From: Microcoleus sp. FACHB-68
GTDB lineage: Bacteria > Cyanobacteriota > Cyanobacteriia > Cyanobacteriales > Oscillatoriaceae
Assembly: GCF_014695715.1 (NCBI RefSeq)
Contig: NZ_JACJOT010000016.1
Location: 1-64,000 of the forward strand
Reading direction: 5' to 3'
Length of the DNA: 64,000 nucleotides
In this document: one piece after another, positions 1 to 64,000 of the stretch
Position numbering within the stretch: the first letter of the stretch is position 1
How the letters are laid out: every line of letters starts with the position of its first letter
The notes under the pieces: generated by a model
What the model was told of the DNA's origin: nothing
What the model saw: only the letters and a program-made list of their open reading frames with translations
The model's database searches: none
Position numbers and translations under genes: made by a program

Positions 1-2
1 TG

Positions 3-134
3 TTATTCCAAGTCTGTGGAGATGCTGAAGTGTTCACTGCGTTTACTGCTTCACTACTTAAAGTACCGAACAGTTCCCTTGCCAGCTTAGTTCATTACAT
101 TTTCAGCAACGCCGAGTTTTTAACCGCAGATTAA
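3..134 (+). CDS. possible 3' end of a gene cut by the left edge
   Basis: One frame is open from the first bases of the window to a TAA at 132-134, giving 43 codons that read like ordinary protein (hydrophobic and polar residues mixed, no low complexity). The last codons and the stop come from the dispersed CGCAGAT repeat that begins at about 121, so the original gene end may have been replaced by that repeat. I do not recognise the family. It may simply be a chance open frame. Confidence 0.25.
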   Translation, partial: LFQVCGDAEVFTAFTASLLKVPNSSLASLVHYIFSNAEFLTAD

Positions 135-163
135 CGCAGATTAACGCAGATGGTTTATCTGTG
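121..163. repeat. dispersed CGCAGATTAA/CGCAGATAAA repeat
   Basis: Three tandem copies of a 10-nt unit close to CGCAGATTAA are followed by a partial inverted copy (TTTATCTGTGG). The same family recurs at about 4166, 4265, 4365, 36835, 36937 and 48189, always in spacers. Repeats of this type are common in cyanobacterial spacers and give rise to false short proteins containing ICVYLR-like strings. Confidence 0.7.
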
Positions 164-190
164 GGGGGTAGGGTGCCAACTCTCATCTAA

Positions 191-295
191 AAAACTGACT
201 TTGCAGATGTTATTTTAGCTAATAGGCAGCCAGCGTTTGTTAAAAACCACACCCAAGCCCTACAAAAATACGCTGAACTGCGGTTGCGGGAGTGA
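191..295 (+). pseudogene. gene remnant ending in a GTGA overlap with the next gene
   Basis: Between a stop at 188-190 and a TGA at 293-295 there are 34 codons without a start codon, and the translation looks protein-like, ending in KYAELRLRE. The TGA overlaps the GTG start of the 598-residue gene as GTGA, the arrangement typical of translationally coupled genes. The remnant probably marks the C-terminus of a gene that once preceded it in an operon and was interrupted, possibly by the repeat at 121-163. That is inference; the fragment is short. Confidence 0.25.
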
Positions 296-2088
296 AACAG
301 GTTGATATGCCTGAAAGTATTGGTGATACACAATTTATGAATATTAGCTTAGAGCGTAAAAACTTTTACTGCCCAATTGCGAAGTGGAGTGGACGGTTGA
401 TTTTGCCTTCTCTGGCAGAAAGGCGAAGTGATGGCGGAGTTTATATGGAAGTTCAGAATACTCCAGATTCACACGCCCAGCTTAAAGGCAAAAAAGTCTG
501 GGTGACTTGGCATTCTACCTCTTGTCACCGCAAGTGGCTGCATCGCGCTGTCATTGACATCCATTTTGATGAAATTACTCGTAAGAGTATGAAGGAAAAT
601 CATTTTATCCACCCAATTCGGCTGGATGGATGGTCAAAAGTTAGTCCTCTGGAGTCCTTAGCCGGCGGCAGTACGATTGATGATGTGCAAGTAGAATTGG
701 ATGTTGTCAGCGCAGACAGAGAGGGGAATTTATGGGTTCTGGCAATTGGAGACGAACCCTATCAAATTGCCGGCATTGAGAAGGCGCTAATCCGATTTAT
801 TGCACCGGCAGGAGAAAAGCGCTACCGCGTTCGGCATTATAACCCCAGCAGCCGTAGTTTTGATGGCCTTGAAGAAGTGATTGCCCTCCCTGATGCCGGC
901 ACAGTTTTACCGGGAACCAGTATTGAGCAGACTTCTATCAAAAATATTGAAAAGTCACCCCTGAATGCTTCTGGCTGGTATATTTATGGCTCGCAGGATG
1001 CCTCTGGTTCCTTCACGGTAAAGGCTTTGGAACCAGCAGACGTCTTCAAACTTTTGCCAACGCGAATGTTAATTGGCAGAGACGAAAGCCGCGATTATGT
1101 TACAGACTCGAAATGGAAAAACATTCCATTGCAGTGGGTTGAAAGAGCGCTTTTAGATAATAACGGGGGGATGGTTCCCGCAAACCAACGAACATCGGCA
1201 CTGATCGCAAAGCGCACGAAAGAACTTTGGTATGCCGGTGATGTGGCGCTTGTGGTTCACACCTACGGATGGCGGGGAGGTAAAAGGGGTGATAAGGTGC
1301 CGTTGGGAATCGTTCCGGGACACTTTGCATTTGGTTTTGCCAAAGTTGTTAGGGATGAGTTTACCGGCGAGTTGCGCTTTGATCTGGTATATCGGCAAGT
1401 TTATGCACATAACCGCGAAGGTGTGATTGCCGGTGCAATGCGCTGGCATTTATATATGGGCAGTCTAAGACACGGATGGATGTATACGCTGCCGATTTCT
1501 GATGTACTCGTGCGACTTCCAGAACTCACGGTTCCCTACCGGCTAGGCAATCATACGTTCAATCCCCTCATTGTCATCTTACAAGAACTGGCCCTGATGA
1601 CCGCCAAATACCGCGCCGGCGGGGGAAATGGCGCATCTCTCGTCACACCGGCAGCTTCTTGTGTCAAGGATTCCAGTCAGGCTTTATTCGCTGCCGGCAG
1701 GCGGTTGGAGAATGAAGTTCTCAACAATTCTGTGGTGAAAAGCTGGCTTGATAGCAATCCCAACAGTTATGAGGCAAAGCGTTTTCGCCGGCTGGAGTCA
1801 CTGCTTAATGATGTTGAAAGTACCGTACTCATCCCTTTGGGAATTGTTCCAAAAAGTTGGCGCGGGGATAACGAGTATGTGGCAGCGCACCTGAAAGATG
1901 GTGCTATCACTCCTGCCAGCATCCTCGAAGCACTCAAGGCTTGGAAAACAATGGTGCCTCGCCGGACTGAAATAGAACTTCTCAAGGTTTTACTTGAGCA
2001 TGGTGCCACAATGGTGGACTGTAAGGGAGCAATGCTGGGCGGTGAAGTTCCGGGTATTGTTCCCCTTGCGCCTACTGTTATTTTTTAA
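292..2088 (+). CDS. conserved-looking protein of unknown function, 598 aa
   Basis: The product is soluble by inspection: no signal peptide and no convincing membrane segment. It is rich in aromatic and charged residues, with a central block around residues 338-375 (GIVPGHFAFGFAKVVRDEF, then RFDLVYRQVYAHN) that looks like a structured core, and it ends in a Pro-rich tail. I have a weak memory of similar soluble regions in larger cyanobacterial proteins annotated as CAAX/CPBP-type membrane proteases, but no such membrane domain is present here, so no function is assigned. The GTG at 292 is chosen because an upstream frame ends there as GTGA; ATG 307 is the alternative. Confidence 0.75.
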   Translation: MKQVDMPESIGDTQFMNISLERKNFYCPIAKWSGRLILPSLAERRSDGGVYMEVQNTPDSHAQLKGKKVWVTWHSTSCHRKWLHRAVIDIHFDEITRKSMKENHFIHPIRLDGWSKVSPLESLAGGSTIDDVQVELDVVSADREGNLWVLAIGDEPYQIAGIEKALIRFIAPAGEKRYRVRHYNPSSRSFDGLEEVIALPDAGTVLPGTSIEQTSIKNIEKSPLNASGWYIYGSQDASGSFTVKALEPADVFKLLPTRMLIGRDESRDYVTDSKWKNIPLQWVERALLDNNGGMVPANQRTSALIAKRTKELWYAGDVALVVHTYGWRGGKRGDKVPLGIVPGHFAFGFAKVVRDEFTGELRFDLVYRQVYAHNREGVIAGAMRWHLYMGSLRHGWMYTLPISDVLVRLPELTVPYRLGNHTFNPLIVILQELALMTAKYRAGGGNGASLVTPAASCVKDSSQALFAAGRRLENEVLNNSVVKSWLDSNPNSYEAKRFRRLESLLNDVESTVLIPLGIVPKSWRGDNEYVAAHLKDGAITPASILEALKAWKTMVPRRTEIELLKVLLEHGATMVDCKGAMLGGEVPGIVPLAPTVIF

Positions 2089-2090
2089 TA

Positions 2091-2127
2091 GGGCATAGGG
2101 CATCGGGCATCGGGCATGGGGCATCGG
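2091..2127. repeat. heptanucleotide tandem repeat GGGCATN
   Basis: About five near-copies of a 7-nt unit (GGGCATA, GGGCATC, GGGCATG) follow the stop codon of the 598-residue gene. The pattern resembles the short tandemly repeated repetitive sequences known from cyanobacteria. A matching motif (GCATGGGGCATGGGG) sits inside the cbiG-cobJ gene near 36040-36057. Confidence 0.65.
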
Positions 2128-2217
2128 TGCCTAACTGCCAAGACTCTGATGAAGTCGCTTGTCGTTAGACTTGGTTTCCTACAGATTGAAATCGTAACGC
2201 TGTTACCCCTAGTGTAT

Positions 2218-3048
2218 TTAGTGGTTGTGGTGATACCGGCTAAAGGCCGGCCCATAAGTGGCTAGCAAGTTTTGAGGGGCTAAAGCAATGTCGGGTTGGC
2301 CGGTACACACGACTCTTTGGTTGAGGCAAATAACGCGATCACAATGCCGGCAAATCATATCCAGATCGTGAGAGATTTGCAAAACTGTCCAATTTTGTTC
2401 GCGTTTGAGTTGGTTAAGCAAGGCGTAAAACTCGGCTTCTCCCTGCGCGTCTACGCCGGCAAATGCTTCATCAAGCACTAGCAGCCGGCGTGGCATAACC
2501 AAGCAATAAGCCAGCAACACCCGTTTCATCTGGCCACCACTTAAGGTGCCAATAGCTTGATGACGCAGCCGGTAAGCATCTACTCGATGCAAGGCAGCGG
2601 TTACTGCTGCGACTTTTTCTGGGTTGGTTTGCCAAAACCACTTGAATTTTGGATTTTGATGGTTTAACCCAGCCACCCATCCCAACCCCACCAATTCCCA
2701 GACAGTAATCGGAAATGAGCGATCAAAAAGAAAGTTTTGCGGCACATAGCCGAGTTGGTGGCACAGGTTTCCCAGCCGATCCATAGGCCGGCCTAATATT
2801 TGGATCTGGCCGGCTGTGTGCGGAATTAAACCCAAAACTGCTTGCACCAGCGTACTTTTGCCGGCACCATTAGGGCCAACGATCGCTGTATCTGTTCCGG
2901 GTTGCAACTCAAATGAGACATCCTGAATCGCCGTATAGTTGCCTTGATATACCGTCAGATTTTGTACCTTCAGGATCGGGATCTGGGGATTTGGAGAGGG
3001 TAATGGGCCACCGCTGGGTGGGTCGAGGTTGCTCACATCTATTGACAA
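2218..3048 (-). CDS. znuC: zinc/manganese ABC transporter ATP-binding protein
   Basis: ATPase subunit of a metal-uptake ABC transporter, acting on the cytoplasmic face of the inner membrane. The 276-residue product shows Walker A (GPNGAGKST, about 58-66), the LSGGQ signature (169-173) and Walker B (LLVLDE, 189-194), and is the usual size for the family. Its start overlaps the end of the upstream substrate-binding gene by 10 nt, so the two are surely cotranscribed. The membrane subunit normally found beside them is missing here; a candidate lies at 10871-11731. Zinc is favoured over manganese because of the His-rich loop in the partner protein. Confidence 0.93.
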   Translation of the reverse strand: MSIDVSNLDPPSGGPLPSPNPQIPILKVQNLTVYQGNYTAIQDVSFELQPGTDTAIVGPNGAGKSTLVQAVLGLIPHTAGQIQILGRPMDRLGNLCHQLGYVPQNFLFDRSFPITVWELVGLGWVAGLNHQNPKFKWFWQTNPEKVAAVTAALHRVDAYRLRHQAIGTLSGGQMKRVLLAYCLVMPRRLLVLDEAFAGVDAQGEAEFYALLNQLKREQNWTVLQISHDLDMICRHCDRVICLNQRVVCTGQPDIALAPQNLLATYGPAFSRYHHNH

Positions 3049-4037
3049 GCAGATTCAATGGTTTGCAGATTGGTTTGCATCGCTGTAAAGTAATGCTGCG
3101 GATCGAGCGGGCCAGATTCTAATGAGTCTAGAGGACGCAGGGTTAAGCTGAGGTCTTGGGAAAGACTTTGCAGCAATTTATTATCTACCCCCGGTTCCCC
3201 AAATAGTGCTTTGACGTTGTATTGTTTTACGGCTGCAATGGTTTTTCCCACATCAGCCGGGGAAATGCTTTGTTCTGGGATATTGACAACGGCGACTTGT
3301 TGCAGTTGGTATCGCTTGGCGAGGTAGGGATAGGCGTCGTGGAATGTGACAAAGGTGCAGTTGGGATACTTTTGCATCTGCTGTTTAAACCGGCTGTCGA
3401 GTTGTTCGAGTTGCTGGATGTAAGCAGCAGCATTGGTTTCATAGGAGGCTTTATTGTCTGGATCGGCTGCAATTAAGCCATCGCGAATATTTTGTACCTG
3501 TTGTTTGGCTAAGACTGGATCGATCCAGACGTGGGGGTTGCCGCTTCTGTGTTCGTGAGCATCTTTTGTCTTGTCTTCATTATGGTCATGATCGTGATCT
3601 TCATTGCCGGCACCTTCAATTGGCTTCACGACAGGGGAAATTTCCTGTAAGGTTTGAATGCCTTTGCTTGCCTCTACTTGTTTCAGCTTGGGGTTTTGGG
3701 AGTTTTTTACGGTTGCTTCTAGAAATTCTTCTAAGTCCAAGCCATTTTTAACGAGCACATCTGCTTGTGCTAGTGATCGCACGTTTGCCGGCGTGGCTTG
3801 GTACTCATGCACTTCTGTGCCTGGGGGGATTAAAATTTCTACTTCTGCTTTGTCGCCGGCTACTGCTTTGGTGAACCAATAGATCGGGAGAAAGGTTGCT
3901 ACGACTTTGAGTTGTTTTGAGTTAGATGCTGTATTCTGTGCGCTAGATACGGGTGTGGAGGGGGTTTGGTTGCAGCCGGTGGCGATAGTCAGCAGCAATA
4001 ATGCCGGCAGCAAGCGCTGCAAGTTGGGGCTTTTCAC
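3039..4037 (-). CDS. znuA: zinc ABC transporter substrate-binding lipoprotein
   Basis: Periplasmic metal-binding protein of the ZnuA/TroA family (cluster A-I), 332 residues. A lipoprotein signal ends at Cys22 (TIATGC). Expected metal ligands are visible: His near residue 77 (EVHEYQ) and His near 169 (NPHVWIDP). Between them lies an acidic, His-rich loop (about 146-163, HDHDHNED then DAHEHR), characteristic of zinc rather than manganese binders. It is first in a two-gene operon with znuC and has two Fur/Zur-like boxes 32-73 nt upstream of its start. Confidence 0.93.
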   Translation of the reverse strand: MKSPNLQRLLPALLLLTIATGCNQTPSTPVSSAQNTASNSKQLKVVATFLPIYWFTKAVAGDKAEVEILIPPGTEVHEYQATPANVRSLAQADVLVKNGLDLEEFLEATVKNSQNPKLKQVEASKGIQTLQEISPVVKPIEGAGNEDHDHDHNEDKTKDAHEHRSGNPHVWIDPVLAKQQVQNIRDGLIAADPDNKASYETNAAAYIQQLEQLDSRFKQQMQKYPNCTFVTFHDAYPYLAKRYQLQQVAVVNIPEQSISPADVGKTIAAVKQYNVKALFGEPGVDNKLLQSLSQDLSLTLRPLDSLESGPLDPQHYFTAMQTNLQTIESACQ

Positions 4038-4068
4038 GGTTTTTCTACAATCTGCGGAAATTTTTGAG

Positions 4069-4110
4069 TATGATTTTTATTCTAAATGAAGAATGATATT
4101 TATTCTCATT
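4069..4110 (-). promoter_or_regulatory. tandem Fur/Zur-like operator upstream of znuA-znuC
   Basis: Two related 19-nt sites occur in direct orientation, 23 bp apart: TATGATTTTTATTCTAAAT (4069-4087) and AATGATATTTATTCTCATT (4092-4110). The second is an imperfect palindrome with AATGA and TCATT arms. AT-rich palindromes of this sort are bound by Fur-family regulators, and a Zur site is expected before a zinc-uptake operon. The regulator gene is not in the window. Assignment to Zur is inference. Confidence 0.5.
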
Positions 4111-4141
4111 TTGCGGGGTTTTTCTTGTCTTCGCTTGTTAG

Positions 4142-4410
4142 TTGGGGTTTGGGGATGATTTTTTTAACCGCAGATAAACGCAGATAAACGCAGATGTGTT
4201 GTTGGTTGGTGGCTGAGCTTTTCTGGTTTTTGGGTGAATTTTTGGGGGTTTGGGAAGATTTTTCAACCACAGATAAACGCAGATAAACGCAGATGTTTTG
4301 TTGGTTGGTGGCTTGATTTTTTCTGGTTTTTGGGGGAATTGTTGGGAGTTTGGGAAGATTTTTCAACCACAGATGCACACAGATAAACACAGATGTGTTG
4401 TCGGTGAGTG
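4142..4410. repeat. three tandem ~100-bp repeats carrying CGCAGATAAA cores
   Basis: Three units with a period of 99-100 bp begin with AACCGCAG or AACCACAG at 4166, 4265 and 4365, each followed by two CAGATAAACG-type decamers. The linkers between them are also repeated (GTTGGTTGGTGGC, then a T/G-rich stretch ending TTTGGGAAGATTTTT). A 94-codon open frame on the minus strand across this block is a by-product of the repeats. The remaining spacer up to 4515 shows nothing else. Confidence 0.75.
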
Positions 4411-4515
4411 TCTGAGTTTTATGGATGAAGTGATGATTTTTAAAATTGTTTCGTTTTGAGTAATAAAAACAATTGAATATGATTTTAAGGAGTTTTTATG
4501 AATATTTTTTAATGG

Positions 4516-5805
4516 TTAGGGAGAGCGTTTTTGATTGACTAGCTCAATTTGTCGATAAAAGTAATCTTCTTGATATTTTAGTTGGTTTGCCAGTTCTAAT
4601 CCTTTTTGAAAGGCGGCTAGGGCTTGGGTGTAAGCTTGACGATCTAAATATATTTTGCCGATTCGATCATAAGTATCCATCATTCCAAAAAAGTTGTAAC
4701 CTTTTTGATCGACTACGACTAAAATTTGATAAACTTGCAGGGCTGCTTCGAGTTCGTTCTGTGAGCGATAAAGTGTGGCTAAGTTTTGCAATGCTTCGCC
4801 GGCTCTAGCATATTGCTGCAATTGCCATGCTAAAGTGTAGGCTTCTTGATAGTATTGAGCGGCTTTACCAAGCCGGCCTAATGCTTCATAATCTTCTCCC
4901 ATTGCAATTTTAAGTGTCGCTACTTGCGTTGGATCTTTGGCAATGCGGTAGCGATTTAAAATTTTTGTGCGAACATCTAATGCTTTTTGATGTTGTTGAA
5001 CATGATCATAAATAAAGGCGAGTTGTTGGAGATAGGTATCTTCTTCTAATCGAGTTTGCTCAGTGCGGGTTACTTTTGCTTCACTCAGCGCTAATAGTTG
5101 CTCGTAAGCAACGGCTGCTTCTGAGAAGTTTAATCCGCCAAAGTAAAGTTCGGCGATTGTTTTCAGGGCGATTTCTTGCGCCGGCACATCTTGTCTCGCC
5201 TGTGCGTTGGCTAGAATTTTCTGGTAAACATCTACAGCGGATTGTTTTGCTTGCACCAATACAAACACATCTCCTAAAGCTTGCAGCAATTGGGGAGTAA
5301 TAGGGGGTTGCGCTTGTGCTTCTAGATAAATGACTTGCAACCGTTGGGTGATCAACTGGACTTGTGTTGTCTGATTTTGACTTAGGGCAATTTTCGCGAC
5401 TCTGGTTAAGGCTTCTACTTCTGCTAGAGGGCCAAGAAAGCGGCGCAACCGCAGTTCTCGATACCAAATTTTAAAGGCTTCTGCTAAATTTCCCGCCTGT
5501 AGTTGGGCAGTTGCCAACTGGTTGAGTTCATCGAGTGCAGTGGTTAAAGCTTGAACTTCTAGAGGAGTTAACGGCTTTTTTAAGGGCCATTGAGGCAGTA
5601 GGGGATCGGGTTTGGTAATCTCCAGGGGGCTAGTATAAGGCTCATCTGGCTTAGATTGCTGGGACTGCTGAGCAAAAACCGGCCTAAAATCGGCTGCCAC
5701 CGACAACAGCAAAAGGATGCCGGCGGCGGAACAAGCCAGCCTCACAAGTTGAATGCGACTTGGCCAAAATAAGGTTTTTTGCTCAAGCGACGTTTGCATA
5801 TCCAC
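4516..5805 (-). CDS. exported tetratricopeptide-repeat protein
   Basis: The 429-residue product has a basic N-terminus followed by a hydrophobic stretch (about residues 23-42, ACSAAGILLLLSVAADF) and a likely signal-peptidase site near VFAQ, so it is probably exported. The rest is helical and Ala/Gln/Leu-rich with degenerate TPR motifs, clearest from residue 250 onward (for example AKDPTQVATLKIAMGEDYEA and QNELEAALQVYQIL). TPR proteins mediate protein interactions; the partner is unknown. It stands alone between repeat-rich spacers. Confidence 0.8.
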   Translation of the reverse strand: MDMQTSLEQKTLFWPSRIQLVRLACSAAGILLLLSVAADFRPVFAQQSQQSKPDEPYTSPLEITKPDPLLPQWPLKKPLTPLEVQALTTALDELNQLATAQLQAGNLAEAFKIWYRELRLRRFLGPLAEVEALTRVAKIALSQNQTTQVQLITQRLQVIYLEAQAQPPITPQLLQALGDVFVLVQAKQSAVDVYQKILANAQARQDVPAQEIALKTIAELYFGGLNFSEAAVAYEQLLALSEAKVTRTEQTRLEEDTYLQQLAFIYDHVQQHQKALDVRTKILNRYRIAKDPTQVATLKIAMGEDYEALGRLGKAAQYYQEAYTLAWQLQQYARAGEALQNLATLYRSQNELEAALQVYQILVVVDQKGYNFFGMMDTYDRIGKIYLDRQAYTQALAAFQKGLELANQLKYQEDYFYRQIELVNQKRSP

Positions 5806-5914
5806 AATCTTGCCTGGTGCTAGGTGGTAGGGTGTAAAGGATAGGTGTTGCCTTTATATTTAAAGGCCAGCTGGCTGCTACATTGAAAGCGAGCTGTTCT
5901 TATCTAAATTGTCG

Positions 5915-5976
5915 TTTGTCAGTTGTCCGTTCTTACGACCGCAGGCTGCTGACCATTGACTACTGACCACTGACTT
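5915..5976. repeat. spacer repeat of TGAC/GTCAGTTGTC words
   Basis: The spacer contains recurring words such as GTCAGTTGTC, CTGACCATTGACTACTGACC and ACTGACTTCTGG. The same vocabulary recurs between sqdB and sqdX (9476-9541). It is a low-complexity, cyanobacterial-type spacer repeat rather than a protein gene. Confidence 0.5.
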
Positions 5977-5988
5977 CTGGATTTTGAA

Positions 5989-7302
5989 GTGAGCAGAGAA
6001 TTTGTAAACATTAGCGCTTGCTATCGAGCCTTATCAGGCGTTCTGGCGAAACTTTCTTTAGGAAAGACGGGATTGAACGTTCGTTGGTTCGTTTCCTGGC
6101 TGTTAGTACCGGCACTCGTTCTATCCAATTTACTCACCGGCTGTACTTTACCCCAAGTGACGGCTGAACAAGGGAATTCGCTGCCGGCGCAGGAAAAAAC
6201 GTTGTCGCCGGCACAGGAGAGACGGATACTAGCGGCTGAGAAACGGATTTTTCTGGATTTATCCCTAGAATTTTTAGGCGAGTACCAACTACCCCCGCAA
6301 ACGTTTGAGGATACGCCGATAGGGGGTTTATCTGGAATTGCCTATGATCGCAAGCGAGACCGCTTCTATGCAATCTCTGACGATCCGAGTGCCTTCTCGC
6401 CGGCTCGATTTTACACCCTCCGCCTCGCTCTTAATTCTGACAGTGCCGGTGAAATTAGCATTCAAAATGTTGAAGTTGAAGGCGTTACCCAACTGATTGG
6501 TGAGGATGGCCAACCGTTTGAGCGGAATTTGATCAACCCTGAAGGAATTGCCTTTGCCCCTCCAAATACCATATTTGTCGCCAGCGAAGGAATTGCAAAT
6601 CTGGATATTCCTCCGTTTGTAGAAAAATTTGACCTTAATACCGGCCAGTGGCAGCAAAATTTACCCATCCCGCCACGTTATATCCCCGATAGGAGTAATC
6701 CTGATAATCGGCAAGGGGTACAAAATAATTTAGGGTTTGAATCTTTAACGGTAGACTCAGGCGGCGTTGGGGAACCGCTTCGCCTGTTTACAGCCACCGA
6801 GTCGCCTCTGGAACAGGATCGCGATCCACCAAGCGCTGATCAAGAGGTCAAAAACCGGCTGATGCATTATTTGATTAGTGATCTGCCACCGCTGTTAATT
6901 TCTGAACATCTTTATTTGATGGACACAGGGCCAAGGTGGTCGGTTGCCAATGGTTTAACTGAGTTATTAACGTTGGGCCGGGGGGGTCATTTTCTGGGTT
7001 TGGAACGTTCTTTGGGTTTCTTGGGGTATGGGGCCAAGATTTATCAATTGGCCACCGGGGCGGCGACAGATACCTCTGGCATTGCCAGTCTCAAAGGTGA
7101 ATTGCGAAAAATTGAGCCGGTGAGGAAAAAGTTATTGCTAGACTTGAGCACGCTGGGAATTACTTTAGACAATTTGGAGGGCATGACGCTTGGCCCTCGA
7201 TTGCCAGATGGGACAGAGAGTTTACTGTTGGTCAGTGATAACAATTTCGATGAAGCCCAAGTGACGCAGTTTTTGTTGTTCCGCCTCAAACAAGGGCATT
7301 GA
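5989..7302 (+). CDS. esterase/phytase-like lipoprotein (PF13449 family)
   Basis: The 437-residue product has an N-terminal signal with a lipobox-like LLTGC at about residues 48-52, so it is probably a lipoprotein. The body matches the 'phytase-like, esterase-like activity' beta-propeller family: an early LSGIAYDRKRDRFYAISDD motif (about 114-132), LINPEGIAFAP in the middle, and NLEGMTLGP near the end followed by LLVSDNNF. In this family substrates are poorly known; phosphate-ester hydrolysis is often suggested. The start is GTG 5989; later starts are possible but must keep the signal. A GC-rich hairpin follows the stop. Confidence 0.85.
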   Translation: MSREFVNISACYRALSGVLAKLSLGKTGLNVRWFVSWLLVPALVLSNLLTGCTLPQVTAEQGNSLPAQEKTLSPAQERRILAAEKRIFLDLSLEFLGEYQLPPQTFEDTPIGGLSGIAYDRKRDRFYAISDDPSAFSPARFYTLRLALNSDSAGEISIQNVEVEGVTQLIGEDGQPFERNLINPEGIAFAPPNTIFVASEGIANLDIPPFVEKFDLNTGQWQQNLPIPPRYIPDRSNPDNRQGVQNNLGFESLTVDSGGVGEPLRLFTATESPLEQDRDPPSADQEVKNRLMHYLISDLPPLLISEHLYLMDTGPRWSVANGLTELLTLGRGGHFLGLERSLGFLGYGAKIYQLATGAATDTSGIASLKGELRKIEPVRKKLLLDLSTLGITLDNLEGMTLGPRLPDGTESLLLVSDNNFDEAQVTQFLLFRLKQGH

Positions 7303-7313
7303 TGAATCTCGGC

Positions 7314-7343
7314 GGGCCGGTTTTTAAAAGGCCGGCCTTTTTA
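7314..7343 (+). terminator. rho-independent terminator
   Basis: GGGCCGG at 7314 can pair with the CCGGCC of a GGCCGGCC block at 7330-7337, and this is followed by TTTTTATTT. It lies 12 nt after the phytase-like gene. The sequence AAAAGGCCGGCCTTTT is also a palindrome by itself, so two alternative stems are possible. Confidence 0.65.
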
Positions 7344-7525
7344 TTTATGGGATCAGAAGCGAACGCAGACCCTTAAAATAGTTGGGTTCATTATTTTTTT
7401 CTCAGCGCTTTATATCACTGATGGGGACAATGAATGCAAAATTCATGTAGCCGTCAGACCACTAAAACTGTCTTTTTGTCAACTATTTACAGCTCAACTT
7501 CCAAACTCTAAAATCCAAAATCGTT

Positions 7526-8122
7526 ATGACCCACTCGACGGATATTGCCACGTTGGCCCGCTGGATGGCTTGTGACTTTAGCAACCAGCAACAAGCTTTT
7601 GAAAATCCTCCTTTTTTTGCTCACATTCGCGTTTGTATGCGACCTCTGCCGGTAGCACTCCTTGGTGGCATGAGTCTTTATTTAGAGCAGGCGTATGATT
7701 ATATGCTCAATGAGCCGTACCGAGTGCGGGTTTTAAAGTTGGTGCCGGCAGAGGATCACATCAAAATTGAGAATTATGCGGTTGAGGGAGAAGAACAGTT
7801 TTATGGGGCTTCTCGCCAAAGCGAACGCTTAAAAGACCTTACGGTTGGCCGGCTGAAACTCTTACCGGGCTGCACGTTTATCACGCACTGGACAGGGAAG
7901 GGGTTCAAAGGCGAAGTAGAACCGGGTAAAGGTTGCATTGTGGTGCGTAAAGGAAAAACGACTTATCTTGACAGTTTCTTTGAAATTGATGAACACAAAT
8001 TCGTCAGCCATGATCGGGGACGCGATCCAGAAACTGATGAACATCTCTGGGGCGCACTTGCCGGCCCATTTGAATTTGTCCGCTGTGGCAGTTTTGCTGA
8101 TGAGATCGCTGTGAATGCTTAA
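7526..8122 (+). CDS. cpcT: phycobiliprotein chromophore lyase CpcT
   Basis: CpcT/CpeT-family lyase (198 residues, usual length) that attaches phycocyanobilin to a cysteine of the phycocyanin or phycoerythrocyanin beta subunit (Cys-153 in studied systems). The N-terminal part (STDIATLARWMACDFSNQQQ) and the FIRVCMRPLP-like block at about residues 30-42 agree closely with the Nostoc CpcT type as I know it. It lies alone, not beside phycobilisome rods, followed by a long inverted repeat. It supports a phycobilisome-bearing cyanobacterium. Confidence 0.92.
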   Translation: MTHSTDIATLARWMACDFSNQQQAFENPPFFAHIRVCMRPLPVALLGGMSLYLEQAYDYMLNEPYRVRVLKLVPAEDHIKIENYAVEGEEQFYGASRQSERLKDLTVGRLKLLPGCTFITHWTGKGFKGEVEPGKGCIVVRKGKTTYLDSFFEIDEHKFVSHDRGRDPETDEHLWGALAGPFEFVRCGSFADEIAVNA

Positions 8123-8124
8123 CC

Positions 8125-8217
8125 GTCCTTTGTCCTTTGCTGGATGAAACTAGCTGCATAGTTAAAGGAATTTGTCAACAATTAAAGACAAAAGATTGAT
8201 AGCAAAGGACAAACGAC
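8125..8217. repeat. 17-bp inverted repeat with 59-nt loop
   Basis: Arm one at 8125-8141 (GTCCTTTGTCCTTTGCT) and arm two at 8201-8217 (AGCAAAGGACAAACGAC) are complementary with a single mismatch. The element starts three nucleotides after the cpcT stop codon. It could be a transcript-end hairpin or a small dispersed hairpin element; no T-run follows. Confidence 0.6.
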
Positions 8218-8267
8218 AAATCCCAACAGACCCCAAGCGAAATATGTCACAGGGTACACAAACCTGA

Positions 8268-9458
<1,191 letters not shown>

Positions 9459-9475
9459 GTTAGCTGCCAGCAGTC

Positions 9476-9541
9476 AGCCGGTATTGACAACGAACAACTG
9501 ACGGCTGGGTGCTGACAGCAGATAACTGACAACTGACAACT
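9476..9541. repeat. CTGACAAC/TGAC-type spacer repeat
   Basis: The gap between sqdB and sqdX is built of recurring words (AGTCAGCCGG, AACAACTGACGGCTGGGTG, then CTGACAACTGACAAC directly before the sqdX ATG). No clear Shine-Dalgarno sequence is visible for sqdX within it. Confidence 0.5.
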
Positions 9542-10675
9542 ATGCGAATTGCCCTTTTTACCGAAACTTTTTTGCCTAAAGTTGACGGCATCGTGACGCG
9601 CCTGCGCCACACAGTTGAACATTTGCAGCGTGCCGGCGATCAAGTCTTGATTTTCTGCCCCGATGGGGGCTTGCGTGAGTACAAGGGAGCTAAAATTTAC
9701 GGCGTTTCTGGTGTCCCCCTACCGCTGTACCCAGAGCTGAAAATGGCCTTCCCGCGACCGGCAATTGGGCAGCAGCTAGAACAGTTTCAGCCAGATATCA
9801 TTCATGCTGTCAACCCAGCAGTTTTGGGATTGGGCGGGCTTTACTACGCCAAAACTTTAGGCATTCCGTTGGTAGCGTCTTACCACACTCATCTGCCGAA
9901 ATATCTCCAGCATTACGGGTTAGGAATGCTAGAACCCTTGCTGTGGGAATTGCTAAAAACCGGCCACAATCAAGCTCAGCTTAATTTGTGTACCTCAACG
10001 GCAATGGTGCAAGAACTAACAGAACACGGCATTGAACGGGTGGATCTGTGGCAGCGAGGGGTTGATACGGAGATGTTTCAGCCCCATCTAGCCAGCCAGG
10101 AAATGCGCGTGCGCCTCAGCCAAGGCTATCCAGAAAGCCCTTTATTGCTCTATGTAGGGCGGTTGGGTGCTGAAAAAGAAATTGAACGCATTAAGCCGGT
10201 GCTAGAAGCAATTCCCAATGCTCGTCTTGCTTTAGTGGGCGATGGCCCAAACCGGCAAGCCTTGGAACAGCACTTTGCCGGCACAGCCACCCATTTTGTC
10301 GGCTACCTTCAAGGATTAGAATTAGCCGCTGCATACGCCTCTGCCGACGCTTTTATCTTTCCCTCGCGCACTGAAACCCTAGGATTAGTGCTGCTAGAAG
10401 CGATGGCTGCCGGCTGCCCTGCCATCGCAGCGCGTTCTGGCGGAATTCCCGATATCGTCACCGATGGCGTCAACGGCTATCTCTTCAACCCAGAAGATGA
10501 AGATGGGGCAATTGCAGCAACTCTCAGCCTTTTAGCGCATCACGAAGAACGGGAAACCCTGCGGCAAAACGCCCGCCGGGAAGCCGAACGTTGGGGATGG
10601 GCTGCTGCCACAGCGCAACTGCGCCGGTACTATCAAGCCGTACTCGCACCTCAATCGATGCCCAGGGCAGCTTAG
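9542..10675 (+). CDS. sqdX: sulfolipid synthase (SQDG glycosyltransferase)
   Basis: GT4-family glycosyltransferase that transfers sulfoquinovose from UDP-sulfoquinovose to diacylglycerol, completing SQDG. The 377-residue product has the typical N-terminal ETFLPKVDGIVTRL motif, the ASYHTHLPKY segment, and the C-terminal donor-binding part (FPSRTETLGLVLLEAMAAGCPAI, about 277-300). Position right after sqdB supports SqdX over a general mannosyltransferase of the same family. Confidence 0.93.
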   Translation: MRIALFTETFLPKVDGIVTRLRHTVEHLQRAGDQVLIFCPDGGLREYKGAKIYGVSGVPLPLYPELKMAFPRPAIGQQLEQFQPDIIHAVNPAVLGLGGLYYAKTLGIPLVASYHTHLPKYLQHYGLGMLEPLLWELLKTGHNQAQLNLCTSTAMVQELTEHGIERVDLWQRGVDTEMFQPHLASQEMRVRLSQGYPESPLLLYVGRLGAEKEIERIKPVLEAIPNARLALVGDGPNRQALEQHFAGTATHFVGYLQGLELAAAYASADAFIFPSRTETLGLVLLEAMAAGCPAIAARSGGIPDIVTDGVNGYLFNPEDEDGAIAATLSLLAHHEERETLRQNARREAERWGWAAATAQLRRYYQAVLAPQSMPRAA

Positions 10676-10870
10676 GAAATAAATATCATGATGATAAGCT
10701 ATCAATCGTGAGAATTTAAAGCCTAAAGCCATTCAAAAACGACACAACACCAAGTATAAGAATTTGACAACAAGTTTGACGGCTCTTAAATGAGTTCTGA
10801 TAAACTTGGCTCACCATGAGGGGCTAGCGGCTAAGGTTCAATTCTCCATCCTGCCAGTCCTACTGACTTT
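10676..10870. other. spacer with a weak Zur-like palindrome
   Basis: TGATAAGCTATCA (10693-10705) is an imperfect palindrome with TGATA and TATCA arms, upstream of the metal permease. The arm spacing is two bases shorter than the known cyanobacterial 7-1-7 Zur site, so the match is weak. Confidence 0.25.
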
Positions 10871-11731
10871 ATGTATAACACTTCCTACTTCGCCGTCACC
10901 GGCAGCGCTGATTTTTTCAGCTTGTTGCAGTTTCCTTTCATGCAGCGTGCGATCGCCGGTGGCATTCTCATGGGCATTTTGGGAGGCTTACTCGGCAGCT
11001 TTGTCACCCTGAGACGGTTGTCTTATTTCAGCGATGCTGTTGGTAGCGCATCTCTGGTGGGGATTGTTTTGGGCGTCTTAATCAACGTCAATCCAACTTG
11101 GACGCTGCTGCCCTTTACCATTATTTTTGGCCTCAGCGTCCTGTACTTAATTGACCAAACCGATCTAGCCAGCGACAGCGTTTTCAGTATTGCAGAATCG
11201 GGAGGCTTGGCTATTGGCGTCATCCTCACCAGCTTTATCCCCGGTTATCGGGGCAACTTGCTGGCAGTTCTGTTTGGCGATATTTTGGCTATTAATGAAA
11301 CGGATTTAATCTTAATTCTGCTGCTGCTTCTCGCTAGCGCGGTGTTTGTGCTGTCAACTTTGCGACAGCAAATTTTATTAACCTTAAATCCTGCTTTGGC
11401 AAAAGTTCAAGGCGTCTCTGTAGACTTGCACCGATATATATTTGTGGTGCTGCTTTCTCTAACGGTTGCTGTAGCAATAAAAGCTGTGGGAATACTCCTC
11501 GTTAACGCCTTTCTCGTGATTCCTGCTTCCACCGCTAAGTTACTCAGCCACAAATTTTCGCAATTTCTCACCCTTTGTGCGATTCTGGGCGTTTTCAGCA
11601 GTGCCGTTGGCTTACTGGGTTCGGGTCTTTTCAACTTCGCCTCTGGACCCAGCATCGTCCTGGTGCAATTTTTATTATTTGTGGGGATTATGGCTTGGCA
11701 GAAGGGTTTTGCTGTGAGAAGCAGAGTATAA
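10871..11731 (+). CDS. znuB: zinc/manganese ABC transporter permease (ABC-3 family)
   Basis: Integral membrane subunit of a ZnuB/MntB-type importer, 286 residues with about eight or nine hydrophobic segments. Family motifs include RRLSYFSDAVGSASLVGIVLG (about 49-69), where permease meets ATPase, and IKAVGILLVNAFLVIPASTA near 200-220. No ATPase or binding protein lies beside it. The znuA-znuC pair 7.8 kb upstream lacks a permease, so they probably form one transporter encoded at two sites. The znuB symbol rests on that inference. Confidence 0.88.
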   Translation: MYNTSYFAVTGSADFFSLLQFPFMQRAIAGGILMGILGGLLGSFVTLRRLSYFSDAVGSASLVGIVLGVLINVNPTWTLLPFTIIFGLSVLYLIDQTDLASDSVFSIAESGGLAIGVILTSFIPGYRGNLLAVLFGDILAINETDLILILLLLLASAVFVLSTLRQQILLTLNPALAKVQGVSVDLHRYIFVVLLSLTVAVAIKAVGILLVNAFLVIPASTAKLLSHKFSQFLTLCAILGVFSSAVGLLGSGLFNFASGPSIVLVQFLLFVGIMAWQKGFAVRSRV

Positions 11732-11904
11732 AAACTCATTAGTTCCTAGCCGTTGCCCTGTCAAGGTGTTTGATCTGTGTGGGTTAGTCGCTCAATTACA
11801 GTTCAACGCGCACTTGCCCGTCAACTTTTTCTCGATCAACCAATCGTCAATGACGCACAGACCGTTGAGATTACCTTGACAGGACTAATCCTGGCATTTA
11901 GCCT

Positions 11905-12069
11905 CTAGTGGCAGCCACAGCCGGTGTGACCGCAGCTTTCTCCGTCAGCATGACCGTTAGCGCAAGCATCGCTACAGTAGGGCTTGCCATCTTTATGTAT
12001 CGCATTTTCAAGGGCAACTACGCACAGGCAAGATTCACAGGCACATTTCATTTGGGTTACAGTGGCCAT
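11905..12069 (-). CDS. smtA: SmtA-type bacterial metallothionein, 54 aa
   Basis: Cytoplasmic zinc-sequestering protein. Reading the minus strand from ATG at 12069 to TAG at 11905 gives 54 residues with nine cysteines (9, 11, 14, 16, 32, 36, 46, 51, 53) and histidines at 40, 48 and 54. This is almost exactly the ligand order of SmtA from Synechococcus PCC 7942, with the signatures KCACESCLC and CGHTGCGCH. GGAG lies about 8 nt upstream of the start, and an SmtB-type palindrome 37 nt upstream. The plus-strand open frame across it is an artefact. No smtB gene is seen in the window. Confidence 0.93.
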   Translation of the reverse strand: MATVTQMKCACESCLCVVALENAIHKDGKPYCSDACANGHADGESCGHTGCGCH

Positions 12070-12105
12070 AACTTTCTCCGGTTCAGTTCTTAATCGGTTA
12101 AATAT

Positions 12106-12121
12106 CTGAATACTTGTTCAG
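12106..12121 (-). promoter_or_regulatory. ArsR/SmtB-type operator for the metallothionein gene
   Basis: CTGAATACTTGTTCAG is an inverted repeat with CTGAA/TTCAG arms, inside a longer imperfect 12-2-12 arrangement. This is the form of site bound by the zinc-responsive repressor SmtB. It lies 37-52 nt upstream of the metallothionein ATG. A further half-site, CTGAACAG, is seen near 12139-12146. The prediction is derepression by zinc. Confidence 0.6.
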
Positions 12122-12357
12122 TCTTTCTTACTATAACACCTGAACAGCGGGCCGGAGGTTTTGTGAGTTGCTTTTAAAAAATCGAGACAAGAATTTATCC
12201 CGGAGATGGAATTGGCAAAGAAGTTGTCGGTGGACTACCGGCAATGAGGTGGGAAAAATGGACAAAGCTGATTGACTGAGGCAAACCGGCTGCCGGCGCA
12301 AGGTAAACTGTAACGGTTTTAAATTTGAGAGTGAATTCAAAATCGAAAATTCAAAAT

Positions 12358-13500
12358 ATGAAGTACGCTCTCGTTCATGAATGGTTAACGCCAGAGGCAA
12401 CCGGCGGGTCAGAATTGGTTGTGCAGGAAATTTTGCAGCACATCAATGCCGATCTCTACGCACTCATCGATTTTGAATCGACTAATCCAGAAAGCTATCT
12501 CTTCAAGCGTCCGATTGGAACGACGTTTCTGCAACATTTTCCTCTAGCGCGGAAGGGGGTGCAAAAATATCTGCCACTGCTGCCGGTGGCGATTGAACAG
12601 CTGGATTTGCGAGAGTATGACGTAATTTTGTCTTCTTCCCACGCAGTGGCGAAAGGAGTGCTAGCAAGTCCGCAGCAATTACATATCTGCTACTGCCACA
12701 CGCCGATGCGTTATGCCTGGGAGATGACGTTTGATTATCTTAATAGCAGTATTGCCGGCAAAGGGCTTCCAGGGATTTTAACGCGACAGTTGCTACACCG
12801 GCTCAGGCAGTGGGATGCTGTCTCAGCAAACCGAGTTGACTATTTCATTGCCAACTCCCGACATACCGCACAACGCATCTGGCGCTGCTACCGGCGCGAA
12901 GCCGAAGTGATCTATCCGCCGGTGAATATCGATAGATTTTCCGTTCAACCACACAAACAAGATTTTTACCTAACCGTTTCCCGGTTAGTAAGTTATAAAA
13001 AAGTATCTTTAATTGTCCAAGCCTTCAACCAGTTAGGGCTTCCCTTAGTGGTGATTGGCAGTGGGCCAGAGTTGCCACTGATTCGCAAAATGGCGAAATC
13101 CAATGTGCGAGTGCTGGGTTGGCAGCCGTCTGAAGTTGTACAGAAGTATATGGCGGAGGCGAAAGCCTTTGTGTATGCAGCCTGCGAAGATTTTGGGATG
13201 GCTTTGGTGGAAGCTCAAGCCTGTGGGACGCCGGTGATTGCCTACGGTGCCGGTGGCGCACTGGAAACAGTGCGAGATATTCAGCAACACCCGGATTTAG
13301 GGACAGGCGTGTTTTTTGCCCAGCAAAGCACAGCAGCTTTAAAGGAGGCGGTGGAGACTTTTGAGGCATCTCAACCGGCTTTTAATCCCGACAAGGTGAG
13401 AGCAAACGCAGAAAAATTTGCCCCCAAAATCTTTAAAGAGCGCTACTTGGCCTATTTAGATCACTGTTATCAAGAATTTGAGGCTAGAAATCTAGGCTAA
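12358..13500 (+). CDS. GT4-family glycosyltransferase
   Basis: Retaining glycosyltransferase of group 1, 380 residues, likely adding a sugar to a lipid-linked surface polysaccharide. The N-terminus (MKYALVHEWLTPEATGGSE) has the glycine-rich acceptor loop, and the C-terminal half carries the donor-binding EDFGMALVEAQACGTPVIAYGAGGALE region with the usual E-x7-E spacing. ATG 12358 is chosen because the eleven codons before it come from AT-rich spacer repeat (AAAATCGAAAATTCAAAAT). It opens a polysaccharide block with the sugar transferase, gmd and fcl. Confidence 0.88.
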   Translation: MKYALVHEWLTPEATGGSELVVQEILQHINADLYALIDFESTNPESYLFKRPIGTTFLQHFPLARKGVQKYLPLLPVAIEQLDLREYDVILSSSHAVAKGVLASPQQLHICYCHTPMRYAWEMTFDYLNSSIAGKGLPGILTRQLLHRLRQWDAVSANRVDYFIANSRHTAQRIWRCYRREAEVIYPPVNIDRFSVQPHKQDFYLTVSRLVSYKKVSLIVQAFNQLGLPLVVIGSGPELPLIRKMAKSNVRVLGWQPSEVVQKYMAEAKAFVYAACEDFGMALVEAQACGTPVIAYGAGGALETVRDIQQHPDLGTGVFFAQQSTAALKEAVETFEASQPAFNPDKVRANAEKFAPKIFKERYLAYLDHCYQEFEARNLG

Positions 13501-13605
13501 AAATCTGTATCTTACTGTCCATAGCTTTGAAAGCCACTTCGCCGCCCTTGAGCGTCTAGAGGCTTTATGATCAGGACTGTGTGTGGTGTGAATTGAAGGA
13601 GTAAG

Positions 13606-14310
13606 ATGACTGCCGAAAGCCAACTCATCTCCGGCAAGGTCATTCGGGCGATGGTTAAACGGGGCTTTCCGCCCCTCGCATTGAGTGGTCTAGACGGAGA
13701 GTTTTCTAAGCGGTTGTTCGATATTCTGTTTTCTCTATGTGTTCTGATCCTGTTTTCCCCAGTTTATCTGCTCTTAGCTATGCTAATTGCTCTGGCCTCA
13801 CCAGGGCCAGTTTTTTACAGACAAGAGCGTGTGGGAAAAAACCGCCAATCCTTTGGCTGTCTTAAATTCAGAACAATGGTTCAAAACGCTGACGAAATGT
13901 TGCTAGAACTCATGACAGAGTCCCCCCATCTTCGTCAAGAATTCGAGAATAATTTCAAGCTTAAACAAGACCCTAGAATTACCTGGATCGGTCGATTTTT
14001 AAGGCTGACTAGCTTGGATGAATTTCCTCAATTTTGGAATGTTTTGAAAGGGGACATGAGCGTTGTGGGTCCTAGACCTTTAGTGGAAGAGGAACTGCCG
14101 AAATATGGACGGCATATAGATAAGGTGCTAACCATCCGGCCTGGAATTACAGGCTTGTGGCAAGTATCTGGGCGGAATGACATTCCCTATCCCCGCCGAG
14201 TTCAAATGGATGTCTATTATGTCAACTTCCGGAATTTTTGGATGGATTTGTGGCTGATTTTCAAAACCCTTGGCGTCGTCATTTTCCCCAAAAATAATGG
14301 AGCCTACTAA
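13606..14310 (+). CDS. polyprenyl-phosphate sugar-1-phosphate transferase
   Basis: Initiating transferase of the bacterial sugar transferase family (PF02397, WbaP/WcaJ-like) that loads the first sugar phosphate onto undecaprenyl phosphate for exopolysaccharide synthesis. The 234-residue protein has one membrane helix (about 41-66) and the conserved YRQERVGKNRQSFGCLKFRTM, TSLDEFPQFWNVLKGDMS, VGPRPL and RPGITGLWQVSGRN motifs. It lacks the N-terminal multi-helix part of the long forms, so it is the short form. A Shine-Dalgarno (GAAGGAG) precedes ATG 13606. The sugar is unknown. Confidence 0.92.
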   Translation: MTAESQLISGKVIRAMVKRGFPPLALSGLDGEFSKRLFDILFSLCVLILFSPVYLLLAMLIALASPGPVFYRQERVGKNRQSFGCLKFRTMVQNADEMLLELMTESPHLRQEFENNFKLKQDPRITWIGRFLRLTSLDEFPQFWNVLKGDMSVVGPRPLVEEELPKYGRHIDKVLTIRPGITGLWQVSGRNDIPYPRRVQMDVYYVNFRNFWMDLWLIFKTLGVVIFPKNNGAY

Positions 14311-14859
14311 AGCGAAAAGTAGGGTTCGCCTGGTGCATAAAGTCTGTGAAAGACGCAATGCGCTATTGAGTCTGACACAATCAATCTCTCAGACAAGACG
14401 GTTCAAGGAGTGGCAAACATCCCAAAAATTTTGAATTCTTTACAAACATTTTAAAGTTTGTGGGTGCTTGATTTCCGATTTGAAGTTAACGTAGGGATTG
14501 ACACTCCCCATTTGTTTCCATTAGGGAGATTTTCAGATCGGGAGAGGGTGCGGCAAGAGCAGTTGGGATTTAAGCCGGCACTCATCCCCAGCTCAGGGTC
14601 AGAAGACACCAAAGCAGGGGAAAGTGCCATCCATCAGCCTTGCTCAAACCAAGGCACTCCTATCATCGGTGAGCTATCTGACGCCCCAGATGGTAGATAT
14701 CCGGTGGCCGACTGGCTGTGTGTGGCAAATGATATCAGCCAATCACAAATGGGAACTCTACACTCAGTCTCGCCGGTTATGGGCAGCCGGCCTATCTATC
14801 AAAGAACTGAATTTTACGTTCAGATTCTTCTTTGTAACCAACCATAAGGAATACTGAGG
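14311..14859. other. 549-bp spacer upstream of gmd
   Basis: Open frames here (14458-14847 and an overlapping one at 14624-14857) have unconvincing composition and no homology I recognise. The spacer could contain the gmd promoter and a long leader. I see no clear RNA motif. Confidence 0.4.
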
Positions 14860-15939
14860 ATGACGCAACGGAAGCGAGCGCTGATCACCGGCATTACAGG
14901 TCAAGACGGCTCCTATTTAAGCGAGTTGTTGCTGGAAAATGGCTATGAAGTTCACGGCATTATCCGGCGGACTTCCACGTTTAACACTGATCGGATTGAC
15001 CACATTTATGTCGATCCTCACAACGAAAGCGCAAAGTTATTTTTGCACTATGGTGATTTGACCGATGGCACAACTTTGCGGCGAATCTTAGAAGAAGTCC
15101 AACCTGTAGAAATTTACAATTTGGGTGCTCAATCCCATGTACGGGTGAGTTTTGACTCGCCAGAATACACGGTTGATACAGTGGCAATGGGAACACTGCG
15201 CCTGCTAGAGGCAATTCGAGACTATCAGCAACGCACCGGCATTGAAGTGCGCTTCTATCAAGCCGGTTCCTCCGAAATGTATGGCAAAGTCCAAGAAATT
15301 CCTCAGAAGGAAACAACCCCGTTTTATCCCAGAAGTCCTTACGCTTGTGCCAAACTTTACGGCCACTGGCAAACGGTAAATTACCGGGAGTCTTACGGTC
15401 TGTTTGCGTGTAATGGCATCCTTTTCAACCACGAAAGTCCGCGTCGGGGCGAGACATTTGTGACGCGCAAAATTACACGAGCAATTGCCAGAATTGTTGC
15501 CGGCAAGCAGAAAAAAACCTATCTGGGCAACCTAGATGCTAAGCGGGATTGGGGTTATGCAAAGGACTATGTTAAAGCCATGTGGCTAATGCTACAACAA
15601 GAAGAACCCGATGATTATGTGATCGCAACCGGCGAAACTTACTCAGTCAAAGAGTTTCTTGAGGTTGCGTTTAAATACGTCAACTTAGACTGGCACGATT
15701 ATGTAGAGTTTGATGAGCGATACCTGCGGCCAGCGGAAGTTGAATTGCTGATAGGAGACTCCACAAAAGCGCGGCAAAAATTAGGTTGGGAACCGACCGT
15801 CACTTTTGAAGAGTTAGTAGGTTTGATGGTCAAAGCAGACTTAGAAGTGCTGGGTTTAATTTCACCCAATGAAGATTTGACCCAAGTTTTTAAGGATCAC
15901 GCTTTTATTCGTCAAGAAGCGGGGGGCAGATTTGATTAA
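14860..15939 (+). CDS. gmd: GDP-mannose 4,6-dehydratase
   Basis: Converts GDP-D-mannose to GDP-4-keto-6-deoxy-D-mannose, first step to GDP-L-fucose or GDP-rhamnose. The 359-residue extended SDR has the NADP-binding [11 protein letters not shown] (10-20), the [15 protein letters not shown] segment, the YACAK catalytic motif, and the [16 protein letters not shown] block diagnostic of GMD. fcl follows 84 bp downstream, so GDP-L-fucose is the expected product. An AAGGAAT-type ribosome-binding site lies just before ATG 14860. Confidence 0.96.
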
Positions 15940-16023
15940 TTTTAGATTGAGAAGCTGAGATTAGAGATTCACCAGATCAACCTCAAATCTAAAATTCCAA
16001 GACGCAGGCGGGAGGACGCAAAA

Positions 16024-16968
16024 ATGACAACACTAGAGCTAAAAGACAAACGAATTCTGGTAACGGGGGGCGCTGGTTTCTTGGGCCGGCAAGTGATAGA
16101 TCAGCTCGTCAAAGCTGGCGCTGACGCCCAAAAAATTACAGTGCCTCGCTCACGTGAGTATGATTTGTGTTCAATGGATGCCTGCCAACGAGTTGTCCAA
16201 CAGCAGGATATTATCGTTCACCTAGCAGCGCACGTCGGTGGCATTGGTTTAAATCGGGAAAAACCGGCCCAATTATTTTACGACAATTTGATGATGGGCA
16301 CTCAGCTCATTCATTCCGCCTATCAAGCCGGTGTCGAAAAATTTGTCTGCGTTGGCACGATTTGTGCTTATCCTAAATTCACACCCGTGCCTTTTAAAGA
16401 AGATGATCTTTGGAATGGCTATCCGGAAGAAACCAACGCTCCTTATGGAGTTGCAAAGAAAGCTTTATTAGTGCAACTCCAAGCTTATCGGCAACAGTAC
16501 AACTTCAATGGAATTTATCTGCTGCCGGTGAATTTATACGGGCCAGAAGATAACTTTGATCCTAGCAGTTCTCACGTCATTCCCGCCTTAATTCGTAAAG
16601 TTTACGAAGCCCAACAGCGAGGAGACAAACAACTGCCGGCGTGGGGAGACGGCACTCCCAGCCGCGAGTTTCTGTACTCAACAGATGCAGCGCGGGGCAT
16701 TGTCATGGCAACCCAAAAATACAACGATCCAGATCCAGTAAATTTGGGAACCGGCTATGAAATTACCATCCGCGATCTGGTAGAACTAATCTGCGAATTG
16801 ATGGAATTTAAGGGAGAAATTGTTTGGGAAACCGATCAACCGAATGGTCAGCCACGTCGCTGTTTAGATACCGAACGAGCAAAGCAAGCTTTTGGTTTTA
16901 CTGCCCAAGTTGAATTTAAAGAAGGGCTAAGAAATACCATTGATTGGTATCGCCAGCACGCTGCTTAA
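16024..16968 (+). CDS. fcl: GDP-L-fucose synthase
   Basis: Bifunctional epimerase-reductase that finishes GDP-L-fucose from the gmd product. The 314-residue SDR has [10 protein letters not shown] at about 17-26, the active-site SxxCAYP-like [14 protein letters not shown], the APYGVAKKA motif carrying catalytic Tyr and Lys, and the YGPEDNFDP loop. The upstream spacer contains AGATTAGAGATT-like repeat and a GGGAGGACGCAAAA ribosome-binding region. A strong terminator follows. Confidence 0.95.
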
Positions 16969-16975
16969 GTGTGGG

Positions 16976-17008
16976 AAGCCCGTTTTCTCAAAGAAAGCGG
17001 GCTTTTTT
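16976..17008 (+). terminator. rho-independent terminator of the gmd-fcl unit
   Basis: AAGCCCG...CGGGCTT stem with a short loop, followed by TTTTTT, starting 8 nt after the fcl stop codon. It closes the polysaccharide block. Confidence 0.85.
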
Positions 17009-17079
17009 AGTCTTTCGTTTCCCAACCGCTAGTGCTAAGCTATCCTAAGCAGCCAAGAGAAAATAAAACTCATCAATTA

Positions 17080-17439
17080 ATGTGGAAAAAGGTCAGAGGG
17101 GTATCGTTAATGGGATTCGGATATCTCTGATCGCCCTTATCTTGGTGGAACGATATTTTCTTTAACCTGCCTATTGCTTATTTATTCGGCTACCTCTTCA
17201 GTCTACCTTTTCCAGATTTATTATTACCGTTCACAATCGTCGGCTACTGGTTCTCCAACGTTTTGGAATTTATTTTAATGCAAGTGGGGGCAGCAGATAC
17301 TTTTTTGGAAAATAAAGAAAAAAATTTTAAGAAAGATTTGCTAACGAGTTTGGCGACTTCTACGCTGTATACCATTGTGGTTGTTGTCTTGGTCAAGCTT
17401 AATATCTTTAGTTTGCCAATGGAATTAGCCCTACCTTAA
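17080..17439 (+). pseudogene. small membrane protein gene interrupted by an in-frame TGA
   Basis: From ATG 17080 the frame runs 16 codons to TGA at 17128-17130 and then stays open for 102 more codons to TAA 17437. The two parts read as one protein: basic start, then SPLSWWNDIFFNLPIAYLFG, two hydrophobic segments, an acidic/basic hydrophilic loop, and a final hydrophobic segment. The context MGFGYL-stop-SPLSWW suggests an original tryptophan (TGG to TGA). No frameshift is needed. The alternatives are a sequencing error or a short functional peptide. The family is not named. Confidence 0.6.
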
Positions 17440-17473
17440 AATCCCAACCCAAAAATGTTTTAATAACCGTGCC

Positions 17474-18046
17474 ATGAGCAGCACTGACTCCCGGCTAGAT
17501 AAAGCAACATGGCGACGTGCGCTTTTGCAACAACGGCAATCGCTGCCGGCAGATATTTGGCAGCAAAAAAGTACGCAGCTTTGTAGCCACCTGCAATCCT
17601 CATCTTTGTTCGCTAAATCAGAAACAATCCTGGCTTACTTCAGCTTCCGCCAAGAACCCGACCTCAGTCTTTTATTTAGTGATAATCACAGATGGGGATT
17701 TCCTCGATGTGCCGGCAAATCTCTGTCTTGGCACCTTTGGAAACCTGGAGAAGCCCTGCAAATCGGCTCTTATGGTCTGATTGAACCCGCTCCCAATTCC
17801 CCAACTTTGCAGCCGGCAGAAGTAGATTTAATTCTTGTCCCAGCCGTTGCCTGTGATCAGCAAGGATATCGCTTAGGCTATGGCGGTGGCTTTTACGACC
17901 GGCTCTTCACTTCACCGGAGTGGGCATCCAAACCAACCCTCGGCATTGTGTTTCAATTTGCTTACTTACCCCAGTTGCCTGTTGATTCTTGGGATAAACA
18001 ATTGCATGGCGTTTGTACAGAAACCGGGATAAAAATGATACAATAA
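17474..18046 (+). CDS. 5-formyltetrahydrofolate cyclo-ligase
   Basis: ATP-dependent enzyme (MTHFS family, PF01812) returning 5-formyl-THF to the active folate pool as 5,10-methenyl-THF; 190 residues, usual size. Visible are the N-terminal basic RALLQQRQSL region that binds ATP phosphates, the FPRC segment, and the C-terminal RLGYGGGFYDRLF motif (about 135-147). It begins 34 bp after the broken membrane-protein gene. With glyA at 27.5 kb it belongs to one-carbon metabolism. Confidence 0.92.
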   Translation: MSSTDSRLDKATWRRALLQQRQSLPADIWQQKSTQLCSHLQSSSLFAKSETILAYFSFRQEPDLSLLFSDNHRWGFPRCAGKSLSWHLWKPGEALQIGSYGLIEPAPNSPTLQPAEVDLILVPAVACDQQGYRLGYGGGFYDRLFTSPEWASKPTLGIVFQFAYLPQLPVDSWDKQLHGVCTETGIKMIQ

Positions 18047-18083
18047 AATCCCTAGTTTTTTCTGCAATTTCTCTGAACCTTGC

Positions 18084-18105
18084 GCGACGGACTATTGTCC
18101 GTCGC
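18084..18105. repeat. perfect 9-bp hairpin with TATT loop
   Basis: GCGACGGAC-TATT-GTCCGTCGC starts 37 nt after the cyclo-ligase stop codon. No T-run follows, so it may stabilise the transcript end or be a dispersed hairpin rather than a classic terminator. The remaining spacer to 18330 is AT-rich with no gene. Confidence 0.6.
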
Positions 18106-18330
18106 ACTCCAACTACCTACCTTTGAGTGGTATTTAGTCAGACAAATACAATTACTATAATATGACATTACATATATTTTTTCAAGTCCATTTAGGTTTT
18201 TTTATAAGAATTTAAACCAAACTTTCTGCTGATTAAAGTTTAGCGATTAGCTATTTAAATAAAATTTGTATGGAGACATTTAAACTTTGTTTTAAAATTA
18301 AGAATCTTGTTCTCCAATTGCTAAAAAGCC

Positions 18331-19206
18331 ATGCTTAATCAAAAAAATCAAAATTTTAAATTTAAACCTCAACGCTTAAAATGGTCGGGGTGGAAATACC
18401 TTTGGATGTATGGGCTACTGAGTGCGCTGGCCTTTATTATGCTTGTGCCCCTGTTTTGGTTGATCAGTACGTCCCTGAAGTCGCCGGCAGAGAACATTTT
18501 CCAATTTCCTCCGCAATTGCTGCCGGCTCAGCCAACATTACAGAACTTTGTCAAAGTTTGGTTGTCCGAACCTTTTGGCCAGTATTTGTTTAACAGCACA
18601 TTGGTTGCCGGTTTGACGGTGGGATTAAATCTGCTGTTTTGTTCTCTCGCTGCCTATCCTTTAGCACGGTTGGATTTTCGAGGGCGCGACTTGATTTTTA
18701 CCGCTATCGTTTCCACCATCATGATTCCCTTCCAAATCGTGATGATTCCCCTGTATATCTTGACCGTAAAACTCCGCCTGATTAACACTTACCTGGGCAT
18801 CATTTTTCCTTCCCTTGCTTCCGCCTTTGGCATTTTTCTATTACGGCAAGCTTTTATGGGTGTACCTAAAGAATTAGAAGAAGCTGCCCGAATGGATGGC
18901 TGTTCTGAGTTGGGGATTTGGTGGCATATCATGTTACCTGCCATCAAGCCGGCACTGGTGACACTGGCCATTTTTGTGTTTATCGGTTCTTGGAGTGACT
19001 TTTTATGGCCTTTAATTGTCTTAGATAAGCCTGAATACTATACGTTGCCTTTGGGAGTGGCAACCCTTGCCGGCACCACCTTTTCCTTAGATTGGCGGTT
19101 AATTGCTGCCGGTTCTGTGATTTCCATCTTGCCGGTGCTGTTTCTATTTTTGTTCGTGCAGCGCTACATTGTTCCCACAGATGCCGGTAGTGGAGTTAAG
19201 GGTTAA
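18331..19206 (+). CDS. sugar ABC transporter permease (MalG/UgpE family)
   Basis: Inner-membrane subunit of a carbohydrate importer, 291 residues with six membrane segments and the ATPase-contacting EAA loop (KELEEAARMDGCSELGIWWHIMLPAIKP, roughly 184-211). The C-terminal FVQRYIV-x-GxxAGxVKG end is typical of MalG-type permeases. No MalF partner, ATPase or binding protein occurs nearby, so it is an orphan whose partners must be elsewhere. The substrate is not predictable. The upstream region is AT-rich. Confidence 0.9.
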   Translation: MLNQKNQNFKFKPQRLKWSGWKYLWMYGLLSALAFIMLVPLFWLISTSLKSPAENIFQFPPQLLPAQPTLQNFVKVWLSEPFGQYLFNSTLVAGLTVGLNLLFCSLAAYPLARLDFRGRDLIFTAIVSTIMIPFQIVMIPLYILTVKLRLINTYLGIIFPSLASAFGIFLLRQAFMGVPKELEEAARMDGCSELGIWWHIMLPAIKPALVTLAIFVFIGSWSDFLWPLIVLDKPEYYTLPLGVATLAGTTFSLDWRLIAAGSVISILPVLFLFLFVQRYIVPTDAGSGVKG

Positions 19207-19399
19207 AGAGCAGTTTCGCCTCATTCTTCGCTGTCATTAAAGTCAACCCGTTTCTAAAGGTCAATTAAAGAAATATTGTATTGAACCTCGGCTGAAGTCA
19301 GGTTTAACACGACATTAGCACAGGCTAAACCATGAATTTGGTTGATGCTTTCCTATAAAAACTTGATAAGCTGCTTATTACCCAATAATCACAACGTTT

Positions 19400-22018
19400 T
19401 TATTTAGCCGCTAAAACTGCTTTCGGATAAGCAATGCGTTTGTGATTAAACTGTAGCCAAACTTGCACAAAAATTTCAGCAATTTTTGGCATCTCTTCGC
19501 GGGTTAAACCGGAATCTGTCAGCTGGTTATCCTGCCAGCGGGCGCGAAGGATCTTATTAACCATATTCAAAGCTTCTTCTGGGGTGGCGTCCTTAAGAGA
19601 TCGCAGCGCTGCCTCACAGGAATCTGCCAGCATGACAATTCCTGTTTCACGCGATTGGGGAATTGGGCCATCGTAGCGAAAATCCTCTTCGTTCACGGTT
19701 AAACTGGGGTCTTGGGCTGCTAGCTGCTGGGCTTGGTGGTAAAAATAAGCGATGAGCATGGTTCCCTGGTGTTCTGGGATAAACGCTTTAATCGCCGTAG
19801 GCAGCCGGCACTTACGAGCCATTACTAACCCTTCAAGGACGTGCTTTTTAATAATCTCCGCACTTTTCCAAGGGTCATCGATGATATCGTGCTTGTTAGG
19901 GCCACCCATCTGATTTTCAATAAACCCTAATGGATCGTGCATTTTACCGATGTCGTGGTATAGTGTGCCGGTTCTCACTAGCTCCACGTTACAGCCCAGA
20001 GCTTTGGCGGCTGCTTCGGCCAGGGTGGCAACAAATAGAGTGTGCTGGAATGTACCTGGAGCTTCCGAGGCTAAGCGTTTCAATAGAGGCCGGTTGGGAC
20101 TCGCTAATTCAGCTAAGCGGATGGGGGTAACGAGGTCAAAGACGTGTTCCAGGTAAGGGCTAAGGCCGAGTGCCACGATACTCCAAGCCAAGCCGGCGAG
20201 ACTTTGCAGCGCTGCCGCGCTGAGGACGGCATACCAGATCGAACCGGCACTCGCACTGGCCATCAGCGTCAAAAGCAGATACACAGTTCCTTGAGTTAAT
20301 CCGACGGCACCGCCTAAAAGGGCCAGTTCTTCGCGTGAGCGTAATCTGCCTGCGATCAAGCCACCGATCAAGCCCCCAGCGGCACTGGCGATTAAATGAA
20401 TTCCGTCAATTTCCAAGCCAACCGGCAGCACCCAACCCAGCAAAGCGACGACGGTTGTTCCGACGGCTGAACCATAGAAACTGCCCAGTAATAAACCAAT
20501 CGCGGGCAAGCTTGTGTGAGGCACCTGCAAAGCCACCAACAGCGGCGTACTTAAGGTTAGCAGCAGTACCAAGATGTGATCGCGCCGGCGCAACCCTGGA
20601 TGAAAGCGCCGCTCTACCACCCATAAAACGCCGACGGCACCGGCTACTAACCCACCTAAGCTGATCAACCCCACCCAGTTCGGCTCTCGCTGGCTTTTGC
20701 CGAAGTAATCGAGCAGGACAAAATCCGGCTGGTTAATCTGTTGGCCGGCGCGGACAATCACTTCACCCCGATCAATGGTAACAATGACGGGTTCTACCTC
20801 AGAAGCAACTTGCTCTGCCCGAAGTCTAGTGCGTTCTGCATCCCTGATCAAGTTGGGCCGTAAAACGGCCAGTAATATATCTGTCGAGAGCGATTCTGCC
20901 TCCGCTGGCACTGCTGTTCTAACTTGGAGGCTTACGGCGTGCTTTAAAATGCCATCCGGCAGTCCCGGAGAAATTCCTTGAGCCAAAAGACGTTCTGCCG
21001 CGTGATAAATGCCCACTTGCATTTTCTGCCAATCGGCCTCAGACAAAGCGAACAGCTCCGCATCGTATCGATTGGCCAGTCCAGTCACTGATGGTTCAGA
21101 AAGCGCTGCGACAGCCATCATATAACGTCGGCGGGCTTGAGTGATGGTCTCTAACAGGCTAGAAAAATTTTCCGCTGAAGCCGTTTGCCGATACGCTTGA
21201 AGTTCAGCAATGGCTTGCTGGCCTGCCACATTTAACGGAGGACGGATCTGTTTAATGACCCCGCTATAAGGATCTTTGCGGGCAAGCCGGCGCAGCGCTT
21301 CCAAGGATTCCTCTAAGGGTTTCCTCGCATTCGCCGGCAAGGGGTTACTATCGGGCTTTTTGCTATCCTTTTGCTCTTTTTGGTCTTTGAGCGCGGCTAA
21401 AACCGAGCGCCAGTCCGCTTCCCTTGCTTGACGCAAGTATAACTGCGTCTCAGTTGACAAGCTGGAAGTCTCTGTGAAGGGCACCACGCCGGCCATGCGG
21501 CGGAGTTCGTTACCTTGTTCGATGGCTCGTCTCAGGTCGTTGTATATCTGCTGGTTAACTGCCTGATCGATTTTTAATACGGGAACAGAGCCTATTCGGG
21601 CGGCTTTTCGGTTTTCTTCCGTGGTTTTGGTGTCCTCCACCTTCGCCGCTGTTGGCGCAACGATTGTGTAGGGAGCCGTCGTGCCAACATCCAGTTTTGG
21701 CTTATTGTAGAAGCGATGACCGATGGAGCCGGTGAGGCATACCACTGCCAGCACAAGCGAAATGGGCGTGTGCGCTCTGTAGTTCTGGCGTTGTGAAACT
21801 ATTGAGCGCTTTTGGTATACATCAGGTTGATTAGACGACACAGAGGGCAAAAAGCGAGATAAGGATTTGTGGGTTGACTTGGGTGATGTGCTGCCGGCAG
21901 CTTTAGCCTCAGCCAAGCTCTTTGTCAGCACTTTTGCTAATAGCCCTCGCCGCCACTGAGCACCATAGCGAATGCGAAGTTGTTCAATCTGCCGCGTCAA
22001 TGAAGAAAGCGTGTTCAT
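19400..22018 (-). CDS. pgpH: c-di-AMP phosphodiesterase PgpH (7TMR-HD)
   Basis: Membrane HD-domain phosphohydrolase predicted to degrade cyclic di-AMP to pApA. From about 872 residues: basic N-terminus, one membrane segment (PISLVLAVVCLTGSIG), a long extracytoplasmic 7TMR-HDED domain, seven hydrophobic segments, then the HD domain with HTLFVATLAEAAAKALG, LYHDIGKMHDP and PEHQGT. Start is set at 22018, where GGAGAG precedes the ATG; a GTG at 22069 has its ribosome-binding site too close. The matching synthase gene cdaA is at 58276-59220. No neighbour is in the same operon. Confidence 0.93.
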   Translation of the reverse strand: MNTLSSLTRQIEQLRIRYGAQWRRGLLAKVLTKSLAEAKAAGSTSPKSTHKSLSRFLPSVSSNQPDVYQKRSIVSQRQNYRAHTPISLVLAVVCLTGSIGHRFYNKPKLDVGTTAPYTIVAPTAAKVEDTKTTEENRKAARIGSVPVLKIDQAVNQQIYNDLRRAIEQGNELRRMAGVVPFTETSSLSTETQLYLRQAREADWRSVLAALKDQKEQKDSKKPDSNPLPANARKPLEESLEALRRLARKDPYSGVIKQIRPPLNVAGQQAIAELQAYRQTASAENFSSLLETITQARRRYMMAVAALSEPSVTGLANRYDAELFALSEADWQKMQVGIYHAAERLLAQGISPGLPDGILKHAVSLQVRTAVPAEAESLSTDILLAVLRPNLIRDAERTRLRAEQVASEVEPVIVTIDRGEVIVRAGQQINQPDFVLLDYFGKSQREPNWVGLISLGGLVAGAVGVLWVVERRFHPGLRRRDHILVLLLTLSTPLLVALQVPHTSLPAIGLLLGSFYGSAVGTTVVALLGWVLPVGLEIDGIHLIASAAGGLIGGLIAGRLRSREELALLGGAVGLTQGTVYLLLTLMASASAGSIWYAVLSAAALQSLAGLAWSIVALGLSPYLEHVFDLVTPIRLAELASPNRPLLKRLASEAPGTFQHTLFVATLAEAAAKALGCNVELVRTGTLYHDIGKMHDPLGFIENQMGGPNKHDIIDDPWKSAEIIKKHVLEGLVMARKCRLPTAIKAFIPEHQGTMLIAYFYHQAQQLAAQDPSLTVNEEDFRYDGPIPQSRETGIVMLADSCEAALRSLKDATPEEALNMVNKILRARWQDNQLTDSGLTREEMPKIAEIFVQVWLQFNHKRIAYPKAVLAAK

Positions 22019-22069
22019 CTGAACTCTCCGCACGATGCCCCCTGGCTGGTGAGGGCTTGTTTGTTCCAC

Positions 22070-22628
22070 ACTCCTACTTTAGCTAAGGAAGAATGTGGGT
22101 CAGTGATTACCACGCTCATACAACTCATGTGTGTCTGTTGTTGCCGGCCCGTAGAGGCACAAAATTCGCTGAAGGTGAGCGTTTATTCTCTGCTAGGCAC
22201 AGCTTTAAACCTAGTTGTTTTGCCAACTCATTATCACTATTTTCAACTTGACGAGCGGGCTGGCCAGGAACTGTATCGCAGGCATAATTATAAAACCGGG
22301 CGTGCGCCACGATCTTAAACCCACGGTGGCAACACTTGCGAACGGTTATAGTATGCCCTTTTACATTTAATGCGTCTTGCTGTTCAAAAAAATCCCCCTT
22401 AAGGATGATTTTAATGCGGCAGGATGAACGGACTCTCGATCTGCTCTTACCCGGTAAATAGGGGCGTGTCCGAAAAAGGAGGCAGCAGTTATTTTGTCTT
22501 GGCTGGGTGCTCACTTCACATCAAGGGTTTTCCAGTTGAAGGCGGGCTGGCTCTGGCTCGCTGAAAAAGTTGTTTTTTCGATTTCATTTTGTAAAATTTG
22601 TCAACTCTTTATTTTCAATTCTCCCCGA
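22070..22628. other. 559-bp spacer between divergent-facing ends
   Basis: Open frames on both strands (22049-22318 and 22125-22514) lack convincing composition or motifs. The region must hold the pgpH promoter. A hairpin-rich look around 22430-22480 (GGGGCGTGTCC, GGAGGCAGCAG) is noted without assignment. Confidence 0.35.
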
Positions 22629-23624
22629 TTAACGAAGCCTCATGACTTGGGGCGCTGCAACCGCCCTCAACCGGCTTGATTCAAGTGAAACATCTGAAAC
22701 CTCATAAACACCAGACCACGCAGCCACCAAGCGAGCTGCGAGCTGTAGAATCTCTGTAACCCCAACACCCCACAACCGACTCATAGAATCCGTTTCCGGT
22801 TGGCTTGATTGTGTGCGCCATGCAATTGGTAAGCCGGCAGTGCTGTTATAAGCTCCTGACAAAGCGCCGGTGATCGCGCAAGTGATTTGTGGGGCTTTCC
22901 CGATGCGAGCAGCGCGAATCACAGACAGACGCAAATCTTCTAACGTGCTTAAAAAACAATACAGCGCTAAAGTAATAGGCGTGGTGTTGGGTGTAGCTTC
23001 CTGATGCCTCACCAACATGAGCTTAGCCATTTCTAAACCGGCTCTTTGCTCTAACAAAGTCTGAACCTGCCGCAGCTGTGCCAAAAAAGCTCGATCCACC
23101 TCATCTGCACGGCTTTCTTCTAGATAAGCGATCATCAGGGGAATCAAAGTTGCAGCGTCGAGTTTCTCTTTCAGCGCTTGAGTCAGGGCAAATCCAACCG
23201 CCAAAACTCCATCGCACGACTGTAAGGCATTCGGCACACTTGCAACCGCCTGTTGTAGTTGCGCTTGCCGTTTGGCCTCATTTTCATGAAAAAACAGCGC
23301 CACTGGTAGCGTTGCCACAACTGCCTCAGTGCCGGTGAAAAGCTCAGGACGGAATTTTTCCCATCTGGCACGCCATTCATTTACATCCAACGCACCGGCT
23401 TGAATCAAACTTTGAGCGCCGGCAACTGCGATGCACCCCCAGCCTAGAGGCACAGCGCAATTTTGATAATTACTGCCCTGCCGGCTCAATCCCTGGTGGC
23501 TCACACCCGTCCACAGATGTGCCAATGACATTTGTGAGCTAACTTGATACTCAGCCCCCAAAGCTTCTCCAACCGCAGCCCCCAATAAGGCTGCTTCAAA
23601 TCGACTTAGGATTGAGTATTGCAT
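22629..23624 (-). CDS. ADP-ribosylglycohydrolase-like protein, probably inactive
   Basis: The 331-residue product has the fold signatures of the ADP-ribosylglycohydrolase family (PF03747): FEAALLGAAVGEALGAEY at about 9-26 corresponds to the family's GxxxGDxLGxxxE, and CAITGALSGAYNSTAGLPIAW near 254-274 to the C-terminal GAxxGAxxGxxxIP. The metal-binding aspartates are not seen: Asp of GD is Glu, the TDDT motif is absent, and the DTD before the C-terminal glycines is missing. It may bind a ligand without hydrolysing it. aroQ lies 115 bp upstream on the same strand. Confidence 0.7.
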   Translation of the reverse strand: MQYSILSRFEAALLGAAVGEALGAEYQVSSQMSLAHLWTGVSHQGLSRQGSNYQNCAVPLGWGCIAVAGAQSLIQAGALDVNEWRARWEKFRPELFTGTEAVVATLPVALFFHENEAKRQAQLQQAVASVPNALQSCDGVLAVGFALTQALKEKLDAATLIPLMIAYLEESRADEVDRAFLAQLRQVQTLLEQRAGLEMAKLMLVRHQEATPNTTPITLALYCFLSTLEDLRLSVIRAARIGKAPQITCAITGALSGAYNSTAGLPIAWRTQSSQPETDSMSRLWGVGVTEILQLAARLVAAWSGVYEVSDVSLESSRLRAVAAPQVMRLR

Positions 23625-23739
23625 TGCCTAGCGCCTCGTCCTGAGTGCCCAATGCCGAACACAAGCATTAACCGGGCGGCTGCATTAAAAATAAGAATTT
23701 TGTTTTTCGCCTTTGCCTTTAGCCCTTTGCCTTGTCCCT

Positions 23740-24216
23740 TCATGCTTCATCCTTTCTCAGATGGCCCAGCAGAGCGTGTAAACCGAGGCGATAACTGTCT
23801 GCGCCAAATCCACTGATCTGTCCAATAGCCACCGGCGCAATAAAGGAGTGGTGACGAAAGGCTTCTCGGCGGTAAATGTTACTCAGGTGCACTTCTACCG
23901 TAGGAATCGCCACCCCTGCGATTGCATCTCGAATCGCCACACTCGTATGGGTATAAGCACCTGCATTAATTAAAATCCCTTGATGATGCCCAGATGCCGA
24001 ATGAATCGCATCTACAAGCACGCCTTCATGATTCGACTGCAGCGTAGAGACTTTCGCTCCTAGCGCTCCTGCCTGATTTTCTAGTAGGCGGTTAATTTCA
24101 TCTAAAGTTACAGAGCCATAAACTCCCGGTTCTCGTTGACCCAGGAGGTTGAGATTTGGCCCATGCAGCACAAGGATACTTAACAGGCGCAACTGTCCCT
24201 GTTCGTTACTCAACAA
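23740..24216 (-). CDS. aroQ: type II 3-dehydroquinate dehydratase
   Basis: Third step of the shikimate pathway, dehydrating 3-dehydroquinate. The 158-residue enzyme shows [17 protein letters not shown], with the active-site Arg and Tyr, [15 protein letters not shown], and [17 protein letters not shown] with the catalytic His. No ATG fits the N-terminus; a TTG at 24216 (two TTG codons in a row) directly after the stop of an upstream small gene is the best start, suggesting translational coupling. Confidence 0.94.
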
Positions 24217-24217
24217 A

Positions 24218-24355
24218 CTACCGCCGACCTTTTGGTTCGCTGACTGGCACTGGAATCGGTTCTGGTTCGGGCTGAGCGTCTGGCCCTAAAAGTGCTTCGA
24301 TTAGCTTCCGCGCCCATTCCTTAAGTTTTTCCAGTATGTTATCAATGAAATCCAT
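24218..24355 (-). CDS. 45-aa amphipathic small protein with Pro/Glu tail
   Basis: ATG 24355 to TAG 24218 gives 45 residues: an acidic-basic amphipathic helix ([20 protein letters not shown]) followed by a [10 protein letters not shown] tail and a basic end. It stops one base before the aroQ TTG, so the two are probably coupled. I recall similar tiny proteins in cyanobacteria but not a function. The amphipathic helix suggests membrane or protein contact. The frame is short, so it should be treated as a good candidate, not certain. Confidence 0.6.
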
Positions 24356-24469
24356 TGAACACAAAGCTCCTTAATTTCAGCCTGAGCGACTGCTTACCCA
24401 CGAAAGATTTTAAGTGAGGCAAGCAGCATTTTAGTTCTTTACTCGATCATAACGAATGATCCCAATAGG

Positions 24470-25744
24470 TCAAGGAACGAAATTTTCGATAGGCTGCCGG
24501 CTTAACAATTTTCGCCGCAGGTGGTCGAGGGCCGCGCAGGCGCTGATGTGGCGAATTAAAGCCCGATCCCGTAGGGCACCAAATCGGTATTCAAAACTTT
24601 CCACTTCACCGGCAGGCCCAGCCAGACCGATATAAACTAAGCCTACAGGTTTAGTCTCACTTCCACCTCCAGGCCCAGCAATGCCGGTGATACTTAGCCC
24701 CCAACCCGCACCCAGTCTAGATCGGACGCCGCTGGCCATTTGCTTTGCCACTGGATCGCTAACGGCACCTAACTGCTCTAAATCTTCAGAATTCACACCT
24801 AAGAGGGAAATCTTCACTTGATTGTCGTAGGAAATGACACCGCCCAGGAAATAATTAGAACTGCCGGCCACCTCAGTCAGCATTTGTCCAAGTCCGCCGC
24901 CGGTACAGGACTCTGCCACAACTAAGGTTTCACCGGCATTCTGCAACAGCCGGCCTACCACGACAGGGAGAGTCTCATCATCCGCCCCGTAATAGTCAAG
25001 TCCCGCAATTTGTTGCAGTTGCTTCTCAACGGGTGTAATTAGCTCAATTGCCTCCATTTCTGAGCCGGCACGGGCTGAAATTCGCAACTTCACCTCACCC
25101 CGACTCGCATAAGGCGCAACCGTCGGGTTTGGTAAATTCAGAAAAGCAGAGACTTTTTCCGCCAAGGTAGACTCAGCAATGCCCCAAAACTTTAACGTCC
25201 GGCTGTAGATAATTGCTTGACCCCAGCCCTGACTTTTTAAATAAGGCACAGCCGTTTCTCGCCACATCCCATACATTTCCCCTGGCACACCAGGGAAAGT
25301 CAGAACGCTCAAGCCGGCACGGGGTTGCCAGATGATGCCTGGGGCAGTACCGGCAGGATTGGGTAAAATTTCAGCCCCGCGTGGAATTAACGCTTGTTTG
25401 CGGTTGCTGGGAGCCATTTGCCGCCCGCGCTGGGCGTATTTGTGAGCGATATCTTCTAGAATTTCTGCACGTTCAACCAGGGGGACGCCAAAAAAGTCGG
25501 CTAATGTTTCATGGGTGAGGTCATCCGGCGTTGGGCCAAGACCGCCGGTAAAAATCAGCACCTGTGATCGTTCACAGGCAATGGCCAATACTTGTTTAAG
25601 CCGATCTGGATTATCTCCCACCACCGTTTGAAAATAGTGAGGGATTCCCAGTTGGGCCAGTTGTTTTGCCAGAAATTGGGCATTGCTATTGAGAATGTCG
25701 CCCAGTAGAAGTTCTGTGCCGACACAGATAATTTCAGCACTCAT
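24470..25744 (-). CDS. cinA: CinA family protein (competence/damage-inducible, NMN deamidase)
   Basis: Two-domain protein: N-terminal MoaB/Mog-like domain (GTELLLGDILNSNAQFLA, FTGGLGPTPDDLT) linked to ADP-ribose pyrophosphatase activity in studied homologues, and C-terminal CinA domain (VAESCTGGGLGQMLTEVAG, GIAGPGGGSETKPVGLVYIG) with NMN deamidase activity, used in pyridine nucleotide recycling. ATG 25744 gives 424 residues, the family length; nineteen codons upstream come from spacer repeat (AGATTGTAGATTGTAGAT). Confidence 0.93.
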   Translation of the reverse strand: MSAEIICVGTELLLGDILNSNAQFLAKQLAQLGIPHYFQTVVGDNPDRLKQVLAIACERSQVLIFTGGLGPTPDDLTHETLADFFGVPLVERAEILEDIAHKYAQRGRQMAPSNRKQALIPRGAEILPNPAGTAPGIIWQPRAGLSVLTFPGVPGEMYGMWRETAVPYLKSQGWGQAIIYSRTLKFWGIAESTLAEKVSAFLNLPNPTVAPYASRGEVKLRISARAGSEMEAIELITPVEKQLQQIAGLDYYGADDETLPVVVGRLLQNAGETLVVAESCTGGGLGQMLTEVAGSSNYFLGGVISYDNQVKISLLGVNSEDLEQLGAVSDPVAKQMASGVRSRLGAGWGLSITGIAGPGGGSETKPVGLVYIGLAGPAGEVESFEYRFGALRDRALIRHISACAALDHLRRKLLSRQPIENFVP

Positions 25745-25820
25745 GGAGTTTTCGAGTTTAGATTGTAGATTGTAGATTTTAAACGGTGTCGGAGAGCGCA
25801 AATCTAAAATCTACCTTCGC

Positions 25821-26882
25821 TTAAGATTGGCGGGCGTGCTTCCAAACTCGCCAGCTAGCATAGCTTAGTAATGCCGTCGCACCCGATGCGTAAGCAATGC
25901 CACTTGGTATGCCTGAAAAAGCCAGGGCTAAACTCCCGACCCATAAAGTCAGGGCGTAAATAAACAGAACGGTTAATCTGTGGGACAAACCGGCTTCTAG
26001 CAGCCGGTGATGCAGGTGACGTTTATCAGCCGTGAACGGCGATTTTCCGCTGCGTAAGCGAGACAGAATTACAGCAGACATATCCAAAATCGGGACGGCC
26101 AGGATCAGGTAGGGCATCAGCACAGCAGTAACTGCGGTGCTTTTAACTAAACCAATGACGCCAACGCCGGCGAGGGTGAAGCCCATAAAATAGGCTCCTC
26201 CATCTCCCATAAAAATCTGAGCTGGGTTGAAGTTGTAGCGCAGGAAACCCAGTGCTCCACCGGCTAAAGCTGCTGCGATCAAGGCGGCTGCCGGTTGTTT
26301 CATAAACAAACTGACGAACAGCATGACAACGGCGGCAATGCCAGAGACACCGGCAGCTAATCCATCCAAACCGTCAATCCAGTTGATGGCATTGGCCATG
26401 CCGACCAACCAAATCACGGTAATGGGCAGACTCAGGATACCGAGTTGGGTAAGTCCTGTGAATGGAATTGTCAGAAAATCAATACTGACGCCAGCCATCC
26501 AAGACATTGTGGCAACCGCTGATTGCATCAACAGCCGGCTGATAGGCGAAAGGCCAAACAAGTCATCTGCCAGACCGATCAGGAAAAAAGCAATTCCGCC
26601 CAGGGTCACGCCCCAGATTTCATACTCTTGATCGCGATTGAGAATCTGGCCACCAGCGTCTACAAAACCTCCTAACCCCCAAACTACAAGGAGCGCTATA
26701 ACAGTGCCGGCAAAAATCGATACTCCTCCCAGGCGCACCATTGGGCGCTGATGGACTTTGCGTCCGCCCGGTTGGTCTACGCGGCCACTTTTAAGACCGA
26801 TTGTTTTGACAACTGGTGTGCTCCAGAGGACAACGAGGGTGGACACCAGAAAGGCGAGCAGGTGGTACAGATGGTAAGGCAT
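25821..26882 (-). CDS. wecA: polyprenyl-P GlcNAc-1-phosphate transferase (WecA/TagO/MraY family)
   Basis: Membrane enzyme transferring a HexNAc-1-phosphate to undecaprenyl phosphate, starting O-antigen-like or cell-wall glycans. The 353-residue protein has about ten hydrophobic segments and the family motifs: GGRKVHQRPMVRLGG near 39-53, the Asp-rich DDLFG, NAINWIDGLDGLAAG, GDGGAYFMGF, and the HLHHRLLEAG loop that favours WecA/TagO over MraY. It is probably cotranscribed with cinA 76 bp downstream. Substrate choice is inferred from the loop only. Confidence 0.9.
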   Translation of the reverse strand: MPYHLYHLLAFLVSTLVVLWSTPVVKTIGLKSGRVDQPGGRKVHQRPMVRLGGVSIFAGTVIALLVVWGLGGFVDAGGQILNRDQEYEIWGVTLGGIAFFLIGLADDLFGLSPISRLLMQSAVATMSWMAGVSIDFLTIPFTGLTQLGILSLPITVIWLVGMANAINWIDGLDGLAAGVSGIAAVVMLFVSLFMKQPAAALIAAALAGGALGFLRYNFNPAQIFMGDGGAYFMGFTLAGVGVIGLVKSTAVTAVLMPYLILAVPILDMSAVILSRLRSGKSPFTADKRHLHHRLLEAGLSHRLTVLFIYALTLWVGSLALAFSGIPSGIAYASGATALLSYASWRVWKHARQS

Positions 26883-27565
26883 CTGAAAATTATTGGGGTG
26901 CGAGCCGAAGAACGTATCAGGCAGAGTCTACTACATTTCAGACATTCAGAGTTACTTTTGGTTGACCAGGAATCCCAATCTTAAAATTTAGGTCGCCTTT
27001 ACCCTGCCCCTGCGAATATTCCAGCAAAATTGACTTTAGAATTGAGGCCGGCAGGAGCCTTGAGGGGCTTAACAATCGCTTGCGAACGATCCCCTCAAAC
27101 ACGCTGCATTTGATTTTATCTTTTCAAGGTTTAGACTTTCGCTTGAGCGTTCATGCCTTCAAACCGAACTCAGTTCAAAGCTGTAGCCATATCCAATCTG
27201 ATCGGATTCCTGGCAAATGCCATGCAAAATAAAAATAAAAACGTTTTCTGCTAACTCTGCTACAGCTCGTTTCAGCTCCATCTTGAGTAGGAAATATCTG
27301 TAAGATTTCGACAGATTCTTCCAACCTTACTAAAAAAAGAGGGAAGTGTTTGTAATGCTTCAAATGCGAAAAATAAGCTCAGCAATTAGGAATCACAACC
27401 CAAATAAAAAATGCTCCACCTCTTGCTAAGCAGCCGAGGTGAAGCATTTTAAGGCTGATGAAGTATTTCGCAAACCGGCCTGAGTATTTGCTAAAAATTC
27501 ATCCGCTCAATTTTTCTAGAGGAGTTGGATCTTTCAAATCTGCAAATACCTTAATCCCGGCTAAT
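26883..27565. other. 683-bp spacer between wecA and glyA
   Basis: It holds an inverted repeat, TTGAGGGG (27060-27067) and CCCCTCAA (27091-27098), enclosing a second small stem TCGC-TT-GCGA, and the glyA terminator at 27405-27450. A 62-codon frame at 27175-27363 on the minus strand has no support. Otherwise nothing recognised. Confidence 0.45.
27405..27450 (-). terminator. terminator downstream of glyA
   Basis: On the minus strand AAATGCTTCACCTC pairs with GAGGTGGAGCATTT with one internal mismatch (loop about 14 nt), and the stem is followed by TTTTTTATTTG. It lies about 115 nt after the glyA stop codon. Confidence 0.75.
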
Positions 27566-28849
27566 TTAGACTAAAGCCGGCACAGGAGTATTGAGGTGGG
27601 GATAGAGGGGGAAACGCTCGCACAAAGAAGCCACTCGCCGACGGCAATCTTGGGCAATGGCTTCATCTTCCGGATTCAGTAAGCGATCCGCAATAATGTC
27701 AGCAATTTCTGTGAATTCCACACTTCCCATGCCGCGTGTGGTCATAGCCGGCGAACCTAGCCTTAAACCACTGGTGACAAACGGCGATTCTGGGTCAAAG
27801 GGAACAGTATTTTTATTTGCTGTAATATTGACGGCGCTCACTAACTGGTCAGCTTGCTTGCCGGTCATGCCAACAGAACGCAAATCGAGGAGCATCAGGT
27901 GGTTATCGGTGCCGCCTGAAACAATTTTGATGCCTCGTTTTTGCAATTGCGCGGCGAGGGCGCGGGCATTTTCAATCACTTGGCCAGAATAGGTTTTAAA
28001 TTCTGGTTTGAGGGCTTCACCGAAAGCAACTGCTTTACCGGCAATGACGTGTTCTAGCGGCCCGCCTTGGGTGCCAGGGAACACGGATTTATCAAGTTTC
28101 TTGCCGAGTTCAGCATCGCCGGTGAGGATTAAACCGCCGCGAGGGCCACGCAGGGTTTTGTGCGTGGTGGTGGTGACGACGTGGCAGTGGGAGATGGGGT
28201 TAGGATGGTGGCCGGTTGCAACTAAACCTGCGATGTGGGCGATATCGGCCAGCAGGTAGGCACCGATTTCATCGGCAATCGCCCGGAATTTGTCAAACTG
28301 GATAACGCGGGGATAAGCTGAATAGCCGCAGATCAGTAATTTAGGCCGGTGTTGCAGCGCCAATTCCCGGATCTGATCGTAGTCTAGCTGCTCTGTTTCC
28401 GGGCTGACTCCGTAGTCACAGACTTTGAACCATTTGCCGGACACATTCACTGGGGAACCGTGGGTTAAATGTCCCCCATGTGAGAGATCCATCCCCATAA
28501 TGGTGTCTCCAGGCTCTAGCAGAGTCAGGAAGACGGCAAAGTTTGCTTGTGCTCCTGAGTGGGGCTGCACGTTAGCGTGAGCGGCACCGAATAGCTGTTT
28601 AGCCCGGTCGATGGCTAATTGCTCGATTTTGTCAACAAATTCGCAACCGCCGTAATAGCGTTTACCGGGCAAGCCTTCGGCATATTTGTTTGTTAAGACT
28701 GAGCCTTGGGCGGACAGAACTGCCGGTGAGGTGAAGTTTTCACTTGCAATGAGTTCCAAGTGATCCTGCTGCCGATGGAGTTCTTGCTCGATGAAGCCGG
28801 CAACATCGGGATCGCTCTTGGCGAGGAAGTCAAAATTAGTCTGAGTCAC
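27566..28849 (-). CDS. glyA: serine hydroxymethyltransferase
   Basis: PLP enzyme interconverting serine and glycine with transfer of a one-carbon unit to tetrahydrofolate. Conserved parts: [35 protein letters not shown], and the PLP-lysine motif [16 protein letters not shown]. The start is set at GTG 28849, which follows GGGGAGAGAG and yields the usual 427 residues; 59 further open codons upstream have unrelated composition. One-carbon units also link it to the 5-formyl-THF cyclo-ligase at 17474. Confidence 0.96.
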
Positions 28850-29173
28850 GGAAGCTCTCTCCCCAGGAAAAATGTTCGACAATGGCTTTAATCTCAGGTC
28901 AGTGGCGCTTGCATTCGCGAAGAATGTGGTTGCTTTCTCAGCCAGCCTATGTTTCCCAAAAACATTGATTATATACCATGCTTTAGGGAAAATCCCTTGC
29001 CAATCGCGAAGGTCAGTTTTAGCCACAGATTCCTGAGGGCCGGTGTCAAAAATGACGCAACAGATACTTTAACGCGTTGATGGGCACATTAAGCTGTGTG
29101 TTAATTTGCCCGATTTCCCAAAAAGCCTGAATAGAATGAACTCAGTGGTGTAGGGGATCACCGGAGGTGTGGA

Positions 29174-29371
29174 ATGTTAGTTATTTTGATGGACAATCAG
29201 TTACTTTCCCCTCAGCAAGTTTGCCAAACCTGTTTAATGGCCGATCAAAGCGGTCAACCTCGCTGGCGCAAAGGTCAACTTTGCTGTGGCAACCAAATTA
29301 GCCAACTGGCAGAGCACCAACCAGCCCAATATGAATGTCAGATGGGTTTCCGAATTGCCAATATTGAGTGA
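29174..29371 (+). CDS. small Cys-containing protein, 65 aa
   Basis: A strong GGAGGTG precedes ATG 29174. The product has a CxxC motif (CQTC, residues 17-20), a second cysteine pair (QLCCG, about 37-38) and a late CQMG cysteine, which together could bind a metal, plus the ending GFRIANIE. The strong ribosome-binding site and even residue distribution argue for a real gene. I believe it is conserved in cyanobacteria but know no function. It precedes the Tic20-like gene by 131 bp. Confidence 0.65.
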   Translation: MLVILMDNQLLSPQQVCQTCLMADQSGQPRWRKGQLCCGNQISQLAEHQPAQYECQMGFRIANIE

Positions 29372-29502
29372 TATTCGGCTGTGAAACTCAAGTGCGATCT
29401 CTTGGCAGTGAGCCGGCACAACCTTCCAGCGTTCTCGGCAACTGCGTTATCCTGAGTTCAGACGCAACTAATGATACACACTCTGGCTCAGGAGGATACC
29501 TC

Positions 29503-29979
29503 ATGTCTTGGCGCGGTTCTATGACTGTTTCAGATCGGATTTTTGCCTGCTTGCCTTATCTGCTGCCCCTCATTGATGGAATCGTCTTTGGGCAGTTTTT
29601 ATTTGCACAATTTCCACCTCTAGGGCTTATTTTGCTACCGTTGCTGCCCTTGTTGCAGATTTATAACACGATTCCCTTCGCCGGCTTGATTATTTTCTTT
29701 GCCTTGTTTCTTCTTGTGGTCAGAAACGAAAAAATCAGTCATTTTATTCGTTTCAACACCATGCAGGCAATTCTTTTAGATATTGTTTTGATGCTGTGCG
29801 GGATAATTGTGCCCATTTTAGGCAAGGGTCTCCAAACCGGATTTGTCATGGAAACGCTATATAACATGATATTTCTGGGCGTGTTGGCAGCCTTTATCTA
29901 TGCCGTGGTGCAGTCGGCGATGGGGCGTTATGCAGAAATCCCGACGATTTCCGAGGCGGTTCATATGCAAGTGCGTTAG
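29503..29979 (+). CDS. Tic20-like membrane protein
   Basis: Cyanobacterial homologue of the chloroplast inner-envelope import component Tic20; role in bacteria unsettled. The 158-residue protein has four hydrophobic segments with the motifs RIFACLPYLLPLIDG, FIRFNTMQAILLDI and a C-terminal YAEIPTISEAVHMQV. ATG 29503 is preferred because AGGAGG lies 7 nt upstream; the longer open frame from 29368 adds 45 residues of unlikely composition. Confidence 0.88.
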   Translation: MSWRGSMTVSDRIFACLPYLLPLIDGIVFGQFLFAQFPPLGLILLPLLPLLQIYNTIPFAGLIIFFALFLLVVRNEKISHFIRFNTMQAILLDIVLMLCGIIVPILGKGLQTGFVMETLYNMIFLGVLAAFIYAVVQSAMGRYAEIPTISEAVHMQVR

Positions 29980-30022
29980 GGAGATGTGAGGAGCGAAGAC
30001 ACCCTGATAGCACTTTAAGGCT

Positions 30023-30814
30023 TTATGGCCGGCTCAATGATGGCCGTGCCACTACAGTATTTTCCAGTGCGCCAATTCCTTCTATTTCAACGCGAACCCG
30101 ATCACCAATTTGCAATGGCCCGACGCCCTGTGGTGTGCCGGTGAGTACCACATCTCCGGGCAGGAGAGTCATGATTTGAGAGATATAGGATACCAGAACA
30201 TCCGGTGGAAAAACCATCCGATCAATCGAGGAGGACTGCACCGGCTGAGGGCTGTTATTTACAAAGGTTTGCAGACGTGCACCCGGACTTAATTCTCGGA
30301 CAATCCACGGCCCAAGGGGGCAGAAGGTATTAAATCCTTTGGCTCGTGTCCACTGTCCATCCTGCTGCTGTAAATCCCTAGCAGTGACATCGTTGGCGAT
30401 CGTGTAACCCCAAATTTTATTTTGGGCCTCCCCTGGGTTGCAGTCGGCACAAGGTTCGCCAATAATCAGGGCCAGTTCTCCCTCGTAATCCACCCGCTTT
30501 GACTGGACTGGATAGGTGATCGATGTTTCTGTTGCGATCACAGCGGTTGGCGGTTTCAGGAACAAGAGAGGTTCAGCCGGCACGGGTGTGCCCATTTCGG
30601 CGGCATGATCGACATAATTTTTGCCAACTGCAACAATTTTGGAAGGAGCGCAGGGCGCGAGGATTTGATAACTATCTGGTTCTAAGTGCAAGTCAGTGGG
30701 TTGCCCTTTTAACCAGGGAGGCGCATCAAGTACCTGAACGCCTCGGCTAAGTTGCAATAAACCATAGTGAATCTGTCCCTTTGGTGTTTGGACGCGGACG
30801 TAGCGCTGTGCCAT
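30023..30814 (-). CDS. fumarylacetoacetate hydrolase family protein
   Basis: Enzyme of the FAH fold (PF01557), which includes acylpyruvase, oxaloacetate decarboxylase and related C-C bond hydrolases; the exact substrate cannot be read from sequence. About 263 residues from ATG 30814. Motifs: KIVAVGKNYVDHAAEMG, LFLKPPTAV, the metal ligands in VDYEGELALIIG, YTIANDVTARDLQ, and GDVVLTGTPQGVGPL. The 25 codons upstream of this ATG are rejected as an unlikely extension. No operon partner. Confidence 0.9.
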   Translation of the reverse strand: MAQRYVRVQTPKGQIHYGLLQLSRGVQVLDAPPWLKGQPTDLHLEPDSYQILAPCAPSKIVAVGKNYVDHAAEMGTPVPAEPLLFLKPPTAVIATETSITYPVQSKRVDYEGELALIIGEPCADCNPGEAQNKIWGYTIANDVTARDLQQQDGQWTRAKGFNTFCPLGPWIVRELSPGARLQTFVNNSPQPVQSSSIDRMVFPPDVLVSYISQIMTLLPGDVVLTGTPQGVGPLQIGDRVRVEIEGIGALENTVVARPSLSRP

Positions 30815-30889
30815 GACTTTGCGTTCTGTTTTAGGATTTATTGTTGAGCTTGCGTGCGAATCGCTCAAACGTAGATTTTCACTGTTCAC

Positions 30890-31417
30890 AGCTTAAAAGG
30901 CACCCGTTGATAAGAAAAGATGAATGACTATCCGATCAAAATCCACAATATTGTAATGCCTCAGTTCTTCAGTAACGCTGGGGAGTTGTATCAATTTTTA
31001 GGGTTTAATTTTAGAATAGGGATGGGATGAAGTCTGGCGTAATCCATAAGCCGCCAAGGTTTGAGCGATTAGCAGCTCCCTCAATATTTGAAATTAATCA
31101 ACCGGATTTGTTTTAAGTAGGTGCTTGCTGCCTTCTAAAAAAGATAGGGATGCCGGTGTCCAGAGACATTCAACACAAATTCAATTGTGAGTTAGATGTT
31201 TTGGATGCTAAGATATAGGTTTTGCAAGTCAAGAGAAGCGGCTGCTGTAGCGCACTCAACTTGCTGTGGCTGGGGGTCTTAATGCCTCCGCAGGCGGCTG
31301 CACTGCCTGTTGAGTTTAAAGGAGGCACCGTAGGTTTAGTCTGTCGTGTGCACAACAATATTACCCGCTTAAGCCTGAAGGTTTGACCTAGGGAAAATGT
31401 CCAAAGGATAGGAACTC
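30890..31417. other. 528-bp spacer with the rpsF leader
   Basis: A GC-rich, potentially folded stretch (about 31235-31340, CTGCTGTAGCGC, GCCTCCGCAGGCGGC) lies upstream of rpsF. Part of it (GCCTCCGCAGGCGGC) can form a short stem. It could be an autoregulatory ribosomal-protein leader, but I cannot match it to the known S6/S18 motif. No gene is supported here. Confidence 0.35.
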
Positions 31418-31771
31418 ATGAACTACATTTACGAAACCATGTACATCTTGCGTCCAGATATGGGCGAAGAGCTAACAGAACAAGCAATTGCCAAGTACCA
31501 AAAGATTCTGCGCGATAACGGAGCAGAGCCGGTGGATACTCAGCATCGGGGCAAGCGTCGCTTAGCCTACGAAATCCTGAATTACCGGGAAGGCATTTAT
31601 ATTCAAATGAACTACCAGGCACCAGGAAACGTAGTGGCGCTTGTGGAGCGAGCGATGCGTTTGAGTGATGAAGTGATTCGTTATCTGACGATTAAGCAAG
31701 AAGTGACTGAGCCAAAGGCAGAGCCAGCCGCAAGCACTGCCACAGCTACAGCCGCAGCCGTCGCAGTTTAA
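31418..31771 (+). CDS. rpsF: 30S ribosomal protein S6
   Basis: Small-subunit protein S6, 117 residues, with the classic start [22 protein letters not shown] and [10 protein letters not shown]. The C-terminus carries an Ala/Thr-rich tail ([15 protein letters not shown]), as in several cyanobacteria. AAGGATAGGA before the ATG is the ribosome-binding site. It is monocistronic here, without rpsR (S18), and is followed by a duplicated terminator. Confidence 0.97.
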
Positions 31772-31788
31772 TTTACTTACAGCTCATT

Positions 31789-31902
31789 GCAAAAACTCCC
31801 CTGTCCTTTGGACAGAGGAGAAATTTTTTGTAGGTTCACCGAAAAGCAAAAACTCCTCTGTCCTCTAGACACAGGAGAAAATTTTTGTGGGTTCACCGAA
31901 AC
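31789..31902 (+). terminator. tandemly duplicated rho-independent terminator
   Basis: A 57-nt unit occurs twice (31789-31845 and 31846-31902), about 50 of 57 positions identical by eye. Each begins GCAAAAACTCC, forms a stem of about 10 bp (CTCCCCTGTCC with GGACAGAGGAG; CTCCTCTGTC with GACACAGGAG), and ends in a T-run and GGTTCACCGAAA. Because A-runs precede each stem, the hairpins may also end transcription arriving from the minus strand. Confidence 0.75.
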
Positions 31903-32060
31903 GCCGTCTTACCTCAGTTTTTGACCTGGAAAAATCCAGGTGGGCACCGATTGTCCAGCTTAAAGTTTCCGGCTACTTGGCCGGTCTACTGCTGCTAGAA
32001 ACTATTAGGTTCCCTTTTTCAACAAGACATAGATCATAAAACATTATTGGCAGTCACCAA
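31846..32060 (-). ncRNA. possible small RNA between rpsF and purK
   Basis: On the minus strand a promoter-like pair TTGGTG (32060-32055) and TATGAT (32038-32033), spaced 16 nt, is followed by about 180 nt of stem-rich sequence (ACCTGG-ATTTTT-CCAGGT; CCGGCCAAGTAGCCGG) ending in the hairpin and T-run at 31846-31877. From memory, the cyanobacterial 6S RNA gene is found near purK in some species, but no expected 6S pairing was confirmed. This is a candidate only. Confidence 0.3.
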
Positions 32061-32116
32061 CGTCTCAGTGGAACCTCTTCTATTGTAATCACTTCGCCAG
32101 CGTTCGCAAGGGGGTA

Positions 32117-33274
32117 TCAACCGTACCAAATCGAGTCGCAAATCTGGGCTAGCTTCAGACTTTCTTGCCGCAGCTGGGCAGATGGGGAATTTTGCAAAAC
32201 AGTAACGTGCCCCAATTTGCGTCCAGGGCGTGATTCTGTCTTGCCGTACCAGTGGACATGAGCGTGAGGAATCTCAGCCAGCTGTTGCCGTTTGGCAAGG
32301 TAGGGGTTTTGGGAACGCTCATAACCCAACAGGTTCACCATCACAGCACCGGCACAACTAAGATTTGGGTTTCCCAAGGGTAGATTACAAACCGCTCTGA
32401 GATGCTGTTCAAATTGGGAGGTTTCGCCGGCATCAAGGGAGAAATGACCAGAATTGTGGGTGCGAGGGGCAATTTCATTGATCAGCACCTGTCCAGTGGC
32501 CGTTAAAAATAGCTCAATGCCAAAGATGCCAACTGCTTGCAAGCTTTCTAAAAGGGTGCGGGCAATTTCTTCAATCTCTACTATTGTTTTTGGCTCAAGA
32601 TTCGCCGGCACAATCACACGCCGGCACACTTGGTTTTCTTGCTGGGTTTCCACAATCGGGTAAATCGCAATCTCACCGGCAGCGGAACGAGCGGCGATAA
32701 CCGCTAATTCTCGCTCAAAGGGGACAAATTCCTCTAACATCACCGGCACATATTTCCATTGCTCCCAAGTCGCTTCTAGCTCGGATTGGCTTTTGATAAT
32801 CGCAGTGCCTTGGCCATCATAACCATGCCGGCGGGCTTTCATCACTAGCGGGAAATCCGAGGGTTCAATTTGGGGAGCGGCTGCTTGGGCGCTTGATTTT
32901 TCTTCTAGGGCAAAGAATTTAGGCACCGGCAGTCCTAAATCCCGCATATAGGAGCGCTGATGGTATTTATCTAGTAGGGGTGCTAAAACTTGCAGGCTGG
33001 GGCGGAAACAAACGCCTCTTTCGGCTAGAGGCATTAAGGCGTCTAAGTTAACAAATTCATTCTCAAAGGTGATTACGTCGCACCGGCTGGCTAGCTGCGC
33101 GGTGGCTTCGGCATCATCAATCGGTGCCAAGATGGTATCCGTAGCAATGGCAACGGCTGGATCGCTCTGATTGGGCGTTTGAATGATTAATTTCACCCCC
33201 AATTTCTCGGCAGCACCCGCCATCATCCAAGCCAATTGTCCGCCGCCAATGATTCCGACTCGCTCTATTACCAT
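32117..33274 (-). CDS. purK: 5-(carboxyamino)imidazole ribonucleotide synthase
   Basis: ATP-grasp enzyme of purine synthesis that carboxylates AIR to N5-CAIR. It shows the N-terminal VGIIGGGQLAWMM, FENEFVN, RRHGYDGQGTAII, the EEFVPFERELAVI segment, and NEIAPRTHNSGH with metal ligands. ATG 33274 overlaps the stop of the upstream pentapeptide gene as TAATG; GTG 33283 is an alternative that adds three residues. Coupling with a lumenal protein gene has no obvious functional meaning. Confidence 0.95.
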   Translation of the reverse strand: MVIERVGIIGGGQLAWMMAGAAEKLGVKLIIQTPNQSDPAVAIATDTILAPIDDAEATAQLASRCDVITFENEFVNLDALMPLAERGVCFRPSLQVLAPLLDKYHQRSYMRDLGLPVPKFFALEEKSSAQAAAPQIEPSDFPLVMKARRHGYDGQGTAIIKSQSELEATWEQWKYVPVMLEEFVPFERELAVIAARSAAGEIAIYPIVETQQENQVCRRVIVPANLEPKTIVEIEEIARTLLESLQAVGIFGIELFLTATGQVLINEIAPRTHNSGHFSLDAGETSQFEQHLRAVCNLPLGNPNLSCAGAVMVNLLGYERSQNPYLAKRQQLAEIPHAHVHWYGKTESRPGRKLGHVTVLQNSPSAQLRQESLKLAQICDSIWYG

Positions 33275-33765
33275 TACCGGCACCCCAATGAGTCACGAGT
33301 GGACACGCCGGTTTTTGAGTTAACACCGGAAGCTTTAGCGCAGAGTTCTTTAACTTGAGCGCCGTCAAGCATGGCATCTGTAAAGTCAGCGCCGGCGATG
33401 TTTGTATTATTAAAGATTGATTGCAGCAAAATGGTTTCTACCAAAACCGCATCGCTTAAATCGACGCCGTTAAGGTTGACGCGATCCACCATTGCGTTGG
33501 TTAAATCTACACCGTGAAAATTAGCTTTCGTCAAGACAGAAGCACTAAAGATTGCACCCCGTAAGTCGGCATCGGCAAAGTTAGTAAACTCCAGATTGGC
33601 ATTAGAAAATTCTGCCACTTGCAGAGTTTGCCCAGAAAAATCTCGCCGGCTAAGTTGAGCGTTACTAAACGAGAGAGGGGGGGGATAGTCTAGTGCTTGG
33701 GCTGGGGAGGGCCGGCACAAACAAATCAGGGCGAGTAGAAATGCAGTCAGTAGCCGAAGAATCAT
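33274..33765 (-). CDS. exported pentapeptide-repeat protein (thylakoid-lumen type)
   Basis: The 163-residue protein begins with a signal peptide (MILRLLTAFLLALICLC, cleavage near AQA) and continues with A(D/N)LxX-type pentapeptides (about residues 45-140: NANLEF, DADLRG, GVDLTN, NGVDLSDA, GADFTDA), which fold as a right-handed square helix. The C-terminus has two cysteines (ELCAKA, SLGCR) that could form a disulphide. It resembles chloroplast thylakoid-lumen pentapeptide proteins. An open frame extends 32 residues upstream but ATG 33765 gives a proper signal. Confidence 0.85.
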   Translation of the reverse strand: MILRLLTAFLLALICLCRPSPAQALDYPPPLSFSNAQLSRRDFSGQTLQVAEFSNANLEFTNFADADLRGAIFSASVLTKANFHGVDLTNAMVDRVNLNGVDLSDAVLVETILLQSIFNNTNIAGADFTDAMLDGAQVKELCAKASGVNSKTGVSTRDSLGCR

Positions 33766-34394
33766 AAAAATATCCGATGAAATTGAACACATTAAGCAAA
33801 TATTCCAGTCAAAGCGAAATATTCGGCTTATAAATCTTTTGCTCGATTCATATTTTATCAAGCCGAATCGAATGCCTTTACTTGTTAGAGAGCAGTTGGC
33901 AGCGCATTGAGTTTGGTTTTGATGGGGGTTGATTAAATTATTTTCTCATTCTGCGGTTATTTTAATTCAAAAATTCGTTCTTAAATTTTTGCAGAGGTGT
34001 TTAGAGAGAAAGTTCTGATACTACCTGAACAGCAAGCATTGCCTAGCCAAATTTGAGTTTTTTGAAGTTTCCTAAAGTTAAAACTTTGAAATATTTAAAA
34101 TTTTGAAGTTATTTTATTTTGTTTTAAAATAGCGGCATTTTAACCATAAGAAACTTCTGCTTCAAATAAATTGTTAAACGAACGTACACCTAATTCGCTA
34201 TTCTTTGACACCGGATTGACCTCAACCAATGCTTCTCCCCATCTCCCCCTCTATCTCAACAAAAAGAATAAATACATAGCCGCTTAGACTTCTTGGCTGG
34301 CAAATCTGTCTTTGTGCTTATCTCATCCGGTATACAAGATCGCCCTTCTTTTTGTCTAGGATCTGAATAGATGAAGTTTAACAAAGGTGATATC
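33766..34394. other. AT-rich divergent spacer, about 630 bp
   Basis: This AT-rich stretch separates the pentapeptide gene (minus) from the small membrane protein gene (plus). It must hold both promoters. No ORF, RNA or repeat could be supported. Confidence 0.4.
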
Positions 34395-34805
34395 ATGCCA
34401 AACTTTCTAATAACTTGGTTAGTTGCAGCCAGCTCCCTGGTTTTTACCTCCTATATTGTACCGGGCATGGAAGTTCAAAGTTTTCAGGCTGCCGCCATTG
34501 CAGCAGTTGTCTTGGGCTTAGCCAATGCGATTGTTAGACCACTTTTGGTCGTTTTAACACTTCCGGTTACAATTTTGACCTTGGGTTTGTTTTTGTTTGT
34601 CGTTAACGCCCTCACACTTCAGCTAGTCGGCGCAGTAACGCCTGGTTTTATCGTTGGAAATATCTTTTCCGCCCTGATGGGTTCAGTGGTGCTGTCGTTT
34701 GTTTCCGGCGCAGTCGGCAAGTTTGTACAGCCGGTGCCGAATTCGCCTCAAATCGGCTCGCGTGGGGTAGATTCTTTGCCAGATTCAGCATCAAATCCCA
34801 GATAA
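34395..34805 (+). CDS. small four-helix membrane protein of the phage-holin-like family
   Basis: Member of the PF04020-type 'mycobacterial 4-TMS phage holin' family, widespread in bacteria and not phage-specific here. The 136-residue product has four hydrophobic segments and the motifs GLANAIVRPLLVVLTLPVTILTLG and LFLFVVNALTLQLV. ATG 34395 follows AAAGGTGAT; an ATG eight codons upstream is less likely. The last 58 bp overlap the end of the convergent cbiG-cobJ gene. Function unknown. Confidence 0.85.
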   Translation: MPNFLITWLVAASSLVFTSYIVPGMEVQSFQAAAIAAVVLGLANAIVRPLLVVLTLPVTILTLGLFLFVVNALTLQLVGAVTPGFIVGNIFSALMGSVVLSFVSGAVGKFVQPVPNSPQIGSRGVDSLPDSASNPR

Positions 34806-36703
34806 CCTCTTGGCGTAATCATCCAATCTGCATGGGTGCGGGTGCTGCTGTTGCCAATTAGCACAGTTGTCAGCATATTAATGGGTATTTCATTAAATTT
34901 GTCAAGGGTAGTGATCGTAATTTCTTCATCCTCTCGATAGGCCGAGCGAACAATGGCTACCGGCGTGCTAGGGTGACGATGTTTTAAGAAAATTTGCTGG
35001 GCGCTCACAATCTGCTCAGTTCGAGTCAGTGAGCGCGGATTGTAAAGCGCTGTTACAAAGTCTGCCATTGCAGCGGCTGTAAGGCGCTTTTCTATGACTT
35101 CCCAAGGCGTCAGTAAATCGCTCAAGCTGATGGCGCAAAAGTCGTGCATTAAAGGTGCGCCGACGCGAGAAGCAGCAGATTGCAAGGCACTGATGCCGGG
35201 GAAAACTTGGACTGCCGGCACTTTACCATCCCAACCTAGGGCGCGGAGTTCTTCTAGCACTAAACCCGCCATGCCGTAGATACCGCAGTCACCGGATGAG
35301 ACAACGGCAACCGTTAAACCCCAATTTGCCAGCTCAATTGCGCGTTCGGCACGTTGGCGTTCTTGGGTAATGGGGAGGGATTCAACGATTTGACCGGCAC
35401 GCAGCAGAGGGGCGATAAGGTCGATATAGAGGGAATATCCGATGACGGCATCAGCTTGAGTCACCGCAGTTTGAGCCGCCGGCGTCATTTGATCGAGTTT
35501 TCCCGGTCCTGTACCAATCAGAAATAGAGTGCCGGTGCGTCCCGTATATTCTTGCTGAGATTGAGCAACCGCAATCGTAACTGCCCCTGGTTGTTCTGGA
35601 TCTCGGTAAATTTGTTTGGGAATTAGTAGGGAATTGTTTGCCGGCATTAAAGGATTAGAAAATTGATTGCCGGCTGCAATTGCCGCCGCTTCAGCAACAC
35701 TGGGAGTTCCCACTTCTGCTTCTACAATCGTTGAAGGGGTAGGGACAGGGATGCCGCGTAAGGTTTCTGCTGGGAAAGTTTTTACCGGCAAGTGCCAATC
35801 TTGACAAAGTTCGATAATTCCCACTTCATCGGCTTTGATATCGATAGTCGCGATGCCGGCAATCGCTTTTAACGCGAGTTGATGAGTTTTAAATACTTGC
35901 TGAATAGCAGTTTCAATTAATTGTCTCGACGTTCCCCGTTCACAGCCGATTCCCACCCATAAAACTTTGGGATGCCAGTGTATTTGTGGAATAGGGGAAG
36001 GGGATATTAGAAGTTGATCTTTAAAAGTAATCCTAATTTGAGCATGGGGCATGGGGGGGATATTTTCTCTTTCTTCCCCTCTCTCAAAATAAAAGGGATG
36101 CCCTTCCGGTAGGTGAGATTGCCAGAGAGTTAAACCGGCTTCTTGAAAGATTTCTACAGTTTCTCCGCGTGCAACTGCTGCACTCACACCCGTCCAATCT
36201 CCCTCGCCGCGTTGCCAGCCAAAAGGAACACCCAGCATATCAACTGCCGGCAAACCCAATCCTGCTGAAGCGCCGGTTAAAACAGGAGTTGCACCCAGTT
36301 GCCTTGCAATTAACCTTGCCAGTTGATCCGCGCCGCCTTGATGTCCACTGCATAAACTGATTACAAACTGGCCGGTTTCATCAACAACCACAACTGCTGG
36401 ATCAGTGGATTTATGCTGCAAAAGGGGTGCAATGAGGCGAACAACCGCACCGGCAGCCAAACTAAAGACAAACGCCCCATGATCAGCCCAGATATTAGCC
36501 AGGTGGTCTTTAAGAGAGCCGGTGTAAGCTTTTATTGTAAGACGAGTATTTTGCTCACCTGCCGTCTTTACAACATCCAATAGAGATTCTGGCACCCATA
36601 GAGTCGCATCAGCACTCTGACAGAAAGACAGCAAGCGTTTAGCGCCGGCAGGAGTCGTAGCAATTGCAGCTAAAGGCTGAAACTCAGCCAAGAGTAATCC
36701 CAT
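34748..36703 (-). CDS. cobJ: CbiG-CobJ fusion of cobalamin synthesis
   Basis: Two corrin-ring enzymes in one chain of 651 residues. The N-terminal 325 residues are CbiG (cobalt-precorrin-5A hydrolase: CSGHQGGADQLARLIA, GLPAVDMLG, WVGIGCERGTSRQLIE); residues from about 388 are CobJ/CbiH (precorrin-3B C17-methyltransferase: LFLIGTGPGKLDQMTP, VVSSGDCGIYGMAG, FVTALYNPRS). Such fusions are known in cyanobacteria. A linker near residues 210-235 (ERGEERENIPPMPHAQ) contains the GCATGGGG spacer repeat in frame. The 3' end overlaps the convergent holin-like gene. Confidence 0.93.
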   Translation of the reverse strand: MGLLLAEFQPLAAIATTPAGAKRLLSFCQSADATLWVPESLLDVVKTAGEQNTRLTIKAYTGSLKDHLANIWADHGAFVFSLAAGAVVRLIAPLLQHKSTDPAVVVVDETGQFVISLCSGHQGGADQLARLIARQLGATPVLTGASAGLGLPAVDMLGVPFGWQRGEGDWTGVSAAVARGETVEIFQEAGLTLWQSHLPEGHPFYFERGEERENIPPMPHAQIRITFKDQLLISPSPIPQIHWHPKVLWVGIGCERGTSRQLIETAIQQVFKTHQLALKAIAGIATIDIKADEVGIIELCQDWHLPVKTFPAETLRGIPVPTPSTIVEAEVGTPSVAEAAAIAAGNQFSNPLMPANNSLLIPKQIYRDPEQPGAVTIAVAQSQQEYTGRTGTLFLIGTGPGKLDQMTPAAQTAVTQADAVIGYSLYIDLIAPLLRAGQIVESLPITQERQRAERAIELANWGLTVAVVSSGDCGIYGMAGLVLEELRALGWDGKVPAVQVFPGISALQSAASRVGAPLMHDFCAISLSDLLTPWEVIEKRLTAAAMADFVTALYNPRSLTRTEQIVSAQQIFLKHRHPSTPVAIVRSAYREDEEITITTLDKFNEIPINMLTTVLIGNSSTRTHADWMITPRGYLGFDAESGKESTPREPI

Positions 36704-36787
36704 TGAAAACTTAATTGATAGATAAACTTAAGCTTAGCAAGCTTGACACAACAACGAATAGATGTCCAGCCAACATCCTCCATTCCC

Positions 36788-37023
36788 ATCATCAACCATC
36801 ATCTATGCCTAACGGCACGCTGCGCTATCATCTGTGTTTATCTGTGTGCATCTGTGGTCAAAAAAATCTTAAATTTATCCCCAAAAATCCTCAACCTCAC
36901 AAACCATCATCTATGCCTAACGGCACGCTGCGCTATCATCTGCGTTATCTGTGGACGCAGGTGGAACTAGAATGATGAGCAAAGCACATTCAAGTTTCAC
37001 CTGCGGAATCTGCGGTTAAAAAA
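36788..37023. repeat. two copies of a spacer repeat with CATCTGTGTTTATCTG cores
   Basis: Two copies of ACCATCATCTATGCCTAACG followed by GCACGCTGCGCTATCATCTG occur at about 36796 and 36903, each joined to the reverse form of the CGCAGATAAA repeat (36835-36860, 36937-36960), and a final partial copy at 37000-37020 (ATCTGCGGTTAAAAAATC). Short open frames across it are artefacts. Confidence 0.7.
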
Positions 37024-37053
37024 TCTTAAAACCCACAAACCTTCACCACACAA

Positions 37054-37085
37054 AAAAAGCGCCTGACTTCCCATCAGGCGCTTCC
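37054..37085 (-). terminator. ndhB terminator
   Basis: AAGCGCCTGA and TCAGGCGCTT form a 10-bp stem with a short loop; on the minus strand it is followed by TTTTTTTGTG. It lies about 60 nt downstream of the ndhB stop codon. Confidence 0.85.
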
Positions 37086-37143
37086 TCAATAATTGACAGA
37101 ATAAACAACTAACCTGTCTAGTAAACCCTTCCTGAAAAAGAAA

Positions 37144-38718
37144 CTAATTTCTTCTCGCCACCGGCACACTCTTAACAGCCGGCGCAGATGCTACGGACTT
37201 TGGTTGCACCATTGTGGCTTGCAACATCGGAGTCCGGCTGACAGAATTGTTAGCCAAAGTAAACAGAGGGTTAGACAAAATACCTGCCAGAGAAGTCGCA
37301 ATCAATGTTAGGACTAAACCCACTTGCAAAGGCCGCATTCCGCTCAAATCCCAACGGATCGTTGGGTAATTCTTCACAGCATCGGACATTTCCTGGGGTT
37401 CTTTGACAACCATCATCCTGACGACGCGGATGTAGTAGTAAATAGAGACAACACTGGTCACTAACCCCAACAAGACTAAACCGTAAGCACCGGATTGCCA
37501 GCCGGCCCAGAACAGGTAAATCTTGCCAAAGAAGCCGGCAAGCGGAGGAATCCCCCCCAAAGAAAGTAAGCAAATACTCAGTGCTAAAGTCAGCAGGGGA
37601 TCTTTTTGATACAACCCTGAGTATTCGCTAATTTGGTCTGTGCCGGTACGGAGCGTGAAAAGAATAACACAGGCGAAACCTCCCAAGTTCATGAACAGGT
37701 AAATTAGGAGATAAAACACCATGCTGGCATAACCGGCTTGTGTGCCGGTGATTAAGCCAATCATCACAAAGCCGGCTTGGGCGATGGAAGAGTAAGCAAG
37801 CATTCGCTTCATGCTGGTTTGGGCGAGGGCAACGACGTTCCCCAACACCATACTCAACACAGCTAAGGCGGTAAAAACAAAGTGCCACTGTTCGGTGACG
37901 ACGGGGAAAGCAGTGGTTAACAGGCGGATAGCGAGGGCAAATCCAGCGGCTTTGGAACCGACGGAAAGGAAGGCAACAATAGGAGTTGGAGAACCTTCGT
38001 AAACGTCAGGTGTCCACTGGTGGAAGGGAACGGCTGAGATTTTGAAGGAGATGCCGGCAATTGCAAAGACTAAAGCGATGATAACTGCTAAAGATTGACC
38101 GGCATTGGCGTTGGCGATGCCGGCGGCAATTGCACTTAGCTGGGTTTCGCCGCCTGACATTCCGTACAGCAGAGAAACGCCGTAGAGGAAGACTGCCGAA
38201 CTGGACGCGCCGATCAGCAGATATTTTAAGGCGGCTTCATTAGAACGCGGATCTCGCTTGGTGTAGCCGGTGAGTAGGTAGGAGGAGATACTTAGAGTTT
38301 CTAAGGAAATAAAGATCATCACCAGTTCATCAGCGCCGGAGAGGAACATCCCCCCGATGGTGGCGGTGAGTAAAATTGCCAAGAATTCCGCTAGGGAGGT
38401 GCCCGATTGCTCAACGTAGGTGATGGACATTAGAATTGTCACGGCAGCCGAGAGGGCAACTGTGCCGCGAAAAACGAGACTCAGGGGATCGCTGTTAAAG
38501 CCTCCCATAAACCCAATGGTGTTGGTGCTATCCCATTGATAATAAAGGGCGACGGTTGAAGCGAGAAGGCCGGCGATCGCCACGTAGGGTGTCCAACGGG
38601 CGGAGGTGCGCCCGACGATCAGATCGCCCACGAGCACGACCAAGAGGGTGACGATGACGATCCCCTCTGGCAATACTGTGCCGGCGTTTAGCTGGGCTGC
38701 AAGATTGGCAAAGTTCAT
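37144..38718 (-). CDS. ndhB: NAD(P)H-quinone oxidoreductase subunit 2
   Basis: Antiporter-like membrane subunit of the NDH-1 complex in thylakoid membranes, used in respiration, cyclic electron flow and CO2 uptake. 524 residues from ATG 38718, with about fourteen membrane segments; motifs include [50 protein letters not shown] and [16 protein letters not shown], with key lysines. The open frame extends 13 residues further, but [14 protein letters not shown] is the usual start. Single gene, with its own terminator. Confidence 0.96.
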
Positions 38719-39137
38719 AAGGCTAATTAGGCAGATATTGGTAGCGCTTGGCAGCAATGCTTAAAATTATTTTACAATCTTGAATTTTACCGCGTTCTCT
38801 GACCCACTCTAGGGTAATGTGGGCGTTCGCGTCAATTTTGCCGGCTCGATAACAGTTTTAAAATCCGCCAGTTATCAAGTTTTAAGTTATAAATTAATGC
38901 TTGATTGGCTATGCGTGATAGCAGTTGCCGGTGATTAATGTTAAATTCTTTTGAAGTACAATCGCAGCAATTAACACCTCACCCATAAAGCATTAATTCA
39001 GTTCTTCTGCATCGGAAATTTTATCGTTTCCTTTTTTAAAAAAGAAAAAGATTTTAGAAGTTCGTCGCAAAAAATTGTGAGAACTTTAGACAAGGCTAGC
39101 TTTCACAAAAGAAAAGATATTTTAGAAAGAATATCAC
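38719..39137. other. AT-rich spacer between ndhB and proC
   Basis: About 420 bp of AT-rich sequence upstream of ndhB. It presumably holds the ndhB promoter. No gene or repeat recognised. Confidence 0.4.
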
Positions 39138-39959
39138 TCACGAATTGCCAAGTTCTTTAGACCGGCACGCCGCTGCTTTCACTGCTTCAATTAAAGCTGA
39201 ACGGAAGCCGGCATTTTCTAATTGCGCGATGCCGGCAATTGTGGTGCCACCCGGACTCGTTACCCGATCCTTCAAGTCAGCAGGGTGCATTCCCGATTCT
39301 TGCAACAGCATGGCTGTTCCCAAGACTGTTTGCAGTGCCAACTTCTGCGCGACTGCACGAGGCAGCCCTGCATAAACACCACCATCTGTCAAGGCTTCTA
39401 TCAAAATTGCCACATAACCAGGGCCAGAACCCGAAAGGCCGGTTACAGCATCCATCATCGATTCGGGAACTTCTACCACTTCCCCCACTGCCTGAAGGAT
39501 TTGCTGCGCTTGCTCTAGATGTTGGGCTTGGACGTGTTTGCCGGCTGCAATAGCTGAAATGCCGGCTCCTACGGTTGCCGGGGTGTTTGGCATTGCTCGA
39601 ATCACCGGCCAACCGGGAAAGGCTAATTCTAGCTTGCTGACTGTAACGCCGGCTAAAATCGACACCACCACCGGGATACGGTTATCTGTTACGCAGGCAA
39701 CTGTCTGGGCAATTTCTACCGTCAGTGCGTCAAATACTTGAGGTTTCACCGCCAACAGCAGTACATCTGTGGCAAAAGCAACGGCGCGATTGTCTGCTGT
39801 CACCTGCACACCGTATTGCTGCGATAAAACACTGCGCCGATGCGGTTGGGGATCGCTCACTAAAACTTCGTCAGACCGATAAATTTGTTGAGCGACCAAA
39901 CGGGATAATAGAGCTTCTCCCATTACCCCACCGCCAATGATGCCAAGCTTGATACTCAT
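39138..39959 (-). CDS. proC: pyrroline-5-carboxylate reductase
   Basis: Last step of proline synthesis, NAD(P)H-dependent. The 273-residue protein shows GIIGGGVMGEALLSRL (7-22), the VIRAMPNTPATVGAGISAI motif, the SGPGYV segment, and VTSPGGTTIAGI near the C-terminus. It is the last gene of a minus-strand series pipX, pipY, sepF, proC that is a familiar order in cyanobacteria. Confidence 0.96.
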   Translation of the reverse strand: MSIKLGIIGGGVMGEALLSRLVAQQIYRSDEVLVSDPQPHRRSVLSQQYGVQVTADNRAVAFATDVLLLAVKPQVFDALTVEIAQTVACVTDNRIPVVVSILAGVTVSKLELAFPGWPVIRAMPNTPATVGAGISAIAAGKHVQAQHLEQAQQILQAVGEVVEVPESMMDAVTGLSGSGPGYVAILIEALTDGGVYAGLPRAVAQKLALQTVLGTAMLLQESGMHPADLKDRVTSPGGTTIAGIAQLENAGFRSALIEAVKAAACRSKELGNS

Positions 39960-40009
39960 TTGTCCTTTATTCTTAGGGGTCAGTTGTTTTGGCCACTGAC
40001 CGCTGTACA

Positions 40010-40031
40010 GGCGGGTTTCAGCAACCCGCCC
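40010..40031. terminator. GC-rich hairpin downstream of sepF
   Basis: GGCGGGTT and AACCCGCC pair around a CAGC-type loop, 20 nt after the sepF stop codon (minus strand). No T-run follows, so termination is uncertain; it could instead protect the transcript end. Confidence 0.45.
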
Positions 40032-40050
40032 TTACCGACGACTAATAACT

Positions 40051-40635
40051 TTATTGAACCATGCGTACTTGTTCTGGCGTCCAGTTGGGAGCGGGTGCTG
40101 TGCCGGCTGGGCGAGAAGTCCGCAGGTGCGGCTGCAGAACGTCATGAACAACACCGGATTGGGTGCTGACTTGAACACAGCTCGGTGTAAAGAGGAAGAT
40201 GCTTTCCCCAATGCGTTCTTGATGGCCATCCAGGGCATAGGTGCCGCCGGCAATAAAGTCTACAGCCCGCTGAGCTTGGTCTGGGTCCATCAAGGTCAGA
40301 TTTAAAACAACCGACTTGCGTCCCCGCAGCGCTTGAATCGCTTGAGGCATTTCTTCAAAGGTGCGGGGTTCCATTACCACCACTTCAGAGATTCCGTTTG
40401 CAGCTCCTGGCAATCCAATCACATTATTTATTCCTGTACCGATAGGTGCGCCTGTCATAGCTTGCTCGCGTAATCGAGCGCGATTTGGACGGTCTTCTGC
40501 CGTTTGAGGCGAGGCATTTTCATCTTGATAGACCGTTTGATATCTGTCTCCTTCCATCTCGTCGTATTCGTACTCGTAATCAACGGATTGGTTGAGACCG
40601 ACAAAGTCACGTAGCTTTGAAAAAATGGTGTTCAC
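40051..40635 (-). CDS. sepF: cell division protein SepF
   Basis: SepF/Cdv2 (DUF552) links FtsZ to the membrane and assists septum formation. 194 residues: an N-terminal amphipathic segment ([13 protein letters not shown]) for membrane binding, an acidic/Tyr-rich linker ([17 protein letters not shown]), and the C-terminal core ([63 protein letters not shown]). It lies 338 bp downstream of pipY on the same strand, with an unassigned spacer between them. Confidence 0.95.
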
Positions 40636-40973
40636 GGTTGACGCTCCATTACAACTAGGGTTAACTCTAACAAACAGATTCCCTCGATAGGAAGATTAAG
40701 CAAAGCTTCTCGTTAAAAGTTTTTGGACAAAAACCCTATTCACTTTAAGCGTTTGAATTGGATTTTATGGCTACGATCACATTTTTTAGCCGGCTCCAGA
40801 AGAATTTACTGGTTGCTGACTTTTTTGAGATCGCTTGGCGGGTATTTGAAGGGCTTCCTAGGGGAATCTGGTTTCCGCTCACTCCTTAAGTGTTAAGTTC
40901 TATGTCCTCTGCACTGTCCAATTTAACAGCTTATTTTATACCGCAACCGGCGTTTTTGTTATTAACCAGAGAA

Positions 40974-41639
40974 TTATGTTGTCCGTTTGCCAAATAGAAT
41001 CGTCCCCAGCCGGATCATCGTCGCGCCGGCTTTAACCGCTAGCGGGTAATCATCAGACATTCCCATTGACAGTTGTTGCATTTGCACATTTGGCCAGTTT
41101 TGTTCTGCAATCTGAGCGGCCAGTTCACGGGTGCGCTCAAACACAGCCAAGGTTTCAGCCTCATCGATGTCGATGGGAGGAATTGTCATCAAACCTTGAA
41201 TTTGCAGATGCCGGCACTGAGCGAGATCAGGCAGATCCGCGAGTAAATCGGGGATTGTCCAGCCAAATTTGCCGGGATCGCTCAAAATTTTCACCTGTAA
41301 GCAAACTTGGGGCGTAAAAGACCCCTCACAAGCCAGCCGGTCTAAGCGCTGAGCTAATTTTAAGCTGTCTACCGAATGAATCCACTGAAATTGCTCCAAA
41401 GCTTTTTGAACTTTGTTGCTTTGTAGATGCCCGATCAAGTGCCAAGTGATATCTGGCAAATCGGATAACTGTGTTTGTTTGGCTTCCGCTTCTTGGATGC
41501 GACTTTCGCCAAAATCCCGAATTCCGGCTGCGTAAGCTTCTCGCATTGCATCCACCGGCACCTGCTTGGTGACGGCAATCAATCGCACATCAGCCGGTAA
41601 GCCGGCGCGAATATTCCTAATCCGCTCAGCAATCGTCAT
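40974..41639 (-). CDS. pipY: PLP homeostasis protein PipY (YggS family)
   Basis: Single-domain PLP-binding protein of the YggS/PLPBP family that regulates vitamin B6 and amino-acid balance. The 221-residue protein has VRLIAVTKQVPVDAMREAY with the PLP lysine, WHLIGHLQSNKVQKAL, IHSVDSLKLAQRL, GLMTIPPI, and LSMGMSDDYPLAVKAGATMIRLGT. Its ATG overlaps the stop of pipX by 4 nt (ATGA), the coupling known for cyanobacterial pipX-pipY. Confidence 0.95.
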   Translation of the reverse strand: MTIAERIRNIRAGLPADVRLIAVTKQVPVDAMREAYAAGIRDFGESRIQEAEAKQTQLSDLPDITWHLIGHLQSNKVQKALEQFQWIHSVDSLKLAQRLDRLACEGSFTPQVCLQVKILSDPGKFGWTIPDLLADLPDLAQCRHLQIQGLMTIPPIDIDEAETLAVFERTRELAAQIAEQNWPNVQMQQLSMGMSDDYPLAVKAGATMIRLGTILFGKRTT

Positions 41640-41905
41640 TGAAATGTCCGGTGATGAATCACTTGCAGTTGATCGTACTCCTTCATCTGGCCGGTGCGGC
41701 GAAGCAAGCGTAAGCGATTTTCTACCATTAAGCGAGCGTCAGCGCGAGTAACCGGCTCAAATTTCATGCCTGTGGTGCCGGCACTCACCAGAAAAAATAA
41801 GCGTTGGGCGTAGAGTGTGGTGAACAATTCCTGATCCTCGCCCAGCACACATATCTGGTAAAGCAGGCCAAACGTGGGATGATTTAAGTAATTTTCTGTA
41901 TCCAT
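41636..41905 (-). CDS. pipX: PII-interacting protein X
   Basis: Adaptor that binds either the nitrogen regulator PII or the activator NtcA, tuning nitrogen-responsive transcription to 2-oxoglutarate. 89 residues, matching PipX over its whole length: YLNHPTFGLLYQIC, the Tudor-like FFLVSAGTTGMKFEPVTRADARLMVENRLRLLRR region and the C-terminal helices. Overlaps pipY by 4 nt. Confidence 0.95.
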   Translation of the reverse strand: MDTENYLNHPTFGLLYQICVLGEDQELFTTLYAQRLFFLVSAGTTGMKFEPVTRADARLMVENRLRLLRRTGQMKEYDQLQVIHHRTFQ

Positions 41906-42028
41906 TGATTGTCCGATTCGCCTCTGGCATGGCTCAACGTAAGATATTTAAGAAACAAGGGATTTCGGGTCTGTACTGGAAAGCTGATGCGATCACCCAC
42001 GCCTGACTTTCCTCAACAAGTTTTAACT

Positions 42029-42442
42029 TCAAGCGCAAAACGCCAACGCGGTTGCGGTGCAATACTCTCCATCGTGGCTAATGCTAAGCTGCCACTGGCA
42101 CTGTCCCCAATCAGCAACCAAAGCGGCAGCGGAGCCATATAGGCAGACTTGCGGTGCACCCGTAAGTTGGCGTTGAATTTCAACATCGGTGTAGCGGATT
42201 CCCTGCCAGCCGGTTCCCAACGCTTTAACAACCGCTTCTTTGGCGGCCCAGCGCCCTGCAAACCGTTTGATTGAAGCTTGATTCCCGCCTCCGCTTCTGG
42301 TGCGTGAATTGCCTTCCAATTGGGTACAATCGCGCTGTTCAGCCGGGGTGTAGACTCGCCGCACAAAGCGCTCACCAAAGCGGTCTAACGCTCCTTGAAT
42401 TCGGGGAATGTAAACAATATCAGTACCGAGGTGAATGGTCAA
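42029..42442 (-). CDS. acpS: holo-[acyl-carrier-protein] synthase
   Basis: Transfers 4'-phosphopantetheine from CoA to acyl carrier protein. 137 residues with the AcpS signatures HLGTDIVYIPRI (metal Asp) and FAGRWAAKEAVVKALGTG (Glu-Ala-x3-Lys), and the terminal SISHDGEYCTATALA. There is no good ATG: TTG 42442 follows GGAGAG by about 8 nt and is preferred; TTG 42466 would add eight residues. Plausibly in the same transcript direction as pabB upstream. Confidence 0.9.
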   Translation of the reverse strand: MTIHLGTDIVYIPRIQGALDRFGERFVRRVYTPAEQRDCTQLEGNSRTRSGGGNQASIKRFAGRWAAKEAVVKALGTGWQGIRYTDVEIQRQLTGAPQVCLYGSAAALVADWGQCQWQLSISHDGEYCTATALAFCA

Positions 42443-42545
42443 AGTGGCTGCTCTCCACGATGTCAACCATTACTTTAAGAGAAAATGCCCCCCATTGCGC
42501 GAATGTTTGTTTCTTTTGACAATAGGGCTTTGAGCGCTACGGTAA

Positions 42546-44000
42546 TCAGGGGGGATATATTTGAGTTTGTTTGAGGGCGGCGAGCTGAGCTTTTGCTTTT
42601 TGCAAAGATTCACCCCACTCTTTTTCCGGATCGCTGTCTGCAACAATGCCGGCACCGACTTGACCCCAAACAATATTTGAATGCTGTGTTGAGCTTGACT
42701 CTGGAGTGAATAATAGGGTGCGGATTAGGATATTTAAGTCTAAGTTGCCTTGCCAATCTAAATAGCCGCAAGAACCGTAGAACAAATTGCGACGCACCGG
42801 CTCTAATTCTTCAATAATTTCCATGCAGCGAACTTTGGGGCAGCCGGTGATCGTGCCGCCGGGAAACATGGCGCGAATTAAATCTACGGCGTCACAATTT
42901 GGTTGCATTGTGCCGATGACGTTGCTAACGAGATGCATGACATGACTGTAGCGCTCGATTGTAAGTAATTCATCTACAAAAACCGATCCCCACTCACACA
43001 CTCGCCCTAAATCATTGCGCTCTAAGTCAACGAGCATGATGTGTTCGGCTTGTTCTTTAATATTGGCGAGTAAGTCTTTGGCGAGTTGTTCATCAAGTGC
43101 CGGTGTGCTGCCGCGTGAGCGGGTACCGGCAATCGGGCGGGTTTGGGCTTGCCGGTTTTGCAGCTGCACTAACCGTTCTGGAGAACAGCTGATCATGTCT
43201 CCCCACGGTGTTTGCCAGTAACTAGCGAAGGGAGAAGGATTAATTTGTTGCAAGGCGCGATAAATCGACCAACTTTCAGCATTGGTGCGGGTTTCAAATC
43301 TCAGGGAAAGATTGGCTTGAAAGATATCACCGGCACGAATATATTTTTGAGCTTGCAGAACGGCTGCCTGATATTCTGCTTGAGACATTTGAAATTTAGG
43401 AGCCGGCATTGGGGAATTAAGAGATTTCTCCCCCTCTCCCTCTCTCCCCTTCTCCGCCTTTGTTCCTTTCTCTACTTGCCCCTGCATTCGATCCAGTTCA
43501 CCGGCATCGCTAGCGGCTAACCACAGGGTTTGCTCGTGATGATCGAGGACGGCAAAGGATGCCGGTTCGTACCAATAGGCAACCGGAAACGGCAGGGGAT
43601 CGGGTTTTAAATCGGGTAGACGCTCAATTTCTTTGGCCAAATCGTAGCCTAGCCAGCCCAGCCAGCCGCCGGTGAAGGGCAGTTCTGAGTCCTGAGTTGT
43701 GAGTTCTGAGTTTGTGGCGCGTTGTAGCTGGCGGCGGAGGAAGGGAAGAATTTCACCCACTGCCGGTGTCCACATTTGGAGTTGGCCCTCTACGATTCGA
43801 GGAGCGCCGGCACAGATGGAATATCGCGTTAGGGGTTGACAGTATCCATTTGGTATGTACGGACTTTCTAGCAGCGTGGCAATTGCGTTTGTGGATGAGT
43901 TGCCGGCATTTGAGATGCGAAAAAGAGTGTCAAAGACTTCTGAGCCGGTACGATTGTTTAAGGGAATTTTTCGCCAATACCAGGGTTGTATAGGTTGCAT
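42546..44000 (-). CDS. pabB: anthranilate/aminodeoxychorismate synthase component I family
   Basis: Chorismate-utilising enzyme (484 residues), most like PabB (p-aminobenzoate for folate) in length and organisation. Motifs: GGWLGWLGYDLAKEIERLP, FSCSPERL-like SCSPERLVQL, PIAGTRSRG, LVDLERNDLGRVCE, GTITGCPKVRCMEII, and NLDLNILIRTLL. In PIAGTR the residue equivalent to the covalent Lys of E. coli PabB is Ala, as in TrpE, so the PabB name is provisional. A Lys/Glu/Gly-rich insert (TKAEKGREGEGEKS) near residue 180 corresponds to a purine-rich repeat. Confidence 0.8.
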   Translation of the reverse strand: MQPIQPWYWRKIPLNNRTGSEVFDTLFRISNAGNSSTNAIATLLESPYIPNGYCQPLTRYSICAGAPRIVEGQLQMWTPAVGEILPFLRRQLQRATNSELTTQDSELPFTGGWLGWLGYDLAKEIERLPDLKPDPLPFPVAYWYEPASFAVLDHHEQTLWLAASDAGELDRMQGQVEKGTKAEKGREGEGEKSLNSPMPAPKFQMSQAEYQAAVLQAQKYIRAGDIFQANLSLRFETRTNAESWSIYRALQQINPSPFASYWQTPWGDMISCSPERLVQLQNRQAQTRPIAGTRSRGSTPALDEQLAKDLLANIKEQAEHIMLVDLERNDLGRVCEWGSVFVDELLTIERYSHVMHLVSNVIGTMQPNCDAVDLIRAMFPGGTITGCPKVRCMEIIEELEPVRRNLFYGSCGYLDWQGNLDLNILIRTLLFTPESSSTQHSNIVWGQVGAGIVADSDPEKEWGESLQKAKAQLAALKQTQIYPP

Positions 44001-44041
44001 GAGAATGTTGGAGTCATCTCCAATTTAATATTTAAAATTAA

Positions 44042-45046
44042 TCAGACTTCCCATCCCCAAATCAACCGCGCTGCCCAGAAAAAAATTAAGCCGGTTAAGG
44101 CGATTCCGTCCCAGGTTTTTAAGCGCAATTGATACCACTCAACGCGATGTTGATTTGGGGTGGTAAAACCACGCACTTGCATCGCGCTAGCGATTTGAGC
44201 AGCACGTAAAAGTAAATTTTCTAGCAATTTTTCGGCAACCATTAACCAAACTTGTGTAGCACCCCGGAAGCCAAGTTTTTTCCAGTTAATTGCCCGCGTC
44301 CAGATGGAACGAACTAAGTTTTGTACTTCTTCCAAAACGAGGGGAATAAATCGCAAAGATAAGGTTAAAGTCAGGGCAATTTCTGTTACCGGCCAGTTGA
44401 AACGTCGCAGGGGTTGCATTAAGCTTTCAATGCCGGCTGTAATTTCTTCGGGTGCTGTGGTGAGCAGGTAGAGGTTTGTACTGTAAATTACTGTGAAGTA
44501 TAAGGTACTGAGGCTGATGGCGAGTTCCAGTGAGCGTCGGCTAATTTTTATTGGCCCTCGATTAAATAAAATGTAATTGTAGTTGGTGGGTTGAGGCAGA
44601 TTTTTGAGTTCGGTTTGTGTGCCGGCACTTCCATCTTTCTCTGCCTTCTCTCCCCAACCAAAAGGCTTATACCAGGGGGTGCGGCGCACCGGCACAGGCG
44701 CTAAAGTTGCCGGCTGCTGGGCAAACGTTATCTCATTTGCCGGCAGTCTGGGTTGATAGCTAACAGCCATTCCATCGGGCGCGAAAGCCCCCAAAACGAA
44801 GATAAAGGTACATAACGTTAGCAGCCATCCTAATTGCTGCCGCCATACCCGCAAGGGAATTTTTGCACTGAGTGTCAGCACAATTAGAATGAGTACCAGA
44901 GCGAGACGCCAGAGCGAATTTGCCAGAAGCGGGGCAATTAAAAAGCTCATCAGCCATGCGATTTTAACGCGCGAATCCAGCCGGTGTAGCCAAGTAATCG
45001 GTTGTTCTAGATATAGTCCAAGCGGGAGTGAGCGCAGTAAATCCAT
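44042..45046 (-). CDS. ecfT: energy-coupling factor transporter membrane subunit (EcfT/CbiQ)
   Basis: CbiQ-family (PF02361) scaffold membrane protein of vitamin/metal ECF transporters. 334 residues, with hydrophobic N- and C-terminal parts; the signature Ala-Arg-Gly-like helices are LLLRAAQIASAMQVRGF near the C-terminus. The middle has a long hydrophilic insert (about 120-160, WGEKAEKDGSAGTQTE) unlike the family norm. No A or S component lies nearby. It starts 360 bp downstream of der and ends 41 bp upstream of the pabB start. Confidence 0.85.
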   Translation of the reverse strand: MDLLRSLPLGLYLEQPITWLHRLDSRVKIAWLMSFLIAPLLANSLWRLALVLILIVLTLSAKIPLRVWRQQLGWLLTLCTFIFVLGAFAPDGMAVSYQPRLPANEITFAQQPATLAPVPVRRTPWYKPFGWGEKAEKDGSAGTQTELKNLPQPTNYNYILFNRGPIKISRRSLELAISLSTLYFTVIYSTNLYLLTTAPEEITAGIESLMQPLRRFNWPVTEIALTLTLSLRFIPLVLEEVQNLVRSIWTRAINWKKLGFRGATQVWLMVAEKLLENLLLRAAQIASAMQVRGFTTPNQHRVEWYQLRLKTWDGIALTGLIFFWAARLIWGWEV

Positions 45047-45405
45047 CTGAAGGTTTTAACTTTTAACGTTTGTTATAAATTTTACAGTTAGGTTATTTCA
45101 TATTGGTATAAAAAAAATGGTTTTTGAGCAACCTATATTTTATATTCTTTAGTGGTTTCACTCAAAAACATTAATTTATTTACTTATAAGATAATAAATT
45201 ATTCTTAATTTTTATCTATTTGTTAAATTAACAATTTTTTGGTTAGAATCTGTTTGATTTTTAATTAAACTCTCTCAGGGATTTGGCATAATCTGTATGG
45301 AATAGGGGCGTTAGAACCGGCACTGTTAGCGTATCGAAAATTCGCCCCTACAGCTCATGAAGAGTTTAGATTTCCCATTCAATCTAAACTCTAAAATATC
45401 AAACT
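45047..45405. other. AT-rich spacer between ecfT and der
   Basis: 359 bp, very AT-rich; contains a weak inverted pair GGGGCG (45306-45311) and CGCCCC. No gene is visible. Confidence 0.4.
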
Positions 45406-46767
45406 CTAATGGCGGGTCGCCCGGTTAGCGGTTTCCCGTTCTGCTTCACGAGGTTTTTTGCCACGCCAGAGCAAACGAATTGGAGTGCCGGTGAAATCCA
45501 GATGTTTACGGAATTGACGTTCGATGTATTGGCGGTAGTTGTCATTAAACCGCTGGATATCGTTGACAAACAAGGCAATTGTAGGCGGTTGACTTTTGAC
45601 TTGAGTGCCGTAATAAATTTTTCCTTGCCGGCCTTGACGAGTGGTTGGGGGAGAGTGCCAGCTGAGGGCTTCTTGCAAGACTTCATTAATGACAGCAGTG
45701 CTGATGCGGCGTTTATGCTGTTCAGCGGCGGTATTCACTAAGTCTATAATCTTCTCAACTCGCTGGCCGGTTTGGGCGCTGACAAAAATGGTTTCTGCCC
45801 AACCCAAAAAATACATCCGGTCTTTGATCTGTCTTTCGTATTCGTAAATCGTGTGAGAGTCTTTGTCAACTGCATCCCATTTGTTGACAACAAGGATACA
45901 GGCGCGACCTTCTTCTTCAATGCGACCGGCAAGTTTTTGATCTTGTTCAGTAATGCCATCTACAGCGTCAATCACGAGTAAGACGACATCCGCGCGGCGA
46001 ATCGCTTTAAAAGCACGATTAATTCCAAAAAACTCCGGCCCATACTCGACGTTTTTCTTTTTGCGGATACCGGCTGTGTCGATCAGGCGATAGGTTTGGC
46101 CATTGCGTTCCACCACCATATCAATCGCATCACGGGTGGTGCCAGAAATCGGGCTAACAATCGCGCGGTTTTCCCCTACAAAGGCATTCAAAAGGCTGGA
46201 TTTGCCGACATTGGGGCGTCCAACAATGGCAACTTTAATCTCAGGGGTTTCGGCGATTTCCTCCACCGACGGCAAATAAGTCAGCACCACATCCAGTAAG
46301 TCACCCGTTCCGCTACCGTGAATCGCAGAAATGGGATAAGGTTCTCCCAGCCCTAGTTCCCAAAATTGGGCAGCTTGGGTTAATCCTTGTTCAGGTGACT
46401 CGCATTTGTTGACGGCAAGTAAAACAGGTACAGTTTGTTGGCGCAACCAGTCTGCAATTGTTTGATCAGCAGTTGTCGGGCCTGTTTGTCCGTCTACAAC
46501 GAAGATCGCAACGCTAGACTCTGCCAACGCAGCCAACGCTTGTTCGCGGATCAGGGGTAAAAATTCAGTGTTATCGTCAAAAACTAAACCGCCGGTGTCT
46601 ACGACCATAAATTCGCGATCGCCCCAGAAGGCTTGCTGGTAGGTGCGATCTCGCGTTACGCCCGGTTCATCATGCACAATAGCATCTTGTGCGCCGGCGA
46701 GGCGATTGACAAAGGTGGATTTGCCCACGTTTGGGCGTCCGATAATAGCAACAATGGGCAAAGACAT
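45406..46767 (-). CDS. der: ribosome-associated GTPase Der (EngA)
   Basis: Tandem G-domain GTPase needed for 50S ribosome assembly. 453 residues with two P-loops (GRPNVGKST at 10-18; GRPNVGKSS near 184), two DxxG motifs ([15 protein letters not shown]), two NKxD motifs (NKCE; NKWD) and the C-terminal KH-like domain ([19 protein letters not shown]). It is a single gene with its own promoter region upstream. Confidence 0.97.
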
Positions 46768-46900
46768 AACCGGAATTCAAGCGCTTAGCCGCGCTGAGGG
46801 AGCTGTAAATTACTATTGTACTCGCTGTCTCGGATTAGAGGCTATCGGCTACTTAAATTGCGGGGAAGTAAAATTTCAAACTCAAATCTCAAATTAAAAG

Positions 46901-48109
46901 ATGGAACGAGCAATTTCATTGCTGGGATTGGTATTTTTTGTCGGGCTTTCCTATGCTTTTTCAATAAACCGGCAGGCGGTGCGGTGGCGTCCGGTGTTGT
47001 GGGGAATTGCTTTGCAGTTAATTTTTGCCCTGCTCATTCTCAAGACATCTGCCGGGTTTGCCGTGTTTAAGTTTTTAGGCGATGTGGTGAGCCAGTTTTT
47101 AAATTTTTCTGATGCCGGCGCGAAATTTGTATTTGGAGATAACTTTGCCGATCATTTTATAGCCTTCAAAGTGCTACCAACGATTATCTTTTTCTCCTCC
47201 TGCATCACCTTACTTTACCACTACGGAATTTTGCAGCGAGTGGTGCAATGGATGGCATGGGGAATGATGCGAACGATGGGTACTTCTGGGGCAGAATCAC
47301 TTTCCTGTGCAGCGAATATTTTTGTCGGTCAAACCGAGGCACCCTTGCTGATTCAGCCTTATGTGCCGTTTCTAACGCAATCAGAATTATATGCCGTCAT
47401 GACCGGCGGATTTGCAACGATTGCCGGTGGCGTGATGGCGGCTTATATTTCCTTTGGAGTGCCGGCAGAACATTTAATTGCCGCTTCCGTGATGTCTGCA
47501 CCGGCAGCGTTAGCCGTCTCAAAACTTTTTTACCCAGAAACCGAGAAATCCCTCACAGCCGGTACTGTACAAGTCAAGGTAGAACGCGTTTATGCCAATG
47601 CCATAGATGCAGCCGCTTCAGGCGCACGCGAAGGTGGGAAACTAGCGCTAAATGTAGGGGCAATGCTCATTGCTTTCTTGGGGCTTCTCGCGATGTTAAA
47701 CGCGCTGCTAGGTTGGCTAGGCGGATGGGTTGGTTTGCCACAACTTTCTTTAGAATTAATCCTTTCTTACTTAATGTGGCCGGTTGCTTGGCTAATGGGA
47801 ATTCCTGTGGCAGATTGCGCCCAAGTGGGTATCTTACTAGGTAAAAAAACGATTCTTAATGAATTTATTGCTTATTTAGATTTAAAAGCATTAGTCGAAA
47901 AAAAAGCAATCTCAGAACGAGCCGTAATTATCGCAACTTATGCCCTTTGCGGCTTTTCTAATATTGGCTCAATTGCCATTCAAATAGGCGGTATTGGTGG
48001 CATGGTTCCCGAACGTCAGCAAGACGTAGCTAGATTAGGATTTCGAGCAATGATTGCCGGCTCCATTGCTTGTTTCATGACAGCTTGTATAGCAGGAATG
48101 CTATTGTAG
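46901..48109 (+). CDS. concentrative nucleoside transporter (NupC family)
   Basis: CNT-family cation-coupled nucleoside importer, 402 residues, with about ten hydrophobic segments. Motifs: SLSCAANIFVGQTEAPLLIQPY, FATIAGGVMAAYISFGVP, and near the C-terminus GFSNIGSIAIQIGGIGGMVPERQ. The substrate set is not predictable; related bacterial members carry pyrimidine nucleosides. Divergent from der with 133 bp between them. Confidence 0.92.
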   Translation: MERAISLLGLVFFVGLSYAFSINRQAVRWRPVLWGIALQLIFALLILKTSAGFAVFKFLGDVVSQFLNFSDAGAKFVFGDNFADHFIAFKVLPTIIFFSSCITLLYHYGILQRVVQWMAWGMMRTMGTSGAESLSCAANIFVGQTEAPLLIQPYVPFLTQSELYAVMTGGFATIAGGVMAAYISFGVPAEHLIAASVMSAPAALAVSKLFYPETEKSLTAGTVQVKVERVYANAIDAAASGAREGGKLALNVGAMLIAFLGLLAMLNALLGWLGGWVGLPQLSLELILSYLMWPVAWLMGIPVADCAQVGILLGKKTILNEFIAYLDLKALVEKKAISERAVIIATYALCGFSNIGSIAIQIGGIGGMVPERQQDVARLGFRAMIAGSIACFMTACIAGMLL

Positions 48110-48143
48110 AAAGCTTCCAACAACAACAGATAAAACATCCTTC

Positions 48144-48225
48144 TTCATCTGCGTATATCTATAAATTTCTCTCATCCCACTCCGCTTACATCTGCGTTTA
48201 TCTGCGTTTATCTGCGGTTAAATAA
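48144..48225. repeat. CGCAGATAAA-family spacer repeat (inverted orientation)
   Basis: CATCTGCGTTTATCTGCGTT followed by TATCTGCGGTTA (48189-48220), preceded by a degraded copy at about 48146. It is the reverse complement of the repeat seen at 121 and 4166. Confidence 0.7.
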
Positions 48226-48280
48226 AAAAATCCACTTTCCTCAAATATTAACCTTAAAAAAAAATTCAACAAATCACATC

Positions 48281-48853
48281 ATGAAACACTTAAAAAAGTG
48301 GAAAACCTTAAACTCCAACCTAGTTTTTAATAATCCCTGGTGTCAAATCAGACAAGACGAAGTAGAACTCCCCAACGGTAAAATTATTAACGATTTTTTC
48401 ATCAATATTCGACCCGACATCGCCCTTGTATTTGCCCTAACAGAAAATCAAGAAATCGTCTTTGTGCGGCAATACCGGCATGGAGTCGGTGAAATTTTTT
48501 TGGAATTACCCGCAGGCGCTGTTGAGCCAAATTTTGAGAGTGCAGAATCGGGCGCAATGCGAGAACTAACAGAAGAAACTGGATACACTGCCGGCAACTT
48601 AACTAAAATTGCCACTTTATACGACAATCCCGTTAAAGATACAAATAAACTTCACTTATTTTTCGCTCAAAATGCAAAAAAATCAAGTGAACAAGTCTTA
48701 GATATTACAGAAGATATTGAAGTTGTTTTAGTGCCGGCATCCGAAGTCATGGATAAAATAGCAGCCGGCGACATTTGCGTCTCAGGAAGCATCGCTGCAA
48801 TTTTCTTAGGATTGAATTACTTAAGAAAATTAGAGCAAGATTTAACCCTTTAA
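48281..48853 (+). CDS. Nudix hydrolase
   Basis: Pyrophosphohydrolase of the ADP-ribose/ADP-sugar pyrophosphatase type, 190 residues. The Nudix box GAVEPNFESAESGAMRELTEETGY (about 84-107) agrees with GX5EX7REUXEEXGU. An upstream F-V-RQYRHGVGE block is typical of ADP-ribose pyrophosphatases. Substrate remains inferred. Confidence 0.88.
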   Translation: MKHLKKWKTLNSNLVFNNPWCQIRQDEVELPNGKIINDFFINIRPDIALVFALTENQEIVFVRQYRHGVGEIFLELPAGAVEPNFESAESGAMRELTEETGYTAGNLTKIATLYDNPVKDTNKLHLFFAQNAKKSSEQVLDITEDIEVVLVPASEVMDKIAAGDICVSGSIAAIFLGLNYLRKLEQDLTL

Positions 48854-48855
48854 AC

Positions 48856-49350
48856 TTACCATCCCCAAGTGCCGGCACCGCCTTTAAATGGCCCAACAAT
48901 CTCACTTGTAATCCAGCCGCCGTAAAAATCTCCAGGCTGTGGCTGCACTTTTTCACCATCCACATAACAAGCTTCCATCCGACTCGGATAAAAAGCAACA
49001 TAATCTTTAAGAGAAGCAAAAGCCGGTGTTGGATTTGGATAAAACCAACCGGCATCTCGTACTTGCTGATCACCGGCACTCACCGTATAGTAGCCGGCAC
49101 GTCCTTTCCATTCACAAAAACTTGATTGGGGAGTCTTAGAAAGATACTCCATCTTAATATCTTCTGGGGGAATATAATAAACCGGCGGGTGACTGGTTTC
49201 TAATACCCGTTTAGCGCGGTGCGTGTCAGCAATTGTAATGCCATTAAAAATTACTTTAATATGCTTAGACGAGTCCTCCAAGCGAGGGGGACGTGGATAA
49301 TCCCAGACTGATTCTTGTCCTGGACTAGGTTCGATACGTTCGCGGCTCAC
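48856..49350 (-). CDS. DUF427 domain protein
   Basis: Protein of the PF04248 (DUF427) family, 164 residues, function unknown; related domains occur in bacteria and fungi. Visible core: VWDYPRPPRLEDSSKHIKV, VLETSHPPVYYIPPEDI, SFCEWKGRAGYYTV, FYPSRMEACYVDGE, and GGWITSEIVGPFKGG. Convergent with the Nudix gene; only two bases separate their ends, so their transcripts must overlap. Confidence 0.9.
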   Translation of the reverse strand: MSRERIEPSPGQESVWDYPRPPRLEDSSKHIKVIFNGITIADTHRAKRVLETSHPPVYYIPPEDIKMEYLSKTPQSSFCEWKGRAGYYTVSAGDQQVRDAGWFYPNPTPAFASLKDYVAFYPSRMEACYVDGEKVQPQPGDFYGGWITSEIVGPFKGGAGTWGW

Positions 49351-49476
49351 TTTAACACTTTCCTCTTTGAAGATTGGTTGACAAATAATTAAATCAGATA
49401 GAAAGAATTCAGAAGATTTTTTTTCTCATTAACCTAACTTCTGAATTCTTTTTCTGATGCCGGCAGTTCGCCTTCC

Positions 49477-49725
49477 CTAAGTAGGGATCAGCTCGCCCGG
49501 ACGCAATTTTGCCCACTTGCCCATCTCTTGCTTAAAACTCGCACACCCTACAACATCCCATTCCATTTCAATTTCATCCCCACGCGGACGAATATTAACA
49601 TTAATCGTGGGTTCAATCGGTTCAAAATCTGGGGTTTCAGTAAGGTGACGTTCTTCATGCTGGGTTTCGACGGCATTATAAGTCAGGCAACGGTCTACAT
49701 AGTGGCAGTTAACACAAATACACAT
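49477..49725 (-). CDS. ycf34: Ycf34 family iron-sulfur protein
   Basis: Small protein (82 residues) shared by cyanobacteria and red-lineage plastids; in Synechocystis it is reported to bind an Fe-S cluster and to affect photosystem function. The CVNCHYVDRC motif (about 4-13) with a further Cys near residue 61 (VGCASF) supplies ligands. N-terminal MCICVNCHYVDRCLTY is diagnostic. Single gene. Confidence 0.9.
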   Translation of the reverse strand: MCICVNCHYVDRCLTYNAVETQHEERHLTETPDFEPIEPTINVNIRPRGDEIEMEWDVVGCASFKQEMGKWAKLRPGELIPT

Positions 49726-49979
49726 GATTAAAGACCTCTTGACATTTCAACAGGTAGCTTGAAGAAATTCCTGATATTACAATTAAGACAAATTAGATTT
49801 GAGATTGCAATAAATCTGAGCTAAAAATTCTGGCAGCCGGCGCAGCTCAGCTTAAATTGTTATCAGCGATTAAAACATTTAGCCGGCTTAACAGGCTAGT
49901 CGCTTCCTGAGCTGGTTAATTTTTGTGACTATGCTGGCATTTTACACCGATAACCGATTGGTTCGCGCACTGCCCGGTT

Positions 49980-51263
49980 ATGGGGCAAAATTTAAGTATG
50001 GCAAATCTTCCGTCCGCAGCATTCTTTCCCCTGTCTCCTGAATATTGGCCATTTAGCCTAGAATTACTGCCTCAACCGGCTTATTTAGTGGGAGGCGCAG
50101 TTCGGGACGCGCTGCTATTGAAACACCGTGAGTATTTAGACTTAGATTTTGTGATGCCGGCACAAGCGGTTAAAACCGCTAGCCAAATCGCGGAACAGTA
50201 CAGTGCTGGGTTTGTGCTGCTTGATGCCGACCGGCAGATCGCCCGCGTGGTATTTAAAGATGCGACAGTAGACTTCGCCCAACAAGAAGGCGACAGTCTA
50301 GAACGCGACCTGCAGCGGCGAGATTATACCGTTAATGCGATCGCTTATAATCCTCACACCGGCGTCTTCATCGACCCCCTGCAAGGCTGTGCCGATATTG
50401 AAGCCGGTTTAATGCGGATGGTTGCGCCGGCAAACCTCAAAGATGATCCACTGCGCCTGTTGCGAGCATACCGGCAAGCCTCACAGTTAAATTTTTCCAT
50501 TGAGCCGGCAACCAGAACTGCAATTCGCGCCTTCGCACCCCTCCTGGGTTATATCGCAGCAGAACGAGTGCGTAGTGAATTAAGTTATCTTCTGGCGACT
50601 CCAGAGGGAACACCCCAACTGCAAGCCGCCTGGGAAGATGGCTTAGTTGAAACTTGGTTTCCCAGCGCCACTGGCGGCAGTTTAGCTCAAGTCGCAGCCG
50701 TTGATGAGTCCGCCGCCAAACTCCAGCAAACTTGGCCAGATTTTGGCACGGAAGTGTCCCGCAGCTTGCGAGATACCTCAAAAACCTCCTTATTAGCCGT
50801 TGCTAAATTGACGAGTTTGCTCGATCCAGATTTCCAGAAAGCCGAAGCTCAATTATTGCGCCTGAAGTACAGCCGGCCTGAAATGCAAGCAGCCCTGGCG
50901 GTGTTAAACTTTTTGCCAGATTTGCTGCCGGCAGCCAAAGCGCTATCCGTTTCAGAGCAGTATTTTTTATTTCGCAATGTCGGTACGGTGTTTCCCGCAC
51001 TCGCTGTTTTTGCCGTAGCGTCAGGGATGCCGGTGGATGCCATCGCGCCTTTAATTGAGCGCTTTCTCACCCCCAACGATCCTGTCGCACATCCGATTCC
51101 CCCACTAACCGGCAGAGACTTGATGACAGCTTTGAATTTACCGCCGGGACCTCTCGTTGGCAGACTTCTCACCGCAATTGGAGTGGCACGCGCAGAAGGC
51201 AAAATTTCTACACCCGAAGAGGCGCTGCAATTGGCGCAACAACTTGTCAAGACTGAAGCGTGA
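49980..51263 (+). CDS. cca: CCA tRNA nucleotidyltransferase / poly(A) polymerase family
   Basis: Adds or repairs the CCA end of tRNA, or acts as poly(A) polymerase. 427 residues with the class II head: LVGGAVRDALL, DLDFV metal-binding pair, RRDYTVNAIAY, DPLRLLRAYRQASQL and the helical neck/body. Cyanobacteria may split the CC and A reactions between two enzymes, so the exact role is open. ATG 49980 is used; ATG 49998 is equally possible and removes six residues. Confidence 0.88.
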   Translation: MGQNLSMANLPSAAFFPLSPEYWPFSLELLPQPAYLVGGAVRDALLLKHREYLDLDFVMPAQAVKTASQIAEQYSAGFVLLDADRQIARVVFKDATVDFAQQEGDSLERDLQRRDYTVNAIAYNPHTGVFIDPLQGCADIEAGLMRMVAPANLKDDPLRLLRAYRQASQLNFSIEPATRTAIRAFAPLLGYIAAERVRSELSYLLATPEGTPQLQAAWEDGLVETWFPSATGGSLAQVAAVDESAAKLQQTWPDFGTEVSRSLRDTSKTSLLAVAKLTSLLDPDFQKAEAQLLRLKYSRPEMQAALAVLNFLPDLLPAAKALSVSEQYFLFRNVGTVFPALAVFAVASGMPVDAIAPLIERFLTPNDPVAHPIPPLTGRDLMTALNLPPGPLVGRLLTAIGVARAEGKISTPEEALQLAQQLVKTEA

Positions 51264-51424
51264 GCGGTGTTAGCGATGAGCAAAAACAAAAGCAAATTGA
51301 TATTGTGCTAAAGTAAACATTTCAACTTGCCTAGGCATTTGGACGTTTCATCACAGCTTTCGAGCTGCTTTAGGAGTGAGTAACAAGTTTTACTCGCTCA
51401 ATCAGTTGTTTTTTTGAGGCCAAC

Positions 51425-51610
51425 ATGGCTAAACGCCGCAATCCTAAAAAAGAAAAAGCCCTTCGGAACCAAGCTTACGCTCGCCGGTTTCGTAAACGGT
51501 CAACAACAGGCCGGTTTGGAAAAAGACGCTTCTTCCGTGACAGTCGCCCTGAGGACTCTAAGAGTGAAAATGAGGGCATGGGTGCTGCAGATGACATGGA
51601 TCATCAGTAA
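51425..51610 (+). CDS. small basic protein, 61 aa
   Basis: Very basic N-terminal two-thirds (MAKRRNPKKEKALRNQAYAR, then RFRKR and GRFGKRRFF) and an acidic tail (SKSENEGMGAADDMDHQ). The composition resembles small RNA- or ribosome-binding proteins, and I believe similar proteins occur across cyanobacteria. AGGCCAAC lies before ATG 51425. Alternate-frame reading at 51414-51638 is rejected. No function assigned. Confidence 0.75.
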   Translation: MAKRRNPKKEKALRNQAYARRFRKRSTTGRFGKRRFFRDSRPEDSKSENEGMGAADDMDHQ

Positions 51611-52357
51611 GCAGCTCAGCGTAATTGCTAAGGTTTAATCCTTCATTCTCAAGTTTCCTGTAACTTTTCCTGGGAATATAGCCAGGATTAGAGGATGGAG
51701 AGATTGAAAAGAAGTGGGAGGGAAAGGCGAAAGTAAAAAAAGAATTTCTAGACTTGGCAGCTAGTTTTCAATTTGTTATTTGAGTCTTTGCCCTTCATTT
51801 CTGAAACTTCTCAAATTAGACCTTTCGCTAAAAAAAATTAATTTTTTATTTAAAAACCCGCTAAATGTACACAAACAAACTCTGGTAAATTTTGTGTTCT
51901 GATACAAGAAATGCTGGGTTTATTTTTGTGAGACAGTCTTTTGTTTTTGATTGTTAAAGGTTAGGAAAAAAACCGCCAATTTAAAATTTTAATTTTTTAG
52001 TCTGTACAGCTATAAATTTTGCCATGCTTTTAGGCTGCGATAAAGTTATGTTGTCTTTCAAGACGCAGAATCGCTTTTTTTATTTTATTAAGTATTAATC
52101 TACTAACATTCCCCCTTGATTGTATATTAAATTTCACAATTTAAGAGTATTTATTATTTTTTTAAAGTCGGAGTTAAGGGTTTCAATAATACGTTGAACA
52201 GGATATTTGCGAAAGACTAAAAAGAATGATATTTATACGTCTTAGGGTATAAAAAGTCTATAAACTAGATAAGTCTATAGAAAGATGAAACAGTCCCTAA
52301 AACATTTTTAGGATAAGGCCACAAGTCAAAGAAGTCTAAACCCTAAAAATTTTTGTT
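51611..52357. other. AT-rich spacer of about 750 bp upstream of the KGG-repeat gene
   Basis: Long AT-rich stretch with no open frame of interest. Near its end are two direct copies of AAGTCTATA (about 52254-52262 and 52270-52278), which also occur as near-palindromes around ACTAGAT, and two TTTTTAGG/CCTAAAA segments before the gene; these may be regulator sites. Confidence 0.45.
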
Positions 52358-52639
52358 ATGGCAGACAAAAGTAAGCGCGGATTTGCGTCAATGGACGAAG
52401 CAAAACAGCGTGAGATCGCAAGCAAGGGCGGTCAAGCCGCCCATGAAAAGGGAACCGCTCACAAATTTTCGCCTGAAGAGGCTAAAGAGGCCGGTCGCAA
52501 GGGCGGTGAGATTGTGAGCAAAGATCGGCAGCACATGGCTGAAATTGGCAGAAAGGGTGGCGAGGCTGTCAGCAAAAACCGCAAGCATATGTCGGAAATT
52601 GGCAAAAAGGGCGGCCAGCAAAGCCATAAAGAGGAGTAA
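52358..52639 (+). CDS. KGG-repeat stress protein (Con-10/YciG-like)
   Basis: 93 residues with four GRKGG/SKGGQ-type repeats spaced about 17-22 residues apart (GGQAAHEKG; AGRKGGEIVS; IGRKGGEAVS; IGKKGGQQSH). This is the KGG motif (PF10685) of general stress proteins such as YciG and fungal Con-10. Strongly hydrophilic, probably disordered, often induced by stress or desiccation in relatives. The long AT-rich spacer upstream suggests elaborate control. Confidence 0.88.
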   Translation: MADKSKRGFASMDEAKQREIASKGGQAAHEKGTAHKFSPEEAKEAGRKGGEIVSKDRQHMAEIGRKGGEAVSKNRKHMSEIGKKGGQQSHKEE

Positions 52640-52753
52640 GGAATTACCAGCCAGGGCAAATCCACGAAAGTTAGTTTTGCCCTAAGTTAGCAGGGAGAAG
52701 AAATTATAAAAGGGTAAATAAGTCAGGGTGCGGGGTGCGGTTAAAACTGAGAA

Positions 52754-53884
52754 TTATTCTCGTGCGATCACATCCCAAACCCCTTCTCCCGGCATCGGCA
52801 GACGTCGCAATTGTCGGTTAATCTCTTCTGCGGCGGCTTTGCCAGATTCTAATGCCCCTTCAATTTGGTTGCCTCCACACCAGTCGCCACAACAAACCAC
52901 CGGCACCGGCACTGTGGCAGCAAGGCAAGGTTCAGGAATTGGCCGGCTGACAAAGGCATAGCGCCAACGGTGAACCTGCAACCAATCGGGGCTATTCAGC
53001 CAAGAATTTAAATACTCGCCGGCACGATTTAGCAACATCTGACCGGCGGGTTGTAAATCTTCCGCCTCTAAATAATCTTGAGCAAAGGTAGGATTGCTGT
53101 TGGCGACAAATACCGGCATCTGAGCGTTGCTTCGCTTACTGCTATCCCATCCGATCCAAGCCAGTTGCTCGTCGTGGGGGAAAACCACTGTTTTCCAAGC
53201 AATCTCTCGTTGTGCTAAATCTCGCTGCCGATTGGGTGAGTAGCCGGCAATCACGCTGAGGCATGGCTCAAACTCCACAGATCGCAGATTTGCCATAAAA
53301 TCTGCCGGCAGTTGTGTGTGAACCGGCTCAAGAATCGTCAAAGCTTGGGGTGCCGGAATAGCCACAACAACCGCCCTCGCGTTTACCTCTTGTGGCCCAG
53401 GCATCTTGCCCGATTCAGCGGGAGATTCTAGCAGCAACTGCCATGTCTCCTGATCCGTGGGCGTCATGGCCAACACGCGCCGGCTTAACCAAATCTCTAA
53501 ACCCGTGGCCAAAAATTTGCCCACAGCATTCATTCCTGCCGGCGCGACATAATAAGGACACCAACTTGAAGAAGCTGCCGGTGTCAAGCTATTATTTGCG
53601 TCGTTACCTATATAAGTCTTATCCGTCCACGGCTCTACAATCTTGTGAGCCGACAAAATATGAACCAAACGCCGTAAGTGCCGGCCCTTCGGTTCTAAAT
53701 ACCGCGCCCCGTGATCCGCACGAATTTCCTTCTCTCGGCGTGTGGCGACTCGTCCGCCCAACCCACGAGATTTTTCCAAAACAATCGTAGAATAACCGGC
53801 CTGTTGCAGCAATTGAGCACAAGTCAAACCCGCCATGCCGGCACCAATCACCGCCACATCAAAAGTCAGTGAGCTATCAGTCAT
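52754..53884 (-). CDS. NAD(P)/FAD-dependent oxidoreductase, renalase-like
   Basis: Flavoprotein of the amine oxidase superfamily, 376 residues, with an N-terminal FAD motif (VAVIGAGMAGLTCAQLLQQAG, about 11-31), EKSRGLGGRVATRR and a DHGARYL segment typical of the renalase/'FAD-dependent oxidoreductase' group. C-terminal VVCCGDWCGGNQIEGALESG also binds FAD. The substrate is unknown. Confidence 0.87.
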   Translation of the reverse strand: MTDSSLTFDVAVIGAGMAGLTCAQLLQQAGYSTIVLEKSRGLGGRVATRREKEIRADHGARYLEPKGRHLRRLVHILSAHKIVEPWTDKTYIGNDANNSLTPAASSSWCPYYVAPAGMNAVGKFLATGLEIWLSRRVLAMTPTDQETWQLLLESPAESGKMPGPQEVNARAVVVAIPAPQALTILEPVHTQLPADFMANLRSVEFEPCLSVIAGYSPNRQRDLAQREIAWKTVVFPHDEQLAWIGWDSSKRSNAQMPVFVANSNPTFAQDYLEAEDLQPAGQMLLNRAGEYLNSWLNSPDWLQVHRWRYAFVSRPIPEPCLAATVPVPVVCCGDWCGGNQIEGALESGKAAAEEINRQLRRLPMPGEGVWDVIARE

Positions 53885-53991
53885 TAGCGAATCAGTTTAA
53901 ATATTAAGTTTTAGAGTAATCGAAAATCCTGGCCGGCAAAATTCAAAATCGCTCTAAGCCACAATAGTAGAATAAGTAAGAGCGAGAATCT

Positions 53992-54909
53992 GTGTATGCG
54001 ATCCTGGCGCAGGCCAAGAGCGTTCGGCAAGCGTATCCGCAGGTAAATAAAGGGAGGAAGCCGACATTGGACGAGCTAAGAGCAGCACTGGAACTGGCAA
54101 CAGAAGAAGAATTGCAACAACTGACGGACATTCTATTTTGCCGCCGGTTTAACCCCCTCGATTATGTTCAAACCCCTGCGCCAATCGATGTAAAAAGCCG
54201 AGACCGGCACGCCTGGTTGGATGCGATTGAGCAGCGATTTCGCTATTTAGCAGCAGATGGAATAACCATTTTGCGGGGGCGTAGCGAACAAGTGAGCTAC
54301 CGGCAAGTCTTAATTCAAGTCTGCCGCTATCTAAAAATTTCTTATTCAAATCAGCTCTCCACAACCGATTTAGAAGCGGAAGTTTTTCTCAACTTACTCG
54401 GTCGAACCTGGAAAAAACTGCCGGCTTCGGAACAAGAAGCCTTAACCAGGCGCGTACAGCATTCCCTCGCCCAAACCAAGCTATCCAAACCCCTGCCGCT
54501 TTCAGTCCAAAAAGACCCTTTAGGCTTGCTCTTTAAAGGCGGTAGCGCTTTGGCTGTCAGTTCTGTCATCCAGCCGGTGTTGCTACAACAAATTGCCCGT
54601 CAGTTTGCCATTCACTTCGCCACCTACCAGATGGCAAAGCAGACGCTCGCCATAGGCGGGACAGCAGCCGCTAAAGGGTTTGAGCAATATGTTGCACTCC
54701 AAACAGCCCGTCGGGGCATGGCCGTGAGTGCAGCCCGTTATGGCGCAGCCCGCAGCGTATTTGCGTTTGTTGGGCCGGTATTGTGGACTTGGTTTTTGGC
54801 AGATTTAGGTTGGCGGGCCATTTCCACCAACTATGCTCGAATTATTCCCACCATCGTTGCTTTGGCTCAAATTCGCCTCACCCGCTCTGAATGCTGGGAA
54901 CTCGCATAA
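53992..54909 (+). CDS. YaaW-like (UPF0174) protein
   Basis: 305 residues. The N-terminal half has LDELRAALELATEEELQQLTDILFCRRFNPLDY; the C-terminal half has Ala/Gly-rich helices (KGGSALAVSSVIQPVLLQQIA, GPVLWTWFLADLGWRAISTNYARIIPTI) as in YaaW/UPF0174 proteins, whose role is unclear. The start is GTG 53992; no good ribosome-binding site is visible, so the true N-terminus is uncertain. Confidence 0.75.
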   Translation: MYAILAQAKSVRQAYPQVNKGRKPTLDELRAALELATEEELQQLTDILFCRRFNPLDYVQTPAPIDVKSRDRHAWLDAIEQRFRYLAADGITILRGRSEQVSYRQVLIQVCRYLKISYSNQLSTTDLEAEVFLNLLGRTWKKLPASEQEALTRRVQHSLAQTKLSKPLPLSVQKDPLGLLFKGGSALAVSSVIQPVLLQQIARQFAIHFATYQMAKQTLAIGGTAAAKGFEQYVALQTARRGMAVSAARYGAARSVFAFVGPVLWTWFLADLGWRAISTNYARIIPTIVALAQIRLTRSECWELA

Positions 54910-54977
54910 ATTTTAGATTTTAGGGGTTAGATTTTTGATTGATAATATATCCAAAATCGAACATCGAACATCGAAAA

Positions 54978-56393
54978 TTGGCTCCTGAACCCCGTTTACA
55001 GGCTCCTTGGAATTGTGCCCAAGTGGCGCTTTTTTTCCTCCCTTTGGCTCCACTACTGGCAGTCTTGGGCCTCGCGTGGGCGATGTTGGTGGCGTGGAAA
55101 CAGCACTTCCACACGATCATTCGGCGTCCGGCCAATCAAGGCTTGATTGTTTTATTTGTCTGGTTGGTAATTACTGCCGGCTTTGCTAATGACCGGCCTA
55201 CCGCGTTTCTTGGTCTGTTTAATTTTTTACCATTTTTTGTTTTTTTTCCGGCGTTCAGCGTTCTGATCCAAACACCGGCTCAACTGCGGCGAATTGCGTG
55301 GATTTTGGTCATTGGTTCGGTGCCGGTGGTGATTATTGGCTTGGGACAACTGTTTTGGGGCTGGGCCGGCCCAATAAAATTTTTATGGATTATTGTAGAT
55401 TGGCTGCTGGCACCCACCGGCAATCCCCCCGGTCGGATGTCTTCTGTTTTTGAATATACGAATGTTTTAGCCAGCTATCTTGTCGCGACTTTTATTCTCG
55501 CCCTAGGGCTATGGCTAGAAACTTATCGGTCATTGCTGCTTAAATGGCAGCCACAGGAAACCCGCACAAAGCCTGACTACGGCGGTTTAAAAATCGCAAA
55601 TCGTTACTGGAATGCCGGTTTGACAAGAGATGCCGGCTTCAGGCGCTGGGCATTTTTGACTGTGGCGGTTGCCGGCAATGCAGCAGCGCTGATTTTAACG
55701 AATTCTCGCAATGCTTGGGGAATTGCCGGTTTGGCCTGTTTGGCCTTCGCCGTGTATTTAGGCTGGCGGTGGCTGGTGGGTGTGGTTGTTGGGGTGGCCG
55801 GCTGTCTGCTTGGAGCGGCTTTTGGGCCTGATCCACTCCGCTATTGGCTGAGAATTGCCGTTCCTCCTTATTTCTGGGCGCGAATCAATGACCAGATGTA
55901 TCCACACCGCCCAGAAGCACTGATCCGCACGACTCAGTGGCAATTTGCTTGGGATCTCACCTTAGCGCGTCCCTGGACGGGTTGGGGATTGCGGAATTTT
56001 ACCTCACTTTACCAAGCACAGATGCACGAATGGCTAGGTCATCCCCACAATTTGATTTTGATGCTCAGTTCTGAAGCCGGTATTCCCGCAACGCTCCTAT
56101 TATGTGGTGTCGTTGGGTGGGTTTTGGCTCAAGGCATCTTGCTGCTGCGTGATTGGCCGGCTGTTTATTCTACAGAGACAACTGCCCCCAGTTCCTCTCC
56201 TGATCGGTTAATTTTTTTCACGTATCTGCTTGCTTTCTTTGCCTGCACCTTATTTCACCTGTTTGATGTCACTTTATTTGATTTACGGGTGAATATTCTG
56301 GGGTGGTTATTGCTCTCAGCAATTGGTGGGATCGTTTATCAGAGAAAAGCAATTCTCACGAATTCCAATAATAAATTTAGGATTGGCACCTAA
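54978..56393 (+). CDS. O-antigen ligase/polymerase-like membrane protein
   Basis: Wzy_C/O-antigen ligase family (PF04932), about 470 residues with around ten hydrophobic segments and a long periplasmic loop containing LARPWTGWGLRNFTSLY near residue 350. Such proteins join or polymerise lipid-linked glycans. The open frame begins at TTG 54939 inside spacer repeat (AATCGAACATCGAACATCG), so TTG 54978 is preferred. IctB-type transporters belong to the same superfamily but I see nothing specific to them. Confidence 0.82.
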   Translation: MAPEPRLQAPWNCAQVALFFLPLAPLLAVLGLAWAMLVAWKQHFHTIIRRPANQGLIVLFVWLVITAGFANDRPTAFLGLFNFLPFFVFFPAFSVLIQTPAQLRRIAWILVIGSVPVVIIGLGQLFWGWAGPIKFLWIIVDWLLAPTGNPPGRMSSVFEYTNVLASYLVATFILALGLWLETYRSLLLKWQPQETRTKPDYGGLKIANRYWNAGLTRDAGFRRWAFLTVAVAGNAAALILTNSRNAWGIAGLACLAFAVYLGWRWLVGVVVGVAGCLLGAAFGPDPLRYWLRIAVPPYFWARINDQMYPHRPEALIRTTQWQFAWDLTLARPWTGWGLRNFTSLYQAQMHEWLGHPHNLILMLSSEAGIPATLLLCGVVGWVLAQGILLLRDWPAVYSTETTAPSSSPDRLIFFTYLLAFFACTLFHLFDVTLFDLRVNILGWLLLSAIGGIVYQRKAILTNSNNKFRIGT

Positions 56394-56532
56394 CTGGGTC
56401 AATTCCACTGCAACGGGTGCCGGTGGTTGAATCGTTACTTCACTGCCACTAAAAATTTTAGGAACAGCGCAGAATGCCCAAGGTCGTTAAAATAGTTGAA
56501 AAGCATTCAACACTAAGCATGGTGGAGCTTCG

Positions 56533-57132
56533 GTGACTCAGAACAGGGCAAAGCGAAAAGATGAGTATCGAGTGGTGTACGATCGCACCGCCCTAGCGAA
56601 TAGCTACTACACCCTGCTAGGGTTGCATCCTTCGGCGTCAGCCATAGAAATCCGGCGATCGTATCGGGAATTAAGCAAGCGCTATCATCCGGATACAACG
56701 GACTTGCCGCCGGCTACGGCAAAGGAAAAATTCCAAAAACTGAACGAAGCCTACGCCACCCTCAGCAACGTAGAACGGCGGATGGCTTACGATCAAAAGA
56801 TTCGCTACTCCAACATCTCTGTTATTCAGTCACCGGCTAACCTGAACCACCCAACCAGTCACTCTGGGAATCGGCAATACTCTTCGGCGTATCTCGACCC
56901 CACTGATCGCCCGCTTTCTGCCGGTGAAGTGTTTGCCCTGTTCATTCTGGGGATTACGTTTATTGGCTGTCTGTTGTTAGCGATTGCTGTCGGCTTAACG
57001 CGGGGCGATGCAGCCTTGCAACCTGTAAGTTTTAACAGCGATCTCAGACAAAAAATGCCGGCTCAAGAAATCACATACGATGTGCCGGTGTCCCCACCTT
57101 TTAATTCCTTAACAGCTAAGCGTGAAAAGTGA
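56533..57132 (+). CDS. J-domain protein with one membrane segment
   Basis: 199 residues from GTG 56533. The J domain spans about residues 20-90 (YYTLLGLHPSASAIEIRRSY, HPD in YHPDTTD, KLNEAYATLSN, RRMAYD), able to stimulate DnaK-type Hsp70. One hydrophobic segment follows (FALFILGITFIGCLLLAIAVG, about 136-156), which would tether it to a membrane. It is not a full DnaJ: no Gly/Phe or zinc domain. Confidence 0.9.
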   Translation: MTQNRAKRKDEYRVVYDRTALANSYYTLLGLHPSASAIEIRRSYRELSKRYHPDTTDLPPATAKEKFQKLNEAYATLSNVERRMAYDQKIRYSNISVIQSPANLNHPTSHSGNRQYSSAYLDPTDRPLSAGEVFALFILGITFIGCLLLAIAVGLTRGDAALQPVSFNSDLRQKMPAQEITYDVPVSPPFNSLTAKREK

Positions 57133-57203
57133 CAACTGCTTCCTCACTTCTCACTCTATACATCTGGAATTACTGCAATTCTCTAACTCAACCCTTTAAC
57201 CTT

Positions 57204-57476
57204 ATGGCCATTCCACCCGCCGAGACTCCGCTGTACAACCACCCCCTGCCAGACATTGAGGACTGGCTGCGCTCACAAGGATGCCAGCAAGACCACAACC
57301 AACTCCACTGCTGGCACCTGCAGCAAGCGAGCTGGGAAGCTGAACTCACTCTTGATATTGACCAGCTGACTGTGCGCTATTTCAATTTCGGTGAGGAGGG
57401 GCAAGATCTTCAACGATCCTTTAAATACTCCCTGAGCCGCAGTGACATTGAAGCGGCGGTTTTCTCAGGCCCATAA
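57204..57476 (+). CDS. DUF3143 protein
   Basis: 90-residue protein of the cyanobacterial DUF3143 family, function unknown. ATG 57204 is chosen; 25 upstream codons are spacer. Conserved portions: PLYNHPLPDIEDWLRSQGCQQD, LHCWHLQQASWEAEL and RYFNFG, with an end matching FKYSLSR. It follows the J-domain gene by 71 bp on the same strand, which may indicate an operon. Confidence 0.85.
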   Translation: MAIPPAETPLYNHPLPDIEDWLRSQGCQQDHNQLHCWHLQQASWEAELTLDIDQLTVRYFNFGEEGQDLQRSFKYSLSRSDIEAAVFSGP

Positions 57477-57479
57477 AAC

Positions 57480-57528
57480 TTTTGAATGCGTGAACTGTCC
57501 TGTAACTGCACAATTCACGCATTCAAAA
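57480..57528. repeat. 15-bp perfect inverted repeat between DUF3143 and uppS
   Basis: TTTTGAATGCGTGAA (57480-57494) and TTCACGCATTCAAAA (57514-57528) are perfectly complementary with a 19-nt loop. It sits between convergent genes, 4 nt after one stop codon and 2 nt from the other, so it likely ends or stabilises both transcripts, although no long T-run follows. Confidence 0.7.
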
Positions 57529-57529
57529 C

Positions 57530-58279
57530 TTACACTTTTCCAAACCGGCGATCCCGCTTTTGGTAAGCACTCAGCGCCCGATGAAACTCCGCCCGATCAA
57601 AATCTGGCCACAGCGTCTCTGTAATGTAAAGTTCTGAGTAAGCTACCTGCCATAGCAGGAAATTACTCAAGCGCATTTCTCCACTGGTGCGAATCAGCAA
57701 GTCGGGGTCACAAATGCCGGCAGTGTAGAGATGGCGTTCAAACAGAGCTTCATCAATTTGCTCTGGTTGAATTAAACCTTGCTGCACTTGCACTGCAATG
57801 GCTCGGCACGCCTGCAAAATCTCCTCCCGGCCTCCGTAATTTGTAGCCACAGTAAACTGAATTCCCTGATTGTGGCGAGTCTCATCCACCGACCGCTCAA
57901 TCTCTGCATGGAGGGTTCGCGGGAGCGCATTTAAATTTCCTACAAAATGAATTTGAACGTCTTCTTGCATCATTTCCCGTAACTCTTGCCGCAAGACGCG
58001 TTCAAATAGGGTCATCAAAAAATCAACTTCTTCTAGAGGCCGGCCCCAATTTTCTGTAGAAAATGCATAAGCAGTCAGCGCTTTAATTCCCCAGTCCCGA
58101 CAGCAACGCAATAGATCCTTGAGTACATCGACCCCCCGCCGATGGCCCATAATCCGAGGTAGCCCCTGACGCTTGGCCCAGCGGCCATTCCCATCCATAA
58201 TCACTGCTACGTGTCTAGGCAGACGTTCTTGGTTAAGGTCAGCAGGTAACTCTTGTAAAACAGTTGGCTTAGCAGTCAT
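57530..58279 (-). CDS. uppS: isoprenyl transferase (undecaprenyl diphosphate synthase)
   Basis: cis-Prenyltransferase making the C55 carrier for cell-wall and surface glycans. 249 residues with [27 protein letters not shown] (about 23-49), [30 protein letters not shown] and the [20 protein letters not shown] block. Its start overlaps the stop of cdaA by 4 nt, so both come from one transcript, likely with lysA upstream. Confidence 0.96.
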
Positions 58280-59220
58280 TTTTTATCACCAGAAGCCGAT
58301 GATGGAAGACGCAGAAAACGCGAAACAAGTGCCAATATCCGAGAACTTAGGATTCCCAAACGGCGCAAATTAGGAGCAACTGCTTCGCGCTCAACAGATT
58401 GAGAAAATCGAGCCTCTAGCAGTTCTTTGAGTTTACTGCTGGTTAAAGGTCGATTTAGTGTGCCCCTTTCCGCTAAGGAAATAGAGCCTGTTTCTTCAGA
58501 TACAACGACACACAGGCAATTTTCGACACGTTCTGTAATTCCCATTGCAGCACGATGGCGCGTCCCTAGTTGTCGCGAAGCTGTGCGTTCAGAAAGTGGC
58601 AAAATCACGCCGGCTGCAACAATACGAGAGGCCCGAATTAAAACAGCCCCATCGTGTAACAGTGTGGTTGTCTGAAAAATCGTCTGTAGCAGTTCCTTAG
58701 ACACTTCTCCATTCAACTTCACTCCGGGCACGGAAAAATCTCGCTCATCAATTGGGTTGCCTGTTTCCAAAATCAACAAAGCACCCGTGCGGTTTTGGGA
58801 CAGTTCCTTCACCGCATCTACAATTTCATCGAGTACAATGTCGGTCTTGGGAATGGCTCCCCCTGACGGTTGAAACAGCTGTACAATTTCTCCCCGGCCC
58901 AGTTGTTCGAGAAACCGGCGGAACTCGGACTGTAAAATTACAGCCATTGCCACCGCCGAGCCAATCACCAACTTTTCCAGGACAAAACTTAACAGCCTCA
59001 AATCCAAGCTGTTACTGACCGTTGTCGCCAGCATTAAGATAATTAATCCCCGCACCATCCACAGCGTGCGGCGCTCACCAATAATGACGAGCACCATATA
59101 AGTGAGGGCCAGAACTAACCCAATGTCAATAGGGCCTTTCAGCCATTGCGTCCAAAAGTCTATAAGGTGACGCAGCACGGACTGAGTCCAGCTAGGGTCG
59201 TGACCGGGACCCAAATTCAT
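58276..59220 (-). CDS. cdaA: diadenylate cyclase CdaA
   Basis: Membrane c-di-AMP synthase. 314 residues: three N-terminal hydrophobic segments (residues about 30-100) and the DAC domain with [10 protein letters not shown] (DGA) and [12 protein letters not shown] (RHR) motifs. c-di-AMP controls potassium and osmotic balance in many bacteria and night survival in Synechococcus. The window also encodes the PgpH hydrolase at 19400-22018. Its gene overlaps uppS by 4 nt. Confidence 0.95.
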
Positions 59221-59520
59221 TGAACTTTTAGCAAAGATTAGCAGATTTGTGCTTGAGACAGGCTCAGCAATGCTGAGTCCTTACAGCTTGATTTTATGCC
59301 AGCAGACATCCCATGTGGCAGTCTTTTAAACCAGAACTTCTCTTGCATCTGATGCCACCTGCGCCTACAGAGAAAATTGTTACAGATGTAACAACCAATC
59401 TGAAAATTAGGCGAGGGTTAAAGGCAACTAGAATCAGTGTGAAGTGAGAAGACGAAAATTTGTTTCTCGCTTCTGTGTTTCCTCAGGGATGAACCGGCTA
59501 GTGGCTTAGCAGCCGGAAAT
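59221..59520. other. 300-bp spacer between cdaA and lysA
   Basis: No ORF or terminator-like hairpin is evident. A promoter for the cdaA-uppS pair may lie here, though read-through from lysA is possible. Confidence 0.35.
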
Positions 59521-60933
59521 TTATTCGGCAAAGCCGGTGAGTCTTTCTGGTAGCCGATCTTGGCGGAGCAAGTCTTGGTAAGTTTCTCGCTGCAAGATGA
59601 GATTGGCTTCCCCCTCTGTGACCAAAACCGCTGCCGGTCGGGGCAGACGATTGTAGTTAGAGGCCATGCTGTAATTGTAAGCGCCGGTGCTCATTACCAC
59701 CAAGACATCACCCGGTTCTGCCGGCGGCAGTTGCGCGTTTTTAATCAAGATATCTCCCGATTCGCAGTGTTTGCCGGCCACCGTCACCGTCTCCGTCATG
59801 GGTGATCCCATGCGATTAGCGATCACGGCCCGATAGAGAGATTGATAAGTAATCGGACGGGGATTATCTGACATTCCCCCATCAACTGCCAGGTAAGTCC
59901 GAATTCCGGGGATCACTTTTTGATTTCCGACTGTATAAGCTGTGATACAAGCCGTTCCAATTAACGAACGTCCCGGCTCACATAGCAGCTTGGGTAAGGG
60001 CAACTGCTGAGCTTGGCATTCGCCGGCAATCGCTTCGCAAATCACCTTTGCCCAAGACTCGATGCTAGGGGGATCGTCCGATTCAGTATAGCGAATGCCC
60101 AACCCACCGCCGACATTTAATTCTGTCACCGGCAATCCATATTCACCGGCTTTGACCAGCCATTGCACGAGAACCTTGGCCAAATCCTGATGCGGTTGTA
60201 GTTCAAAAATCTGGGAGCCAATGTGAGCGTGAATGCCAATACATGATATAGAAGACTGCTTGCTGACAAAGTTAAAAACTTCATCCACCCCATCGGGATC
60301 GAAGCCAAATTTGCTGTCTAAGTGGCCGGTGCGGATGTACTCGTGGGTGTGACACTCAATGCCAGGAGTCAGACGTAACATGATCCGCACCGGCAGAAAT
60401 GAGGCAGTTTGGGTGATTTCCGCCAGGGTGTGCAGTTCCAGCCAGTTATCCACCACAATGATGCAGCCGGTTTCTATGGCCAAGTTCAGTTCTGCACGGG
60501 ACTTATTGTTGCCGTGAAAATAAATTTTATCCGGACGAACGCCGGCACCCAAGGCTGTGTGCAGTTCACCCCCAGATACCACATCGATCCCCAAGCCTTC
60601 ACTGTTGGCAATCGCGCAGACAGCCAAACAACTCCAAGCTTTAGACGCGTAAAGCACTTGAGATTCACCCGGATAGTAGCGGCTGAAAGCATCCCGGTAT
60701 TGCCGGCAAGCCGTCCGCAGCGTTTCTTCATCCAAAATGTATAGCGGAGAACCAAAGCGCTCTATTAGCGTTGTCACATCACAGCCACCAATTTCCAAAT
60801 GGTCTTGACTGTTCACTTTCGCTGTGATCGGCAACAGTTGTTGGTTCGGTGAGCGAGATTCTGAAGCACCAATCGTCTCTGGTAAATATTGATGTGCTGA
60901 ATTTTCAGCCGCTACAGGGCGAGTAGATAGCAT
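59521..60933 (-). CDS. lysA: diaminopimelate decarboxylase
   Basis: PLP enzyme making L-lysine from meso-diaminopimelate. 470 residues with an N-terminal extension of about 45 residues beyond the usual start, YASKA containing the PLP lysine, HGNNKSRAEL, HAHIGSQIF, the glycine-rich GGGLGIRY, and EPGRSLIGTACI. The order lysA, cdaA, uppS on one strand recurs in cyanobacteria in my experience. Upstream it is divergent from rimI. Confidence 0.96.
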   Translation of the reverse strand: MLSTRPVAAENSAHQYLPETIGASESRSPNQQLLPITAKVNSQDHLEIGGCDVTTLIERFGSPLYILDEETLRTACRQYRDAFSRYYPGESQVLYASKAWSCLAVCAIANSEGLGIDVVSGGELHTALGAGVRPDKIYFHGNNKSRAELNLAIETGCIIVVDNWLELHTLAEITQTASFLPVRIMLRLTPGIECHTHEYIRTGHLDSKFGFDPDGVDEVFNFVSKQSSISCIGIHAHIGSQIFELQPHQDLAKVLVQWLVKAGEYGLPVTELNVGGGLGIRYTESDDPPSIESWAKVICEAIAGECQAQQLPLPKLLCEPGRSLIGTACITAYTVGNQKVIPGIRTYLAVDGGMSDNPRPITYQSLYRAVIANRMGSPMTETVTVAGKHCESGDILIKNAQLPPAEPGDVLVVMSTGAYNYSMASNYNRLPRPAAVLVTEGEANLILQRETYQDLLRQDRLPERLTGFAE

Positions 60934-61114
60934 AATCCGATTCTTTATCCTTAGTTGAGTGAGGGAGCAGGTGCGTTTCGGCTCTCAGTTGCGATTTCAA
61001 ACTTCAAACATTTTACGAATTTTTGGCTAATCCAAAATCTTATTCTTGTTTCGAGTTTGACCGAGACAGTACAATTGAGTTTTGTGCGTTCTCAGCCATT
61101 TATCACTCGCTTCT

Positions 61115-61720
61115 GTGAATTTTTTGGAACTGAAACCGCTGACATCAGAGCTTTTGCCGGCGGTGGTGGAACTTGATCGGCTGTGTTTTGGCGGGTTGTG
61201 GTCAATCGATGCCTACCAGCGAGAAATAGACAGTCCTAACAGCGATTTGCTGAGTTTATCCTTTGTCATAGATCATGACTGGGCCGCAACAGACAAAGAT
61301 CAAAAGACTAAGGGTAATAAACAAATCCTCCTAGGATTAGGTTGTCTCTGGGCAATTTTAGAAGAAGCGCACATCACAATTTTGGCCGTTCATCCTGAAT
61401 ATCGGCATCAGGGGTTTGGACAAGTATTGTTGCTGGACTTACTGAAATCGGCAGTTAATCGGCATCTGGAATGGGCGACCCTCGAAGTGAGAAGTTCTAA
61501 TCAACCGGCACTGTCTCTCTACCAAAAATTTGGGTTTCGAGAAGTCGGACGCCGCCGCCGCTACTACCAAGATACTGGCGAAGATGCTTTAATTCTCTGG
61601 CTTTCCGGTTTGCAACGCCCTGAATTTACCCAAACGTTAGCCAATTGGCATCAAGAAACTTACGAGCGCCTTTCCCGCATTGGCTGGTCTATCAACTATC
61701 AGCAAGAAATTAACCTGTAA
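61115..61720 (+). CDS. rimI: ribosomal protein N-acetyltransferase RimI
   Basis: GNAT acetyltransferase for the N-terminus of ribosomal protein S18. About 201 residues from GTG 61115; a frame from 61082 adds 11 residues of doubtful value. Motifs: LTSELLPAVVELDRLCFGGLWS, VHPEYRHQGFGQVLLLDLL (acetyl-CoA pocket R/QxxGxG), LEVRSSNQPALSLYQKFGFREVGRRRRYYQDTGEDALILW. The central hydrophilic insert is longer than in E. coli RimI, as in other cyanobacteria. Confidence 0.88.
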   Translation: MNFLELKPLTSELLPAVVELDRLCFGGLWSIDAYQREIDSPNSDLLSLSFVIDHDWAATDKDQKTKGNKQILLGLGCLWAILEEAHITILAVHPEYRHQGFGQVLLLDLLKSAVNRHLEWATLEVRSSNQPALSLYQKFGFREVGRRRRYYQDTGEDALILWLSGLQRPEFTQTLANWHQETYERLSRIGWSINYQQEINL

Positions 61721-61903
61721 AGCAGAACCACTCAAAAGACACTCACCCAAAAGAAGGAAATTTAAAATAAATTGGGCATTTGCCTTCAATCTTTTCAGTT
61801 TTGCCGGCTGCGATCCCCCTATATGTTGCAAGTGTGACAGCCGAATAAAATCCCTGTGCTAAAATCAGCGTACGGGCACGCAGCAGGTGATGGGAATAAC
61901 GCC

Positions 61904-64000
61904 ATGTTTGAACGCTTTACAGAAAAAGCCATAAAGGTGATTATGCTGGCCCAGGAGGAAGCACGTCGCCTGGGACATAACTTCGTGGGCACAGAACAAA
62001 TCCTTCTGGGTTTGATCGGAGAAGGAACTGGTGTTGCCGCCAAAGTTCTTAAATCAATGGGCGTCAATCTCAAAGACGCTCGTATTGAAGTAGAAAAAAT
62101 TATCGGCAGAGGTTCTGGCTTCGTCGCAGTTGAAATTCCTTTTACTCCAAGGGCCAAGCGCGTTCTAGAGCTATCTCTAGAAGAAGCTCGCCAACTCGGA
62201 CATAATTATATTGGCACTGAACACCTGCTTTTAGGTCTAATCCGAGAAGGGGAAGGCGTAGCAGCCAGAGTGCTAGAAAACCTGGGAGTGGATCTGTCAA
62301 AAGTCCGGACGCAGGTCATTAGAATGCTGGGAGAGACGGCAGAAGTCACCCCAGGCGCGTCTCAGGGGCGCACCAAAACGCCAACACTTGATGAGTTTGG
62401 TTCCAACCTGACCCAAATGGCCGCTGACGGCAAACTTGACCCAGTGGTGGGCCGGCAAAAAGAAATTGAACGGGTGATTCAAATTCTCGGTCGCCGTACC
62501 AAGAACAACCCTGTGTTAATCGGGGAACCTGGAGTCGGTAAAACTGCCATCGCGGAAGGTCTGGCCCAAAGAATTGCCAATAACGATATTCCTGACATTC
62601 TCGAAGACAAGCGGGTTGTCACCCTAGACATTGGCTTGTTGGTAGCCGGCACAAAGTATCGCGGGGAATTTGAGGAACGCCTTAAAAAAATCATGGATGA
62701 GATCCGCTCTGCCGGCAATGTCATCCTGGTAATTGACGAGGTGCACACCCTCATCGGTGCAGGTGCGGCAGAAGGGGCTATCGATGCGGCAAACATTCTC
62801 AAGCCGGCATTGGCTAGAGGTGAATTGCAGTGCATTGGTGCAACCACCCTAGATGAATACCGCAAGCACATTGAGCGGGATGCCGCCTTAGAACGCCGCT
62901 TCCAGCCGGTGATGGTGGGCGAACCAACCGTTGACGAAACCATTGAGATTCTCTACGGGTTGCGTGATCGCTACGAACAACACCATAAGCTCAAGATTTC
63001 TGACGCTGCTCTGGAAGCAGCGGCCAAGCTCTCTGATCGCTACATCAGTGATCGCTACTTGCCTGATAAAGCGATTGACTTGGTAGATGAAGCCGGTTCA
63101 AGAGTGCGGTTAATCAACTCTCAACTGCCACCGGCAGCCAAAGAACTTGATAAAGAACTGCGGCAAGTTCTGAAAGAGAAAGACGACGCCGTTCGCTCTC
63201 AAGACTTTGACCGTGCCGGTGAACTGCGTGATCGTGAAATGGAAATCAAAACAGAAATCCGCGCGATCGCTAACAGCAAAAAGACCGACTCTCCTAAGAG
63301 TGAAGATGCCTCCCCGGTTGTGACCGAAGAAGACATCGCTCAAATTGTTGCCAGCTGGACAGGCGTGCCGGTGAATAAACTCACCGAATCCGAATCCGAG
63401 AAACTGCTGCACATGGAAGATACCCTCCACCAGCGTCTCATCGGTCAGGAAGAAGCCGTCAAAGCTGTCTCTCGTGCCATTCGCCGCGCTCGTGTTGGTC
63501 TGAAGAACCCCAACCGTCCCATTGCCAGCTTTATCTTCTCCGGCCCTACCGGCGTTGGTAAAACCGAGCTAACCAAAGCCTTGGCTACCTACTTCTTCGG
63601 TTCAGAAGAAGCCATGATTCGGCTCGATATGTCGGAATACATGGAACGCCATACCGTTTCCAAACTGATCGGTTCGCCCCCTGGGTATGTCGGTTACAAC
63701 GAAGGTGGCCAGTTAACCGAAGCTGTACGCCGGCGTCCCTACACCGTGGTGCTGTTTGACGAAATCGAAAAAGCCCACCCCGATGTCTTCAATATGCTGC
63801 TGCAAATCCTTGAAGACGGACGCCTTACTGATGCCAAAGGCCGCACGGTGGACTTCAAAAACACCTTGCTGATCATGACCTCCAACATCGGTTCTAAGGT
63901 GATTGAGAAAGGCGGCGGCGGATTGGGCTTTGAATTCTCCGAAAATCAATCGGATGCTCAATACACCCGTATTCGGTCTCTGGTTAACGAAGAACTTAAG
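61904..64000 (+). CDS. clpC: ClpC ATPase of the Clp protease (truncated by the right edge)
   Basis: Hsp100 AAA+ unfoldase that feeds substrates to ClpP/R. ATG 61904 starts [20 protein letters not shown]; 699 codons lie inside the window, the full protein being about 820. Seen: two N-terminal Clp repeats ([40 protein letters not shown]), AAA-1 P-loop (GEPGVGKT), the M-domain UVR-like coil around residues 395-440, and AAA-2 P-loop (GPTGVGKT) with [20 protein letters not shown]. Only the C-terminal part is missing. Confidence 0.97.

Follow-up and report, generated by a model that had tools for sequence, protein, structure and literature searches.

A metallothionein gene of a Microcoleus genome, its conserved SmtB-type operator, and its probable repression by a remote SmtB-like sensor

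We report that a short metallothionein gene in the window, i.e., the whole 64-kb stretch of DNA that was analysed, is very probably repressed in trans by the one SmtB-like sensor of the genome, the product of C8:1637292-1637699. The results obtained by computation are the protein family, the conservation of the operator, and the finding of a candidate sensor with a metal-site signature. In the proposed mechanism, metal-free SmtB-like dimers would bind a 12-2-12 operator around the promoter (12101-12126) and hold transcription low. Zn or Cd at the alpha5 site of the sensor, perhaps also at a Cys pair, would then release the DNA, and the metallothionein made as a result would take up excess metal. 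For binding, metal specificity, and derepression, this scheme draws on homology to SmtB and AzuR, and these steps are to be read as predictions.

The metallothionein gene (11905..12069, minus strand) begins with ATG and encodes 54 amino acids with nine Cys and four His. Judged from its sequence, the product is a prokaryotic metallothionein of the SmtA type: Pfam family PF02069 matches at 93.1 bits (cut-off 33) over profile positions 1-51 of 51, while an NCBIfam search gave no match, and the best solved structure is that of SmtA from Synechococcus (1jjd, E 2.8e-14). A sequence-only reading of the region had proposed a short metallothionein gene on the minus strand and had suggested a comparison with SmtA-type proteins, and the homology found in the Pfam and structure searches confirms that proposal. 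Its description of the metal ligands needs one amendment. All nine Cys and three His pair with SmtA in the 1jjd alignment, as it had stated, but the protein has four His in total, His25 being extra relative to SmtA. Nine Cys, counted over the matched span, also occur in 128 of 150 metallothionein genomes. The closest named relative, a metagenome-assembled genome of Microcoleus vaginatus (WJT46-NPBG5), encodes a protein identical to that of the window, and the 6.5-Mb genome studied here yielded this single metallothionein copy. By analogy with SmtA and NmtA, the protein is predicted to buffer Zn and Cd.

The same reading had pointed to an overlapping frame on the plus strand, which is indeed present (11908-12093, 61 amino acids). 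We rejected it as a gene after a Pfam search returned no match. A frame in the same register is open over 46 codons in 63 of 120 genomes, which suggests a side effect of codon content.

Upstream of the metallothionein gene lies the site CTGAATACTTGTTCAG (12106-12121). Its 14-base core (12107..12120; TGAACA-AG-TATTCA on the minus strand, TGAATA-CT-TGTTCA on the plus strand) stands 37 nt upstream of the ATG and is predicted to be an intact SmtB-type operator. In its 26-base form (12101-12126, minus strand), it is an imperfect 12-2-12 inverted repeat at the promoter, with arms identical at 8 of 12 positions, as is characteristic of SmtB/ArsR promoters. Taken by itself, the motif occurs about as often as expected by chance. 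The core pattern TGAAYANNTRTTCA, with one mismatch allowed, matches once in the window against 0.67 expected, and at 47 sites genome-wide (two of them exact), where the reversed control pattern has 44; enrichment of the motif was rejected as evidence on these grounds. Operator scans consequently need to be anchored on position. What makes the operator significant is its position and its conservation in the metallothionein promoters of the order.

This conservation was assessed in 291 genomes drawn from the order, using one metallothionein locus per genome. A site with at most one mismatch precedes the gene in 166 of the 185 metallothionein-bearing genomes; the best upstream site is exact at 125 loci and carries one mismatch at 41, two at 8, and three or more at 11. 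Such a site was found in 0 of 150 downstream control stretches of 200 bp and in about 0.5 of 120 dinucleotide-shuffled upstream regions, figures that bear out the earlier assignment of the upstream site to the SmtB type. The 150 best-scoring genomes were surveyed first, with upstream stretches of 200 bases; for the 35 added later, the locus was read off the match coordinates and the upstream stretch could reach 224 bases. Controls and shuffles cover the first sets. In three of these 35 genomes (G253, G232, and G209), the metallothionein match (L333, L334, and L335, respectively) spans the C-terminal part of the profile alone, below the cut-off in G209, and the upstream stretch starts inside the gene. 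Two further genomes (G138 and G261) contain two metallothionein matches each, of which one was used. In an alignment of 11 promoters, seven from the family of the window and four from elsewhere, the operator forms a conserved block between diverged flanks. Metallothionein genes with no recognisable operator occur in G269 (L163), G040 (L169), and G137 (L313), of which G269 yielded an SmtB relative and the other two did not; they are possible cases of other control.

Some of these promoters contain more than one copy of the site. Among 150 promoters examined, 137 have a good site, and 33 of these carry a further one with at most two mismatches, located 31-35 bp away in 18 of the 33 by hand count from the list. 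Two relatives of the window's genome, G087 and G104, have a second copy with two mismatches 34 bp upstream of the main site. At the same offset from the intact site, the window has a probable operator remnant (12141..12154, minus strand), in which the right half TGTTCA (12141-12146) is kept and the left half is lost, with four mismatches by eye. The site at 12107-12120 is thus probably the surviving downstream copy of a tandem operator, the upstream copy of which appears to have decayed in the genus of the window. In Anabaena, transcription starts after the main site, whereas in the window a candidate -10 box, TATAGT (12130..12135, minus strand), follows the remnant.

The promoter region was also inspected for sites of another zinc regulator. 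The Zur-box consensus is TGATAATNATTATCA. Between 12060 and 12350, no Zur-box-like site occurs at four or fewer mismatches to it; such a site, with two mismatches, lies instead at 4094-4108, 57 bp upstream of a znuA-like gene. Activation of a cyanobacterial metallothionein by Zur has been published (PMC9337993) and gives a precedent for control by Zur in place of an SmtB-type protein, as with bmtA of Synechococcus WH8102; given the sites found here, we regard this as highly unlikely for the gene in the window.

A repressor of the SmtB type would have to be encoded outside the window. An HTH_5 search of the genome found no ArsR/SmtB-family gene in the 64 kb and placed all four HTH_5 genes on contigs C8 and C6, in agreement with the earlier remark that no smtB is near the metallothionein; the adjacent, divergent smtB of the smt divergon is accordingly missing at this locus. 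One of the four genes is SufR. The earlier suggestion to look for an ArsR/SmtB gene elsewhere led to one SmtB-like gene, C8:1637292-1637699 (equivalent to L051:9293-9700), whose product of 136 amino acids belongs to the ArsR/SmtB family by NF033788 (94.4 bits, cut-off 55) and PF01022 (62.8 bits, cut-off 22) and has SmtB as its best solved relative (1r1t, E 7.3e-32). The motif DxHx10HxxE, described in PMC8790569 as the alpha5 signature of the last helix, is present, with all four residues opposite identical residues of SmtB. The candidate further holds a CxCD pair (in the stretch ELCVCD), resembling the alpha3N motif also described there, together with an N-terminal Cys.

Two other proteins of the genome, encoded at C8:541350 and C8:689422, likewise exceed the ArsR/SmtB family cut-off, and either might in principle use the operator. 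Neither shows DxHx10HxxE in the sequence listed for it, however, and a genome search with the SmtB-like protein itself at E<=1e-15 matched C8:1637292-1637699 alone, which makes use of the operator by one of these proteins very unlikely and leaves the SmtB-like gene as our preferred sensor.

The candidate and the metallothionein gene lie on different contigs of the window's genome. In five relatives of the family (G047, G069, G020, G087, and G104), the two genes share a contig and are 44-76 kb apart; a sixth relative of the family, G136 (66% complete), yielded no SmtB relative. In G069, the sequences that match the C8 end and the beginning of the window are neighbours, which makes a distance of about 68 kb likely in the window's genome. 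The candidate gene itself seems to have no operator of this kind: at the six family loci, the best operator-like site before the smtB-like gene has 4-5 mismatches, and over the 11 smtB loci at the genomic position described below the range is 2-5, the lowest value among the five loci outside the family being 2 (G144). Self-control of the repressor gene was rejected on the basis of these values.

The sequence-only reading had supposed that the repressor acts from elsewhere. Besides the location of the candidate outside the window, this is supported by the survey, in which, on balance, the operator tracks the presence of the sensor in the genome and not its nearness. Among the 291 genomes, 176 have both a metallothionein and an SmtB relative, 9 a metallothionein only, 32 an SmtB relative only, and 74 neither (Fisher P 4e-33, uncorrected for kinship). 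Loci with complete flanks were classed as linked if an SmtB relative lay within 1.5 kb of the metallothionein, giving 91 linked and 75 unlinked loci; 19 of the 185 loci had a cut flank and were excluded from this comparison. The operator, at one mismatch or fewer, occurs at 86/91 linked versus 66/75 unlinked loci (P 0.17). Of the metallothionein-bearing genomes, 162 of the 176 that have an SmtB relative at any location carry it, versus 4 of the 9 that yielded none (P 0.0007); within the unlinked loci only, the figures are 63/68 with an SmtB relative elsewhere and 3/7 without (P 0.003). The genomes are related, so these P values are inflated and independence is overstated. There is also counter-evidence: 14 of the 176 genomes that have both genes are without the operator at this threshold, and the four genomes that keep it where no SmtB relative was found are G136, G163, G024, and G253, with completeness of 66%, 77%, 96%, and 95%, respectively.

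These counts also bear on a further alternative, in which the metallothionein is expressed without metal control and the operator has become a relic. A repressor gene that is not adjacent and an upstream operator copy that has apparently decayed would both suit such a history. The near-equal retention of the site at linked and unlinked loci speaks against it, as does, to a small extent, the identity of the intact copy in three genomes of the genus, where the flanking DNA is so alike that the identity adds little. We consider a relic extremely unlikely and retain remote repression by the SmtB-like sensor as the most probable explanation of the conserved site.

The surroundings of both genes differ between genomes. 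In the window, the metallothionein gene is convergent with a gene for a ZnuB-like ABC-3 family permease (10871..11731, plus strand) that scores below the NCBIfam ZnuB cut-off. Upstream of this permease gene, the best Zur-box-like site is at 10674-10688, with four mismatches to the consensus. A ZnuA-family periplasmic binding protein (3039..4037, minus strand) and an adjoining ABC ATPase (2218..3048, minus strand) are encoded in inverted orientation relative to the permease gene, about 6.8 kb from it. The ATPase is ZnuC-like by place and similarity, and none of the NCBIfam matches listed for it reached a cut-off. The order is the same in G047 and G069, while znuB, znuC, and znuA are together in G020, G087, G104, and G136 of the same family; znuABC is thus split beside the metallothionein in the genus of the window. 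The convergent metallothionein-znuB pair with no smtB next to it is found in all seven metallothionein genomes among the eight sampled in the family. In 14 genomes of families f12 and f32, by comparison, the metallothionein gene is followed by znuB on the opposite strand and then by smtB, with znuC beyond in 11 of the 14; smtB there lies inside the znu cluster, like azuR in Anabaena.

Within the window's family, the six genomes in which smtB was found have it at a position identified by an NmrA-like gene and pdxA. The smtB layouts come from the best 30 of 208 genomes with an SmtB relative, plus larger stretches of some. Both neighbours are present in nine genomes, five from the family (G000, the genome of the window, G069, G087, G104, and G020) and four from families f5, f6, and f10 (G004, G005, G222, and G144); in G047 and G061, the neighbourhood was seen on one side only. 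In the window's genome, the NmrA-like gene is separated from smtB by a CheR/kinase/CheB block of about 5 kb, and CheB also adjoins smtB in G047 and G069. That smtB left the znu cluster recently, within this family, is unsupported, as genomes of f5, f6, and f10 also have it at the NmrA-like/pdxA position. A FastTree phylogeny of 102 SmtB-like proteins, which covers part of the 208 genomes with few alignment columns, neither shows nor excludes a single origin of this position.

Regarding further targets, the second exact match of the core pattern (C13:496596) was dropped, as it is inside a frame of 416 amino acids. Of the 47 genomic sites with at most one mismatch, 29 are inside frames of at least 150 amino acids, and the remaining 18 include the metallothionein promoter; among the rest, no metal gene was recognised from the first residues of the frames concerned. 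Seven P-type ATPase loci and one cation-efflux locus had no site with fewer than two mismatches. In all, we found no other supported operator target in the genome. One P-type ATPase frame of this genome (L341, G000:C6:515596-516060) has a stop codon inside the match. We suggest tentatively, with somewhat less than even confidence, that the sensor may have become a remote repressor dedicated to one promoter, that it does not regulate itself, and that its gene occupies a second conserved position (NmrA-like - smtB - pdxA) in several families; the metallothionein would have remained beside znuB, and selection would keep the operator across tens of kilobases.

These results extend remote control of a metallothionein beyond the single strain in which it was tested: it is likely to be a pattern of the whole order, with 66 of 75 unlinked loci keeping the operator, and the absence of a neighbouring repressor should not be taken as absence of metal control. 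The arrangement is not unusual, because remote repression of a cyanobacterial metallothionein has already been demonstrated for AzuR and nmtA, where the main elements described above have a counterpart: AzuR of Anabaena PCC 7120, encoded far from nmtA, binds the nmtA promoter and dissociates from it with Zn and Cd, the operator there stands 36 nt before the start codon, and nmtA is antisense to a larger frame (PMC8790569). The window's system resembles this one in its unlinked repressor, in the operator distance (36 nt in Anabaena, 37 nt here), in a metallothionein gene antisense to a larger frame, and in the alpha5 signature DxHx10Hx2E of both sensors. It differs in that azuR is inside znuABC, whereas the sensor gene here is between the NmrA-like gene and pdxA and it is the metallothionein gene that adjoins znuB; in addition, AzuR is described as having no functional alpha3N site, whereas our candidate has the CxCD pair and the N-terminal Cys.

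Other cyanobacterial systems share individual elements. With smtA/smtB of Synechococcus PCC 7942, the window has in common the types of metallothionein and operator, 1jjd and 1r1t being the best structural matches. That system is an adjacent divergon (PMC8790569), however, whereas here separate contigs hold the two genes, and no operator-like site precedes the repressor gene. BxmR of Oscillatoria brevis (with bmtA) and ZiaR of Synechocystis (with ziaA) combine alpha3N and alpha5 sites, as our candidate apparently does, but their genes lie beside their targets according to the same source (PMC8790569), in contrast to the remote gene here. Finally, bmtA of Synechococcus WH8102 is, like the gene of the window would be, a cyanobacterial metallothionein gene under a zinc sensor; that system has Zur boxes and activation (PMC9337993), whereas the promoter studied here carries an SmtB-type operator and no Zur-like box.
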